IMG/VR virus record: IMGVR_UViG_3300032163_000020
Coordinates: 1-51,492 of that record
Direction: 5' to 3' (one strand)
Length of the DNA stretch: 51,492 nt
From: a virus
Shown: positions 1 through 51,492 of the stretch, one piece after another
Layout of the letters: each line of letters begins with the position of its first letter
Numbering within the stretch: the first letter of the stretch is position 1
Program-made: the position numbers and the translations under genes
Notes under the pieces: model-generated
The model's input: the letters and a program-made list of their open reading frames with translations, nothing else
Told to the model about the DNA's origin: nothing
Databases searched by the model: none

Positions 1-149
1 GCGTAGGCATCACTGAATTCACATGCATTAAATCTTCAAACAAAAAGTTTATTGCTTGCCATCCAAGTATGAACCAAGCAACATTCTTAAACGCTTGTGC
101 CTTCGACACAGTAGGATTTTTAATTCCTGCTATATCATGTATAATATTT
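1..149. repeat. Left copy of terminal overlap (circular contig)
   Basis: These 149 bases recur at 51344-51492 with one substitution (C at 127, T at 51470). The giant minus-strand gene keeps its frame when the ends are joined, so the unit is circular or terminally redundant and 51,343 bp long. The length fits an assembler overlap rather than a biological terminal repeat, but the sequence alone cannot tell these apart. Confidence 0.95.
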
Positions 150-3100
150 CCCCATTGATTAATAGTGAAAGTCTGTAATGTCGTACCAGTCCTACCCTCC
201 TCTGTCCTTTGTATCGGTGCAATATGACCAGGCAAGCCTGACCCTTGCGTCTTTATTATCACATCATCCGCATACTCCATTATGCTACGTTCATCCTGTA
301 ACTTTAATACCCTTCTTGCATGTGCCTCCGCCCCAAGCCAACCAGAGGTAGCCATAAAGTTATCAGCCAGCAATCCAAGCTTTGTTCCAAACTCACTTAC
401 ATTTTCTTTACCCTTAAAGTAATACTCCCCCGCTTTACCAAGATAGAAAAACTTCTTATTCTCCGCATAATCTACCAAATCCTTTATCGCAACATCTACC
501 TGTTTATTTCTTGGGAGTAAAGCATTACTTCTATCCTGCGCCCTCTTAAATTCACTTGGATTCATGGCTTTAAATATACCTAAAGCAGTATGTGGTCCAC
601 CAATCATACCCATCGTTCCTACAACCGATCCCGCTTGTGTATAAACAAATCTTGTGCTAAATGATAATAGATTCATCACAAGATTATTCCTAAGCACACT
701 CATACCCTTCTTAACTAAAGGCATTCCATCAAATATTGAAACTGGCTGTATCCCAAGCAAAGAGTCTTTCATCTCCATTAACTCTCTCGCCCATCTTGGT
801 GTTTGCAGTTGTAGTGAAACCGGCTTCACTTTCCTATTCACTGTAGCATCACCATATGGATCTTTCGCAGCATCTATATTCTCCCCTTTAGCAAAGGGGT
901 AATACAGTGCATTTATATACGATGCAAATGGTGTAAACTCAAGATGCTTAATAGACGCATTTGAGTAACGCCTAAGTATGCCAAAAGCATCCATATCTAA
1001 ATTACCTAACTCTGTCATACGTTTCTTAAACCCAAAGGCAGTTTCGTTTGGATGCACATTTCTGAAATCAACATTCTTTATAGCATCTTCATAAGCTTCT
1101 TGAGTAGTTGATAAAGGGTCTTTCCTATGTGTACGGAGATAATTTTCTACTCTCCAAAGCGTAGTATACTCCGCTCTATACACGATAGGCTTCAACCCAT
1201 TCTTAACCATCATCTCATTAGTTTTACTAAACCACTCTTCATACTGTGACCTAATCCATTTATATCCTTCCATCTCTTTTCGTGTAAGGGTTGGGGTAGA
1301 AATCCCTACTTTCTTAAGAAACTCTTTGCCACCATCTTGTCTTGAGATAGCAAAAATACCAATGTTTCGTGAAGCTTTATCCCCACCGAATTCTTTAAGC
1401 TTAGCGTTTATCCGCTCTTCATTAATTAACTGTGATACAATCTTTTGCTTCTCCGCAGCATTATACTTAAACTTAATTTCTTCCCATTTAGTCCCTGGAT
1501 TAAGTTGCTGCATAATATCGCATGCTCTTGGAAAGTTAAGAAACTTACCTCCTAAAGTAAATATGTTTCCTTCAGGCAGGTCTACCACAGTTAACTTTAC
1601 CAAGTTCATATCCCTTTCCGATGCGATCATCTGCCCTCTACGAACTTTTGCAGGCGTTGTAGCACTACCAAGACCATCATCACTATTCTTTTGGATTGCG
1701 ACAACAATACCTCTTTGCTCCTGCGCTGCTAACCACGCTTTATGAAGGTATGGCCTTATACGATCATCCCCTACCTCTTTCACAATCTTGTTTGCCCAGT
1801 TGTAGAAGTCAGTCCCACTTTTGGTGCGCTCCATATGTCCAATCGCAGATTCGATTAAGGCTCCTGAAAGAGCAACAGGGTTCATGTGAAGGGTGGTGTT
1901 GTTGAATTTAGAATCTACTTCAGTAAGGCGTTCATCAGATATAATACGGCCTTGTTTAACTTCACCTTTACCTTCCCCTTTAACCTTCACTGGATTCACA
2001 ATCGCATCAACTTGTTCCTTGAACTCTTTGTTTAAGGTGTCGTTGATTTTAGCATATTCTGCTTCACTCATAACCTTAGGTTCGGCACTTGCAGGAGAGG
2101 TGAATAAGGGTTGTCCCTTATACAAGAGATCAGCCTTCATTTCAGGAGTGATGGAGATGGATTGGAACTTACCACCTTTGTTAATGTTCTGCAAAATTGT
2201 CTTATCCACCTTCCCTCCCCACTTCTTCCCATACTTCTCCATAAACTGGGGGATCATCTTGTCGTAGAGATTGTGAGCCCACTCACCGCCGACTTTGAGG
2301 TCGAGGCCGGAGTATGTTTTATCAGTTACCTTACCTGATTCTCTTGAAACATCATCTATAATCTTCTGTGCCAAATCTTTACCCACATAGTCTTGTAAAG
2401 ATTCCTTAGAAACACCATGTATCTTAGATAAACCACTTTTCCCTTTTTCTTGATAACTTATACTATATAAACCATTAGGAGAGATTTCAGCATTTACATT
2501 ATCTAAGTGCTTACTCAAATCATACCTCTTCGCTGTCTCTTCCCCATTAATCCAACTTACCTTATCATAACCTTCTTCAGCTGCCATGCGGAGGATACGT
2601 TTCATAGCGAGTTCGTGAGGGGCTTTGAGGAAGGGGGCATCGGGGACTCCCTTACTTCCCATTTCCTCTATATAGCTATTTTTATCTACCTCAGATAGTT
2701 TATTCCACTTTTCATCTGGTATATCAAAATACCTTTTAGCACCTTCTTGTGTCCCAGAAGTCCCTTCCTTCCTCGCCTTCAGCCCCCAATCACTCTGCAC
2801 TTCTTCTACAAACAAAACCTTCTTCCCTTGAGCATCTACTCTATCATTAAGGCGGACATGGACAACTATTCCTTTTTCAGGAAAATGTGGGCCAACAAAT
2901 GTACCTTTAGGCCATATTAATTCCACTTCCCTATAATTCTCACCGCCGGGGAGAGTGTGCTGGGAGAATTTGGTGTCGCGCTTCCCTTTAGTTACATCCA
3001 CAACTTTAACTTCATTCTCTTTCAAGAACTTCTGTAACTCAACTTTACTTACCTTATCCTTCCCCTTCAAGAACTCTTCAACTCCTGACCATTTTACTTC

Positions 3101-6100
3101 TTCAGATGAAACCTGCTTCAACATCCCTCTCACCTGTTCCACCGTTGCACTATTTCCCATCTTATTCTCAACAATCTTCTGCAATCCAGAGTAAAACATG
3201 GGTGTAGCCTTCATCTCCTTCTTCGCTTGCTCCCAAGCCTTAACCGCATATCCTCTCGCCATCTCTCCAAACTCACCCACAATCTTCTTCACAAACTCTT
3301 GCACACTATCCAACCCGCGCTCGATATGATACACCGCTACATCTTTCAACGCCTTAAGATAATCAACCCCAGGCGCACCACCGAACAATTTATTTTTACT
3401 ATAATTCCTAATAAAGTCTTTAGCCTTCTGCACCTGCTCTTCTGTCATCCTTGGCCTTGGCGCAGTAACATCAGCAACAGGATGCGTCTCGATCTCCTTC
3501 AAATCCTCTACTGTAGGCTCCTCTTGATTCGCAATCGCTTCCCAATCTGCATGTTCAGGATCAACTAATACTTTAACTGCATCTTTCACCATCCGTTCGG
3601 GTGGTGACATTGCCTTTCGTTCTGCATCAACAATCTGTTTCCATTGTTTCTCAAGCACATCGTTAGGTAAACTCCGTGAATCGCGTAGCTTCATCGCCAC
3701 ACGAAGTTCTTGCTTCATTCCCATAATTTGTTTATCAATAACATTCTTCTCTTTAGTTGTAGCAGCCTCTGCTTTAGCTTTAATTAATGGAAGTGTGTGC
3801 TGATAAGCAGTTTCAGGAGTGAACTTTGCAGCTTCAGCAGGAGTTTCTGCAACAGGTTTCTCAGCAACCACCGGTTCTGCCGCAGCAAATGCTTCCCTAA
3901 CCTCTGGCGTCACATTACTATTCTTCAAGGCTTCCAGTTGTGCCTGCACCTCAGGAATCTTTTTCTCCAGTCGATCTATCTCATCTTGATTAAGTGACTG
4001 ATGAACCTCATCTTTCCCTGGAACTTCCTTCCTAATCGTAAGCATCTCTTGCATCAGTCCTAAATTACGAGTGAGGGATTCAACAGTATTTTTGCGTTCC
4101 ACAACACGATTATCAACAGGCTGTGCGCTCACACCTTGATCGGCAATTGGCGGGGCAACTTCTGCTGTTAAAGTTGGTTCAACTTTTGCTTCAACTTTCC
4201 CTATATCTCCAGCCCCAGTTGAAAGAATCTCATCAGGTTCTGCAACAATAGGAATCTCATCTCCCTTCATTTTTGCTGCCTTCACCGCTTCATCCACACT
4301 CTGCTTAAACTTCTGATTCTCTGGTTTAGCTATTTCATTTTCAATATCAGCCATATCTGCAACCATAGCTTCTAATGGCTTTTCTCCATCATTAACCCTT
4401 TGCTGCCATTTCATTTCCGCAAGGTTTTTATACCAACCTTCCAACCTTGCAACTCTTGCTTTAAGATAATCAGATGCCCCAGGAACTGACTTAATCAAAT
4501 TAATATATCCATCAATCCTCTCAACTGCATTACCTGTAACATTCTTTACAAGGACATCCGCCACTTCTTGTGCCGTCTCAGGATTAACTTTCTCCATTTC
4601 AGTAATCCTAATCGTTAATGCCTTAATAAACGCCTCGTGTTTATTTTTAGCTTCAAGTGCTTTATTCATGTAGAACGCAGACTCCGCGCCTGACTTCGCT
4701 ACATAATCATCAGCAAGCCGCTCAAGTCCTTTCCAACTTGATAAATCTGCTGCTGGGATAGGTTTATCCGAAAGAGCAGTCCTTACCATATTCTCTTCTT
4801 TAGCTTCCTTTTGTGCCGCACCCATCTCTTTCTTAGATAAAGGTTCAACCGCAGGTAAAGTCACAGGTTCAGTCGGAGCAGTTTCTAACGCTGGTGGAAG
4901 TTTCTTCTCCTTCACCCCTATCTCGCCAAACATAGCAGACAGTGTATTACGAAGGTCAGTGTTCTTCCCTTTAATTAAATCAACCGCAACTTGCTCTTTC
5001 TCGCCCGACAACGCTTTATCAAATGCGTCAAACTGTTCAGGATGATTCTTGAGCATATCTTGTAATCCTGCAATAACGTCGATCTTGGTTTTAATCGCAC
5101 CCTGCACATCCCCATCTTTATCCTGTGCATCATATTGCTCTTTCCCAAGTTTATCTGTGTTAGACATCGGTATAAGTTTACCAATCTGTTCGTGTATAGG
5201 TTTAGTCTTAGCAAGAAAGAATATATTCATTACTGTACTTAAATGTGTTTCTAATTCATTTAAATCTATCTTTTCGCCTGATGCACCTTTTGCTACTGTA
5301 TCTACAAATTTATCAATCGTGAACTGCCCCCCATTTTGAGCAAGATCAAGCAAAGGTACACCAACTGCTGTACGTAAGAATCCATTTTTTATAGCCCCAA
5401 ATGGGCCGAATGCTGTATTTATAATCGCCATAGATTTTGCTGCATCAACAATCTTTTTTCCTGCATCAACCACATTTTCACTTTGCCCTATCGCTGGCAA
5501 AGTTTCCATAGCCGCTCCAGCAGCAGCACCTACTATAGCTTCACGTCCTAATGTCCTTAAATAATTAATAGCAACTGGCGAACCTTCGACTGCGGCAAGT
5601 GTTCCAGTAAATACTTTTCTTGCAGCACCAAACACAGAAAGCATCCCAACAACTTTTGCTCCCATGCTTGCAGTAGTCTCAATAGCTGCTGCTCTGTTTT
5701 GCCAAATATTGCCTTCCTCTTGCTCAGGTTTTGGAATAGAACCACTTACAAAAGAGTTTATTCCTGTAACTTGGTCTATTCCTCTCGCTATAACTCTACT
5801 CACCGCAGATACTGCTGCTCCCACTGGTGTTTCTGCAAAATCAGCGTATTGTTTCTCAATACTCCCTTTCTCAATCAACCCTGCTTTCTCTGCAGCCCAT
5901 ACATTAATTCCAAGAGGTGTTGCATTAATAACATTGTGTGCTGTTTTCTCATTAAAATCTCGTATTGTATTCTTTACATCAGGATGCCATCCAAGTAAAG
6001 CATATGTACCGGTTTTTGCTGACTCCCACGCACCTTGCATGTTCTCAAGACTGTAAGTATCAGGTGCCTTTGGTGCGAATGGCTTCAACAGTTGCTGTTT

Positions 6101-6256
6101 AAACTGGTCTTGCACATCATCACTTTGGTATCTAAACGAAGGACTTTCTTTCTTCATTTGTTCTATATAATTAGCCGCAACTCTATCCTTCACCTCATAA
6201 GGTTGATCCTCAAAGCCTTTACCAGCAGTTACTTCTTCCCAAGGTATTATTGCCAT
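1..6256 (-). CDS. Giant large polyvalent protein, N-terminal ~2,085 residues (continues at 50886-51492)
   Basis: The frame starts at ATG 6256 (AAAGGG upstream, 10-base overlap with the preceding gene) and stays open to base 1. Joined across the circle it ends at 50886, giving 2,237 residues. I recognise it as a phage large polyvalent protein (LPP), multi-domain proteins usually packaged in podovirus-like virions and thought to be ejected into the host. Visible parts are an Ala/Gly-rich hydrophobic N-terminal region (about 125-260), a long charged helical middle (about 400-1000), and a segment around 1150-1385 containing FVEEVQSDW and ending in YKGQPLF, both typical of LPP-associated domains. 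A C-terminal region after about 1700 has hydrophobic helices. No catalytic motif could be assigned. Its place at the end of the structural operon, after two helical virion-type proteins, fits an ejection protein. Confidence 0.85.
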   Translation of the reverse strand, partial: MAIIPWEEVTAGKGFEDQPYEVKDRVAANYIEQMKKESPSFRYQSDDVQDQFKQQLLKPFAPKAPDTYSLENMQGAWESAKTGTYALLGWHPDVKNTIRDFNEKTAHNVINATPLGINVWAAEKAGLIEKGSIEKQYADFAETPVGAAVSAVSRVIARGIDQVTGINSFVSGSIPKPEQEEGNIWQNRAAAIETTASMGAKVVGMLSVFGAARKVFTGTLAAVEGSPVAINYLRTLGREAIVGAAAGAAMETLPAIGQSENVVDAGKKIVDAAKSMAIINTAFGPFGAIKNGFLRTAVGVPLLDLAQNGGQFTIDKFVDTVAKGASGEKIDLNELETHLSTVMNIFFLAKTKPIHEQIGKLIPMSNTDKLGKEQYDAQDKDGDVQGAIKTKIDVIAGLQDMLKNHPEQFDAFDKALSGEKEQVAVDLIKGKNTDLRNTLSAMFGEIGVKEKKLPPALETAPTEPVTLPAVEPLSKKEMGAAQKEAKEENMVRTALSDKPIPAADLSSWKGLERLADDYVAKSGAESAFYMNKALEAKNKHEAFIKALTIRITEMEKVNPETAQEVADVLVKNVTGNAVERIDGYINLIKSVPGASDYLKARVARLEGWYKNLAEMKWQQRVNDGEKPLEAMVADMADIENEIAKPENQKFKQSVDEAVKAAKMKGDEIPIVAEPDEILSTGAGDIGKVEAKVEPTLTAEVAPPIADQGVSAQPVDNRVVERKNTVESLTRNLGLMQEMLTIRKEVPGKDEVHQSLNQDEIDRLEKKIPEVQAQLEALKNSNVTPEVREAFAAAEPVVAEKPVAETPAEAAKFTPETAYQHTLPLIKAKAEAATTKEKNVIDKQIMGMKQELRVAMKLRDSRSLPNDVLEKQWKQIVDAERKAMSPPERMVKDAVKVLVDPEHADWEAIANQEEPTVEDLKEIETHPVADVTAPRPRMTEEQVQKAKDFIRNYSKNKLFGGAPGVDYLKALKDVAVYHIERGLDSVQEFVKKIVGEFGEMARGYAVKAWEQAKKEMKATPMFYSGLQKIVENKMGNSATVEQVRGMLKQVSSEEVKWSGVEEFLKGKDKVSKVELQKFLKENEVKVVDVTKGKRDTKFSQHTLPGGENYREVELIWPKGTFVGPHFPEKGIVVHVRLNDRVDAQGKKVLFVEEVQSDWGLKARKEGTSGTQEGAKRYFDIPDEKWNKLSEVDKNSYIEEMGSKGVPDAPFLKAPHELAMKRILRMAAEEGYDKVSWINGEETAKRYDLSKHLDNVNAEISPNGLYSISYQEKGKSGLSKIHGVSKESLQDYVGKDLAQKIIDDVSRESGKVTDKTYSGLDLKVGGEWAHNLYDKMIPQFMEKYGKKWGGKVDKTILQNINKGGKFQSISITPEMKADLLYKGQPLFTSPASAEPKVMSEAEYAKINDTLNKEFKEQVDAIVNPVKVKGEGKGEVKQGRIISDERLTEVDSKFNNTTLHMNPVALSGALIESAIGHMERTKSGTDFYNWANKIVKEVGDDRIRPYLHKAWLAAQEQRGIVVAIQKNSDDGLGSATTPAKVRRGQMIASERDMNLVKLTVVDLPEGNIFTLGGKFLNFPRACDIMQQLNPGTKWEEIKFKYNAAEKQKIVSQLINEERINAKLKEFGGDKASRNIGIFAISRQDGGKEFLKKVGISTPTLTRKEMEGYKWIRSQYEEWFSKTNEMMVKNGLKPIVYRAEYTTLWRVENYLRTHRKDPLSTTQEAYEDAIKNVDFRNVHPNETAFGFKKRMTELGNLDMDAFGILRRYSNASIKHLEFTPFASYINALYYPFAKGENIDAAKDPYGDATVNRKVKPVSLQLQTPRWARELMEMKDSLLGIQPVSIFDGMPLVKKGMSVLRNNLVMNLLSFSTRFVYTQAGSVVGTMGMIGGPHTALGIFKAMNPSEFKRAQDRSNALLPRNKQVDVAIKDLVDYAENKKFFYLGKAGEYYFKGKENVSEFGTKLGLLADNFMATSGWLGAEAHARRVLKLQDERSIMEYADDVIIKTQGSGLPGHIAPIQRTEEGRTGTTLQTFTINQWGNIIHDIAGIKNPTVSKAQAFKNVAWFILGWQAINFLFEDLMHVNSVMPT

Positions 6257-7182
6257 ATCGCTGGCCCTTTATGTTCTGGATATGCAAGTTTTTCCCACTC
6301 CTCGCGAGGATCGTTGGATGTACTACCAGTAGAAGCAGCACCAGTATCAGGATCCACCCCATACCTTTTATAAATAGCCGCAAGTCCTGATTGTCTTTGA
6401 ACTTCTAATGCATCTACAGCATTTTGTGCTTCAGTAGGCTTAGCACCCCAACCAAAGAATCCTGAAGTTTTGCCAAGCTTACCTAATTTGGTTTGTGTAG
6501 AAATTTTACCCTTCACATATATATTCTCCTGTTGTGCTATAGCACTCTCCATCTTCCCTGATGTTGCAACATCTTTCGCTACATCAAGTCGGCCTTGCTC
6601 AATCACAGTCCTCTTCTGCTCTTCAGCAACCCTCAGTGCATCAAGCCCACTCTGTGTAGCAAATTTAGATTTCTCATTCGCAAATTGTTCCTTCTTCAAT
6701 CCAAAGTCATCCGCCATCTTACCTAACAGTGCATTTTGATACGAAACATTTTCGCTATGGCTCGCCGCATCAAGCGATAATCTACCCAACCCAAGTTGAT
6801 ACGCTTGGTCTTGCCCTCGCATTGTGATATCCTGGCCTCTTGCAGATGTTGATGCCTCTGTATCTTGCCCTCTTTGCTTCATCACATCACTTACCATCCC
6901 ACCAACTACATTTGCAAGTCCACTATATATCTGTGCGGCTCTCGCTTTGTGTGTCCCTTGTGCTTTTTCCATAAGTGAATTGAAGGTATCCAACAACCCA
7001 GAAACTCTTTTATCATCAAACACCTTCGGTGTGGGTGGTGCGGGGTTGGTGCTGTTATTTTGATCATATCTCTCTTGTTGTGCATTAGCCACCATTGGAC
7101 TTGTTGTAGTAGAAGGTGGATAGATAGTTCCATTCTCACCACTAAATGCTTCTACATCTTCATCTGTGTATGTTCTTGCCAT
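6247..7182 (-). CDS. Ejection/internal virion-type protein, 311 aa
   Basis: This is a Gln-, Ala- and Ser-rich, mostly helical protein with a low-complexity N-terminus (Thr/Ser/Pro, residues 15-50) and a repeated RGQD motif around residues 103-125. A Gly/Ala stretch near 85-97 could be a weak hydrophobic helix. The start has a strong AAGGAGG site. The end overlaps the start of the giant polyvalent gene by 10 bases. By position and composition it resembles small internal virion or ejection proteins found beside large polyvalent proteins. That role is inferred, since no defined domain was recognised. Confidence 0.6.
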   Translation of the reverse strand: MARTYTDEDVEAFSGENGTIYPPSTTTSPMVANAQQERYDQNNSTNPAPPTPKVFDDKRVSGLLDTFNSLMEKAQGTHKARAAQIYSGLANVVGGMVSDVMKQRGQDTEASTSARGQDITMRGQDQAYQLGLGRLSLDAASHSENVSYQNALLGKMADDFGLKKEQFANEKSKFATQSGLDALRVAEEQKRTVIEQGRLDVAKDVATSGKMESAIAQQENIYVKGKISTQTKLGKLGKTSGFFGWGAKPTEAQNAVDALEVQRQSGLAAIYKRYGVDPDTGAASTGSTSNDPREEWEKLAYPEHKGPAIWQ

Positions 7183-7194
7183 TATCTATCCTCC

Positions 7195-9327
7195 TTATAT
7201 TGTAGTATCATCATAATTATGATTTTCTGAATAATGATATTCCAAGTCTGCTCTTCCCTCTGCGGCTATACTCGCTTGTGCGCTCACACTGGTCAGCGAC
7301 GAAGCCATAATTTGCGCTGCAAGTTTACCTATCTCACTAAGTGTACCAAGAATCATTGTTTTAGTACGTTCATAATTCCCTATCTCTATCTCGGCATTTC
7401 TCAGTTTAACCTGTGCTTCCGCAATCGCTTTCTGCACATTAGCATCATATACCTTTGCATCAAGAGATCCAAGCACCTCATATGCCTTTGCAATAGAATC
7501 GAAGGTAGCGGCTTCAACCGTCATTGCCTTCATTCCAGTTTCAGCTTTAGATAAACCTACAGCAAGTTTACTCTTAAATATATCAGCCTCACCAAGATAG
7601 TGTTTAAGCTGTTCATCATTATACATCAACTTTGATTTCATATTCTCAACCATCACACTATATTTAGTAGCAATCCCAGAAAGTTGAGCTTTATAGGTTT
7701 CAACTTGTAATGCAAAAGCACGTTGTTTTGCCTCTTCGCCTCTTACCTTTGCATCGAACAATCCATATTCTGCCGTTTTAACTTGTGCTCTAGCTACCAT
7801 TGCTTCAACTTTAATTTTAAGTTCTTCAATCTTATATTTCTCAAACTCAAATTCAGCAAGTTTAGCCTTAATAGTTTCTGCATACGCCCCAACCACTGTG
7901 TTATATACACTGGCTTTAGTTGCGTATACTTTTGCTCTAAGTTCAACTTCTTCCAGTTTCGTCTTCTCATATTCAAATTTATTTAAAGCAGCTTTAACAG
8001 TCTCTCCATATGCTCCAACTGTTGCGGAGTATGCAGCAACCTTCTTCCCATAAATATCGGCCTTCAATCCTTCAACGGTTGCAAAGCCCTTTGCTGCTTC
8101 AACTTCGCTTGTATATGCTTGCAACTTATAAAACCCAGCTTTTACCTTTGTGTCCCATATTGCTATCTTAGTCTTAAACTCTTCTAACTTGATATTCAAT
8201 TTACTTACTTCAGTATTCACAATCTTTATAGCGATATTAAAGTTCTCAACAACAGCTTGAAGAGCTCTATTCCTTATATTATTCAAATAGTCCATAGCTT
8301 TGCCTTCAAACACTGTTCCTACTTCGACCGCCTTATGGATATTTGCTTGTTCAAGCTTCCACACTTCTACAAGTATAGCATTTGATTTATCAATCCTGGC
8401 GTTCATCCACTCTAATTCAGTAGATAAAACCTTCTTCTCAATATCCCCTGTAGGTAAATCAAACCCTCTCTTCGACCATACCTGTATAACTGAATCAATA
8501 GAATCCGCTTTTGCTTGCGTTGCTCTTACTACATCCCTTGCATATTCTGCTTCCTGTACATTTTGTGGCATTCCTGTACCACCGGTTGTAAGAGCAGCGT
8601 TATACCAATTCTGGAGATTGACAAATAAAGTTGAGGTATATTCAGGATCATCTGTACTTGACCAGTCTATTCTCTTTTTATCATAGTCAAAATCTAAACC
8701 TAATTCATCAAGTTCGTCGATGAATGGATCTACTGTAAAAATGGGAGGTGGGCCAATCGTAGGATAAGTAACTGTAGGCGCAGTCTCACTAAACACCGCA
8801 GGTTCTGTAGGTAATGTAGGTCTATCTAAAGGTAGCATAGTTAAATCTACTGTTTCAGTAAATGCAGTTGGTTCAGTAGGCAATACAGGTTTATTCATTT
8901 GATCTAATGTTAAATCAGTATTATCACTAAAAACTGCAGGTTCAGTAGGTGGATTATATACAGGAGGTGTGTCTGTAAAACCTGGAACGGTTTCAATACT
9001 TACAGGATCAACAGTTATAAAAGCTGGGTCATCCGGAGTTTCAAACTCATCTAAAGCACTTAGAATATCATTAACTTTAACTTCTACATCCGCAATATTA
9101 GGAATCTCTTGCTTTAAATCATCAAATGCAGGAGGGTCGTTTACATCATCTATTTCTACATCCGCATCTTGTGTTTTTAGAGCGGTTAACGCTTTCTCTA
9201 ACTGTAACAATATATCTGTAACAACTTTATACATATCTGCAGTATACTTTATTGCCGCATCAAATTTTCTTTCAACAACCCCTGTAGAGCTGTCTACAAT
9301 TCCATCAACTCTGGCACTTACACTCAT
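7195..9327 (-). CDS. Long coiled-coil virion protein with internal repeats, 710 aa
   Basis: The N-terminal part (about 1-230) is acidic and Pro-rich, with PTEPAVF-like units repeated three times near residues 127-185. From about 290 onward it is almost wholly alpha-helical, Ala/Lys/Glu-rich coiled coil. Two units of about 39 residues are tandem homologues (about 424-462 and 467-505), each with the pattern VGAY-E-T-KA-FE-EK. The C-terminus ends in a Gly/Ala/Ser helical stretch and a short acidic tail. The start ATG overlaps the preceding stop (TAATG) and has AAAGGAGG. Such proteins are common upstream of large polyvalent proteins and may build a needle, internal core or ejection conduit. That function is inferred. 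Confidence 0.6.
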   Translation of the reverse strand: MSVSARVDGIVDSSTGVVERKFDAAIKYTADMYKVVTDILLQLEKALTALKTQDADVEIDDVNDPPAFDDLKQEIPNIADVEVKVNDILSALDEFETPDDPAFITVDPVSIETVPGFTDTPPVYNPPTEPAVFSDNTDLTLDQMNKPVLPTEPTAFTETVDLTMLPLDRPTLPTEPAVFSETAPTVTYPTIGPPPIFTVDPFIDELDELGLDFDYDKKRIDWSSTDDPEYTSTLFVNLQNWYNAALTTGGTGMPQNVQEAEYARDVVRATQAKADSIDSVIQVWSKRGFDLPTGDIEKKVLSTELEWMNARIDKSNAILVEVWKLEQANIHKAVEVGTVFEGKAMDYLNNIRNRALQAVVENFNIAIKIVNTEVSKLNIKLEEFKTKIAIWDTKVKAGFYKLQAYTSEVEAAKGFATVEGLKADIYGKKVAAYSATVGAYGETVKAALNKFEYEKTKLEEVELRAKVYATKASVYNTVVGAYAETIKAKLAEFEFEKYKIEELKIKVEAMVARAQVKTAEYGLFDAKVRGEEAKQRAFALQVETYKAQLSGIATKYSVMVENMKSKLMYNDEQLKHYLGEADIFKSKLAVGLSKAETGMKAMTVEAATFDSIAKAYEVLGSLDAKVYDANVQKAIAEAQVKLRNAEIEIGNYERTKTMILGTLSEIGKLAAQIMASSLTSVSAQASIAAEGRADLEYHYSENHNYDDTTI

Positions 9328-10781
9328 TACCTAACCCTCCTTTCATTCCTTGCAACTTCAGCATTCTCACTCTTCTCCTGCGTGATGATTTTAAACTCGT
9401 CTAAATCAAAGTCACACCCATTAACATTTTCAATCTTGAAGGTGTAATGTTCCCCAGAGAATCCTTCGGGGAACTTAATTCTTGCCCTTCGTATTGCAGT
9501 AGTCAAACTACTCACTATGTCTTCATAAGATGGGTAATCATCACAGGTTATAGTAACTTTAATTCTTCCTGCTGCCGAGCCTATGAGTTGCCCATCCATC
9601 ACCCTCCTCGGCACAGGATTGTTAGGAGCAATCGCGTGGGTTGTAATACTCGCTGCAATCTTTGTTGTCTCATCAAGATCACCCGTCAACTCGTGTATCC
9701 CTGTTGGGCTTGTTGCAAGGACTTTATCATTCACAATGGCAAAGGAGTCAAAGCCAAAGTTAGTATACAGTGACACCGCTCCTGTCTTTGTATTCACAAC
9801 TTTGCATTCATATACCCCTGTTGTTAAAGTTGCATTCACAAGTGCTTCGACACTAACTTCAATATCACAATCAACGGTTCCTACAATGCCTACATAAGCG
9901 GTAGCTTCAATCTCAATCTCTATATTTACATCTGTTGCTGCCACTCCTCTTGCATAACCAGTTGCGGCGAGTTCGACTATAATGGAACTGTCAGTTGCAG
10001 CCATTAATGTCACAAATCCTGACGCCTCACATTCGATTTCTATATTACTATCCACAAACCCAGAATTTGCTGTAAATCCAATAGATTCACATTCTATTTC
10101 TATAGCGCTATCTATAACTCCAAGTCTTGTTACAAATCCTACACTTTCGCATTCCAGAATTATATCTTGTTCAAACGTACCAAGTTTACCTACAATAAGC
10201 GTACCTTCTGCTTCAATAACAATATCGCTTTCAACAACTGCACCAGAGTTAGCCTCACAAGTGATTTCGATGTTACAATTAACTGTGGCAACTTTTCCTA
10301 TAAATCCTGACGCTTCACATTCAGCTATAATATCTACATCTACTTCCCCTTCTCTTATCGAATAACCCTCAACTTCACACTCAACTTCAATATCTACATC
10401 TGCGTTTCCTCCCATTACAGGATAACCCTCGGCAAGGGTTGCTCTCTTTGCCTCATGTATGAAAACACCAGATGTTATAAGGCTGTCTCCAGCAATAAGT
10501 GTAGCCCTCTTTGCTTCATGATTAAACTCATAAATAGAGTAGCCGATAAAAGACTCATTACCAATGTCTTGGACTATTCCTTGCCATTGAAAAAAGGCGT
10601 CCATGTACGTATTATTACCAATACTGATATTAATAAGTGACTGTCCCAATAACCATGGGGACGCATCGGGGTAAGAATTGGTACCAATCCCCGGATTTGT
10701 CCCTGGATATTGAAAATATGAATCTATATTTGTAGTATTACCGACGGAAATTAATATTCCGTCTACGGCCCATGTGGACAT
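9327..10781 (-). CDS. Tandem beta-repeat structural protein, 484 aa
   Basis: About ten tandem units of 22-26 residues occupy roughly residues 120-330. Each has the form D-x-x-I-E-I-E-C-E-A-x-G-F followed by a short turn, and many units carry one Cys. The alternating hydrophobic/acidic pattern suggests a beta-solenoid or stacked beta-strand stalk. The N-terminus holds two short Gly/Asn-rich modules and two HEAKRATL repeats (near 88 and 108). The C-terminal 150 residues look like a globular virion attachment domain. AAGGGGG precedes the ATG. It lies among tail genes, so a tail fibre or tail-surface protein is likely. No family was recognised. Confidence 0.6.
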   Translation of the reverse strand: MSTWAVDGILISVGNTTNIDSYFQYPGTNPGIGTNSYPDASPWLLGQSLINISIGNNTYMDAFFQWQGIVQDIGNESFIGYSIYEFNHEAKRATLIAGDSLITSGVFIHEAKRATLAEGYPVMGGNADVDIEVECEVEGYSIREGEVDVDIIAECEASGFIGKVATVNCNIEITCEANSGAVVESDIVIEAEGTLIVGKLGTFEQDIILECESVGFVTRLGVIDSAIEIECESIGFTANSGFVDSNIEIECEASGFVTLMAATDSSIIVELAATGYARGVAATDVNIEIEIEATAYVGIVGTVDCDIEVSVEALVNATLTTGVYECKVVNTKTGAVSLYTNFGFDSFAIVNDKVLATSPTGIHELTGDLDETTKIAASITTHAIAPNNPVPRRVMDGQLIGSAAGRIKVTITCDDYPSYEDIVSSLTTAIRRARIKFPEGFSGEHYTFKIENVNGCDFDLDEFKIITQEKSENAEVARNERRVR

Positions 10782-10796
10782 TAATCCCCCTTAAGA

Positions 10797-12107
10797 TTAG
10801 TATTGTGGGACTGCAAGGCGAAGTCCTGTTCCTGTGCCAACATTGGTACTTTCAGTCATAATAAAATAGTTATATCCACCATAAGTAACTACATCTTCGG
10901 CAGCACCCCAATCTTTTGTGGTCAGGTAAATACTTAATAGTTTGCCAGCCTTTAATCCCTGTGTGAAATTGGAAAGGCCCACTTCATGCATAAAATGTTT
11001 CCAACTTAAATCTGTTCCAAAACATCTTACGGTCGGTACGGAACCCTTAAAGTTTGACAGGAATCCAAACTCAATAGTCGGGAACAGAAAGGCCGCAGTT
11101 GTTAATACATCAGCACTCTGACCCTTTAACCTTGGGGCAAATAGATTAGATGTTGTTAACACCTGAGTTGCTAACCCCATATGGTATAAATTCATATATA
11201 CATATGGAGGATATGCAGCTGCTGACGTGTCCCATCCAGCCGCCCTTGTTCTTTCAACTATTCCACTTGGAGCATATCCAGTTGAGCACCCATATACGCC
11301 TGTCGAGAGTTTGGAGAAGAAAATAGCATAAGTGGGAGCCACACCGATAAATATAGTCCCACCGTTTGTTACATTCAACTGTTGCCCATTAGCCTGTACG
11401 TCTGAAAGGGTGGCGAGATTAGTACCCGTATTCGCCCCGGCATCCCAACTCTCATATACAAGAGTTTTAAGGAAATTGGCAGTTGAAAAATCCAACATAA
11501 GATATTTATATGTAGTGCCGTCTGCATTCTTGGCCCTGAGAACCTGCTGATTTGATGTGCCTGTATTTGCATCATAAACTCCCCAACCCGCAGCAATTGT
11601 CGAGGTGATGGTTGTGTTGGCCTGCGTGCACGAAGCAGAAAGAAGAGTCTTATCTACCACACCCGTAAGCGGTTTTACACTCACATTGTCGATTGCAAAA
11701 CGTGATCCAGTTGAAGACGGGGTAAATATCAATGATCCTGTTGTGGTTGCAAGAAGATCCTCACTAAACACCGCATTGGTCGTTCTGAGCGCCCCACTCG
11801 CCCCACCATAGGTGACAGTCACGCCATCAACTGTGGCATCTTTCACCTCAAAGGAAACTCGGTAGGTAATCCCAGCCACAGCAGGTATGGAAACTGCTTG
11901 TGTGAGTGTACCTGTTCCATCTCCATTCTTAGATGCCTTGCCCGTACCATCCGCCCACCCAGAACCCAATGTCCAATTGGTAAGTCCGGCAACGGCGCAC
12001 GCACCATCAATTACCTTTTCGGCTCCTGGCCCTGTCATAAGAAGAACTACATCCGCGACTACTTCTGAAAGTGTTGCTCCTGCATTATAAGCATAAGTTG
12101 CAAACAT
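10797..12107 (-). CDS. Tail surface protein with carbohydrate-binding-like domain, 436 aa
   Basis: Residues about 35-145 have the look of a jelly-roll carbohydrate-binding module: a WTLGSGW segment, aromatic positions, an AGITYRVSFEV strand and a TPSSTGSRFAIDNV ending typical of CBM-like folds. The rest is Gly/Thr/Ser/Ala-rich beta structure, as in phage tail or receptor-binding proteins. The start has a strong AAAGGAGG. It follows the 255-aa tail protein by 13 bases in the same operon. A role in host-surface recognition is inferred from fold resemblance and position, not from a specific motif. Confidence 0.55.
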   Translation of the reverse strand: MFATYAYNAGATLSEVVADVVLLMTGPGAEKVIDGACAVAGLTNWTLGSGWADGTGKASKNGDGTGTLTQAVSIPAVAGITYRVSFEVKDATVDGVTVTYGGASGALRTTNAVFSEDLLATTTGSLIFTPSSTGSRFAIDNVSVKPLTGVVDKTLLSASCTQANTTITSTIAAGWGVYDANTGTSNQQVLRAKNADGTTYKYLMLDFSTANFLKTLVYESWDAGANTGTNLATLSDVQANGQQLNVTNGGTIFIGVAPTYAIFFSKLSTGVYGCSTGYAPSGIVERTRAAGWDTSAAAYPPYVYMNLYHMGLATQVLTTSNLFAPRLKGQSADVLTTAAFLFPTIEFGFLSNFKGSVPTVRCFGTDLSWKHFMHEVGLSNFTQGLKAGKLLSIYLTTKDWGAAEDVVTYGGYNYFIMTESTNVGTGTGLRLAVPQY

Positions 12108-12120
12108 AAAATATCCTCCT

Positions 12121-12888
12121 TTATTCTGATAATGTTTCTATCCAAGTTTCCATGACATGAGGCAGTGCTATCGTCATAGATGTTGATCCCATAATATAAT
12201 CGGCATTGTTTTGCCCACACGTTCCCTGCATTCTTGGTTTAGTCCAAGGGGCTGCATCCACAAGGTCATTATCTGCCACGCTACTGGTCATCCTGAAATA
12301 GCTCGCGGTGCCGGTCGCACTATTGACGCCACTCCATACCCCTATTTTTTCAAGAACTCCAACTATAACCTCATCAAAAGTTAATCCATTAACTGGAGCA
12401 ACCCCACCTGACATAGCTACTACGGTTTTAGCAAGTGTTCCACCGCTTACTGTGCAAGCGACAACCCATGTATTTGGGCTAATACCAGTTCCCGGCAATG
12501 CTTTTATTGTGGCAACAGCCCCACTTGAAGAAGCTATATACTTTGGGTTTGTTATGTTTCTATTTATTGCTGAGGCGACTAATGCAGCGGTCACAGTAAG
12601 ACTTGTTAGATACACAATCGGTGAGTTTAATAATTCCACTGAATTTACAGTTACAGAATCCACCTGCCCCCCCGTACCGCTGAGCGTAACCTGTCCATAG
12701 GAAAGAACCTCCGGTGTCCATGCCCCACTGGATAATGTTATTTGACAAAGCATAGTCCCAGTTGCCGCATAGTCCGGGGAATCCGGAGGGGTCCCATCAT
12801 AAATTCTGAAAACTCCATTAGTCAACAGTCTCTTCTTACTACAAAATCCTTGAAGAAGATTTCTAAATGCCGTACTATATTCAATCAT
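12121..12888 (-). CDS. Tail protein, paralogue A, 255 aa
   Basis: The N-terminal 60 residues follow the same plan as the product of 14497-15303: a short STAFRN/STGFRN-like opening, then a G-x-I/F-x-YDG-x-P segment, then TGT-L-L/C and a Thr/Ser-rich beta region. The later part also matches in layout (aromatic-Gly-Val, S/T-x-x-YFR/YAR, an Asp-rich loop, a terminal beta segment). The two are therefore probably an ancient duplication separated by one gene. AAAGGAGG precedes the ATG. It is likely a tail or adhesin-associated structural protein, and no enzymatic motif is seen. Confidence 0.55.
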   Translation of the reverse strand: MIEYSTAFRNLLQGFCSKKRLLTNGVFRIYDGTPPDSPDYAATGTMLCQITLSSGAWTPEVLSYGQVTLSGTGGQVDSVTVNSVELLNSPIVYLTSLTVTAALVASAINRNITNPKYIASSSGAVATIKALPGTGISPNTWVVACTVSGGTLAKTVVAMSGGVAPVNGLTFDEVIVGVLEKIGVWSGVNSATGTASYFRMTSSVADNDLVDAAPWTKPRMQGTCGQNNADYIMGSTSMTIALPHVMETWIETLSE

Positions 12889-12902
12889 TTGTGTTACCTC
12901 CT

Positions 12903-14492
12903 TTATAATTTATGTATTCCTATCGCTGCCGCAGCTTCTTTATCAAAAGTATCGGCATATTTGCCGAGCAATTTATCCGTTATTACGTGTTTTGTATGTT
13001 TCCCGGAACCTGCATTTATTATTCCGAGAATACGACTTACGAAGGTATAATGTGTATTGTCCATATCATCGAAATGAACTTCTCCCGAATCACCAGTATA
13101 ATTCCATAATGTATACGTGTATACCAGATATTTCTCGTTCGCATAACAGGAGATGTCGGATATTCTACTACCGATAAAATTAGGGCCGAGACTTGGAGTT
13201 AAATATCCACTGCATGGTGTTTCACCAATATAGGAATAAGAATCTGAACTTGATTTTAGATCACAAATAACCTCGGTTTTCAACTCCCCACCGTTAGCAC
13301 GATAAGCAATTTTATATTCAACACAGGTAAGATCGTTTATGAATAGTGCGTAATCTGAACTGCCTTCCTCATGTAAGGTATAGCCGGATTTAAATTTATA
13401 AAAACATATAAAACTCTTATCCACTTGAATATTGTCATAATCAAGAATATGCATTTTCCCCAAAATTCTTGCATATCTATACCATACACTATAGGTACAA
13501 CACCACGTCACATCAAATACGCTCTCTCCTACTATATCGTTATAAGTAAACGTTCCAAGTTCGGTTTCCAGAGTTACATCACCAAATAAATAACTATATC
13601 TTGGACCTAATTCGGTATGAGCATTGCACACCGCAAGAGATCCCTCATTAATATTTGAATATGTCCATGTAGTCAAATCCACACCTATGTATTTATCCGG
13701 TGATAAGGCCGCAAATATATCACATGGATGAGCATAGGCAATCGTCGAACCATATTCTGTTACGCCGTTTTTTGTATAAACAATCCTGCCGCTCCCGCCG
13801 TCAATATTCTGCACGCATAATGTACTTATAACATCTCCATTTGCATCTTTATAAGAAGTATGCTTGCTTGTGCAAATGACAGAACTAACGGGGAAGGTTG
13901 CACTGTGGTTAAAAGTATCATCGTTTATATATTCATTCGGGACACCTATCAATACATCTATTTCACCGCCGGGCAATCCGAGAGAATAAGCTAACATCCC
14001 ATATTGCGGCCATACATTATCCGTACGTTCAAAATAAGAAACGTCCACTCTTTTGTTCTCGATTGTAAAAGTATGCTTATTATATTTGCTATTTGATTTA
14101 ACAGTGGATGGATTTCTATGGACGTAATTATCCCAAAATGTAACATATTTTAACAACCTAAAATTATAAGGTGTCAGCGTTACGCTTTCTGTTGCTATTT
14201 TCCATACAGCATAATGAGTTGCATCTTGGATGAGAAAGATTAATGTGCTTATTGTTACTATATTAGCATTAACAACTACTTCTTCTGGTGCAACAATCGT
14301 TATAATCACATCTCCCATATTGTTAATAATCCTAACCTTTGTCCCATCTTTATACGTAAAAGGAACTGGGGCATAAGTAGGTACACTCCCAAAGGAGGCT
14401 TCAAGGTTCATAAGTAACCTATCAGCCTCTGGGACATAAGCTGCTGCAAGTTTCTGATCTCCGAATCTTCGAATGATTTTGGATCTATACAA
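12903..14492 (-). CDS. Unidentified large structural protein, 529 aa
   Basis: This is a Tyr-, Thr-, Ser- and Cys-containing, predominantly beta protein with no recognised family. The longest reading starts with TTG at 14492, with GGTGAG about 8 bases upstream inside the end of the previous gene. An internal Met start near residue 28 is possible. It sits between the two paralogous tail proteins (12121-12888 and 14497-15303), so a tail tip or receptor-binding role is likely. The C-terminus carries a helical Asp/Lys/Ala segment. Confidence 0.5.
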   Translation of the reverse strand: MYRSKIIRRFGDQKLAAAYVPEADRLLMNLEASFGSVPTYAPVPFTYKDGTKVRIINNMGDVIITIVAPEEVVVNANIVTISTLIFLIQDATHYAVWKIATESVTLTPYNFRLLKYVTFWDNYVHRNPSTVKSNSKYNKHTFTIENKRVDVSYFERTDNVWPQYGMLAYSLGLPGGEIDVLIGVPNEYINDDTFNHSATFPVSSVICTSKHTSYKDANGDVISTLCVQNIDGGSGRIVYTKNGVTEYGSTIAYAHPCDIFAALSPDKYIGVDLTTWTYSNINEGSLAVCNAHTELGPRYSYLFGDVTLETELGTFTYNDIVGESVFDVTWCCTYSVWYRYARILGKMHILDYDNIQVDKSFICFYKFKSGYTLHEEGSSDYALFINDLTCVEYKIAYRANGGELKTEVICDLKSSSDSYSYIGETPCSGYLTPSLGPNFIGSRISDISCYANEKYLVYTYTLWNYTGDSGEVHFDDMDNTHYTFVSRILGIINAGSGKHTKHVITDKLLGKYADTFDKEAAAAIGIHKL

Positions 14493-14496
14493 AGAG

Positions 14497-15303
14497 TTAG
14501 CTCACCAGATATTTGATGTTGAGTTTGAATGAGGATACAAGTACAGGGCCACCGACCACGATTCCAGTAGAACCAGCAAGGTTTAAGGCTGCACCAGAAG
14601 TTGCTACATTAAGTTGTAACCTTGGATCAGTTGCATTGTTAGTCCCAAGATCATTATTATGAACAAACCTGGCGTATGAGCAAGTTCCTGCAATAAGTCC
14701 AACACCTTCCCAATCATATGCAGTTTCCTTCTCAACATAGCCCAAGGTTGCTGCACCAAGATGAAGGCTATTAATTCTGACATTAGCGGTTATAGCATTA
14801 AGGGTAGTAGTGATTGTACCAGAACCTGTAATACTTGTAATGACAAAAGGTTCACCAGCATATCTTGCTCTCAAGTATAAGACAGACTCTGTAACACCCG
14901 CGCCTATAATGGCAATAGCTTCTATTACAGGACTTAGAGTAGCATCAGCATTAATAGCCGTCGCAAGACTTGTTGCAAGGATATCATTCGTGCTATCCCC
15001 AGCAACCTGAGTATACACAAGGGTCTTTGATGGAGTTGTGCATATAAGAGTCACAGTATCATTTGTACTTCCCTTAACACAAGTAACATTAGCCTCTTGC
15101 CTTGTTGAGACTGTGGATGGTGTAAGAGATGCCCCATCTTTAGTAAGTTTGAATAAAAGATTACCAGTGGGTGCGACATCCGCAGTTGTTGGGGCTGAAC
15201 CATCATAGCCATAAATTACTCCGTCCTCAAACATCTCCTTAATCCCTTTACCCTGCGACAAACCATTCCTAAACCCTGTAGATAAAATTAATGTACCTGC
15301 CAT
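14497..15303 (-). CDS. Tail protein, paralogue B, 268 aa
   Basis: This is the paralogue of the protein at 12121-12888 by shared layout: LSTGFRNGL opening, FEDGVIYGYDGS-P segment, TGNLLFKLT, then Thr/Ala-rich beta structure. The last 100 residues end in a Gly/Val beta region resembling virion surface domains. AAAGGAGG lies before the ATG and the gene is 13 bases downstream of its neighbour. Probably a tail structural protein. The duplication around the 529-aa gene hints at a modular adhesin region. Confidence 0.55.
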   Translation of the reverse strand: MAGTLILSTGFRNGLSQGKGIKEMFEDGVIYGYDGSAPTTADVAPTGNLLFKLTKDGASLTPSTVSTRQEANVTCVKGSTNDTVTLICTTPSKTLVYTQVAGDSTNDILATSLATAINADATLSPVIEAIAIIGAGVTESVLYLRARYAGEPFVITSITGSGTITTTLNAITANVRINSLHLGAATLGYVEKETAYDWEGVGLIAGTCSYARFVHNNDLGTNNATDPRLQLNVATSGAALNLAGSTGIVVGGPVLVSSFKLNIKYLVS

Positions 15304-15315
15304 CTTAAACCTCCT

Positions 15316-16203
15316 TTAGACTATACCTACAGTTAGAAACTGTGGTATGTTGTTGTTTACTCTAAATAATGATGCCCCGTGGAGGTAAGAATCACTCTCC
15401 ATCTTATCAATGGTAAGATTGACCAATTCTCCGCCTGCACCACCTATACACATTCCTTGCGTAGTGTTAAATAATACTACATTTGTCTTAAGCCCTATGT
15501 TTACTAAAAGTCTCTCAGCGTGGACTTGGCTCCACTTAATTGCACCATAATCTGCTACAACTATCTGTTCCATCTCATTAGGGTCATTACCTTTCCAGAA
15601 CATTATACGCTCTCCGTTGGAGATATAAAGACCATCGTCGACAGATGCAAGGAGAGTAGGTTCGGTTGCCATTCTCATTCTAAATCCTCTGATGTCAATG
15701 ACATATAAGTTACCAGCGTCAGAGTATGTGATACCTTCATGGTTGGCGGTGTAAAGGCGATTATGGTAATATTCGATGACGTGGCCAGGCAACATCCTAC
15801 TCTTGAAAGGTTCAGTTGTGTTAGGAAATGCTGTATAAACATCCTGTTTCACATAACCTATATCGACAGCATTTGAGCAGAATAGTTTATCAAGCACCTT
15901 TCTATACCACATTTTATTATTGCTCGTCAAGGTGGCAATCGTACTTGCTGTGTGAGCTACATCATTATATTTTTTGAGAACTCCAGCTTCAACAAAGTAA
16001 CCATGCCCATCCTGATCAAAACTGTGAGGGGTGCCACTATACCGTTTAAGAAACCCTCCGCGCCTCGACCAATTACCAAGGTTGTTGATGTCTATATTAC
16101 TCCCTGCACTTATGAAGTCAATGACTGTTTGTGGATTCTCATATACCAAGGAATCCACCTCATTCACTCCATGCACAGGTTTAACTGTAAAAGTTATAAG
16201 CAT
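15316..16203 (-). CDS. Tail-associated structural protein, beta-rich, 295 aa
   Basis: This protein is rich in short beta-strand/turn units with spaced Gly, Tyr and Asn, such as DGHGYFVEAGVLKKY, YYHNRLYTANHEGI and DDGLYISNGERIMFW. These look like blades of a beta-propeller, a form seen in some podovirus tail proteins. It begins at an ATG overlapping the stop of the connector gene (TAATG), which implies translational coupling. A tail or tail-adaptor role fits this position. The exact family was not recognised. Confidence 0.5.
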   Translation of the reverse strand: MLITFTVKPVHGVNEVDSLVYENPQTVIDFISAGSNIDINNLGNWSRRGGFLKRYSGTPHSFDQDGHGYFVEAGVLKKYNDVAHTASTIATLTSNNKMWYRKVLDKLFCSNAVDIGYVKQDVYTAFPNTTEPFKSRMLPGHVIEYYHNRLYTANHEGITYSDAGNLYVIDIRGFRMRMATEPTLLASVDDGLYISNGERIMFWKGNDPNEMEQIVVADYGAIKWSQVHAERLLVNIGLKTNVVLFNTTQGMCIGGAGGELVNLTIDKMESDSYLHGASLFRVNNNIPQFLTVGIV

Positions 16204-17201
16204 TATCTCCTCACCTTTATTCTCATACTGTTCTGACTCTGAACACTCATCACACGTTCTATGTTTGCTGAAGGACGATCACCAACACTTACCTCGAACA
16301 GTTGGCGATATCCTAATGCAATCTTACCATCTTCAGTTTCTGTGTCGCGCTTGCTAAACATCTTATACAAACACCATAACTTCATATCCTCATAATACTT
16401 CTCATGAATCTCAGGTGTAGGATAAGTAATACCAAGATGATTAAGAGGTAATCTCTTTACAACAAGAGTCAAGTCTCCATAGTCTACATCAGGATAAGGA
16501 TATAAGATTATCTCATTACTTGCAGTTATGATGTAAGATGTAGGTTCTCCTGTTTCACTTCTCCATCCGGGTAACTGTTCATCCATCTCCCTCTCTGATT
16601 GTTTAATCAGCGGCTCCCCTGTCCAAGCCACAAGGACAGTATCCACCATAATTATCTTTGCGTGCAATGCATACTTTGCGATTGCAGCAGTCAATGCCAT
16701 TGTGCATACTGTTGCGGTGGAGCGATCTTCAAGGACATATGCTCTACGACATATTTCATTTTGGCCTTCATCAAGGTAGTCGATAAGTTCCTGGGAATCC
16801 CAAAGCAACCCATCTGCTGGAACATTTGCTCCTTTATTCCTTGCTGTGTTTCGTACTGAATCGACTAATTGTGCAAGTACTCCTTTTAACAACGCGGTGT
16901 TATCAAGTTGGTAAAAATACTGAGCCTTACCAATAATAGACGATCCATAGGTAAACGAAACTTGTATAACCCGTAATTCTTCAAGTCTTGCAGTATTCTG
17001 AATTGCTGTATCAGTTGAAGATAGTGTTATGGTGTAAGATGTAGAACTGGGTGTTATAGTTGTTGCCACTTTAATAACTATTCCAGAATATACATCTACT
17101 ATTGTATAACTTCCTGTACTTGGAGTTACAGCAGTTCCATCTTCATCAACAAAGTTAAGTACTACATGTTGTACAGTACCAGATATAAATATAGGTAGCA
17201 T
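16203..17201 (-). CDS. Head-tail connector/adaptor-like protein, 332 aa
   Basis: Residues 1-105 form a beta-rich Thr/Ser domain. From about 115 onward it resembles podovirus head-completion adaptors: LLWDSQELIDYLDEGQNE and CRRAYVLEDRS, followed by regions that pair an ILYPYPD strand with a KRLPL strand and a C-terminal helix YYEDMKLWCLYKMF. I infer it is the ring protein that extends the portal, comparable to gp4/DUF6682-type adaptors. A strong AGGAGG site precedes the ATG, and its stop overlaps the next gene's start. Confidence 0.6.
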   Translation of the reverse strand: MLPIFISGTVQHVVLNFVDEDGTAVTPSTGSYTIVDVYSGIVIKVATTITPSSTSYTITLSSTDTAIQNTARLEELRVIQVSFTYGSSIIGKAQYFYQLDNTALLKGVLAQLVDSVRNTARNKGANVPADGLLWDSQELIDYLDEGQNEICRRAYVLEDRSTATVCTMALTAAIAKYALHAKIIMVDTVLVAWTGEPLIKQSEREMDEQLPGWRSETGEPTSYIITASNEIILYPYPDVDYGDLTLVVKRLPLNHLGITYPTPEIHEKYYEDMKLWCLYKMFSKRDTETEDGKIALGYRQLFEVSVGDRPSANIERVMSVQSQNSMRIKVRR

Positions 17202-17210
17202 TAATACCTC

Positions 17211-17420
17211 CTACTCACCATATTGTTTAGACTTAAAGTTAATAGTATTACTTTTAGAAGTAATAATAGTAGTATTATCCTTTGTTACAAAAGTTATACC
17301 GCTTACTTTAGCTATAGTTGCTATGTAAAATGCGATGGTTAATAAATTATTACCCAATCCCCAAGCAAGGATTGCTGTACCTTTGCCTAATCCTTGCCCA
17401 GGTGTTAAACTATTATACAC
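17211..17420 (-). CDS. Small hydrophobic/beta protein, ~69 aa
   Basis: An open frame runs from about 17477 to 17211. The part outside the upstream gene begins near a GTG at 17420 that overlaps the previous stop by 8 bases, with GGAA about 11 bases upstream, so the start is uncertain (an ATG at 17477 would give 88 residues). It has a hydrophobic Gly/Ala/Leu/Ile segment in the first half and a Thr/Ser/Lys-rich beta tail. No family recognised. Its position among tail genes suggests a virion component. Confidence 0.45.
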   Translation of the reverse strand: MYNSLTPGQGLGKGTAILAWGLGNNLLTIAFYIATIAKVSGITFVTKDNTTIITSKSNTINFKSKQYGE

Positions 17421-17976
17421 TTGATTTAAGTTCCATCGAAATGATACCTGCTTGTATATCACTGATGTTATTACCATCTATATCTTGTAATACTTTATCT
17501 AAAATAGTTGTAGCATCGGTATCATCTCGTATGATTAAATGCCATTCTAAACCTACTTTAGTAAGATACTTTTTATTGCGGATGTATTGAAGTAATAAAG
17601 TAAGGCTATCATTACTATCTTGCACAGACGATTCAAGAGCAAGAACTGAAGCATCGACCTTAACTTCCAGATCGCTTTTGATATACATTTCCCCCGTGCC
17701 GATAATTGTGTCTGACGCCGGCGCAGGCGAGCCTCCTGCCTGCTTATAGACCGCAACGGTATAAAGGCCATCATTCCATACTGCCCTTGACTCAGACGCT
17801 TCATACCTCCCCTTAATGACAGAATCCTCAGTTAAGGATAAATAAGGGTCGGCAGGGGCAGATGCAAATGCTCCATCTGCGTCATTTAGGCGGAAATTAT
17901 CGGCTTCACGTCTGACTATGCAATATGTTGTTATTCCCGTTTCAGGATAATCACAAATTATTCTTTTTGATGCCAT
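17413..17976 (-). CDS. Tail protein of unknown family, 187 aa
   Basis: The N-terminal half is beta-rich (YPETGITTYCIV, then a segment with D-P-Y-L-S-L and an AVWNDGLYTVAVY strand), as in small virion domains that bind a fibre. The C-terminal half is helical and acidic. AGGAGG precedes the ATG, and the start overlaps the end of the glycosyltransferase gene by 19 bases. No enzyme motif is visible. A structural role is inferred from location. Confidence 0.5.
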   Translation of the reverse strand: MASKRIICDYPETGITTYCIVRREADNFRLNDADGAFASAPADPYLSLTEDSVIKGRYEASESRAVWNDGLYTVAVYKQAGGSPAPASDTIIGTGEMYIKSDLEVKVDASVLALESSVQDSNDSLTLLLQYIRNKKYLTKVGLEWHLIIRDDTDATTILDKVLQDIDGNNISDIQAGIISMELKSSV

Positions 17977-19169
17977 GTTATGCCTCCTATCCTATGCCAA
18001 CCTTTTTTGTTATCATCTACCGCACTTTCCCATACATTGTATAAATCATCAAACCACTTCTGATATTCCCATTTCACATTGTCTATCAAAAACCTTTCTC
18101 CATACTTTCTGACTTCTTGATGGTCAACGTCTTTTGCCTTTATTGCTGCCTGAACAAAATCATCGAGAGTATTACAACGAAAACCCACCTTACCATTTAC
18201 ACAGTCAGGAATCGTACCGGGGAATACAGCAAAGTTCGTGGTAATCGGAGGCGTACCTGAAAGCATAGATTCTACGTGTGTTCCCGCAAAGCATTCAAGA
18301 TATTCAGTAGGTGTAAAGGTTGCAATCGCTTTTGACATGAGTTTCTTCCTCTGCTCTATACCAACAAACCCTACATATTCCCATGTTCCCGGAGCTAAAT
18401 CAAAATCGGGATCATTATTAGGAATAAGATGACCGTTAGAATGAACCCTTGCTCCCTGCCCTGCTATAATCAACTTCTTTCCTATTGCGTTACAGGCCAT
18501 GGCAGCCGTAAGAATCCCCTTGCGCTTTATCATCCTGCCAATAAAGAAATAATAGTCTTCCTTCTCAGAAGAAAATGTAAAATCATCAGGTTCAAAGTAA
18601 TTCGGTATCACCCGGTCATAATAACTACCGTTGATACACTCAAAAGGAGATTCCGAACCATAAGTAAAATTCTGTATATATGAACTTTCAAACGCCCTGA
18701 AATTGCCCTTGATTGAGCCTCGGTATCCTATCCCCGGTTCACAGTTAAGGAATAACTTTACTGCATCAGTAATAGGTTTCTGATAATGTCCTTGCGTAAG
18801 CAGTAAGAAATCATCGGGTCTTTTAATTTTGTTGATATGTTCAATGCAAGACATATAAAATTTTAAGGTAGATGGGTTCTTGGCGGTATTAAAATCATGC
18901 CTGAAATCGGTATTAGTCCAATCGTATCCGACATCAAATCTATTATCTCCGTCTCCATAATCTTTTCTAATATCTGAAAGAGTATGTGTCTGAATAAACT
19001 CGGCGCATTCAACATTACTTCCTTCACTTCCGTAAAAGAAAACTTCATGTCCTAAAGACATAAGCATTTTGGAGAGTTTGATGTTCTTCTGAGTGAAGGC
19101 GCATGACATATACTCCCTTCTTTGCGGAAGATGAGCTAACGATATAAGATGGAATCTATATTTTCGCAT
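17958..19169 (-). CDS. GT-B (GT4-like) glycosyltransferase, 403 aa
   Basis: The chosen ATG at 19169 has AAAGGGG at good spacing. A longer ORF from 19223 lacks this. The N-terminal half opens with a Rossmann-type strand (KYRFHLISLAH) and later SLGHEVFFYGSEG. The C-terminal half has FIGRMIKRKG (about 208), LIIAGQG, then an acidic cluster and YLECFAGTHVESMLSG-P (about 285-302), matching the nucleotide-sugar-binding region of GT4 enzymes. It would transfer a sugar from an activated donor to an acceptor, here perhaps a virion protein or host surface glycan. It overlaps the methyltransferase gene by 14 bases and forms a cassette with it and the sulfotransferase. Confidence 0.8.
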   Translation of the reverse strand: MRKYRFHLISLAHLPQRREYMSCAFTQKNIKLSKMLMSLGHEVFFYGSEGSNVECAEFIQTHTLSDIRKDYGDGDNRFDVGYDWTNTDFRHDFNTAKNPSTLKFYMSCIEHINKIKRPDDFLLLTQGHYQKPITDAVKLFLNCEPGIGYRGSIKGNFRAFESSYIQNFTYGSESPFECINGSYYDRVIPNYFEPDDFTFSSEKEDYYFFIGRMIKRKGILTAAMACNAIGKKLIIAGQGARVHSNGHLIPNNDPDFDLAPGTWEYVGFVGIEQRKKLMSKAIATFTPTEYLECFAGTHVESMLSGTPPITTNFAVFPGTIPDCVNGKVGFRCNTLDDFVQAAIKAKDVDHQEVRKYGERFLIDNVKWEYQKWFDDLYNVWESAVDDNKKGWHRIGGITWHQKE

Positions 19170-19749
19170 AATTATCCCCTTTAAAAATTCCATAATAACA
19201 TTTACCTCTTGCCGTGTTTTCATCTATGAAGTCCGCTTTGCCTTCTCCCCTTAACCATTCATTTAACTTTAACGGAGTAAGCTCGTGTGGATGCCCTTCC
19301 GAAGTACCGCAATCAACCCACTCGAAAAGTCTGATTATCTTAGATACCTTCCTTGCATTCTTAATTACCCGTTCAGGACTGATAACGTGTTGGAGGACAT
19401 TATATATCCAACACTCGTCGTAGACGACCGCATCAATCGGCATATCTTCGCCCGCACAGTGAATAAACTGTAAACCGGCTAAGCTATATCGTTGCTCTAT
19501 CCATGCAGGGTAATCACAGGGGTCAACTACTACACCCTTTTCGAGATTTATGCACTTTAGTAATAAGGATACCGGCCCACCACCAATATCCAAAACTGCT
19601 TTATTCTGCATATCTATGTTGAAAGGAGACTTGCCGTTATGGAAAAACTGTAATCCCATTCTCTTGGCATATGCAATTTGTTTGTATTCCTCGCCAAAAG
19701 TATTAACCGCAGAACCCCACCAGTTCTTTTCCCATTCCTGATGATTCAT
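19156..19749 (-). CDS. Class I SAM-dependent methyltransferase, 197 aa
   Basis: The start is ATG 19749, overlapping the previous stop (TAATG), with GGAAGGA at good spacing. An earlier in-frame ATG at 19767 lacks a good site. Motif I is VLDIGGGP (residues 52-59), followed by an acidic strand ending in VVDPCD, a GEDMP segment and WIYNVLQHV, a methyltransferase motif IV-like region with N-x-L-x-H. The substrate is unknown. Given its place between a glycan-binding-like tail protein and a glycosyltransferase, it may methylate a sugar or a surface polysaccharide. That is inference. Confidence 0.75.
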   Translation of the reverse strand: MNHQEWEKNWWGSAVNTFGEEYKQIAYAKRMGLQFFHNGKSPFNIDMQNKAVLDIGGGPVSLLLKCINLEKGVVVDPCDYPAWIEQRYSLAGLQFIHCAGEDMPIDAVVYDECWIYNVLQHVISPERVIKNARKVSKIIRLFEWVDCGTSEGHPHELTPLKLNEWLRGEGKADFIDENTARGKCYYGIFKGDNYAKI

Positions 19750-20345
19750 TAAGTCAGTCCTTCCCATGTTTTAACCGATGCTTTAGCAAGACCGCCCACT
19801 GTTTTTACCGATGCTTTAGCAAGACCAAGAACTGTTTTGATTGCTGAACTTGCTGTTTCCGAATACACATAAAAACACATATCATAATAGGTGGTATAGT
19901 CTATCCAACCATTGAGATAGAGTGCGCAATATTCGGGATGCGATGGAGATGTACTATCAAAACCTGCATAAAGGTCAGCATAATCTCCATCATATTCACA
20001 AGAGATATAATATCTTGTCCCGTTGGTCAGAGTAACCCTTTGTGCCCCGGAAAAGGCGAACGTAATCAATCCATATGATGTACTTAATGAATTTATGTTT
20101 ACTGCGTCAGAGGTTGCTAATAAGGTTGCAGGTTTATGCGGCGAACCGTTATCAGAATATAATCTTGCGTATATATTCCCATATACAGTCACGCTTTTTT
20201 TCAAATAAAACTTACAACTATCCATAGGTTGTCCATTACCAACAAAAGACTGGGCCATATAGTGCATATAGTAGGAACTATCCATCCCAATTTGATAATC
20301 ACTACTTTTGTTTGATTCAGAATATGAGTCGATTAATGTTGCCAT
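19749..20345 (-). CDS. Tail surface protein with tandem GLAKASVKT tail, 198 aa
   Basis: Residues 1-165 form a beta jelly-roll-like domain: AQSFVGNGQPMDSCKFYL, then YARLYSDNGSPHKPATLL and GTRYYISCEYDGDYADL. This plan is shared by many bacterial and phage surface domains that bind glycans. The last 35 residues carry three imperfect units of AKASVKT type (GLAKASVKT, GGLAKASVKT, EGLT), a tail seen in virion surface proteins. AAAGGAAA precedes the ATG. It is probably the adhesin served by the adjacent modification cassette. Confidence 0.6.
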   Translation of the reverse strand: MATLIDSYSESNKSSDYQIGMDSSYYMHYMAQSFVGNGQPMDSCKFYLKKSVTVYGNIYARLYSDNGSPHKPATLLATSDAVNINSLSTSYGLITFAFSGAQRVTLTNGTRYYISCEYDGDYADLYAGFDSTSPSHPEYCALYLNGWIDYTTYYDMCFYVYSETASSAIKTVLGLAKASVKTVGGLAKASVKTWEGLT

Positions 20346-20358
20346 ATATTATTTTCCT

Positions 20359-20901
20359 TTATGCATATTCAAAAAACTCAAAATCATCTTTCAACCACTC
20401 ACGAATAATAGCCTCTGTTTCAGGGATATAGTATTGTATATAAGGTTTTTCTAACATACCCTTGCTTGGATCAATATGGGGAAGTTCTATATCAACTCCT
20501 ATCCTTTTACAGATTTCAATCCAATCCTCTTGTAAATTTTCAAACTTCCCCACAAAATCAACTTTCAGGTTTTTATCTTCATCACATAAAAACGCCACCT
20601 GAGATTTAAACGGAGTTGCATCTTCATGGCAATATATCCAATCGTTGAATTTCGTCATATCATTACTAACAAACATGTCGTAACAGGAAACCAATCTGTC
20701 TAATGGATTTCTTACTATTGAGAATTTAAAAAAATCATCAAGATTTATTCCTATAGTGTGATCTTTGACTATTTTCAACATCTCATTAACGGTTAAATGC
20801 CCACGACCACCCTCTGCCCCTAATGCCTTTTCAATACTTGAACCGGCAGTCTTAGGAATATGAATAAAGATAATTTTATTTTTAAAATCTATCAGACTCA
20901 T
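20359..20901 (-). CDS. PAPS-dependent sulfotransferase, 180 aa
   Basis: This protein has the 5'-phosphosulfate loop FIHIPKTAGSSIE (residues 12-24) and the 3'-phosphate motif SIVRNPLDRLVSCY (61-74), diagnostic of the Sulfotransfer_2-type fold. The length (180) is short but covers the core. It would transfer sulfate from PAPS to a hydroxyl or amine, usually on a carbohydrate. The ATG is one base past the previous stop and has no clear ribosome-binding site, suggesting coupled translation. The neighbouring glycosyltransferase and methyltransferase suggest a glycan-modifying cassette. The cell must supply PAPS. Confidence 0.85.
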   Translation of the reverse strand: MSLIDFKNKIIFIHIPKTAGSSIEKALGAEGGRGHLTVNEMLKIVKDHTIGINLDDFFKFSIVRNPLDRLVSCYDMFVSNDMTKFNDWIYCHEDATPFKSQVAFLCDEDKNLKVDFVGKFENLQEDWIEICKRIGVDIELPHIDPSKGMLEKPYIQYYIPETEAIIREWLKDDFEFFEYA

Positions 20902-20902
20902 T

Positions 20903-21115
20903 TTATTTTTTGATATAAACTATAATTGATCTTTTGAACAAAGGAGCTATTTGTATATTGATAATTTGTTCATCGGCAATAGCCAAAGAATCTATTGCTG
21001 CGTTAATCTCTTTAATAAATACATCTGAATCTAAGAATTCTTTGCTGTCGATTGCTTTTATATATTTGCTTACCGCCTCCTCAGAATGCTGAACGATTTC
21101 TATTCTAACTGCCAT
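20903..21115 (-). CDS. Small protein of unknown function, 70 aa
   Basis: The ATG at 21115 has AAAGGAGGA just upstream. A longer frame from 21151 overlaps the collagen-like gene and is less likely. The protein is helical in the middle with a beta C-terminus (IAPLFKRSIIVYIKK). No recognised family. It lies between the collagen-like fibre and the sulfotransferase. Confidence 0.55.
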   Translation of the reverse strand: MAVRIEIVQHSEEAVSKYIKAIDSKEFLDSDVFIKEINAAIDSLAIADEQIINIQIAPLFKRSIIVYIKK

Positions 21116-21126
21116 AAATCCTCCTT

Positions 21127-22188
<1,062 letters not shown>

Positions 22189-22223
22189 TAATTTCTCCTT
22201 TTAAAATTCAATATTTCAGGAAA

Positions 22224-22240
22224 GGGAGAAGGTTTCTCCC
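22224..22240 (-). terminator. Stem-loop between collagen gene and upstream small gene
   Basis: GGGAGAA (22224-22230) pairs perfectly with TTCTCCC (22234-22240) around a 3-base loop. Read leftward the stem is followed by TTTCCT, so it may act as a weak intrinsic terminator or an attenuator in front of the fibre gene. Confidence 0.45.
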
Positions 22241-22264
22241 CTCCGCGAAAAAGTGAAGTTATTA

Positions 22265-22480
22265 TTAGAATTTATATAAAACAACGCTGCCGTAGATCGC
22301 CACGCGCCAATTTTTAAGAATGTCCGACGCCATATTCAGTCCTTCTATATTTCTCAGCGTGGTCAGCCCGATACTCGGTTTAAACGTGAACCCCGATTTA
22401 TCGACCATATCTACATCATAATTAACTTTAAGTCCCGGCCCTGACAAATGGTAAAGTTTATCTGTTACTTTTGCAATCAT
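22265..22480 (-). CDS. Small protein of unknown function, 71 aa
   Basis: ATG at 22480 overlaps the stop of the preceding gene (TAATG). The sequence alternates polar/hydrophobic strands with a Gly-rich centre and a hydrophobic C-terminus (VAIYGSVVLYKF). It lies at the end of the lysis-associated cluster. No known family was recognised. Confidence 0.5.
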   Translation of the reverse strand: MIAKVTDKLYHLSGPGLKVNYDVDMVDKSGFTFKPSIGLTTLRNIEGLNMASDILKNWRVAIYGSVVLYKF

Positions 22481-22761
22481 TATACCCCTGCACTTACATC
22501 ACTAATGCCGCTCGGATTTGACTTCGCGGGCGGAAATAATGTACCTGCAAGCACGTCAATTATCGGAGAGAGCAAAGGGGCTAATGTATCCATAGTCTTT
22601 TTCTGGCCACCTGTACTGAGTTGCTGTAACCCGCTAACGAGAGTCCCTGCCATATCGGTAACCGCCTGTTTTTTAGCCACTCCCGTCCCGCTACCAAATA
22701 ATTTCTCGGCAAGACTTATCAGGGTCGGTAGGGCACCTAAAATCGCTATTAAAATATTCAT
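22480..22761 (-). CDS. Small protein with hydrophobic N-terminus, 93 aa
   Basis: The ATG at 22761 overlaps the stop of the SLH lipoprotein (ATGA) and has AAAGGAGGTG. Residues 1-17 (NILIAILGALPTLISLA) are a hydrophobic helix, and a second amphipathic Leu/Pro region lies near 60-75. Lacking a clear second TM, it could be a membrane-associated accessory to lysis or a holin-like protein. Function is inferred from location only. Confidence 0.5.
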   Translation of the reverse strand: MNILIAILGALPTLISLAEKLFGSGTGVAKKQAVTDMAGTLVSGLQQLSTGGQKKTMDTLAPLLSPIIDVLAGTLFPPAKSNPSGISDVSAGV

Positions 22762-23150
22762 TCCGATTTCACCTCCTTTAGAACTGGGATTTGTTGCATG
22801 GCTTTTATTAATAACACCGCCATTTCGCCTCTTGTAACTGGTCTGTCCGGACAATAATTGCCATTGCCGCAACCAGACGTGATATTAAGTCTTTTAAGTT
22901 TTTCTATGTATTTGCAGAAAGTCTCTCCGCCACTCATCTGTGCGTTAACATCATTGAATACTTTTCCAGTGCAAACGTCAGTAGGAATTAAATCTGGCAA
23001 TACATCTAAAGTAATGCCATTATTGGTCATTTTGAGTGAATTAAGTGTCCAACAAGAACCATTAATATCTACATCAAAGGCATCGGCACATCCGGTCAGC
23101 AAAAACAATGCCAGGAAAATAACTCCTAAAACTGTAATGACATCTTTCAT
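22758..23150 (-). CDS. Lipoprotein with S-layer homology domain, 130 aa
   Basis: The N-terminal signal peptide ends in a lipobox LLTGC, so Cys21 would be lipidated and the protein anchored in a membrane. Residues about 64-118 match a single SLH domain: VFNDV, then YIEKLKRLNITSGCG and YCPD-PVTRGEMAVLLIKAM. The ATG overlaps the preceding stop (TAATG). SLH domains normally bind pyruvylated secondary cell-wall polymer or peptidoglycan in bacteria. In this lysis block, the lipoprotein could serve as an outer-membrane spanin-like partner or a wall tether. That part is inference. Confidence 0.8.
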   Translation of the reverse strand: MKDVITVLGVIFLALFLLTGCADAFDVDINGSCWTLNSLKMTNNGITLDVLPDLIPTDVCTGKVFNDVNAQMSGGETFCKYIEKLKRLNITSGCGNGNYCPDRPVTRGEMAVLLIKAMQQIPVLKEVKSE

Positions 23151-23332
23151 TACTGTTGAACCGTCCCGCCAGTGACCCGCTTGTCCTTAGCGCAGTAGAA
23201 TGCAATTGCAACCATTACCGCCGTAATCGCATTAGCCAATCGTTGTGAGAGACTTAACTGAGGCATGAGCCATTGCCATAAGTGCGGTAACGCTGCAAGT
23301 ATCCCAAATAGGGTTGTTTGCCAATTTTTCAT
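23150..23332 (-). CDS. Small TM protein, holin candidate, 60 aa
   Basis: The 60 residues contain one or two hydrophobic segments: a Trp-rich stretch at about 3-22 and ANAITAVMVAIAFYCA at about 33-48. The short C-terminus is polar and basic. Downstream of the endolysin and coupled to the lipoprotein, it is the best holin candidate of this block. GAAGGAG precedes the ATG. Confidence 0.55.
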   Translation of the reverse strand: MKNWQTTLFGILAALPHLWQWLMPQLSLSQRLANAITAVMVAIAFYCAKDKRVTGGTVQQ

Positions 23333-23364
23333 ATTGATCTCCTTCGCTTGTTGTCATATTTTGT

Positions 23365-23856
23365 TCATGTAATAGAGCAATCGACTTCCTTTTTAATTTC
23401 TAAATGCGGCCAGTCCTGATTCTTGAAGTTTCTGCCTGAATAAAGACCAAGCCTTTCACCAATCAATGCACATTCCCTGTAATCGGGAATCTCGTTGTCA
23501 TTCACATTTGCCTTCAAATCCCACGTTGCTTTTCCATCTTTAACGACTGCGAAGTCAAACGCCCTTGATTTATCGTTATCCTGTCTGTCGTCGTCGAGAT
23601 TTACAATGTGATTACTTCTGAGTGTCCATGTCACTTTATAAGTGTTCTCTTGCAAACGGAGGGGTAACATGCCTGCAATCTTCCTGAACTTATTGACAAT
23701 ATCTAAGGGTTCCCTGTCCTGACAATAAAGGGCATACTGCTCTTTGTAATCCCGGTCAACCGAGGTTATGACTACCTTGATACCGGCAACGGCGCATTGC
23801 TCAATAAATTGTTCTATAAGTTCGGGATGCTCAAATTTATTAGGGTCTCGGCTCAT
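23365..23856 (-). CDS. M15-type peptidase endolysin, 163 aa
   Basis: The start is ATG 23856 with GGGAGGA about 8 bases upstream. Upstream in-frame codons lack that spacing. Zinc ligands expected for the M15 (VanY/L-alanyl-D-glutamate peptidase) family are visible: SNH (His83), AFDF (Asp101) and DWPHLE (His151). It would cut peptide stems of peptidoglycan. The segment between His83 and Asp101 has an acidic insertion of about 11 residues (NLDDDRQDNDK) compared with the compact SxHxxGxAxD form. No secretion signal, so a holin is needed. It overlaps its neighbour by 4 bases (ATGA). Confidence 0.8.
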   Translation of the reverse strand: MSRDPNKFEHPELIEQFIEQCAVAGIKVVITSVDRDYKEQYALYCQDREPLDIVNKFRKIAGMLPLRLQENTYKVTWTLRSNHIVNLDDDRQDNDKSRAFDFAVVKDGKATWDLKANVNDNEIPDYRECALIGERLGLYSGRNFKNQDWPHLEIKKEVDCSIT

Positions 23857-24035
23857 TGTCTTTTCCTCCCTCTCTCTACCCAGCACCATACGCAATCATT
23901 GTCAGTCGTACTTCCCATGCAAATATGTCCGGGATGATTAAAGCAAATCATTTTCATCATAAGATTGCCATTACACCACTTCACCATAGCGTTGCGTTCT
24001 GCATCGGTCAAGTTATAATGGGATTTACCTTGCAT
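23853..24035 (-). CDS. Cys-rich small protein, 60 aa
   Basis: The protein has five Cys and three His (KWCNGN, MICFNHPGHICMG, DCVWCW), suggesting a small zinc-binding fold. It overlaps the endolysin start by 4 bases and is preceded by AGAGGA. Function unknown. Confidence 0.55.
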   Translation of the reverse strand: MQGKSHYNLTDAERNAMVKWCNGNLMMKMICFNHPGHICMGSTTDNDCVWCWVERGRKRQ

Positions 24036-24036
24036 A

Positions 24037-24474
24037 TTATCCTCTATCCTCTAATCTACGGATTTGTTGATCTTTCTCGGATAGTTTTGCTTTGAGATTC
24101 TTTATTTGTTCTTGCCAGTCTGCCGATATAATTCTTCTCAACTCAGATACTTCTGTTCGTAATGATGCAAAATCCTCTTTAAGTGCTTCTGTAGCTGTCG
24201 TCAGGTTGTTTACCGTTTTGTCTAGCTTTGCAAGTGTTCCGTCTTCCGCGCGAAGTTTCTTCTGTAGTGTATCCATTTCGGGGATTTTCCTTGATTCAAT
24301 TAGTGCCTTACACGTCCCACAGATTTCATCACTTCCGTGAACTATAGCCTTTCTGTTTAGGTTTAACTTGATCTTTTCAGATACATAAATCCCGGCAACG
24401 AATAGCAAAAACGACATTAAGATTAAAGCAATGACTTCATGAAATTGAATTGCGACCTGAAAAGGTAAATTCAT
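24037..24474 (-). CDS. i-spanin-like TM/coiled-coil protein, 145 aa
   Basis: An N-terminal TM helix (about 14-32, ALILMSFLLFVAGIYV) is followed by a short basic region, a CGTC pair (52-55) and a heptad-like coiled coil from about 65 to 140. A single N-terminal membrane anchor with a long coiled coil is the form of Rz-like inner-membrane spanins. It lies upstream of the endolysin with TGGAGG before the ATG. Inference only. A coiled-coil virion or membrane protein is an alternative. Confidence 0.55.
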   Translation of the reverse strand: MNLPFQVAIQFHEVIALILMSFLLFVAGIYVSEKIKLNLNRKAIVHGSDEICGTCKALIESRKIPEMDTLQKKLRAEDGTLAKLDKTVNNLTTATEALKEDFASLRTEVSELRRIISADWQEQIKNLKAKLSEKDQQIRRLEDRG

Positions 24475-24524
24475 CTACCAAAACCTCCATTTATCAGACA
24501 AGATTTTGTACCACTGTCCATATC

Positions 24525-24701
24525 TCAATACTTAGAACTCTTACTCTTTGCTTCAGGTGGATCGTCTACACATCTTGGACATACCTTCTTACCTGTCCAT
24601 TCTTCTACCATTTCAGATTCGTGGTAATCAAACTTACATCTTGGACAGGTCACCCACTTATCGTTCTTTTTGAAACTTAATCCTTTATGTGTGACTCGCA
24701 T
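24525..24701 (-). CDS. Zinc-ribbon microprotein, 58 aa
   Basis: Two CPRC pairs (residues 19-22 and 41-44) form a classic zinc ribbon. The rest is Lys/Ser-rich. ATG 24701 overlaps the previous stop (TAATG). Between capsid and lysis genes, the function is unknown. Confidence 0.65.
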   Translation of the reverse strand: MRVTHKGLSFKKNDKWVTCPRCKFDYHESEMVEEWTGKKVCPRCVDDPPEAKSKSSKY

Positions 24702-25081
24702 TATGTGTGTTTCCTTAGATGGAGAATGATAACATAAGTGTCGCCATTAGTGTGACCAAAGGTTGTGAATGCAAGATCGCCTGTTATACCAGTACTGGCA
24801 TTGTTTGATAATGCTGGAGAGAACGTCATATCTCCTATTTGATTGCTTGGGATGAGGAGTGCTACTACATCTGCGCTAGCTTCCCATAGCATCTTAACGC
24901 CCATACCGTCGGTCATATATTGGACTCTTGCGATTGATACAGTTGAACAGGCAGGGGTTAATGCACTTACATCAACTTTAACAACATCGGATTCACCTGT
25001 TCCATCAGAGACACTGAGAAACTTTATAACAATCTTGCTCGCGCTTTCTGTGAGTATTTGTGTGGATACTGCGTCTGCCAT
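24701..25081 (-). CDS. Virion protein downstream of beta-helix gene, 126 aa
   Basis: This is a Thr/Ser/Ala/Val-rich beta protein without motifs, with an SVSDGTGESDVVKVDVSAL strand segment. Proteins with this composition often follow the capsid gene in podovirus-like phages as head or head-fibre components. AAGGAG precedes the ATG. Function inferred. Confidence 0.5.
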   Translation of the reverse strand: MADAVSTQILTESASKIVIKFLSVSDGTGESDVVKVDVSALTPACSTVSIARVQYMTDGMGVKMLWEASADVVALLIPSNQIGDMTFSPALSNNASTGITGDLAFTTFGHTNGDTYVIILHLRKHT

Positions 25082-25100
25082 ATTAATCTCCTTAATGAGT

Positions 25101-25135
25101 GGGGATGTACGATCAAGGTGTGAACGTACATCCCC
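25101..25135 (-). terminator. Strong intercistronic stem-loop
   Basis: GGGGATGTACG (25101-25111) pairs perfectly with CGTACATCCCC (25125-25135), 11 base pairs with a 13-base loop. No T-tract follows on the minus strand, so it is more likely an mRNA-stability or attenuation element between the beta-helix and 126-aa genes. Confidence 0.55.
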
Positions 25136-25144
25136 TTAGATTAA

Positions 25145-26134
25145 TTACGCTGCGTTTACTGCTACTCCTTGACCTGCTGTTGCTGCTACAACACTTGAAG
25201 TTACAAATACTCCTGTTGTAGTAGACATCTTTGTTACATTAACTGCGTAACAAAGCGGGTTAAGGACGATTGCACCAACAGTTAAAGTTGCTGCACTTGC
25301 AATAGCTTGTGCAGGTACTGCAGTGGAGTTTGCGGCATTGATGAAACCTGTGTTTTTGAAGAGCAGAAGTCTCTCAACATCAGCGTCTGCAGCTGCATAT
25401 ACAAATCTATTATTGATGTGGCTTGACCTTCTCCATACAAGGCAGTTGGTGAAAGTGTTATCTCTCATAACCTTTCCCGCTCCTGCAATAGCTCTGGTTA
25501 AGAGTATGTTGGCGCGGATAATAGTTCCTGAGACAAGATTAGCAAGAGAACCAATAGTACATCCATTGAACTGTGCGGAGTCACCATTAAGAACCAAGTC
25601 AGCTGCACCCGTCTGATCAAGGTCGGTTTCTTTGTATACCTCGCAGTTGTTCATAACAAGATACTCACCACCGTCAATAAACGAGTATATACCTTCAGCA
25701 ACAGTACTCATATTTCTGAATTTAATGTTAGTAAAACTGTTTCTCACACCTGTATTTATTACAGTAGCTAAATTAAGAGCGCCAGTAAGGGCGGTGAGAT
25801 CTATCTTTGCATTCTGTCCATATAGCCTACTTGTTCCATCAAGGCCAACAAAATGGATTCTGTTTTTAGCTACAGTTAACATTTCAGTTAGTGTGTGTTC
25901 AGTATTACCAACGAGACAAATTACATCGTCTTTATTAGTCGTTGCGGCGTCGTACGCCTTTGAAATAGTTTTCCACGGCCTTCTAATACTGTTTGCTTTT
26001 GTAGAAACACCATCACTTCCATTACCATAATCAACAAACGTTGTTGTGCCGGATGTTACTGGAATCCCACCACCGCCCCACATTGGAATACCATTCCAGG
26101 ATGGGCCACCTGCTCCAAAATCGTATGTACTCAT
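25145..26134 (-). CDS. Right-handed beta-helix head/tail surface protein, 329 aa
   Basis: The N-terminus is Gly-rich (about 7-25). From about 35 the protein shows pectate-lyase-like beta-helix layout: FVDYGNGSDG, PWKTISKAYDAA, then repeated short strands with a stacked Asn/Val/Ile pattern (FTNIKFRNM, YLVMNNCEVYKET, AQFNGCTIG). TGGAGGAT precedes the ATG. It lies just downstream of the capsid gene, a common spot for capsid-surface fibres or spikes. No catalytic residues are evident. Confidence 0.65.
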   Translation of the reverse strand: MSTYDFGAGGPSWNGIPMWGGGGIPVTSGTTTFVDYGNGSDGVSTKANSIRRPWKTISKAYDAATTNKDDVICLVGNTEHTLTEMLTVAKNRIHFVGLDGTSRLYGQNAKIDLTALTGALNLATVINTGVRNSFTNIKFRNMSTVAEGIYSFIDGGEYLVMNNCEVYKETDLDQTGAADLVLNGDSAQFNGCTIGSLANLVSGTIIRANILLTRAIAGAGKVMRDNTFTNCLVWRRSSHINNRFVYAAADADVERLLLFKNTGFINAANSTAVPAQAIASAATLTVGAIVLNPLCYAVNVTKMSTTTGVFVTSSVVAATAGQGVAVNAA

Positions 26135-26219
26135 TCTATCCTCCAGGTTACTTCCCCATCTGCTTTGCAGACAGAGGATTTTTTATGCTATGTTTACGTT
26201 TAGTTTGAGGAGAGGGTGA

Positions 26220-26245
26220 CACTTGCTGCCTTACGCAAGCAAGTG
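26220..26245 (-). terminator. Stem-loop downstream of the major capsid gene
   Basis: CACTTGCT (26220-26227) pairs with AGCAAGTG (26238-26245), 8 base pairs with a 10-base loop, 64 bases past the capsid stop. No T-tract follows in the leftward direction, so I read it as a 3'-end stabiliser or partial terminator that raises capsid mRNA over downstream genes. Confidence 0.5.
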
Positions 26246-26308
26246 CCTTTCCCCCAATCATAGGTCGCCTTGTTCGCAGAGGGTTGCCTATGTCACGTGT
26301 TAAACCCA

Positions 26309-27202
26309 TTATCCGCCGCTACTTCCGTAAATGCCGCGAGGGTCAGTGCAACCAGCTACGAATCTCATCGTCGATTTGTACTGTGCATTATCGGTCTGGA
26401 AGTCGCTGTCGTTGGCAAATTCCTTCTGCCTTCTCCAGAAGAAGTTAAGGCAGTTAGGCGCGTCAGTCTTAATCCACCAAGCATCGCTATCGGTGAGGAA
26501 GTGGCCGACAAATACACCTTCCGGCATCGTACCCTGTGCAGGGTTGATGTCGTTGTTGGCACCACCGGGCAACTGGGCAGATTTCAGAATCTGGTCAGCC
26601 ATAAATGCGTTCGCGGGGCTAACGATAAGCTTGCGAGCCATTGCACGATACTTCAAGCCACGATCATTAACAAACTCTCCGATGCCAATTAAGGATTGCT
26701 CGTATGAAGTTATGTCGAGATCGGCGGAGGGGTCAAGCCTGTTGCTCCAAGTTCCACCTTTGTATGGATGGGTAGTGGAACAAATATAAGAGGCATCAGC
26801 ACTTTTGTTGGTGGCGAAGCAGTTGTTGAGAATGTCGAAAGCATAGATTTCAACAGTCTCGTTCATACTCCGTGCTAACGATTTTGGGCGCTGATTCATC
26901 TGGCGGTACTGGTCGTCTTCGTACATTACACGAGTGATGATGAAACCAAGGCCATACAGAATCGCAGTATATGTCTGTTTGTAAGTACGATATACTGTAT
27001 CGTAAGTGATGGGATCAGCCTCACCCATTGCCACCGCGAGAGCGAAGCTACTGAGACCAAAGTCAGTTTCGGTTGCTTTAACTGTGCTTTGTATATCAAA
27101 AACCTTGCTAAACTCTTCCGCCCAAGCTCTGTCCTCTGTCCCCCATATTGTGCGAAGACCAGGTTCAAGAAGTTCAGGCATGTCTTTAGTATATATTGGC
27201 AT
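26309..27202 (-). CDS. Major capsid protein (candidate), 297 aa
   Basis: A protein of this size and place, between decoration and head-surface genes and downstream of scaffold, is the best capsid candidate. It shows an HK97-like layout resembling the Mu gpT-type family: an N-arm of about 40, a helical/strand mix (DTVYRTYKQTYTAILYGLGFIITRVMYE), CSTTHPYKG, then AMARKLIVSPANAFMADQIL and a C-terminal domain with TDSDAWWIKTDAPN-L. A strong AAGGAGG precedes the ATG. A stem-loop follows the gene. No protease fold was found near it. Confidence 0.7.
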   Translation of the reverse strand: MPIYTKDMPELLEPGLRTIWGTEDRAWAEEFSKVFDIQSTVKATETDFGLSSFALAVAMGEADPITYDTVYRTYKQTYTAILYGLGFIITRVMYEDDQYRQMNQRPKSLARSMNETVEIYAFDILNNCFATNKSADASYICSTTHPYKGGTWSNRLDPSADLDITSYEQSLIGIGEFVNDRGLKYRAMARKLIVSPANAFMADQILKSAQLPGGANNDINPAQGTMPEGVFVGHFLTDSDAWWIKTDAPNCLNFFWRRQKEFANDSDFQTDNAQYKSTMRFVAGCTDPRGIYGSSGG

Positions 27203-27215
27203 TTACATTACCTCC

Positions 27216-27734
27216 TTATATTCCGACTGCGCCAGCACCTTTATAACGGTGCTCGTTGAAGATTACTTTTAGTTTGCAATGTTCACCCCAAGCGTTATCG
27301 GGGGAATCGACTTTGCCAATCACTAAAAACATTGCTGTTTGATTCGAAGCGGCCGCAAGCTCCATAATGGAAAGATAAGTTATGCTGCTTCCAGCGGCGT
27401 AGGTGATCATGTCGGCTGAAGCACCAACCTCGGTGAGGCCAGGTGTCTGACCTGTGGTGGACTGTACAGCCCAAATGATATACGGGTCGTCGAAGACCTG
27501 AATTGTTTTGCCACCAGCACTGGCGCTATCGTTTACATAGTCAGCCGCAACACCTATACACTTTACATCATCAGTCGCGGCTATTACTTGTACTGTGCCA
27601 GCACCAACCAACATCACTGGATCATTCTTATATATAGTCTGGCCTGTGGTAACTGTATAGGTGTGTGACCTAATCTGACCACCGGTGAGATGATCGATAG
27701 GTTCAAAACCGCTTGAGAAATCTTTATTTGCCAT
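27216..27734 (-). CDS. Head decoration/stabilisation protein, DUF2190-like, 172 aa
   Basis: This is a beta-rich, Gly/Ala/Thr-rich protein with a strand pattern typical of small capsid decoration proteins: SHTYTVTTGQTIYKNDPVMLVGAG, then CIGVAADYVNDSASAGG. Position immediately upstream of the capsid gene supports a decoration or stabilising role. TAAGGAGG lies upstream of the ATG, with 15 bases between. Confidence 0.6.
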   Translation of the reverse strand: MANKDFSSGFEPIDHLTGGQIRSHTYTVTTGQTIYKNDPVMLVGAGTVQVIAATDDVKCIGVAADYVNDSASAGGKTIQVFDDPYIIWAVQSTTGQTPGLTEVGASADMITYAAGSSITYLSIMELAAASNQTAMFLVIGKVDSPDNAWGEHCKLKVIFNEHRYKGAGAVGI

Positions 27735-27751
27735 TTTCCTTTTTAACCTCC

Positions 27752-28138
27752 TTAAGTCTTACTTTCGTCTTCAAATTCGCTGTAGGTTAAACCTTTGCCT
27801 CCAGCATCATCTACAAATTTACGTTTTGTTTCTGCAAGTACTTCCTTTGATTTTGCAGCGAAGTATGCATCACGGCCTTTAGCCATCGCCTCTGGCATTT
27901 TACATAAGATAAGATTGCGCTTGGTGACATATGTACCAAGTGGTGTGCCGTCGATGATAGTGCGTGTAAGGTAATCCTTTGCCTCTATTGGAATCCAACC
28001 TTCGGTCTTGCTCTTTTCCAGATTGTCTTTGCGAACCCAGCGAAGGCGAAAACCTGGGATGGGTTTCACATCAAGAATTTGAGCTGGCTTCCAAGGAGTT
28101 GTACTTTCGTTTGCTGTGTTTGGTTTTACTGTTTCCAT
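27752..28138 (-). CDS. Head-associated small protein, 128 aa
   Basis: This protein has a charged N-terminus, a beta-rich centre (GFRLRWVRKDNLEKSKTEGW) and a helical C-terminus (Ala/Lys/Glu). It overlaps the stop of the scaffold-like gene (TAATG). Proteins of this length and place in comparable phages are conserved but uncharacterised. Confidence 0.5.
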   Translation of the reverse strand: METVKPNTANESTTPWKPAQILDVKPIPGFRLRWVRKDNLEKSKTEGWIPIEAKDYLTRTIIDGTPLGTYVTKRNLILCKMPEAMAKGRDAYFAAKSKEVLAETKRKFVDDAGGKGLTYSEFEDESKT

Positions 28139-28986
28139 TATTTCACTCCTGCGGCACGTTGCCTATTTATTAATGATTTTTGCTTTGCATAGTCTTCGTT
28201 ACTTACGCCAAGGTTGCGAGCAAGGTCTTGTTCGACGGAGGAGAGTTTTACAACTGTAACACGACCACTTCCGCCAGCGCCCTCAACTCCATCTTGGCTA
28301 CGCCCATTCCCACGCGGCTTCGGTTTATAATCAAACTCTTTCTCAACTCTGAGTTTAACCTCAGCAAGGATTTCAGATAAATCGGCATACTCAAAGTCAG
28401 GGTCTTGCCATACTTCTTTCTCCATCTTGATGGCAGCCCCTCTCATCTTAGGGTCTGTGCGATACCACTCGGTGGAGTGAATCCAGCTTTTGTAGATTTT
28501 CTCGTCTTCAGGTTTAATACCTTCTTCAGCAGTAGGAGTAGGTTTAACCACAACCTTCGGTGCTGCCTTCATCTCCTTAATCTCAAACTTAAGATCAACG
28601 ATTTTGTCGTCAATATCGCTCTCTTTGTCGAAGTCAGCCTTCTCTCGCGCTTCGCGCTTTGCCGCTTTCAACTCGGAGAGTTTTGCATCGAGTTTACTAA
28701 CTTCATCATCTTTAGTGGTATCAGAGATTGCCCCTTTTACACTGTCGAGGGACTCGACGATTGCCTTGTTCCATTTGCGCATCTCTTCAATGCCTGCTTC
28801 TTTAGCGGCAAGTTGCTGCTTAAGTTCTTTAGCTTCTTCAATAGCGCGTTCGCCCTCTTTTGCTTTCCAATATATCTTGTTCCAGCGAGCTGACCCTTCA
28901 GGAGGATCTTCCTGCTTCTTTCCCTTTCCAGTTTCATCAGAATTTGCTTTTTCTTCTTCTACTTTTACTTCAAGTTCGTCTGCCAT
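28138..28986 (-). CDS. Scaffold-like protein, 282 aa
   Basis: The protein is highly charged and helical. The first 140 residues are Glu/Lys-rich coiled coil (DELEVKVEEEKANSDE, then LKQQLAAKEAGIEEM). Residues 195-225 have a second acidic helical part, and the C-terminus is basic (GRNGRSQDG-type linker and VKLSSVEQDLARNLGV). This is the usual form of capsid scaffolding proteins, which sit just upstream of the capsid gene. AAAGGAG precedes the ATG. Confidence 0.65.
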   Translation of the reverse strand: MADELEVKVEEEKANSDETGKGKKQEDPPEGSARWNKIYWKAKEGERAIEEAKELKQQLAAKEAGIEEMRKWNKAIVESLDSVKGAISDTTKDDEVSKLDAKLSELKAAKREAREKADFDKESDIDDKIVDLKFEIKEMKAAPKVVVKPTPTAEEGIKPEDEKIYKSWIHSTEWYRTDPKMRGAAIKMEKEVWQDPDFEYADLSEILAEVKLRVEKEFDYKPKPRGNGRSQDGVEGAGGSGRVTVVKLSSVEQDLARNLGVSNEDYAKQKSLINRQRAAGVK

Positions 28987-29013
28987 TTCAGTCTCCTTTG
29001 CGCCGCGATGCGG

Positions 29014-29148
29014 CTATTTACCCTTATGTTTAAAGTATTCCACTTCAGCAAGGCGAGCCTTTGCAGCCTTCTTTGACATAGGCTTTGATAGGTTCTTACC
29101 ACTGTGGGAGACTACCTTATATAAACCTCCACCAACAGGTTTAATCAT
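29014..29148 (-). CDS. Small conserved basic protein, 44 aa
   Basis: The ATG at 29148 has GGAAGG 11 bases upstream and overlaps the end of the co-chaperonin gene. The peptide opens with IKPVGGGLYKVVSHSGKN and continues with a Lys/Ala-rich helix ending in FKHKGK. This type of small basic protein with GLYKVVS is common in phage head regions. Function unknown. Confidence 0.6.
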   Translation of the reverse strand: MIKPVGGGLYKVVSHSGKNLSKPMSKKAAKARLAEVEYFKHKGK

Positions 29149-29527
29149 TGGACTTATACCTTCCGAGAAGGTCTTCTTCGTTCATCACACGGTATTGCAT
29201 ATCGAGAACCCAACTGCCACTGTAACGACCATAGAACACCTTGTCACCGGGTTTGCAGAAATCGACGTTATCGCCACAAGCGATTACCCATCCGAAGTTC
29301 GTCTGCATTTCGCCTTCTTTCTGGGCGGAGACTGGGATGTATAAACCTTTAGACTTCTCGACTTCGGCTTGCACAACGTAAACCCTACCAGGATACGGGA
29401 CTATTGGAAAGTCCTTGATTATTTGTGCTATGTTGACAGGTTTATACTCTACCTCTTCCTGTGTAACATCATTACCAAACACTGGCTTTGAATAATCAAT
29501 GCGTCTGTCAGTTACTATCTGGGGCAT
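29141..29527 (-). CDS. GroES-like co-chaperonin, 128 aa
   Basis: Residues about 44-122 follow the GroES/Cpn10 layout: PGRVYVV (46-52), then EKSKGLYIP around the mobile-loop region (57-65), GWVIACG (79-85), KPGDKVFYGRYSG (92-104) and YRVMNEEDLLG (112-122). It carries a 43-residue N-terminal extension not present in bacterial GroES. Phage co-chaperonins such as T4 gp31 help the host GroEL fold the major capsid protein. Its place between portal and scaffold genes, upstream of the capsid gene, supports that role. It overlaps neighbouring genes on both sides. Confidence 0.8.
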   Translation of the reverse strand: MPQIVTDRRIDYSKPVFGNDVTQEEVEYKPVNIAQIIKDFPIVPYPGRVYVVQAEVEKSKGLYIPVSAQKEGEMQTNFGWVIACGDNVDFCKPGDKVFYGRYSGSWVLDMQYRVMNEEDLLGRYKSND

Positions 29528-29705
29528 CTTTCTCTTCCATCCTTTCTATTGTATTAATTGCTTGGCTAAAGCCAATCACAGTGGCTACTGCTTCAAGTTT
29601 ATTAGTAGCAGAGAGTATTGATTCGAGATGTTTTTGCCTCTCGCTGCGGAGGAAAGCAATAACATCCTTTGTTTTCTGGAGATTAAGCCAATCTTTGATT
29701 AGCAC
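29508..29705 (-). CDS. Small helical protein, ~65 aa
   Basis: The likely start is GTG at 29705 with AAGGA about 8 bases upstream, inside the end of the portal gene (23-base overlap). An ATG start at 29777 would give 89 residues with a Ser/Arg-rich extension that duplicates the portal coding region. The peptide is helical, with IKDWLNLQKTKDVIAFLRS and a C-terminal acidic tail. It overlaps the co-chaperonin start by 20 bases. Confidence 0.6.
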   Translation of the reverse strand: MLIKDWLNLQKTKDVIAFLRSERQKHLESILSATNKLEAVATVIGFSQAINTIERMEEKDAPDSN

Positions 29706-31737
29706 TTGGCGTTCCTTTACCTTTCTGTTGCTGCTTGAGGTACATCTGTGCGATGTGAGCCTTACGATGGAACTCAAATAGGTTCTTGGAGTTGGGGCTC
29801 ATCTCAGCAGCATACACGGGGTTTATTGAGAAAGCCTCATGGATGCGGATGTGCTCCATATCGTCGTTTTCAGGTAAGACCTCAACCCCTTTTTCCTGGA
29901 ACATCGAGGCGTTTTCGTCTAAAGGTGACATTGCAACAGGTGCTTCGGGTTTAGGAAGTATTCTATCAATGTTACGAGTGCCAAGGGCCTTGTATAAGTC
30001 GTAGGTGGCGGCATAGTTTGCTTCTGCATTACCACTGGTGAGACTGTTTTGACGTACATCGGCAACTATTTGCTGAGCCTTCATAACTTCTTCCGCGCGG
30101 GATATGATTTTTGGGTCACTTACAGGGATTACGTCAGTTTCACCAACAAAGTCGCTCCTACCGATCTTCTCTTGCGCTCCCTGTGGGATGTTACGCTCAC
30201 CCAGAACTTTGAAGTATTCATCTTCATCGAAGAAGATACTGTTGAGGATGTATATTTTACGCAGTTCTTTGTGGAATGATCTGTGAATGCGGGCGTGAAT
30301 GGCGCTATAAACTTTACGACCTTCCTCAAGAAGAGCTAAAACCGTGCTTGCGGGAGTGTCTGAGGAGGGTAATTGCCCTGTCATTGTCTCACTAACCGAG
30401 GTGACGAGTTTTGCATACTCATACAGAAGGCCAAGGGTGCTGTATAAAGTGTTATTTGGGCCTTTAAAGTCAAACACAAAGAGTGCCTTACCTATATCGT
30501 CGAGGAAGGTTTCAACTTCTTTAAATATACCCTGTTCAAACACGAGGTCGCCTTTACTCAGACCAGAACGCTTGGCGATGAATCCACCTGCGAGGTTGGC
30601 GAGGCTACCTGCATCCACAACTTCGTTTAGGATGGTGTTCATTGCTTCGTTAAGACCCCTGAGTAATGTACCGAAGCCAAGGCCATAGATACCTTCAGGA
30701 TTAGGAAGGAAATAATAATGTGTGAAGTACTCAATCGACTGCTCTTTACCATTCGCATCGCTGAAGGAACGCTTTGTGATGCGTATAACTTCACGACGTT
30801 CAACATCAACAGTAATAACATAAGGTTCAGCAATGCCATCACCATTAAGGTCCCAGTCGCGGTGTTGCTCGGCAAATACTCTTGGAGTTCCTATTGTATC
30901 AAATCCTTCTTGAGTACCTTGGATGCTGTCTTTAGCGTTTTTGATGCTATTTGATGTAACATCGCTTAGTGTGCCGGCTTTGTAATCCCAGGCTTTCTGG
31001 AGAAAGATACCTTTAGCAACTCTCTTCCTTATATCATTAACGGTTAATGGGATAAGGTGTGTCTTACGAGGCGCGGTGTCGAAATCTTGGCAATGGTATG
31101 GCACAACGAGATCTTTAGCGCTGACATATTCACTCACGCATCGGCCTAACGTGAAAGAGTAATATGTCTTTCTAAACACACTTCCGATTAATGCAAGTTG
31201 TAAGAGCGTCTTATCCATACTCTCGCAGAACTCAGTCATTTTGTATAGCAACTGGTAGTTCATGTACTTTTGGACACGTTCGGCTTTCTCAACATCTTCA
31301 TCGCCTACAGCAATAGTGTGGACGACTTCACGAGCGGGGATAATTGATTCGTAAGCACGAGCGTGAAACTGGATTGCGGCAATCGTCAGGACGGGGAGGC
31401 ATACATTGGAACAGTTCTTCCAAGGGTATGTCTTGGTGTCCATGAAGTTACTGAATAACTTTATAATTTGAGCGACATTATCTTCCCAAGTTTGGCGCGA
31501 GGCGAGGTCGTTCACAAGGTCTTCGATGACAATGGAACCCATTTGCGCGAGGACTTCAGGACCGGTCATGAGATGTTGCTCGTTGTAGATGTCTTTGAAT
31601 GCTGGAACGGTAACGTTCTCAATGAGAGCAGCAACATTTACTACTTCATTCTTAGCGACTTGGATAGCAGTGTAGAGATGCTCCAGCTCGGCAGTAGTCT
31701 GTTGCTCCTGGGCCTGTAATTCTTCAGGTGATGCCAT
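29683..31737 (-). CDS. Portal (head-to-tail connecting) protein, 684 aa
   Basis: The length, the position next to terminase and the layout match the large portal proteins of podovirus-like phages (P22/T7-type head-to-tail connecting protein). Visible landmarks include LTIAAIQFHARAYESI (about 115-130), a core with GDEDVEKAERVQKYMNYQLL, QLALIGSVFRKTYYSF, a hinge with ITVDVERREVIRITK and a Gly-rich stretch LANLAGGFIAKRSGLSKGD. The C-terminal 60 residues are low-complexity and basic. The ATG overlaps the stop of a 42-aa gene (TAATG). Confidence 0.8.
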   Translation of the reverse strand: MASPEELQAQEQQTTAELEHLYTAIQVAKNEVVNVAALIENVTVPAFKDIYNEQHLMTGPEVLAQMGSIVIEDLVNDLASRQTWEDNVAQIIKLFSNFMDTKTYPWKNCSNVCLPVLTIAAIQFHARAYESIIPAREVVHTIAVGDEDVEKAERVQKYMNYQLLYKMTEFCESMDKTLLQLALIGSVFRKTYYSFTLGRCVSEYVSAKDLVVPYHCQDFDTAPRKTHLIPLTVNDIRKRVAKGIFLQKAWDYKAGTLSDVTSNSIKNAKDSIQGTQEGFDTIGTPRVFAEQHRDWDLNGDGIAEPYVITVDVERREVIRITKRSFSDANGKEQSIEYFTHYYFLPNPEGIYGLGFGTLLRGLNEAMNTILNEVVDAGSLANLAGGFIAKRSGLSKGDLVFEQGIFKEVETFLDDIGKALFVFDFKGPNNTLYSTLGLLYEYAKLVTSVSETMTGQLPSSDTPASTVLALLEEGRKVYSAIHARIHRSFHKELRKIYILNSIFFDEDEYFKVLGERNIPQGAQEKIGRSDFVGETDVIPVSDPKIISRAEEVMKAQQIVADVRQNSLTSGNAEANYAATYDLYKALGTRNIDRILPKPEAPVAMSPLDENASMFQEKGVEVLPENDDMEHIRIHEAFSINPVYAAEMSPNSKNLFEFHRKAHIAQMYLKQQQKGKGTPSANQRLA

Positions 31738-31865
31738 TATATCTCCTTACTTGCTATAAACGACATAGTATCAAGGTTATAAAACTTGAAGAAGCAACAC
31801 GACCATCCTTGCGCGATGTAATCGTTAAGGTGCTCTTCGCTGATATACATAGTGATTACAGTCAT
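31737..31865 (-). CDS. Small protein between terminase and portal, 42 aa
   Basis: ATG at 31865 lies one base past the terminase stop and the stop overlaps the portal ATG (TAATG). The peptide is hydrophobic/aromatic in the middle (CCFFKFYNLDTMSF) with a charged start. It fills the only gap between terminase and portal and is probably translated by coupling. Function unknown. Confidence 0.55.
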   Translation of the reverse strand: MTVITMYISEEHLNDYIAQGWSCCFFKFYNLDTMSFIASKEI

Positions 31866-31866
31866 G

Positions 31867-33408
31867 TTAGTATCCTGTACTTTGACTACGCCCAACTTGA
31901 AGGCGCTGGCGTCTTACACTATCTGCAATGTTGTGCATTTGAGCTTCGTAGTGCTGAGGGTCGAGAAGAAGTAACCTGTAGAGATTCTCCATTGCATGGT
32001 CACTTTTGTCTACGGGTTTTTGCTTCATACCCCTCGATGCGGCGGTGCTCTTCTTATATGAATCCCAAACATAGTGGGTGATTTCATATCTGAAATTTTT
32101 GCAGTCACGGTTGATAAAGATGCGAGTGTTGCCACTGGTATCCTTGAGAGTCTCGCGGACGCGAAGAATGCCACGCGCTTTATCTTTTGAAGCGACGAGA
32201 GGGATAGGGTATAAACCTGCTTCGGCAAGATCGAATGCGAAACAAGAACCATTGGAAGGGTCACGGGTGTATGCAAGAGGGTCGATGATGATGAGGTTAG
32301 CTACCTTACCACGCTGGCGTTCCTGAATCATATTGACGAGATCGATAGCACTATCGGCAGAGGAGAAAATTTCATCAACCAAGAATAAAAGACCATCGCG
32401 CCTTACACAGAGAAACAGTATATTATGAGGAGTACGAGGATGAGGGTCTATGGCTATGTAGAGAGTGTAATCGTTCTTATTATCTCCCTTCCACCAATCG
32501 TCGAAGGAATCTATGAGATGAATGCGCTCGTTGTATTCTTTGTAGACAAGGCCACTGAGGAATAGGAGATGGCCAGTGGTACGAACCTCGCGCTCTTCGA
32601 CGCTAAACCGGCTTAAGAGACGCTTGGCGGCACTTGCATCAATCGCAGGGTTATCGAAGATGTTAGCGAAGAATACTTCAATTTCGGGATCGCCTTCAGA
32701 GTTGTGGATCTCAGTGATTTCATCACCAACCTTCTCAACGATGCGACTTGCTTTGCTGTACAACTCATCATTGATCCAAGGTGCAGTTTGGCCATAATTA
32801 GCTTCTTGAATAGGGGTGAGGGCGAAGACTTCCTCGCCATTGGTGTCGACGAGGCGCATGAGATTCTCATCCCGAATTTCTTGTGGGGGCTGCTCATCGT
32901 AAATAACACAATGACGCGAGGCACCTTGGAACTTTGAGACTTCGCTCTCATACATCATGAATTCGATGAAACCGCCGTGGCGATTTGTTACAGCACGCAC
33001 CCTACCCGAATCCTTCACAACATCAACGATGCTATCGGAAGGAATGAATTGTTGGATGTAGGGCCATATCACTTTAGAGAAGTTATTGGGATAATCAACG
33101 GTGCATAAACGGATGCGACGACTGGGATCGAGGCGGTGCGCTGGCATCGACGCAGCGATGGATTTAGGAGCTTTGCCAAGGAACTGGGCGCAAGCTTCCA
33201 TCACAGTGCCGTATGTCTTAGACGATCTATTACCACCAAGGATGACGCGAGTCTTAGCAGGGGAAGCGTGAGCATACTTTAAAATAGGCGCGGGGGCGTA
33301 GACGCTGAATTTAGATTCATCCTTCGCAGCCCAAGTCTCAGTCATTTCGAGGATTTCAAGAAGGTCGCTTTCGCTTGCGCTATCAATTACGGTGGAATAA
33401 GGATTCAT
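31867..33408 (-). CDS. terL: Terminase large subunit, 513 aa
   Basis: The N-terminal ATPase has Walker A VILGGNRSSKT (residues 55-65), a Walker B-like CVIYDEQ, and a core with LCTVDYPNNFSKVIWPY. The nuclease half begins with an acidic strand at LYIAIDPHPRTPHN, followed by LLFLVDEIF and LIIIDPLAYTRDP, containing the expected acidic metal ligands. It packages DNA into the prohead and cuts it. The ATG abuts the small-subunit stop. Confidence 0.9.
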   Translation of the reverse strand: MNPYSTVIDSASESDLLEILEMTETWAAKDESKFSVYAPAPILKYAHASPAKTRVILGGNRSSKTYGTVMEACAQFLGKAPKSIAASMPAHRLDPSRRIRLCTVDYPNNFSKVIWPYIQQFIPSDSIVDVVKDSGRVRAVTNRHGGFIEFMMYESEVSKFQGASRHCVIYDEQPPQEIRDENLMRLVDTNGEEVFALTPIQEANYGQTAPWINDELYSKASRIVEKVGDEITEIHNSEGDPEIEVFFANIFDNPAIDASAAKRLLSRFSVEEREVRTTGHLLFLSGLVYKEYNERIHLIDSFDDWWKGDNKNDYTLYIAIDPHPRTPHNILFLCVRRDGLLFLVDEIFSSADSAIDLVNMIQERQRGKVANLIIIDPLAYTRDPSNGSCFAFDLAEAGLYPIPLVASKDKARGILRVRETLKDTSGNTRIFINRDCKNFRYEITHYVWDSYKKSTAASRGMKQKPVDKSDHAMENLYRLLLLDPQHYEAQMHNIADSVRRQRLQVGRSQSTGY

Positions 33409-34044
33409 CTAATCACACCCCACAAATTTACGTGAGAGTTCTTCTACTGTATGTTCAACAGGTGAACACTCATCACCATCAATATCAGTGGATGTGGGAA
33501 GGGCTTCAAACTCGACAGAGATAGATTCCGCAGATTTAAATGCTTCCGCTTTGGTATCGGTTTCATTCTTCATCCGCTCGATACGTTCAGTAGCAAGGCG
33601 ACGTTTTTCTTCAAGAGTTAGGTCACTATAACCTTTCTCACTTCGGGCGGTTACGTCGAGTATACCCTTCTGGATTGTACCATATCCCGCACGGTCAAGG
33701 ATGCTTTCAGCTATCTTAATCTTATTCTTCTCACTGGTAGTGGAGTACATCGTGCGTTCAAGAACATCGAGAGCGAGAGGGGATAATTCCTGTAATGTCT
33801 TAGTCACATCCGCCACACCCTGATCACGCATTATCTGCAACCTATCAACTTCGAGTTTGAACAGTGGGGAGTTGATAATGATGGATAGGTAGCATTGAGA
33901 GATATGAAATTCTTCACACAATGAATTAGACGAGGCGCCAAGCACTACGCGCCGTGCTAACTCTTTATGGTAAGGCCGGACGCTCTTAATCCCATATCTC
34001 TCCACCGATGTGGAACACCCTTCTTGAGTTGCAGTTTTTCCCAT
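33409..34044 (-). CDS. terS: Terminase small subunit, ~211 aa
   Basis: The protein has an N-terminal helix-turn-helix-like region (ELARRVVLGASSNSLCEEFHISQCYLSIIINS), a central coiled coil and a C-terminal helical tail, as in small terminases, and it is adjacent to terL. The start is uncertain. The sigma-70-like promoter at 34051-34080 would place transcription near 34044, so I chose ATG 34044 (near-leaderless). ATG 34050 or GTG 34005 are alternatives, and none has a strong ribosome-binding site. The frame runs open to 34197 but upstream residues lie in the promoter region. Confidence 0.7.
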   Translation of the reverse strand: MGKTATQEGCSTSVERYGIKSVRPYHKELARRVVLGASSNSLCEEFHISQCYLSIIINSPLFKLEVDRLQIMRDQGVADVTKTLQELSPLALDVLERTMYSTTSEKNKIKIAESILDRAGYGTIQKGILDVTARSEKGYSDLTLEEKRRLATERIERMKNETDTKAEAFKSAESISVEFEALPTSTDIDGDECSPVEHTVEELSRKFVGCD

Positions 34045-34050
34045 ACACAT

Positions 34051-34080
34051 AGTATACCACGGTTCGCGCCTCGAAGTCAA
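34051..34080 (-). promoter_or_regulatory. Sigma-70-type promoter for the structural arm
   Basis: On the minus strand, TTGACT (34080-34075) is separated by 18 bases from TATACT (34056-34051). This is close to consensus, and transcription would begin near the small-terminase ATG (34044). It is the only near-consensus minus-strand promoter I see at the head of the leftward arm. Confidence 0.75.
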
Positions 34081-34140
34081 CCTATTCCCGCAACTATTTT
34101 CGCTGTGCATAAGCATACAAGAGTAGTCATTATTAATAAT

Positions 34141-34166
34141 AAAGTTGTAGATGAGCATACAACTTT
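34141..34166. repeat. Inverted repeat, operator candidate
   Basis: AAAGTTGTA (34141-34149) is mirrored by TACAACTTT (34158-34166) with an 8-base spacer. Neither strand has a T-tract after it, so it fits a protein-binding site better than a terminator. Confidence 0.5.
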
Positions 34167-34238
34167 GTACAAACTTAGACATGCGTTTTGCAGCCATATT
34201 TTCGAGGGGCCTGTATTATAGTATATAGCACCACACAT

Positions 34239-34252
34239 CCCCCCCCCCCCCC
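34239..34252 (+). repeat. Homopolymeric run of 14 C
   Basis: Fourteen consecutive C, followed by GG, lie between the divergent promoters. Such a run is prone to slippage, which could vary the spacing of regulatory sites. It is not within a convincing ORF. Confidence 0.9.
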
Positions 34253-34316
34253 GGCTTCGTGGGTAGGGATAATAAGGATGTGATTGATTAGATGGGGCGG
34301 ACGGCGCAAATACCGC

Positions 34317-34346
34317 TTGACAAACACGTGTCGATTGTGTTAACAT
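34317..34346 (+). promoter_or_regulatory. Early promoter (rightward arm)
   Basis: TTGACA (34317-34322) is separated by 18 bases from TAACAT (34341-34346), a consensus -35 with a weak -10. It lies 65 bases upstream of the ATG at 34411, whose ribosome-binding site is AAAGGAGA. Confidence 0.6.
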
Positions 34347-34410
34347 TAGAGTATAAAACAAATCGGGAACAATAACAATTTACTAACAATTAAACCAAAG
34401 GAGAAAAGCA

Positions 34411-34812
34411 ATGGCAAGAGAGGAAATTAAAATACTTATTTGCAAGAGCAAGGCTGATAAAGATGCTGGCATCGGTAAAGAGTTTATCATTAATGCTGAC
34501 GTAGATGACTTTGGAGATATTATGGGTATTGACACAGTACGGAAAGACCAAAGGTATGGTTTCCGTGTGCGTATGCAAAAAGAGGAATGCAAAGATAGAA
34601 ATTGGGAAGATGGCGTAAAGTATCTTGATGGGTTGGTTGAAAAAGCCAAGGCTGTTAAGTGTGAATTTTCTTACACAGTACGGGATTGGGTGAAAGGTGC
34701 ATCGTCAACAATATCGGCGGATGATAAAGCCCTTCTGGCAATGTTTCGCGGGATGTCAAACGCACAGATTGCCGAATTGGTAGCCACACATAAGGCATTA
34801 AAGGTTGCCTAA
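34411..34812 (+). CDS. Early protein of unknown function, 133 aa
   Basis: The sole gene between the early promoter and the strong stem-loop at 34829. It has an alpha/beta N-terminal half and a C-terminal helix with SADDKALLAMFRGMSNAQIAEL. That tail resembles the ends of the proteins at 40471, 44211 and 48551. It may be a DNA-binding or host-takeover protein. Its monocistronic unit suggests high, early expression. No family was recognised. Confidence 0.6.
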   Translation: MAREEIKILICKSKADKDAGIGKEFIINADVDDFGDIMGIDTVRKDQRYGFRVRMQKEECKDRNWEDGVKYLDGLVEKAKAVKCEFSYTVRDWVKGASSTISADDKALLAMFRGMSNAQIAELVATHKALKVA

Positions 34813-34828
34813 CACACCATCAACAACC

Positions 34829-34866
34829 ACAGGAATTACGGTCGGCGCAAGCCGGCCTTTTCCTGT
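34829..34866 (+). terminator. Stem-loop terminator after the 34411 gene
   Basis: GGTCGGC (34840-34846), GCAA tetraloop and GCCGGCC (34851-34857) form a stem with one G-T pair, followed by TTTTCC. An outer arm ACAGGAA (34829-34835) can pair with TTCCTGT (34860-34866). A Rho-independent terminator or processing hairpin. Confidence 0.75.
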
Positions 34867-34890
34867 TTATGGTTGTATTGGAAGGATGGG

Positions 34891-35034
34891 ACGGTTTAAC
34901 CGTGCGCGGGCGGGAACCGTAGTGTGGTTATACCGCGGAACCGTGGCCGTGGCGCAACGTGAGGGCCGTGGCGGCGTTTCCGGCGTGCCGGTCGTACGTT
35001 TATATACCCTGATGTTAACGTGGCCGTTTCGGCC
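34891..35034. repeat. GC-rich short repeats (iteron-like)
   Basis: AACCGT occurs at 34898, 34915 and 34939. The first is half of a perfect inverted repeat ACGGTT-T-AACCGT (34891-34903). GGCCGTGGCG occurs at 34945 and 34964, and GGCCG-TTT-CGGCC forms a hairpin at 35022-35034. The copies lie in the same region but their spacing is not perfectly regular. Confidence 0.6.
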
Positions 35035-35067
35035 CGTATGTGTTATTATTGATAATGTGGTTAATGT

Positions 35068-35151
35068 GATATATTGATATATTGATGGCAGTAATTAGTG
35101 GTTGTCCTATTGTTATAATCAATTTTTTTTTAAACGAAACGTTAGGACAAC
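35068..35151. repeat. AT-rich tract with tandem and inverted repeats
   Basis: Two tandem GATATATT units (35068-35083) precede an inverted repeat GTTGTCCTA (35101-35109) / TAGGACAAC (35143-35151) that encloses a run of nine T. It is the most AT-rich part of the gap and could be a duplex-opening region. Confidence 0.5.
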
Positions 35152-35252
35152 ATAACAACACCTAATCACACCCTCCACAGAAACAATAAAGCACATTAGT
35201 ACTACTAAGCACAGAAGTCGCATTAATCACAATGATAGCATATGCTTCATAA

Positions 35253-35269
35253 GTGACAAATTTTGTCAC
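35253..35269. promoter_or_regulatory. Palindromic operator candidate
   Basis: GTGACAAA-T-TTTGTCAC is a perfect 8-base inverted repeat with a single central base. Its TTGTCA lies at -35-like distance (18 bases) from AATAGT (35287-35292), so it may cover a promoter. Related AATTTTGT elements precede the promoter at 40334. Confidence 0.5.
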
Positions 35270-35299
35270 TCGGCTGGCATAAATTGAATAGTAAAATGA

Positions 35300-35318
35300 C
35301 CGCTCACTTCATGAGCGG
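35300..35318 (+). other. 5' leader stem-loop before the small-gene train
   Basis: CCGCTCA (35300-35306) pairs with TGAGCGG (35312-35318), 7 base pairs with a 5-base loop. It would sit near the start of the transcript, 24 bases ahead of the first ORF, and may stabilise the mRNA 5' end. Confidence 0.5.
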
Positions 35319-35341
35319 GGTGGAAGAAAAGGGGAACTACA

Positions 35342-35437
35342 ATGATACAATGTTATGTGTTAGGCGGCATCAAAGTTTACTGTACTCCGCTGGAACTGTT
35401 GGAAAGGATGAATGGTGCGATTGTGAAGGTGAAGTGA
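35342..35437 (+). CDS. Small protein, 31 aa
   Basis: This ORF, too short for most gene callers, starts at ATG 35342 with AAAAGGGG upstream. Its stop overlaps the next ATG (TGATG). It has one Cys and a helical centre TPLELLERMNGA. The overlap and ribosome-binding site support it, but no family was recognised. Confidence 0.5.
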   Translation: MIQCYVLGGIKVYCTPLELLERMNGAIVKVK

Positions 35438-35514
35438 TGGAAATCTTAATCCAAGGTGGAGTGATACTCATTGTTATATGTATAGGATACTATATGTGCT
35501 TGATAGGAGGATAA
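35437..35514 (+). CDS. Single-TM microprotein, 25 aa
   Basis: Starting at the ATG of TGATG, it encodes a hydrophobic segment (ILIQGGVILIVICIGYYMCLI), consistent with one TM helix. A longer TTG-initiated frame in phase is less likely because the 31-aa ORF with its own site overlaps it. It could be a small membrane protein. Confidence 0.45.
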   Translation: MEILIQGGVILIVICIGYYMCLIGG

Positions 35515-35515
35515 G

Positions 35516-35767
35516 ATGAAACTTAAAATGAAAGTAGTTACAAGGAATGTGTGTAAGGTGTGTGGGTATCCGTCAATGTATCAGGGTGATAGCTGTGCGG
35601 CGTGTATGATATGGGCATTGCGTGTAGGGACGGAGCGATGGCCAGCCTCACGGAGTGTAAGGGTGAATGAACAGATTCGTGAATATCTATTGGACAACCT
35701 TGAGAGTACCAGTTATGTCGAATCATGCAAGATGCTGTATATGAAAGGAAGCGCGAACCTTGGATAA
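35516..35767 (+). CDS. Zinc-ribbon-like small protein, 83 aa
   Basis: Two Cys pairs are present: CKVCGYP and CAACMIW. GGAGG lies upstream of the ATG, which is one base past the previous stop. The rest is helical with Arg/Val. Function unknown. Confidence 0.6.
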   Translation: MKLKMKVVTRNVCKVCGYPSMYQGDSCAACMIWALRVGTERWPASRSVRVNEQIREYLLDNLESTSYVESCKMLYMKGSANLG

Positions 35768-36086
35768 GAATGAACTCCTAAAACTCCTCGATGACCCAGC
35801 GGTGATGAAGGCTATTGAGGCAAAACTTAATAAGGATGCGCGTAAAGCCACCAAGAAGGTTACGGTGCAGGATGTAACGTATTACCATAGGTGTAAGTTA
35901 TGCGGGTTTACCTGGGAATCGCAGAAACCTGCAAAATTCCTTGGCAAGGTGATTAATGACTTTAAAATGGAGCATGAGTCGTGTAAAAGTTGTAAGGTTA
36001 ATTTAATGACATTATCAAAGGAGATGCTGGTGGATAGAATGATTGAAAGAGCGAAAGCATATTTGTGTCATGGGAGGATGGGATGA
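35760..36086 (+). CDS. Zinc-binding small protein, 108 aa
   Basis: The start is TTG at 35760 with GAAAGGAAG about 10 bases upstream, overlapping the previous gene by 8 bases. It has CKLCGFTW and CKSCKVN pairs, suggesting a zinc ribbon, and a helical N-terminus (ELLKLLDD). No family recognised. Confidence 0.55.
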   Translation: MDKNELLKLLDDPAVMKAIEAKLNKDARKATKKVTVQDVTYYHRCKLCGFTWESQKPAKFLGKVINDFKMEHESCKSCKVNLMTLSKEMLVDRMIERAKAYLCHGRMG

Positions 36087-36262
36087 CTATCATCATCATT
36101 CGTAACGCACAGGGAGATATTATCGAAGAGCGCAGATGGCGCGGTGGCTTTCGTAAAGCCATCACCGCCACAAAGGGAGAGCAGATGAACAGAAAGTTCG
36201 GCCGGGCGCCATTTAAGAACTGGAGGCTGTGCCTGTCTACAGAGTTTGGGAAGGTGAAGTAA
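36083..36262 (+). CDS. Small basic protein, 59 aa
   Basis: The ATG overlaps the previous stop (ATGA). The protein is Arg-rich with a beta start (TIIIIRNAQGDIIE) and ends KVK. It could be a small nucleic-acid-binding protein, but no family was recognised. Confidence 0.5.
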   Translation: MTIIIIRNAQGDIIEERRWRGGFRKAITATKGEQMNRKFGRAPFKNWRLCLSTEFGKVK

Positions 36263-36363
36263 TGGTAGAGATATTCAATGATCTACTCGATCTAATACTT
36301 GCGTTTAGCATCATCGGACTTGTGCTGTTTATAAGGTATGTGATAATGAAGGAGACTCAATAA
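36262..36363 (+). CDS. Single-TM microprotein, 33 aa
   Basis: The ATG overlaps the previous stop (TAATG) and the stop overlaps the next ATG. A single hydrophobic stretch LILAFSIIGLVLFIRYVI is a probable TM helix. It fits the overlap chain exactly. Confidence 0.55.
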   Translation: MVEIFNDLLDLILAFSIIGLVLFIRYVIMKETQ

Positions 36364-36572
36364 TGAGTGATATGACAATATGTAAGAGATGCGGTGGCGT
36401 GTGTACTCGCTTCGCCGACGCAAAAGGCGATGTTATATGGGAATGCAGTCAATGTGGGGATCAAGTAAAGTTTATAGTCGAAGATAACGTAATCAAATCC
36501 GCAAAGCATCTCCATGATAATGCGCCAGCAATGGTGGAGTTTCCCAGCGGCGACAGGGATTATTTAGATTAA
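36363..36572 (+). CDS. Zinc-ribbon protein, 69 aa
   Basis: CKRCGGVC near the start and CSQCGD downstream form a two-pair zinc ribbon similar to transcript-factor-like ribbons. Overlaps the previous stop. Function unknown. Confidence 0.6.
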   Translation: MSDMTICKRCGGVCTRFADAKGDVIWECSQCGDQVKFIVEDNVIKSAKHLHDNAPAMVEFPSGDRDYLD

Positions 36573-36589
36573 CAATGAAAGGAGATATA

Positions 36590-36838
36590 ATGATACCACA
36601 ACTTTTACAAGATGGTTTAGACCGATATGTTAAACGTGGGATAGCTTGCGGAGATTTCCTTACCGCTGTATTAGAGAATAACCTTATGGAGGCTTTTGGC
36701 AGGGCAGATGATCTTAATAGAATAAACCTTTTTAATATCTGTAAGTATGTGTATAATGAAATGCCTGGAGCTTGTCACGGCAGTCCAGCAAAGGTAAGGG
36801 AATGGTTGAATAAGTTTAAAACAGAAGGAAGGAATTAA
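36590..36838 (+). CDS. Conserved phage early protein, 82 aa
   Basis: ATG 36590 has AAAGGAG 7 bases upstream. A start at 36575 is less likely. The layout YVKRGIACGDFLTAVLENNL-EAFGRADD, followed by NICKYVYNEMPGACHGSP, resembles a small family seen in many phage early regions of unknown function. I cannot give it a name. Confidence 0.6.
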   Translation: MIPQLLQDGLDRYVKRGIACGDFLTAVLENNLMEAFGRADDLNRINLFNICKYVYNEMPGACHGSPAKVREWLNKFKTEGRN

Positions 36839-36843
36839 AACCT

Positions 36844-36996
36844 ATGACTAAAGTAATCCATATCAATCACGAACATGTATGGGAGCAAGGGCAGTTACCA
36901 CACAGGCAGGCAACACTGACTTGCACCGTATGTGGGCTGTGGGTGTATGATAAGAAGGAAGAGAATAAAAAGGTGGTTATAACTAATGGAGAATAG
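36844..36996 (+). CDS. Zinc-finger microprotein, 50 aa
   Basis: This ORF, ATG 36844 to TAG 36996, is too short for most callers. It has HINHEH and CTVCGLW, a possible His/Cys zinc site. GAAGGAA lies upstream. It overlaps the next gene by 11 bases. Confidence 0.5.
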   Translation: MTKVIHINHEHVWEQGQLPHRQATLTCTVCGLWVYDKKEENKKVVITNGE

Positions 36997-37171
36997 CGAG
37001 AAGAAACATGATTATGAATTTTGGCTTATACTGTATCTCTTTGTATCGAATATAGCTCTTATAGCCTTATTGATTTTTGTGGTTATGGAAGGTGGATTCA
37101 ATGCAGGGTGGGTAGCGCGGGACAACCATCCAAACCTAACCGAAGTTATTAAAGAAAGGAGTAAACAATGA
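36986..37171 (+). CDS. Single-TM protein, 61 aa
   Basis: A hydrophobic stretch FWLILYLFVSNIALIALLIF (residues about 12-31) gives one TM helix. A short charged N-terminus suggests N-in topology. The stop overlaps the next ATG. Unknown function. Confidence 0.55.
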   Translation: MENSEKKHDYEFWLILYLFVSNIALIALLIFVVMEGGFNAGWVARDNHPNLTEVIKERSKQ

Positions 37172-37488
37172 AAACGTTCTCATTCATAGTTGATGGGGTG
37201 AAGTACAAGTGTATTGCAGATAAAGCAATTGGAGTTACAGTTTACAAAGGCGACAAGCCCTTTCGCTGTATATTAAACGCCGACTTACCTATTAATATGA
37301 AAGCTATGAAAAAGTTGTATGGTAAAGATTTGCACAATAAAGAGCAGCTTAAAGCTGGGTATTTAAAACTATGGAAAGAATGCTTCTCCACAAAAATTCC
37401 AAAAGAAGTTAGATACAGAAGTTTATCCGATACAGAGAGAGGTGCGTTTACAGTAAATTTAGCACCAATATGCCCTTTTGGAGGTTAA
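37168..37488 (+). CDS. Unknown protein, 106 aa
   Basis: ATGA overlap with the previous gene. The sequence is a mixed alpha/beta protein with a basic middle (MKKLYGKDLHNKEQLKAGY). No recognised domain. Confidence 0.5.
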   Translation: MKTFSFIVDGVKYKCIADKAIGVTVYKGDKPFRCILNADLPINMKAMKKLYGKDLHNKEQLKAGYLKLWKECFSTKIPKEVRYRSLSDTERGAFTVNLAPICPFGG

Positions 37489-37489
37489 T

Positions 37490-37717
37490 ATGACCAAACG
37501 TGACTTTAAGTTCCTTGCCAACGCCATCGGTCGCGCCGATTACCTTGGCATCACTAACAAGATTACATTCGCCTGCGATCTCGCAGAGCGACTTAAAGGT
37601 GAAAACCCTCGTTTCAACAAATTCATCTTTATCGAAGAGGTGAAGCGATGCTGTAGCATGATTGACCTAAACCGATGGGCAAATTACCTTTGGAGTGATA
37701 TTCTGGCACACCGATGA
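37490..37717 (+). CDS. Unknown helical protein, 75 aa
   Basis: ATG 37490 has GGAGG upstream and is preferred over an in-phase upstream GTG-like start. Helical, with FLANAIGRADYLGIT and CCSMIDLNRWANYLW. A possible small DNA- or protein-binding fold. Confidence 0.5.
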   Translation: MTKRDFKFLANAIGRADYLGITNKITFACDLAERLKGENPRFNKFIFIEEVKRCCSMIDLNRWANYLWSDILAHR

Positions 37718-37745
37718 ACAAAGCGTAAGCTTCTAAAGGAGGAAT

Positions 37746-38243
37746 ATGACAAATAAGATGCTCAGAAACAATCAACCGCGCTTCCCTATGGTTAAAACTG
37801 GTAAATACACCCAAGGTTACCGCCTTGGTGTGATGGACTCCACCATCCTTGGGAAGCTCATTGAGAACGGGATTGTCCTTCACATATGCAATAATTTTCA
37901 GCAATCAGGGTATTGGGTATCACGCATCCGTGGCATTATCTACCACAGCGACCCTGAGCTTCTTAAAGTATGTAAAGGCGCAAAGAGAGATAATATAGCA
38001 GTACTATGGACTCTTGATAAATTCAACGAGCCCAAGCTCACCCAAGCGATGATGGACGAGGCATACAGACTTCAAAGTGTCACCACCAACGAACGTCTCG
38101 CGCCAGTAATTAATGACCTTGTGGCTAAGAGGTTGAGTAGGATTCTTGATAAACCCGTGGGAGAAACGGTGTTTGAAAGCGACTCTGCGATTAAGGACTA
38201 TATTATGGGAACGCTGAGCCAAGAGGAAGGAGAGAAAGGATGA
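37746..38243 (+). CDS. Unknown protein, 165 aa
   Basis: GGAGGAA precedes the ATG. A basic N-terminus, a beta-strand/helix mix and a charged C-terminus (GTLSQEEGEKG). The stop overlaps the next gene. No known domain recognised. Confidence 0.5.
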   Translation: MTNKMLRNNQPRFPMVKTGKYTQGYRLGVMDSTILGKLIENGIVLHICNNFQQSGYWVSRIRGIIYHSDPELLKVCKGAKRDNIAVLWTLDKFNEPKLTQAMMDEAYRLQSVTTNERLAPVINDLVAKRLSRILDKPVGETVFESDSAIKDYIMGTLSQEEGEKG

Positions 38244-38620
38244 ATGACCGTAAAGAGCTTCACAAGTTTATCGTTGAGAAGTTTGGGGGATGTTGGCATG
38301 AAACAATAGGTTTAAGTCATGGTTGGTGCGATCCATCCTATGCTTATACATGTATTAAATGCGGGTTAAACACTTATGATAAGACTTTAAAGAAAAACCT
38401 TGACCTCGACACTCCTAATGGCTTCATGTGGGTGTGGGGGAAGATGAGGGAGGATGACAACAGATGGTTTCATTTTATAGTTTTCGTTGCACATAAAAGT
38501 CCTCACTATGAAGAAGGGATATCTGATTATTATAATGGGCTTGCGGATTTGGTTGATTTAATCGACACCCCCTCCCGATTCATAGACGCGGCGGAGGAAT
38601 TTTTGAAGGAAGAGAAGTGA
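38240..38620 (+). CDS. Unknown Cys-containing protein, 126 aa
   Basis: It has CWHETIGLSHGWC and CIKCGL, a probable metal-binding N-terminal half, and a helical C-terminal half (DLVDLIDTPSRFIDAAEEFL). It lies just before the radical SAM gene and shares a TGATG overlap with it. The overall layout resembles small phage ABA-type domains, which I cannot confirm. Confidence 0.5.
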   Translation: MNDRKELHKFIVEKFGGCWHETIGLSHGWCDPSYAYTCIKCGLNTYDKTLKKNLDLDTPNGFMWVWGKMREDDNRWFHFIVFVAHKSPHYEEGISDYYNGLADLVDLIDTPSRFIDAAEEFLKEEK

Positions 38621-39624
38621 TGAAAATAATTCGTCATCTTAAAGTTCCTACAGGCGATATTCTCGTTGTGGAGGGCGAACGAGGGAAGTTAGAAATGCTT
38701 TCCCTTGGAGATTACGGCAAAGATGTGAACGTAAAATGTGACTGTATGGGCCTTACGCGAGAGATTGGAAAGGTTGACCATTGTGACCTTTTGCCTCTCG
38801 ATGAAAAATGGGTCATAACAATCAGCACTCAATATGGCTGTTCGATGGGGTGCAAGTTTTGTGATGTCCCAAAGGTCGGTTATGGTAAGAATGCAACATT
38901 CAATGATCTTATAAGGCAAGTTCTGACTGGGATTAAACTTCATCCCGAAATACAATCAACGAAACGTCTTAATATTCACTATGCTCGCATGGGAGAGCCA
39001 ACATGGAATCCTAACATACTTGATGCAACAAAATGGTTCAAAACACATATAGATCCTGAGTATAAGATACATCCTGTTGTTTCGACTATGATGCCAAAAC
39101 GTAACGAATGGCTAAAGACGTTTATGCATACATGGATGAGAATAAAAAACAGGCTTCTTCAAGGTGAGGCCGGATTACAAATAAGTGTGAATAGCACAGA
39201 CGAGGGCGAACGGTCTGATATGTTTAATAATAATTGTCATACACTCGAAAGTATAGGCAGAATCATGGAGGGAATTGCCCCCGCCGGACGAAAAATTACA
39301 TTAAATTTCGCGCTTGCTGGATACGAAATTGATCCAGTAAAACTACTTAAATACTTTGACCCTGATGACTATATCATAAAACTCACACCGATGCATAAGA
39401 CAACGCAGGCACTTTCAAACGGTATAGAAACGGTAGGCGACTATACCACATTTACGCCATACCGTGAAGATGAACTACGGCTAAAAGGTGCAGGTTATGA
39501 TGTTCTTGTTTTTATTGCTTCAGAGTATGAAGACCTTGGAAGGATAACTTGTGGCAATGCAATACTTTCAGGTTCAATGCCACTCTGCCCATATTCGGAA
39601 ATTAACAAGGAGGTAAAACCATGA
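38620..39624 (+). CDS. RlmN-like radical SAM enzyme, 334 aa
   Basis: The core shows the RlmN/Cfr layout. A radical SAM CxxxCxxC (GCSMGCKFCDVP, C74, C78, C81) follows STQYG, as in the STQVG/SSQVG segment before the RlmN cluster. RMGEPTWNP (GEP about 125-127), ISVNSTDEGERSDMF, LNFALAGYEID, KLTPMHKTTQA and a late RITCGNAIL (C311, where RlmN has its methyl-carrying Cys) follow. The residue seven positions before C74 is Thr67, where RlmN has Cys118, needed to resolve the covalent RNA intermediate. So it may modify RNA by a different mechanism or act on another substrate. It overlaps the neighbours by 1 and 4 bases. Confidence 0.75.
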   Translation: MKIIRHLKVPTGDILVVEGERGKLEMLSLGDYGKDVNVKCDCMGLTREIGKVDHCDLLPLDEKWVITISTQYGCSMGCKFCDVPKVGYGKNATFNDLIRQVLTGIKLHPEIQSTKRLNIHYARMGEPTWNPNILDATKWFKTHIDPEYKIHPVVSTMMPKRNEWLKTFMHTWMRIKNRLLQGEAGLQISVNSTDEGERSDMFNNNCHTLESIGRIMEGIAPAGRKITLNFALAGYEIDPVKLLKYFDPDDYIIKLTPMHKTTQALSNGIETVGDYTTFTPYREDELRLKGAGYDVLVFIASEYEDLGRITCGNAILSGSMPLCPYSEINKEVKP

Positions 39625-39992
39625 CATTGGGAGATCAGATTGCGGAGATAATTGATGAACTGTTAGATGATAGGACGGATTTAGTCCAAATTAACTGTGG
39701 CACTAAAGTTCAGAATTATAGAGATATAGCAACAAAGCAGAGGACAAATGCAATTAATCAGATTCTTGCCCTTCTCCCCTCTCTAAAGGGGTTCGTAAAG
39801 ATGGTAAAGTGTCCGAATTTAGGTAATGGAATGCCTAATGGCATATGTAGTTTATGTAAAGACACAGGCGAAATCTGCGTCCCTCTCGAATTGGAGGATA
39901 TGGATTGGGATGGAATATTGCAAGAAATATGGGAACGACATTATATAATAACCACCAAAACCGGCGAGGTCATAAAGAGAAAGGAGAAATAA
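39621..39992 (+). CDS. Unknown protein, 123 aa
   Basis: The ATG overlaps the radical SAM stop by 4 bases. Helical N-terminal half, then CPNLGNGMPNGICSLCKDTGEIC, which may bind metal (four Cys). Translational coupling suggests it works with the upstream enzyme, a partner guess based only on the overlap. Confidence 0.5.
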   Translation: MTLGDQIAEIIDELLDDRTDLVQINCGTKVQNYRDIATKQRTNAINQILALLPSLKGFVKMVKCPNLGNGMPNGICSLCKDTGEICVPLELEDMDWDGILQEIWERHYIITTKTGEVIKRKEK

Positions 39993-40246
39993 TGTTCTGG
40001 TCAATATCTGAAGGGGTAAAATTAATAGCGAAGCAAATGGTAGAGCATCCCGAAGAATGGCAGCAATCTCAATATGAGTTTTGGAATAAAAGTAATCCTG
40101 ACATCCGCATATGGGTAGCTAATGGAACAAGTTTTATTACAATGAATAACAACTCTATATTTACATTGGCTGAGAAATATTGTCTTGCTAATGCAATCAA
40201 GAAATCTATAGGGTTGAGGTTGGGGAAGGAGTCCCCACCACGCTAA
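39992..40246 (+). CDS. Unknown protein, 84 aa
   Basis: The ATG overlaps the previous stop (TAATG). Helical with an aromatic N-terminus (FWSISEGVKLIAKQM). The last gene before the promoter region at 40290-40406. Confidence 0.5.
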   Translation: MFWSISEGVKLIAKQMVEHPEEWQQSQYEFWNKSNPDIRIWVANGTSFITMNNNSIFTLAEKYCLANAIKKSIGLRLGKESPPR

Positions 40247-40295
40247 CCGTTCACGGCTTGAGCATTCAGCACAATAAATAAAAGATGAAACATAC

Positions 40296-40333
40296 AATTT
40301 TGTCCAAAACCGACCAAAATCGTCTAATTTTGT
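40296..40333 (+). promoter_or_regulatory. Operator-like elements upstream of second promoter
   Basis: AATTTTGTC (40296-40304) and AATTTTGT (40326-40333) flank ACCGACCAAAATCG. The same AATTTTGTC core lies within the palindrome at 35253-35269. This suggests a shared regulator acting on both rightward transcription units. Confidence 0.4.
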
Positions 40334-40362
40334 TTGACAACCGACACGCGCTATGTTATACT
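40334..40362 (+). promoter_or_regulatory. Near-consensus sigma-70 promoter for the replication operon
   Basis: TTGACA (40334-40339), spacer of 17, TATACT (40357-40362). The transcript would start near 40370 and open with a short leader ORF at 40406. Confidence 0.85.
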
Positions 40363-40405
40363 ACATATACGCTTAAAGAGTGGTAATTACGAGAGGAGAG
40401 AAACA

Positions 40406-40474
40406 ATGAACCTATCTATAAAACTCTCCATGAATTTATCAACCCACCAAAGAAAGGAGGTGAAATACACATGA
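40406..40474 (+). CDS. 22-codon leader ORF
   Basis: ATG 40406 with GAGAGGAGAG upstream. Its stop TGA (40472-40474) overlaps the next gene's ATG (ATGA). The peptide is short (22 aa) and has no catalytic motif. It is probably a leader that couples translation to the 124-aa gene, whose own AAAGGAGG site lies inside the leader. Confidence 0.6.
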   Translation: MNLSIKLSMNLSTHQRKEVKYT

Positions 40475-40845
40475 AGATCGAAAAACTTAATTACTCCATC
40501 AAAACTGGAGAGAAAGACGAAGAGGGCAACGACATATTCACAAAGCACAGCGTTGACTTTAACATCCCTGTTGATCTCGACGAGATGTCGCAGGTATGGG
40601 GCGCGAATGTAGCATACGAGAAAGCAATGGCAACTATCATAATCGACGCCAGACGCCTTTGCTACAAAGCCAAGGACAATGCTGAAGCTCAGGACTTAGT
40701 GTCTAAATGGATTCCTGGCGTTTCCACTGGTAGAAGCGGCATGACCAAGAAGGAGCTCGTTGACCTGTTGGGTGACATGAGTGAGGAAGAGATTACAGCG
40801 TTGAAGGAAATGGCGAAGCAGAGAAGGGAAGCACAGCCGGCATAA
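40471..40845 (+). CDS. First protein of the replication operon, 124 aa
   Basis: It has an AAAGGAGG site inside the leader ORF. Beta N-terminal half (EKLNYSIKTGEKDEEG) and a C-terminal helix MTKKELVDLLGDMSEEEITAL of a form shared with 34411 and other phage proteins. It may be a DNA-binding or adapter protein. No family was recognised. Confidence 0.55.
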   Translation: MKIEKLNYSIKTGEKDEEGNDIFTKHSVDFNIPVDLDEMSQVWGANVAYEKAMATIIIDARRLCYKAKDNAEAQDLVSKWIPGVSTGRSGMTKKELVDLLGDMSEEEITALKEMAKQRREAQPA

Positions 40846-40920
40846 CTTACATCAACAAGAGGTTTATGGTGACTGTATACTGGAACCATAATTTCACCCT
40901 TTAAGAATGGAGATAAAACA

Positions 40921-41811
40921 ATGAACTTTCTCAAACTTAATCAAATCAAAAATAAACCTTGGATCGACTATTCCAGTCTATCCACGTACATGACCTGCCC
41001 GCGGAAGTACTGGTGGCGCTCCATCCAGCACATCACCACCGCCACTGACCACCCCGCTCTTACCAATGGGAAGGCTTACCATGCTGCCATCGCCGACTAC
41101 CACCGCGCACGACTTGCTGGTGCTTCGTTCAATGATGCCGTAGAGAAAGGTATCGCCGCCGCTATCCCCATCATGCAAGAGATTAAGGTTGAAGATAACA
41201 AGCGCAACGCGACTGTAGCCGAATCCTGCTTACGCAACTACTTTGTGCGGTGGAACGATGATGTGAGTACCATCCTCCATGTTGAAGTAGGGGGTGCAGT
41301 TGACCTCGGCGACTTCCTCTACGTTGGATTAATTGACGCTATTAAAGATACTCCTTATGGCATCGGCATCAATGAGACTAAGACTACCACAATTGTTGGC
41401 GACCGTTGGCAACTGCGAGGCAAGCCTAACATACAAATTGAAGGGTATATGTTTATGGCATCTGTCTTGTTAGGCAAAGATGTTTTAAGTGGAACGCTCG
41501 ACGTAATTCCTATCCATGAAGATCCCAAGAAACGCAAAGACCCGTTTCGCATCCCAACCACCCGCACCCATGAGGAGCTTGCTGGATGGCATCGTAACGT
41601 CGCGCATTGGTTTGCTAAAATAGAGCAGGATAAGCACGACAACTTCTTCAGCATGGACACTAATCAATGTGTGCCGCTTATTGGAAGTGATTGCCCTTAC
41701 CACATTGTGTGCAAACTCTATGAAAACCCCCATGGCAGGAGCGACATCCAAGTCCCTGGCGAGTATGTAATCAGACCTTGGTTGCCTTTGGACAGCCTTA
41801 TATCAGCATAA
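40921..41811 (+). CDS. PD-(D/E)XK nuclease, Cas4/RecB-like, 296 aa
   Basis: DYSSLSTYMTCPRKYWW (about 16-32) is the typical start of this family. The active-site strand is GLIDAIKD (Asp139) followed by NETKTTT (Glu152-x-Lys154). A C-terminal QCVPLIGSDCPYHIVCKL (C250, C258, C264) plus the N-terminal Cys26 match an Fe-S cluster. It would resect DNA ends in recombination-linked replication. Adjacent Sak4-like and SSB-like genes support this. Confidence 0.8.
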   Translation: MNFLKLNQIKNKPWIDYSSLSTYMTCPRKYWWRSIQHITTATDHPALTNGKAYHAAIADYHRARLAGASFNDAVEKGIAAAIPIMQEIKVEDNKRNATVAESCLRNYFVRWNDDVSTILHVEVGGAVDLGDFLYVGLIDAIKDTPYGIGINETKTTTIVGDRWQLRGKPNIQIEGYMFMASVLLGKDVLSGTLDVIPIHEDPKKRKDPFRIPTTRTHEELAGWHRNVAHWFAKIEQDKHDNFFSMDTNQCVPLIGSDCPYHIVCKLYENPHGRSDIQVPGEYVIRPWLPLDSLISA

Positions 41812-41824
41812 AAAGGAGTAACCT

Positions 41825-42577
41825 ATGCTCATAACCATTTGTGGAGATTACATGACTGGTAAAACAGTTAGCGCCTGCACCTTCCCTAAACCTATGAAAT
41901 ACCTCGATTATGATGGGAAGTTTCTCAGCGCCACCACTGCCAAGAATCCCGATGGCACCTTCGTAAATCCTGACTGGAAGGAAATCGAAGTTGTAGCAAT
42001 GTACGAAAGTGGAGGACAGCAAGACCTCGACTTCAAGTTCAGTCTCGACGCTAAAGCCGCACCCGCTTTCGCCAAGGACTCCTTGAAGATAAACGATAAG
42101 TTCAACGCCCAAACGAAAGAAATATTTGGAAATCCTGGCAAATACAAGACTGTTGTTGTAGACAGCCTCTCACGGATGTTTAGGGTATGGAAGAACTTAC
42201 TCATGGTAACTAACAGTATCCCTAATCCCAGACCTGGCGACTACATCTTCTTCGATGGATTACTCGACAAATGGTTTACAATGATGAAAGAGATGCCAGT
42301 GGACTTTGTAATCCTGGTATCCCACGAAGCCATTGATAAGGATGAGTTAACCGGCGAAATCAAAGAATTCCCTCTTGGCATCAGCGCTAACTTAGGCAAA
42401 GCGATGGGGCGATACACCAATGAGTTATACCGTCAGATGGTAGAACAGGATAAGCATTTATGGTACACCAAAAAGAAGGGGAGGTTCAATGCAGGTTCAT
42501 CACTGAGCCTCCCTTCCCCAATACCAGCAACCTACCACGAACTGAAGAAATATCTTCCGGCAAAGGAGGTAAAGTAG
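41825..42577 (+). CDS. Sak4-like AAA ATPase (recombinase), 250 aa
   Basis: Walker A GDYMTGKT (7-14), Walker B KTVVVDSLSRMF (about 108-119) and the LVSHEAIDKDELTGE region match the AAA_24/Sak4 class, phage RecA-related single-strand annealing proteins. The upstream Cas4-like nuclease and downstream SSB-like gene form the expected recombination module. Confidence 0.75.
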   Translation: MLITICGDYMTGKTVSACTFPKPMKYLDYDGKFLSATTAKNPDGTFVNPDWKEIEVVAMYESGGQQDLDFKFSLDAKAAPAFAKDSLKINDKFNAQTKEIFGNPGKYKTVVVDSLSRMFRVWKNLLMVTNSIPNPRPGDYIFFDGLLDKWFTMMKEMPVDFVILVSHEAIDKDELTGEIKEFPLGISANLGKAMGRYTNELYRQMVEQDKHLWYTKKKGRFNAGSSLSLPSPIPATYHELKKYLPAKEVK

Positions 42578-42753
42578 TGCAAAGAACCGGTGTTGTATTA
42601 CAAGCTATAGGTCAAGTAGGAAGTCATAAAACAACAATCTTAAACATATGCAGAAAAGCACTATCAAAAAGTGGGTATACAATAAGTGAAGGAATACCAA
42701 TCTCTATAGTGATTGAGCAAATATATGTTGAAGAGAAGGAGGTGAAATGGTAG
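42577..42753 (+). CDS. Small protein with P-loop-like sequence, 58 aa
   Basis: GTG start at 42577 has CAAAGGAGG at good spacing and overlaps the previous stop by one base. It has a GQVGSHKTT segment (about 12-20), like a phosphate-binding loop, but it is too short for an ATPase fold. It may bind nucleic acid by a helix-turn-helix-like centre (ILNICRKALSKSGYTISEGI). Confidence 0.5.
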   Translation: MQRTGVVLQAIGQVGSHKTTILNICRKALSKSGYTISEGIPISIVIEQIYVEEKEVKW

Positions 42754-42890
42754 TCAAGGAGATCACTGTTGGTAAGACATTCAATACAGGGAACTATACA
42801 TCAGTCAGATTTGATGCAACTGTTTCCATCGAACCAGACGATAATATTGAAGACGAAGTTAAAGAATTATCTGATGATATAGACTTCTAG
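42747..42890 (+). CDS. Small acidic protein, 47 aa
   Basis: ATG overlaps the previous stop. Ends in an acidic tail DDNIEDEVKELSDDIDF. AAGGAGGTG lies upstream. It is next to the SSB-like gene; such acidic tails can bind other replication proteins, but the function is unknown. Confidence 0.5.
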   Translation: MVVKEITVGKTFNTGNYTSVRFDATVSIEPDDNIEDEVKELSDDIDF

Positions 42891-42910
42891 TTTCAACAGA
42901 AAATAACCAA

Positions 42911-42925
42911 GCCAGCATAGCTGGC
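42911..42925 (+). other. Stem-loop before the SSB-like gene
   Basis: GCCAGC-ATA-GCTGGC is a perfect 6-base-pair hairpin 14 bases before AAGGAGG. It may affect translation of the SSB-like gene, or end the upstream cistron weakly. Confidence 0.5.
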
Positions 42926-42945
42926 GCAAAAAGGAGGAGTACATT

Positions 42946-43353
42946 ATGCCGAGATTCGATGTGGACCTCACGCAGGTCGATGTAATCAGTGGAGAAGTTG
43001 AAGGTGTCGTGCAGAAACTTGAGTACCAGATTAGAACAGGAGAGAAATGGAACAACGCTGGCACATCAACAGTTGAGAAGGAAGTATGGGAGAATCATGC
43101 CGACGGAGCCACCGCTCGCTTGCACTTTACCATCGCAGTTCCTGGTAAAGGCAACCTATTCCATGAGCTCTATTTCAGCGACAAGGCTATGCCTATGACC
43201 AAACGTGTATTGAAACAGATGGGCGTCAACTTCACCCCTACAGGCTACAATCCTGATGATGCTTTGAATGCTCATGTCGGCATGACCGTCGCTATCGAGG
43301 AACAGGCAGGGTATGACCCCAGATCAAACATAGTGAAGTTTTATAAGGCATAG
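42946..43353 (+). CDS. SSB-like single-strand DNA-binding protein, 135 aa
   Basis: Beta-rich OB-fold-like protein with VDVISGEVEGVVQKLEYQIRTG and a C-terminal YDPRSNIVKFYKA, close to the DUF669-type phage SSB-like family. Position next to Sak4-like and nuclease genes supports single-strand DNA binding. AAGGAGGAG precedes the ATG. Confidence 0.65.
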   Translation: MPRFDVDLTQVDVISGEVEGVVQKLEYQIRTGEKWNNAGTSTVEKEVWENHADGATARLHFTIAVPGKGNLFHELYFSDKAMPMTKRVLKQMGVNFTPTGYNPDDALNAHVGMTVAIEEQAGYDPRSNIVKFYKA

Positions 43354-43355
43354 CT

Positions 43356-43499
43356 ATGGAAAGAATCACAGAGGTAGAAATAAAGATAGCATGTTTAAAT
43401 AAAGCCTGTGATATTGCTGTAGTAAGACCAAAAGTAAGCATAATGAAGTTAGCCCAAATAATGTATGATTGGGTGAAAGCAAAGTCTAACAAAGCGTAA
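43356..43499 (+). CDS. Small protein, 47 aa
   Basis: ATG 43356 lies two bases past the SSB-like stop. Helical and basic, ends KAKSNKA. Too short for most callers. No recognised domain. Confidence 0.5.
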   Translation: MERITEVEIKIACLNKACDIAVVRPKVSIMKLAQIMYDWVKAKSNKA

Positions 43500-43508
43500 C
43501 TGTGTGTA

Positions 43509-43593
43509 TAAGCCCACCACCCACTTCGGTAAAGGGTATCATTGCCCTTCTCCAAGTTCTTGGGTGACACCGATATACCCAAGGGTGGGCTTA
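43509..43593 (+). ncRNA. Candidate structured RNA (three-way junction)
   Basis: An 85-base stretch folds by eye into a three-way junction. P1 is TAAGCCCACC (43509-43518) paired perfectly with GGTGGGCTTA (43584-43593). P2 is 43532-43538 with 43543-43549, 7 base pairs including one G-T, around a TCAT loop. P3 is CTTGGGT (43559-43565) with ACCCAAG (43577-43583), 7 base pairs. P1 and P3 abut with no gap, as in coaxial stacking. TCGGT in the first joining strand (43526-43530) can pair with ACCGA in the P3 loop (43569-43573) as a pseudoknot. The site ends just before the ribosome-binding site of the TSCPD gene. It may be a cis-regulatory RNA. A terminator is less likely because A-rich, not T-rich, sequence follows. 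Confidence 0.6.
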
Positions 43594-43617
43594 AATAAAA
43601 GAAAGGAGAAAGAAAAA

Positions 43618-44004
43618 ATGCCCATAGACGACACCGAGTTCCAGAAACAATTAGACATCCTTAGAACTCTCATAGAACCTATCTCTAAAGATGCCTTACC
43701 TAACGACAGTTTTGTAGATAAAACACATTGCGGCAACCTCTACACCCACATCGTATACGAAGACAAGGAGAAAACCAAGATCATCAAAGTCCTCGCCGAC
43801 CTTGGTAAGAGCGGAACATGTGCCAACGCACATCTTAACGAGTTATGCGAACTTTTAACAGGCTTATTCTTATATGTGCCAAGCAAGAATGACCGTTACA
43901 AGGTGTTTATTATGGCCGCTGGGCATAGCTGTGGCCCAGGCACCACTTGTTTCGATGTGATGCTTAGACGCTTGATGACCATCGACACCAGAGTGAAAGG
44001 ATAA
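43618..44004 (+). CDS. Stand-alone TSCPD-domain protein, 128 aa
   Basis: HCGNLYTHIVYED (Cys38), then ADLGKSGTCANAHLNELCELLTGL (Cys68, Cys77) matches the TSCPD domain, which occurs at the C-terminus of B12-dependent ribonucleotide reductases and as stand-alone phage proteins. The ATG 43618 follows AAAGGAGAAAG. No RNR gene is present in this genome, so it may bind metal or modulate the host enzyme. The upstream structured RNA could control it. Confidence 0.7.
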   Translation: MPIDDTEFQKQLDILRTLIEPISKDALPNDSFVDKTHCGNLYTHIVYEDKEKTKIIKVLADLGKSGTCANAHLNELCELLTGLFLYVPSKNDRYKVFIMAAGHSCGPGTTCFDVMLRRLMTIDTRVKG

Positions 44005-44014
44005 GGAGGTGTAA

Positions 44015-44200
44015 GTGCCCAACAGTAAAGAAGTTCATCCCATCCACATTGCAGTTCCTATAGAATTGTGGATCGCGTTCAAGAAGATAGTCCCTGAGTC
44101 AGGCGTCACATCCATCATCATCCGCCGCCTCCTTCGGGATTATGTTAATGCCATCAATAATGGTAGAAGTACAATCGAAGTTACGAAAATAGTAGTATAG
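44015..44200 (+). CDS. Ribbon-helix-helix (Arc/CopG-like) protein, 61 aa
   Basis: GTG start with AAGGAGG. The sequence IHIAVPIELWIAFKKIVPESGVTSIIIRRLL has the form of a ribbon strand followed by two helices, with a hydrophobic pattern typical of RHH DNA-binding proteins. It may bind the operator-like sites upstream of the two rightward promoters. Confidence 0.6.
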   Translation: MPNSKEVHPIHIAVPIELWIAFKKIVPESGVTSIIIRRLLRDYVNAINNGRSTIEVTKIVV

Positions 44201-44210
44201 GAGATAGACA

Positions 44211-44504
44211 ATGATACTTACAGACTTATTAGAAACCCCCAACGCTGACCTCACCGATGAGGAAGTGGAACGCAAAATCAACGTCCTACGCAAGCTCCGA
44301 GTCTTTCAAACCGAAGAAATTGAAACTGAAGATGGCATCGATGAAGATGGAGAACCTATCATTCGCACCACCAAGGTTCATAAAGCTAAAGCCATCAAAA
44401 GTAATAAAAGTAAACGTATCAACGACCTTCTCACTGGAATGAGCGAGCAAGACAAGGCAGATTTCATGAAACTCCTCGCCGAAAGGAAGGCCGCCGGTGG
44501 ATAA
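44211..44504 (+). CDS. Small charged protein, 97 aa
   Basis: Acidic/charged, with a C-terminal helix INDLLTGMSEQDKADFMKLL similar to those of the 34411 and 40471 proteins. Precedes and overlaps (8 bases) the ParB-methyltransferase gene. Function unknown. Confidence 0.55.
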   Translation: MILTDLLETPNADLTDEEVERKINVLRKLRVFQTEEIETEDGIDEDGEPIIRTTKVHKAKAIKSNKSKRINDLLTGMSEQDKADFMKLLAERKAAGG

Positions 44505-45792
44505 GAAACTCATACATTCAATAGAAATCAGTACTATTATCATCGGCAACCGTCAGCGTAAGAAGCTCGGTAACATCGAGGAATTTGCTGACTCCATCAA
44601 GCACCATGGGCAGATATATCCTATCATTCTCACCGAGGATAACAAACTCGTCGCTGGCGAGCGTCGTCTTCGCGCCTGCCTCCATCTCAAACTTACTCAT
44701 ATTGATGCCATATACCGCAAGTACGCTGAACTTGACTCCTTCATCATCGAAGCAATCGAAAACATCGACAGGAAAGCCTTAGAGTGGGAAGAGGAAGTCA
44801 AGATCACCGAGGAACTTCACAAAATGCTTATCCTTAAATATGGCGATAGATGGAGTGGGCGCAAGACTGCGGAGAAAATAAAAATGTCCCTTGGTGGTGT
44901 CAGCACCAATCTCCAACTCGCTAAGGCACTTGACGAAGCCCCTGACATATTCGAGAAATGCCGTACAAAAGAACAAGCCCTCAAAGCATTAAAAAAGTAC
45001 AAACTTGATGAAGCAATGGCGGAGTTGGCGTTGCGTAACAGCAAGAAAAAATATGGCCTTAAAGCCAAGCAATATCTTCTCAACGGTAACAGTCTCGACC
45101 TAATTAAGCAAATTCCTGACGCATCTATAAATGTCCTTCTCACCGATCCACCTTATGGCATAAACTTAAGCGATACTATGTTCCACAGTACCCGTGATAT
45201 GCCCAGTGAAAATAAAGATCACTATGAAGATTCAACTGAATATTTCAAAGACCTTATTGAAGCCCTTATCCCTGACCTTAATCGCATCCTTAAACCTGAT
45301 TCTGCTGTATGTATATTCTGCGCTTACGAGCATAGTAAATGGCTCGCAGACCAGTTCCGCACGATTGGTTATGCCATGGATGTCCTGCCAGGAATCTGGG
45401 TTAAACACAATGCAGGGCGGTGTAATGTACCTGAAAAATATTTCAACCGTGGCTATGAGTATTTCGTCTATGGCACTCGTGGGATGTTTACTCTCGCTAA
45501 ACTTGGCACGAACAATGTCATCCAGTGTACTAACATCAACACAATGGATCGTATCCATCCATCAGAGAAACCGCTTGAGTTAATGGAAGAACTTCTATCA
45601 AGATTTTGCCTTCCTGGTCATACCACCCTTGACCCATTCGCAGGCTCTTGCTCATCTGTGGTGGCATCGATCAAGCGAGGTTGCATCCCCATCAGTTTTG
45701 AACTCGATCCTAAGTTTTACAACAACGGCTTACAGCGCATCGCTAAAGCATTAGAAATGAAAGATGAAGGGAAGATGCAGGTGATACAATGA
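44497..45792 (+). CDS. ParB-like/DNA methyltransferase fusion, 431 aa
   Basis: GTG start with AAGGAAGG upstream. Residues 1-180 have the ParB/Srx-like fold: GNRQRKKLGNIEEFADSIKHHG and VAGERRLRACLHL (GERR 54-57), then a helical region. Residues about 195-431 are a DNA methyltransferase with TDPPYG (DPPY about 217-220), and DPFAGSCSS (about 379) where most members have DPFAGSGS. The order DPPY before FAG motif is the beta class. It likely modifies N6-adenine or N4-cytosine in phage DNA to evade restriction. The ParB part may give it specificity. Confidence 0.85.
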   Translation: MDKKLIHSIEISTIIIGNRQRKKLGNIEEFADSIKHHGQIYPIILTEDNKLVAGERRLRACLHLKLTHIDAIYRKYAELDSFIIEAIENIDRKALEWEEEVKITEELHKMLILKYGDRWSGRKTAEKIKMSLGGVSTNLQLAKALDEAPDIFEKCRTKEQALKALKKYKLDEAMAELALRNSKKKYGLKAKQYLLNGNSLDLIKQIPDASINVLLTDPPYGINLSDTMFHSTRDMPSENKDHYEDSTEYFKDLIEALIPDLNRILKPDSAVCIFCAYEHSKWLADQFRTIGYAMDVLPGIWVKHNAGRCNVPEKYFNRGYEYFVYGTRGMFTLAKLGTNNVIQCTNINTMDRIHPSEKPLELMEELLSRFCLPGHTTLDPFAGSCSSVVASIKRGCIPISFELDPKFYNNGLQRIAKALEMKDEGKMQVIQ

Positions 45793-45950
45793 TGCAAACT
45801 TGTGAAATATTAGTATTAATAGGTGTTGGGGCTATTGGAGGCATGCTTTCTTCTTGTATGGCAAGAACTATAGGTAGTAAACAAACCCTTATAATATGGG
45901 GTGTTGGACTTTTAGTAGTATCTATATGTGCTTATTTTATAATAGAATGA
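45789..45950 (+). CDS. Two-TM microprotein, 53 aa
   Basis: ATG 45789 overlaps the methyltransferase stop (ATGA). Two hydrophobic segments (ILVLIGVGAIGGMLSSCM and LIIWGVGLLVVSICAYFII), separated by a short polar loop with Arg and Lys, suggest two TM helices. No family was recognised; it might act at the inner membrane. Confidence 0.55.
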   Translation: MMQTCEILVLIGVGAIGGMLSSCMARTIGSKQTLIIWGVGLLVVSICAYFIIE

Positions 45951-45990
45951 CCGTTCAAGTTGTGATCGTCCATAAGTAAAGGAGAACCCA

Positions 45991-46131
45991 ATGAATCAAT
46001 GCCCAATATTTAATTTTAATGAAGTATTATTTAGCACCTGCAAAATGTGCTGCTTCCATGGCTCTATAGAAGGCAACCATTACATATGTTTATTCAAATA
46101 TAATGATAGTATAGAAGAACAAATATGGTAG
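45991..46131 (+). CDS. Cys-rich microprotein, 46 aa
   Basis: ATG 45991 with AAAGGAG upstream. It has six Cys, including CKMCC, suggesting a metal site. It overlaps the polymerase gene by 7 bases. Function unknown. Confidence 0.5.
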   Translation: MNQCPIFNFNEVLFSTCKMCCFHGSIEGNHYICLFKYNDSIEEQIW

Positions 46132-48554
46132 ATACTAATTCACTTGAATCCATCACCGTTCCTGCTGTAGGCCCACTTGATGCAAAAATTGCCTTCATCG
46201 GCGAAGCCCCTGGCCATGATGAGGAACTTGCCCACGAACCTTTCGTAGGAATGTCCGGCAACATCCTTAACATAAAACTCCATGCCACTGGCATCATCCG
46301 TCATCAGTGTTACATTGATAACCTTATACAGGTGCGCCCCGCTACATTCTATAAGCACCAAGAGACACTTGGTTACAGTGGCATCCGCCGTCCTAAGAAC
46401 GAGAATGACTTCAGCATCTTCTGGAGCGGCTCACGTCCTACACAAGCTCTCATCGACGCTAAAGCATCCCTTCTTGCTCGCCTTGAGAATGTCAAAGCTA
46501 ATGTTTTCGTCCCTCTTGGTAATAGCGCACTATGGGCATTAACAGGCCAGTCGAAGATAAGCATCTGGCGTGGCTCGATATTACCTTGCACCCTCCCTTC
46601 TGGTCGCATCATTAAGATAATCGCCTCCTACCATCCCGCTGCTGTCATACGCGATTGGAAACTTGGGGCTGTGCTTCAGTGCGATTTAGAGAAGGTTAAA
46701 GTGCAGAGTGCATTCCCTGAGGTGAAGTATCCACAGCGCGAACTTCGTATCGCTCCTACTTACAGCGATGTAGTAGATTACATATACACAAACAACGCTT
46801 CGGAGGTAAGTTTCGACATTGAAACTTCCCCTTCCGATATAACTTGCATCGCATTATCCTCATCACCAAACATTGCTATATCCATTCCCACCACCAAGCA
46901 TTACTGGGGAAGCATCAGCCGACTCCATGATGTGCTGAAAGCTATAGAATTTTTATTAACCGACAAGGCTCCAAAAATTGGTCAAAATATCTCCTACGAC
47001 CTCCAGTACCTCATCCGCATCTGGGGCATCCTTCCTACTAAACCGTGGCATGATACTATGATAGCCCAACACACATGCTATCCTGACTTGTCGGGTGAAC
47101 AAAAGGAAGAAGGCTCTTCCAAGGCTAAACGTGTCATGAAAACAAAGTCCCTCGCGTTTATCTCCTCCATCTACACCGACGAACCCTATTATAAAGATGA
47201 ACTAAAGAAATGGATCGATGGCAAGTCCAACGATGAGGCATTATGGCGCTACAACGCTAATGACGCAGCCGTCACCCTTGAGTGCCACTACGCTCTGCAG
47301 AACGAGATGAAAGAGTTAGGTGTCACCCATACTTACGACTTTATGATGGAACTCCTCGAACCATTGCTCTACATGATGTTGCGCGGAGTTCGCATTGACG
47401 AATCCGCTCGCGCCCAACACGTCATAGACATGACAGCGAAGCTTAAGCATAACAAAGAGATATTTACTGCTAAATATGGTGAGATAAACTTACGCTCACC
47501 TAAACAAGTACTCGAACTCATACACAAACTTGGCCTTAAGCCGCCTATGAAAGATGGCAAGCCTTCCACCAACAAACAGGCTCTCGACAAACTCGCAGTC
47601 AAATCCCCAGAGTTCAAGAACATCATTGGCTTCCGCGAGGCATCGGTCTTACTGAGCAATCACCTCCAAGCGCCTGGCGATGGAGAGGATGGCAGATGGA
47701 GATGCTCCTTCAACAGTACTGGAGCCGCCACTGGTAGACTCTCATCAAGTGCTGGTATCTTCGGTAGCGCCACCAACCTTCAGAACGTCAAGGCCAGCCT
47801 TCGTAACATCGTTATCCCTGACGCTGGAATGATATTTAGCGAAGCTGACCTTAAAGGCGCGGAAGCTATGATCGTCGCTTACTTATGCGAAGACGAACTC
47901 CTCATCTCCAAGTTCATCAACGGAGAGAACATCCACACCCACACAGCGATGATGATATGGCCCACTCTCACTCCAGACGCTATAGCCTTAAATAAAAAGA
48001 TATGCCACCGCGAAGGCCGTGACACCGAATCCTTCTACCATCGCGCCAAGACTACCCGCCATGCTGGTAACTACAACGTCGGCGCATACACTCTCAGCAT
48101 GAACCTTAAAATCCCTAAGGCCGACGCCGAGAAACTCATCCAGCGCTTCAAAGATAGAAGCCCGAACCTTGCAATGTGGCATAGTGAAGTAGACCAACAG
48201 CTCAAGAAGGATAGAACTCTCATCACCCCGTTAGGCAGAAAGAGAAAGTTCTTTGATAGGTATGGACCTGAACTACTCAAACAAGGACTCGCATATATCC
48301 CCCAAGAGACCGCCGCTCACATCTTAAACCTTGGGCTTATCAATGTCTATAATCAACTGTGTGCGCCATACAAAAGTATCGAGGTTCTACTGAATGTCCA
48401 CGACAGCATCCTTGTGCAGCATCCACCAGAGTTGACATTCTTCGTCCACGACCAACTGCATAAGTTAATGTCAATCCCTGTCACAATCAAGGGGAGAACC
48501 TGCACCATACCAATCGACATTAAGTGTGGCACATCGTGGAGGGATTTAAAGTGA
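46125..48554 (+). CDS. Uracil-DNA-glycosylase/family A DNA polymerase fusion, 809 aa
   Basis: Residues 1-200 are a UDG-like domain: GEAPGHDEE (26-34), PFVG (39-42) and SYHPAAV (His about 170). Residues about 225-400 are a 3'-5' exonuclease with FDIET (DIE about 231), QNISYD and YNAND, all catalytic acids kept. The polymerase domain has motif A DLKGAE (Asp about 575), an O-helix K-TTR-H-AGN-Y (K about 641, with His where E. coli has Phe762), and motif C VHDS instead of HDE. No 5'-3' exonuclease is present. The ATG overlaps a small ORF. Fusions of UDG-like and family A polymerase occur in phage SPO1-type enzymes. Confidence 0.85.
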   Translation: MVDTNSLESITVPAVGPLDAKIAFIGEAPGHDEELAHEPFVGMSGNILNIKLHATGIIRHQCYIDNLIQVRPATFYKHQETLGYSGIRRPKNENDFSIFWSGSRPTQALIDAKASLLARLENVKANVFVPLGNSALWALTGQSKISIWRGSILPCTLPSGRIIKIIASYHPAAVIRDWKLGAVLQCDLEKVKVQSAFPEVKYPQRELRIAPTYSDVVDYIYTNNASEVSFDIETSPSDITCIALSSSPNIAISIPTTKHYWGSISRLHDVLKAIEFLLTDKAPKIGQNISYDLQYLIRIWGILPTKPWHDTMIAQHTCYPDLSGEQKEEGSSKAKRVMKTKSLAFISSIYTDEPYYKDELKKWIDGKSNDEALWRYNANDAAVTLECHYALQNEMKELGVTHTYDFMMELLEPLLYMMLRGVRIDESARAQHVIDMTAKLKHNKEIFTAKYGEINLRSPKQVLELIHKLGLKPPMKDGKPSTNKQALDKLAVKSPEFKNIIGFREASVLLSNHLQAPGDGEDGRWRCSFNSTGAATGRLSSSAGIFGSATNLQNVKASLRNIVIPDAGMIFSEADLKGAEAMIVAYLCEDELLISKFINGENIHTHTAMMIWPTLTPDAIALNKKICHREGRDTESFYHRAKTTRHAGNYNVGAYTLSMNLKIPKADAEKLIQRFKDRSPNLAMWHSEVDQQLKKDRTLITPLGRKRKFFDRYGPELLKQGLAYIPQETAAHILNLGLINVYNQLCAPYKSIEVLLNVHDSILVQHPPELTFFVHDQLHKLMSIPVTIKGRTCTIPIDIKCGTSWRDLK

Positions 48555-48877
48555 ATTGTAATATATGCCAGCATACTTATTTTAATATATATGCAAGAAG
48601 GCTTAATATAAAAATAGAATATGATGAAGCTACCAATCTTTTTGACACTATAACTGGTATGGAGTATTCATACATCCAGTGTTGCCAGTGCCATGCCACT
48701 GTTTGGGGCATCGAGAGTGGTTGGTATCCTTGCCTTGCCTCTGATAAAGAAAGATGGAGAAATAGAAATTTGAAACCTACCCTTCCTACCAACGAAGACA
48801 ATGCTAAAACTCGTTTGCTCAAAAGCCTTACCGCTGACGACATCAAAGCAATACTTGCTATGAGAGGTAAAGTGTGA
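48551..48877 (+). CDS. Zinc-binding protein, 108 aa
   Basis: GTG start (GTGA overlap with the polymerase stop) with GGAGGG. It has CNICQHTYF and CCQCHATVW pairs, a likely zinc ribbon, and a C-terminal helix TRLLKSLTADDIKAILAM like those in other proteins here. Lies between polymerase and the ATPase, perhaps a replication accessory. Confidence 0.6.
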   Translation: MNCNICQHTYFNIYARRLNIKIEYDEATNLFDTITGMEYSYIQCCQCHATVWGIESGWYPCLASDKERWRNRNLKPTLPTNEDNAKTRLLKSLTADDIKAILAMRGKV

Positions 48878-50112
48878 GTGATTCTCGCAGGGCAGGTTTC
48901 TGGCTCGATACATACCTCCAGTACACCCAACAAAGTGAAGCTCCCACCAACTACCACATGTGGAGTGCCATCAGTGTCATAGCCTCTTGCCTTCAGCGTA
49001 AGGTATGGTTAAACTGGGGATTCTTTAACATATTTCCTAATCTCTACATCGTCCTTGTCGGCCCTCCCGGCACCCGCAAGAACACTGCGATAGGCATTGC
49101 AACATCAATGGCAGATAAGGTAAAAAACATCCATTATATTGCTGATAGTACAACAGGAGCCTCCATTGTAGAGGAACTCAAACTGTCTTTATCATCAGAA
49201 GCTACGTCAATAAATAAACATGCTGAACCTATCAGACATAGTTCTGTTACTATAGTAGCCGAAGAACTCAGTGTCTTCTTCATCATGGATAAAGATATGA
49301 TGAAGTGGCTCACCGATTGGTTTGATTGTAAAGATAAATGGGAATATAAAACTAAGGGTAGAGGCACATATCCTATTGAAGGAGAATGGGTTAATTTAAT
49401 CGGCGGAGCAACGCCTACAAGTTTTGCCAGTACTGTTTCTGCTACTGCTATAGGCGAAGGTTTTGCTTCGCGTCTCATCACTGTTGTCGAAGACGCTCCG
49501 CGTAAACTTAATGCAAGGCCAAAACTTACTCCAGAAGAAGTAATACTATATAATAATTTAACATTTGACATACAACAAATAGCAGCCTTGCAAGGAGAAT
49601 TTACTTTATCTATTGAAGCAGATAAATGGTTTACCCATTGGTACGAACATCCTACTCCTAATCCTATGAAAGATGATGAAAGATTTATGGGTTACTTCTC
49701 ACGCAAACATATCCACCTTCTTAAAACATCTATGGTAATCTCTGCTTCTATTAGCAATAATAAGATTATTACACTTGACCATATACAATATGCCCTTGAT
49801 ATTCTTGAGAATACTGAAACTCGCCTCAGTGATGCCTTTGGTGCAGCTGGGCGTAGCGTCCTCGCCACCGACATAGACGATATAATGAAGCTCCTCAAGA
49901 TGCACAAACGCCTCGCTAAAGAGCAAGTGTTCGGCCAAATATGGCGTAATGTTAATCCCATTAACCTTGAACACATCTTCACTGTGTTGAAAGAAGCTAA
50001 AGCAATAAAGGAAGAGGTAATAGATGCTAAGGTATACTATGTATGGCTCAAAAACCTTGAAGATATTAATATGGAAGATTTACCAAAGAAGGAGGAAAAG
50101 TGCCAGACTTAA
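48874..50112 (+). CDS. DUF3987-type replicative ATPase (primase/helicase-like), 412 aa
   Basis: GTG start overlapping the previous stop. The P-loop is LVGPPGTRKNTA (about 61-72), a form with Arg-Lys-Asn instead of Gly-Lys-Thr/Ser, known in DUF3987 proteins. Walker B VTIVAEELSVFF and WLTDWFDCKDKWEY follow, then a sensor region GGATPTSFAST. The C-terminal half has a helical FMGYFSRKHIHLLKTSMV domain, then a winged-helix-like tail. It probably works as the replicative helicase or initiator. Confidence 0.75.
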   Translation: MSDSRRAGFWLDTYLQYTQQSEAPTNYHMWSAISVIASCLQRKVWLNWGFFNIFPNLYIVLVGPPGTRKNTAIGIATSMADKVKNIHYIADSTTGASIVEELKLSLSSEATSINKHAEPIRHSSVTIVAEELSVFFIMDKDMMKWLTDWFDCKDKWEYKTKGRGTYPIEGEWVNLIGGATPTSFASTVSATAIGEGFASRLITVVEDAPRKLNARPKLTPEEVILYNNLTFDIQQIAALQGEFTLSIEADKWFTHWYEHPTPNPMKDDERFMGYFSRKHIHLLKTSMVISASISNNKIITLDHIQYALDILENTETRLSDAFGAAGRSVLATDIDDIMKLLKMHKRLAKEQVFGQIWRNVNPINLEHIFTVLKEAKAIKEEVIDAKVYYVWLKNLEDINMEDLPKKEEKCQT

Positions 50113-50243
50113 AATGCAACAGTTACTGTCCACAGTGTCAGTGCAACGAGTGTCCTGTTATTGAAGGGTTAAGGGAACAGGTGGCATCATTACAAAGTGT
50201 TATTGAAAAGATGAGCATCGAAGATAAGGAGAACTTAGAATGA
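50100..50243 (+). CDS. Cys-cluster microprotein, 47 aa
   Basis: GTG 50100 has AAGGAGG upstream. The N-terminus has CNSYCPQCQCNEC (five Cys), a compact zinc cluster, followed by a coiled helix. A competing 16-aa frame is less likely. It overlaps the ATPase stop by 13 bases. Confidence 0.6.
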   Translation: MPDLKCNSYCPQCQCNECPVIEGLREQVASLQSVIEKMSIEDKENLE

Positions 50244-50377
50244 AAGAGTTAACAAGGTTAGAGATGACATGTTTTTCTACTTTACATCATATGCTTGATT
50301 TAACAGAGGTAGAATATGATGCTATTCATAGATTCATAGCATTATTTTTAGCTAAATATAAGGAGGAAAGTGAATGA
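50240..50377 (+). CDS. Small helical protein, 45 aa
   Basis: ATG 50240 overlaps the previous stop (ATGA). Helical with FSTLHHMLDLTEVEYDAIHRF and no recognised motif. Too short for most callers. The overlap on both sides supports it. Confidence 0.5.
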   Translation: MKELTRLEMTCFSTLHHMLDLTEVEYDAIHRFIALFLAKYKEESE

Positions 50378-50580
50378 AAACAGCATGTTATTACTTTAAC
50401 TGGGGCGGTGGAGACGAAGGGCGTCCCTCATACCCACAGGAGTATGGGGCAAGGTGTGAGAAACAAAAGATGTTCTTCCCGTTTCCTGTATTTTTAGGTA
50501 GAAATCCAAGAGAAGAGTGCAAAGGTTGCTCTTACTATAACCGCAAAAAGCGGAGGCCGTCTTCATCCCAGGAGGTGTAA
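50374..50580 (+). CDS. Small protein with Cys pair, 68 aa
   Basis: AGGAGG upstream of ATG 50374 (ATGA overlap). Begins CYYFNWGGGDEGR, has further Cys and CKGCSYYN near the end, so it may bind metal. Ends in a basic, Ser-rich tail. The GGGDEGR opening echoes the last ORF at 50810. Confidence 0.55.
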   Translation: MKTACYYFNWGGGDEGRPSYPQEYGARCEKQKMFFPFPVFLGRNPREECKGCSYYNRKKRRPSSSQEV

Positions 50581-50813
50581 TGAGACACAAATATCCAATC
50601 GCTGTTGTTGCTGGTAGTTATAGAGAGTTTTTATGTTACTGTGAGCATAATAAAAAAACACCAGACAAAGATGCAGTATATACAGTTACACAAGAAGGTT
50701 TACAAGGTAGATATTACTCAGAAATAGTTACATATGGCACATGGTATAACTTAAAGTATATACGCGATATACTATTTGAACTAAACACAAGATTAAGCCA
50801 GGAGGTTCTATGA
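50580..50813 (+). CDS. Unknown protein, 77 aa
   Basis: The ATG overlaps the previous stop (TAATG) with GGAGGTG. Alpha/beta with AVVAGSYREFLCYCEHNKK. This start resembles a small Rossmann-like beta-alpha unit seen in some phage early proteins, which I cannot confirm. Confidence 0.5.
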   Translation: MRHKYPIAVVAGSYREFLCYCEHNKKTPDKDAVYTVTQEGLQGRYYSEIVTYGTWYNLKYIRDILFELNTRLSQEVL

Positions 50814-50872
50814 CAATAGCTAAAGCATCTTATTATTACCCAGGTGGAGACGGTAGAAGCCAAAAGAGTTAG
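50810..50872 (+). CDS. Final short ORF of the rightward arm, 20 aa
   Basis: ATG 50810 with GGAGG upstream, overlapping the previous stop (ATGA). The peptide YYYPGGDGRSQKS resembles the opening of the 50374 protein (YYFNWGGGDEGR), so it may be a truncated copy. Its expression is uncertain. Confidence 0.4.
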   Translation: MTIAKASYYYPGGDGRSQKS

Positions 50873-50875
50873 AAA

Positions 50876-50901
50876 GGAAGGGAGGCTAAAACTTCCCTTC
50901 C
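50876..50901. terminator. Convergent-end stem-loop
   Basis: GGAAGGGA (50876-50883) pairs with TCCCTTCC (50894-50901). The leftward strand has TTTCT after it, so it would end the structural arm. It also covers the end of the rightward arm and holds the stop of the giant polyvalent gene (50886-50888). Confidence 0.6.
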
Positions 50902-51492
50902 ATCCCTCTACCCACTTTCCGCTGCTCATTATCCCATTCTCTTTCAATCTGCTCAAGATAATCTAACTGTGCCTTCTGTGGTTTATCCATCTCTTCTAAT
51001 ATCCCCATTACCATAGTTTCTCTTTGCTTCGGATACGTCCCCATAAATACATCATAAAGATTAGCTTCAGGATTCTTCATCTGCCTATACGATTTCTTCA
51101 TCTGTGATCCACCCGGCACCCCAAGAAACTTACCCGCTAAATCAAGTGCTGAAGACCGTGATGGATTTCCACTAAGCACTTGGCCAGTTGAGATCAGTGT
51201 ATCTCCCACTGCACCAAATATAGACGACCCATACTTTAACCCACCTACAACAGGCACAAACTGACTCATCTCTCCCGCTCCTTTTACTGCCGCCAGTCCA
51301 ATATTATCTCCTTGTGCCAGCGAAAATCCAAACGTCCTTAACGGCGTAGGCATCACTGAATTCACATGCATTAAATCTTCAAACAAAAAGTTTATTGCTT
51401 GCCATCCAAGTATGAACCAAGCAACATTCTTAAACGCTTGTGCCTTCGACACAGTAGGATTTTTAATTCTTGCTATATCATGTATAATATTT
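50886..51492 (-). CDS. C-terminal part of the giant large polyvalent protein
   Basis: This frame ends at TAG 50886 and, with the circle closed, is in the same frame as the region at 1-6256. The last 149 bases duplicate bases 1-149, so the unique C-terminal portion is about 152 residues (GenBank-style coordinates: join across the end). It has a hydrophobic segment (NVAWFILGWQAINFLF), then a Gly-rich region with KYGSSIFGAVGDTLISTGQ and a charged helical tail ending in GRGMEGKF. Same protein as the feature at 1. Confidence 0.85.
   Translation of the reverse strand, partial: NIIHDIARIKNPTVSKAQAFKNVAWFILGWQAINFLFEDLMHVNSVMPTPLRTFGFSLAQGDNIGLAAVKGAGEMSQFVPVVGGLKYGSSIFGAVGDTLISTGQVLSGNPSRSSALDLAGKFLGVPGGSQMKKSYRQMKNPEANLYDVFMGTYPKQRETMVMGILEEMDKPQKAQLDYLEQIEREWDNEQRKVGRGMEGKF
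51344..51492. repeat. Right copy of terminal overlap
   Basis: Matches bases 1-149 at 148 of 149 positions. The one difference (T51470 versus C127) could be a real polymorphism in the phage population or a read error. Confidence 0.95.

What the first reader, a model, noticed from the sequence alone, without database searches (positions are those of the whole stretch)
43509..43593. Compact three-way-junction RNA with possible pseudoknot before a TSCPD gene
Three stems (10, 7 and 7 base pairs) plus a 5-bp loop-to-junction pairing fit in 85 bases directly ahead of the ribosome-binding site. The arms are too long and too well placed for chance, and the sequence is not T-rich after the stem, so it is not a usual terminator. 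It precedes a TSCPD gene, a domain linked to ribonucleotide reductase. It may sense a nucleotide or metabolite, or the mRNA state. I could not match it to a known class (purine, glutamine, THF and similar do not fit by eye).
Basis: partly seen in the sequence, partly recalled or inferred. Interest (0 to 1): 0.85.

Follow-up and report, generated by a model that had tools for sequence, protein, structure and literature searches.

The report
Folded RNA leader in a phage
Just ahead of a small gene in the replication region of a bacterial virus lies an 85-letter stretch that folds into a three-armed RNA; its shape is preserved in the only related virus found, so it is probably a real regulatory RNA of an unlisted family, but what it does is not shown.

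Summary
Window 43509-43593 (+) folds into a three-way junction (P1 10 bp, P2 7 bp, P3 7 bp; z = -4), second of 2,856 windows tested along the phage. One relative exists, a 51,168-bp phage contig collinear with the window. It carries the RNA at the same place with 8 changes in 85 nt, while neighbouring genes differ at about 28% of four-fold sites. Two P3 pairs changed on both sides and still pair (GC to CG, GC to UA). The nine loop bases GACACCGAU stay fixed while their neighbours change. This is a maintained RNA, not chance. The 5-bp pseudoknot (UCGGU/ACCGA) is possible but never varies, and it competes with the predicted fold, where its GG extends P2. No Rfam family matches. Scans of IMG/VR, GTDB genomes and reference phages found no third copy. 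The downstream gene is only weakly TSCPD-like, and nothing supports nucleotide or cobalamin sensing. Most likely it is a cis-acting leader of that gene, with a possible GG switch in the junction. The chief rival is an intercistronic processing or stability element, since strong hairpins follow the positional SSB-like gene in some distant relatives. An orphan two-member RNA motif of moderate interest.

The parts
43509..43518 (+). P1 5' arm (UAAGCCCACC)
   Evidence: Pairs with 43584-43593 at probability 0.93-1.0; all 10 pairs unchanged in the relative
43523..43529 (+). Junction strand J1/2 ACUUCGG: pairs with AAGU and CC of J2/3 (P2 extension, in the MFE)
43526..43530 (+). 5' side of possible pseudoknot (UCGGU)
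   Evidence: Complementary to 43569-43573; unchanged in the relative; excludes the GG/CC part of the P2 extension
43532..43549 (+). P2 hairpin (AAGGGUA-UCAU-UGCCCUU)
43550..43553 (+). CUCC in J2/3, complementary to the Shine-Dalgarno GGAG in both phages (possible anti-SD)
   Evidence: inference, such a 4-mer is common by chance
43559..43583 (+). P3 hairpin; pairs 43563-43579 and 43564-43578 change on both sides in the relative and still pair; loop-closing pair 43565-43577 is broken there
43566..43574 (+). P3 loop GACACCGAU, invariant while flanking bases change; holds ACCGA (43569-43573), 3' side of the possible pseudoknot
43584..43593 (+). P1 3' arm (GGUGGGCUUA)
43605..43608 (+). Shine-Dalgarno GGAG, unpaired in the predicted ensemble
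43618..44004 (+). Downstream gene, 128 aa, weakly TSCPD-like; 98% identical to its orthologue
   Evidence: NCBIfam NF006417 E 2.6e-4 over residues 35-80; no Pfam hit; alignment
43356..43499 (+). 47-aa ORF present only in this phage, between the SSB-like gene and the RNA
   Evidence: absent from the relative, where the RNA starts about 10 nt after the SSB-like stop
42946..43353 (+). Upstream gene in the usual SSB/DUF669 position after Sak4; 48% identical to its orthologue; no family match of its own

Best explanation
It is a cis-acting structured leader in the polycistronic replication mRNA of this phage that sets expression of the TSCPD-like gene just downstream. Shown: the three-way junction is in the sequence and is kept by selection in two phages. 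Inferred: it acts on the mRNA at the start of the downstream gene. Proposed mechanism (conjecture): the junction GG (43528-43529) pairs either with CC of J2/3, lengthening P2 and leaving the Shine-Dalgarno free, or with CC of the P3 loop (pseudoknot), which frees CUCC of J2/3 to pair with the Shine-Dalgarno GGAG and lower translation. A bound protein (perhaps the gene's own product), a ligand or the translation state would set the balance. Rough confidence: real maintained RNA about 0.9, leader acting on the downstream gene about 0.5, this particular switch about 0.15.
For: Fold energy z -3.95 and rank 2 of 2,856 windows. In the relative, 8 changes in 85 nt against about 28% difference at four-fold sites of TSCPD and neighbours; binomial P about 3e-5, or 0.007 if 20% is taken. 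Two double compensatory changes and one broken closing pair; with 8 changes placed at random, two or more compensations with at most one break has P 0.0005. Invariant 9-nt loop between changing bases. Identity resumes 20 nt before the RNA and runs through the downstream gene, while the SSB-like gene upstream is replaced or diverged (blocks 41825-42966 and 43489-44004; proteins): the RNA stays with the downstream gene. The P2-extension and pseudoknot states are close in energy in both phages, and J2/3 can pair with both Shine-Dalgarno sequences (GGAGAA and GGAGGA against UUCUCC).
Against: Only two sequences. With changed positions held fixed and random letters, two compensations occur in 20% of trials, and the column-shuffle control has no power with two rows (141/500). 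Pseudoknot and switch pairs never vary. The Shine-Dalgarno is predicted open, so the default state would be on, with no demonstrated off state. CUCC opposite a Shine-Dalgarno is common by chance. An SD-J2/3 helix would cross P1.
Confidence: 0.5

Rival explanations
1. An intercistronic processing or stability element: the folded RNA protects the 3' end of the SSB-like message or is a ribonuclease processing site separating SSB-like from later genes, without sensing anything.
For: In the relative the RNA begins about 10 nt after the SSB-like stop. In distant phages with a similar gene order the gap after the gene in the SSB position holds a strong hairpin: Desulfofustis phage LS06-2018-MD01 z -10.1, first of 9 gaps; Microcystis phage Mel-JY34 second of 7.
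Against: Rank only 4 of 10 and 9 of 11 in two others. Those are simple hairpins, not three-way junctions. Sequence-level conservation of loop and junction is more than a barrier needs. In the window a 47-aa ORF separates SSB-like from the RNA, and the RNA stays joined to the downstream gene.
Confidence: 0.3
2. A ligand-binding riboswitch of a new class restricted to this phage group.
For: Compact three-way junction, invariant junction and loop bases, leader position, two states close in estimated energy.
Against: No Rfam match, no third member in any collection searched, no ligand clue from gene content, weak TSCPD assignment.
Confidence: 0.12
3. A DNA-level element (replication origin hairpin, cruciform or recombination site) rather than an RNA.
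For: It lies in the replication module, and compensatory changes would also preserve a DNA hairpin.
Against: P2 contains a U-G pair; the plus strand folds better relative to shuffles than the minus; it sits exactly before a ribosome-binding site. It lacks the invariant G of integron attC sites at the expected place (CTTAAAT instead of GTTRRRY, read by eye).
Confidence: 0.06
4. Chance fold without function.
For: Only one, rather close relative is available.
Against: Energy, rank, constraint and compensations.
Confidence: 0.04

Closest known systems
Translational riboswitches and leaders with a loop-to-junction pseudoknot (e.g. THF-I, preQ1-II classes; from general knowledge)
   Same: Compact junction with a hairpin loop that can pair with a junction strand, placed in a 5' leader close to the Shine-Dalgarno
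   Different: No sequence or covariance match to any Rfam family; Shine-Dalgarno not in a predicted helix; no ligand known; pseudoknot unproven
Intercistronic hairpins and RNase processing sites of phage and bacterial operons (general knowledge)
   Same: Stable structure between two genes of one operon; strong hairpins occur after the positional SSB-like gene in some distant phages
   Different: Three-way junction with invariant loop and junction bases; stays joined to the downstream gene
nrdJ RNA, cobalamin, 2'-dG and other RNAs linked to ribonucleotide reductase genes (general knowledge)
   Same: Leader position before a gene with weak similarity to the TSCPD end of B12-dependent reductase
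   Different: No cmscan match even at E up to 5 on the region except a chance mir-8 hit on the other strand

Membership tests
Any Rfam 15 family (incl. wcaG, manA, THF, purine, glutamine, cobalamin) | Covariance-model score at or above gathering threshold, or a weak match on the plus strand | tested here: not met
Conserved structured RNA | Stems kept in a homologous leader with compensatory changes | tested here: met
   31 of 32 listed pairs kept; 2 double changes; limited to two sequences
Three-way junction with loop-junction pseudoknot | Pseudoknot supported by covariation | tested here: inconclusive
   5 pairs invariant, competing with the P2 extension
Riboswitch | Binds a ligand and changes expression | not testable with these tools
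   needs in-line probing and reporters
Riboswitch | Recurs as a class before functionally related genes in diverse genomes | tested here: not met
   only the near relative found: IMG/VR scans, GTDB scans, phages, about 1,190 sampled genomes
Intrinsic terminator | G+C-rich stem followed by a T run | tested here: not met
   none at the site on either strand; P1 is followed by AAAUAAAA
TSCPD domain (PF12637), downstream protein | Pfam match | tested here: not met
   only NCBIfam NF006417 over residues 35-80 at E 2.6e-4; AlphaFold model unusable, pLDDT 45

The most novel reading that the evidence does not exclude
A new phage-restricted riboswitch or protein-controlled RNA switch in which the junction GG is exchanged between a P2 extension and a P3-loop pseudoknot, freeing an anti-Shine-Dalgarno CUCC, to control a gene related to the TSCPD end of ribonucleotide reductase.
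Probability: 0.12. Interest if true: 0.7.

Novelty: new variant of a known kind. Interest (0 to 1): 0.4.

Why it matters
If it acts as a leader switch, it would be a compact phage RNA regulator outside all Rfam families, in front of a gene with a possible link to nucleotide metabolism. With only two members known it is at present a well-defined orphan motif whose structure, and not its function, is supported.

Tried and rejected
Rfam at gathering and relaxed thresholds: nothing. Exact and gapped patterns over IMG/VR and over GTDB genomes: apart from the relative, the hits showed no matching fold by eye and scored at most 17 bits with model R1 against 148-158 for the true pair. Protein search for the TSCPD-like gene in IMG/VR, phages, plasmids, genomes: only the relative. 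Terminase and polymerase searches for more relatives: no further close phage. Distant phages with similar gene order: no copy of RNA or gene. Model R1 over about 1,190 genomes of three phyla: none; the tool warns that this has no positive control. AlphaFold of the downstream protein failed. Coding in the RNA: the frame open in the relative is stopped in the window by TGA (read). A mobile RNA+gene cassette was considered when the block looked more alike than its surroundings, and rejected because the two phages are collinear over most of their length. Literature search on TSCPD and phage found nothing useful.

Full report
What is there. The window is a 51,492-base phage record. At 43509-43593 on the plus strand the sequence folds into a three-way junction: P1 of 10 pairs, P2 of 7, P3 of 7 (8 with a terminal G-U), MFE -42.5 kcal/mol for 43480-43620, z -3.95, none of 200 shuffles as good. 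The minus strand is less exceptional (z -2.2). Scanning the record in 110-nt windows on both strands, this place ranks second of 2,856 by energy below shuffles.

Context. The RNA is followed by GGAG (43605) and an ATG at 43618 opening a 128-aa gene. That gene matches only the C-terminal, TSCPD-bearing end of NCBIfam NF006417 (B12-dependent ribonucleotide reductase) at E 2.6e-4 over residues 35-80, not Pfam TSCPD. Upstream are a PD-(D/E)XK exonuclease, a Sak4-like ATPase and a gene in the usual SSB position; downstream a ParB-N/DNA-methylase fusion and a UDG-exonuclease-polymerase A fusion. It is an early replication operon by gene content (inference). No promoter or terminator consensus lies at the RNA.

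The relative. One IMG/VR contig of 51,168 bases (L002, G001) is collinear with the window over most of its length at about 70-92% DNA identity. Its leader aligns without gaps through the RNA. Eight of 85 positions differ: one junction base, and seven around the tip of P3. Two P3 pairs changed on both sides and still pair (GC to CG, GC to UA); the loop-closing U-A becomes G-A; no other listed pair changes. The nine loop bases GACACCGAU are identical while the bases beside them change. RNAfold and RNAalifold give the same junction in both.

Is it constraint? Four-fold degenerate sites are 69-72% identical in the exonuclease, Sak4, TSCPD-like and ParB genes and 82% in the polymerase, against 90.6% for the RNA; the binomial P is 3e-5 at 28% divergence and 0.007 at 20%. 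Placing 8 changes at random gives two or more compensations with at most one break in 0.05% of trials, but keeping the changed positions and randomising letters gives two compensations in 20%, and shuffling columns of two sequences has no power. Structure is therefore well supported by energy, constraint and position together, and only modestly by covariation alone.

The pseudoknot. It is possible and conserved but never varies. In the MFE its GG (43528-43529) pairs with CC (43552-43553), extending P2 together with ACUU/AAGU. Freeing the pseudoknot strands costs 6.0 and 5.9 kcal/mol in the two phages, and the isolated duplex is worth -5.2, so on this rough reckoning (which cannot model the pseudoknot itself) the two states are close. 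J2/3 holds UUCUCC, which can pair with the Shine-Dalgarno region in both phages (GGAGAA, and GGAGGA with one G-U). A switch that exchanges GG between the two partners and frees CUCC to mask the Shine-Dalgarno is an attractive conjecture, no more: a CUCC within 85 nt is not rare.

Leader of the downstream gene or trailer of the upstream one? In the relative the RNA starts about 10 nt after the SSB-like stop, and in two of four distant phages with a similar gene order the gap after the gene in that position is among the most structured, which favours an intercistronic stability or processing element. Against that, in the window a 47-aa ORF separates the SSB-like gene from the RNA; high identity between the two phages stops at 42966 and resumes at 43489, so the diverged segment is the SSB-like gene (48% identical) while RNA and downstream gene (98%) travel together. 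I favour the leader.

Distribution. No third copy was found by four DNA patterns, protein searches and gene-neighbour searches in IMG/VR, two scans of GTDB genomes, reference phages and plasmids, or a covariance model over fetched loci and about 1,190 genomes. The model rests on two near-identical sequences, so distant members could be missed; metagenome contigs could not be searched.

Verdict. A genuine, maintained structured RNA of unknown function, outside Rfam, known from two phages.

Noticed in passing
window 34770-34930: A second very structured stretch on the plus strand (-67.7 kcal/mol, z -4.7), mostly in a ~450-nt space between ORFs 34411-34812 and 35263, near the start of the rightward genes. 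No Rfam match.
   Followed up: partly
window 25057-25290: Strongest fold by energy on the plus strand, partly antisense to the structural gene 25145-26134; probably an effect of coding sequence.
   Followed up: no
window 42966-43488: The SSB-like gene is only 48% identical between two otherwise near phages, and a 47-aa ORF follows it only here: a likely replacement by recombination.
   Followed up: partly
window 38617-39624: Radical SAM protein resembling the RlmN/Cfr rRNA methyltransferases over about 85 residues, far below their cut-offs.
   Followed up: no
window 46125-48554: DNA polymerase A with a uracil-DNA-glycosylase-like N-terminus and 3'-5' exonuclease in one protein.
   Followed up: no
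window 44497-45792: ParB N-terminal domain fused to a DNA methylase; similar neighbours occur in distant phages.
   Followed up: no
L111 8122-8194 (Desulfofustis phage LS06-2018-MD01): An almost perfect 18-bp hairpin right after the gene in the SSB position (z -10).
   Followed up: partly
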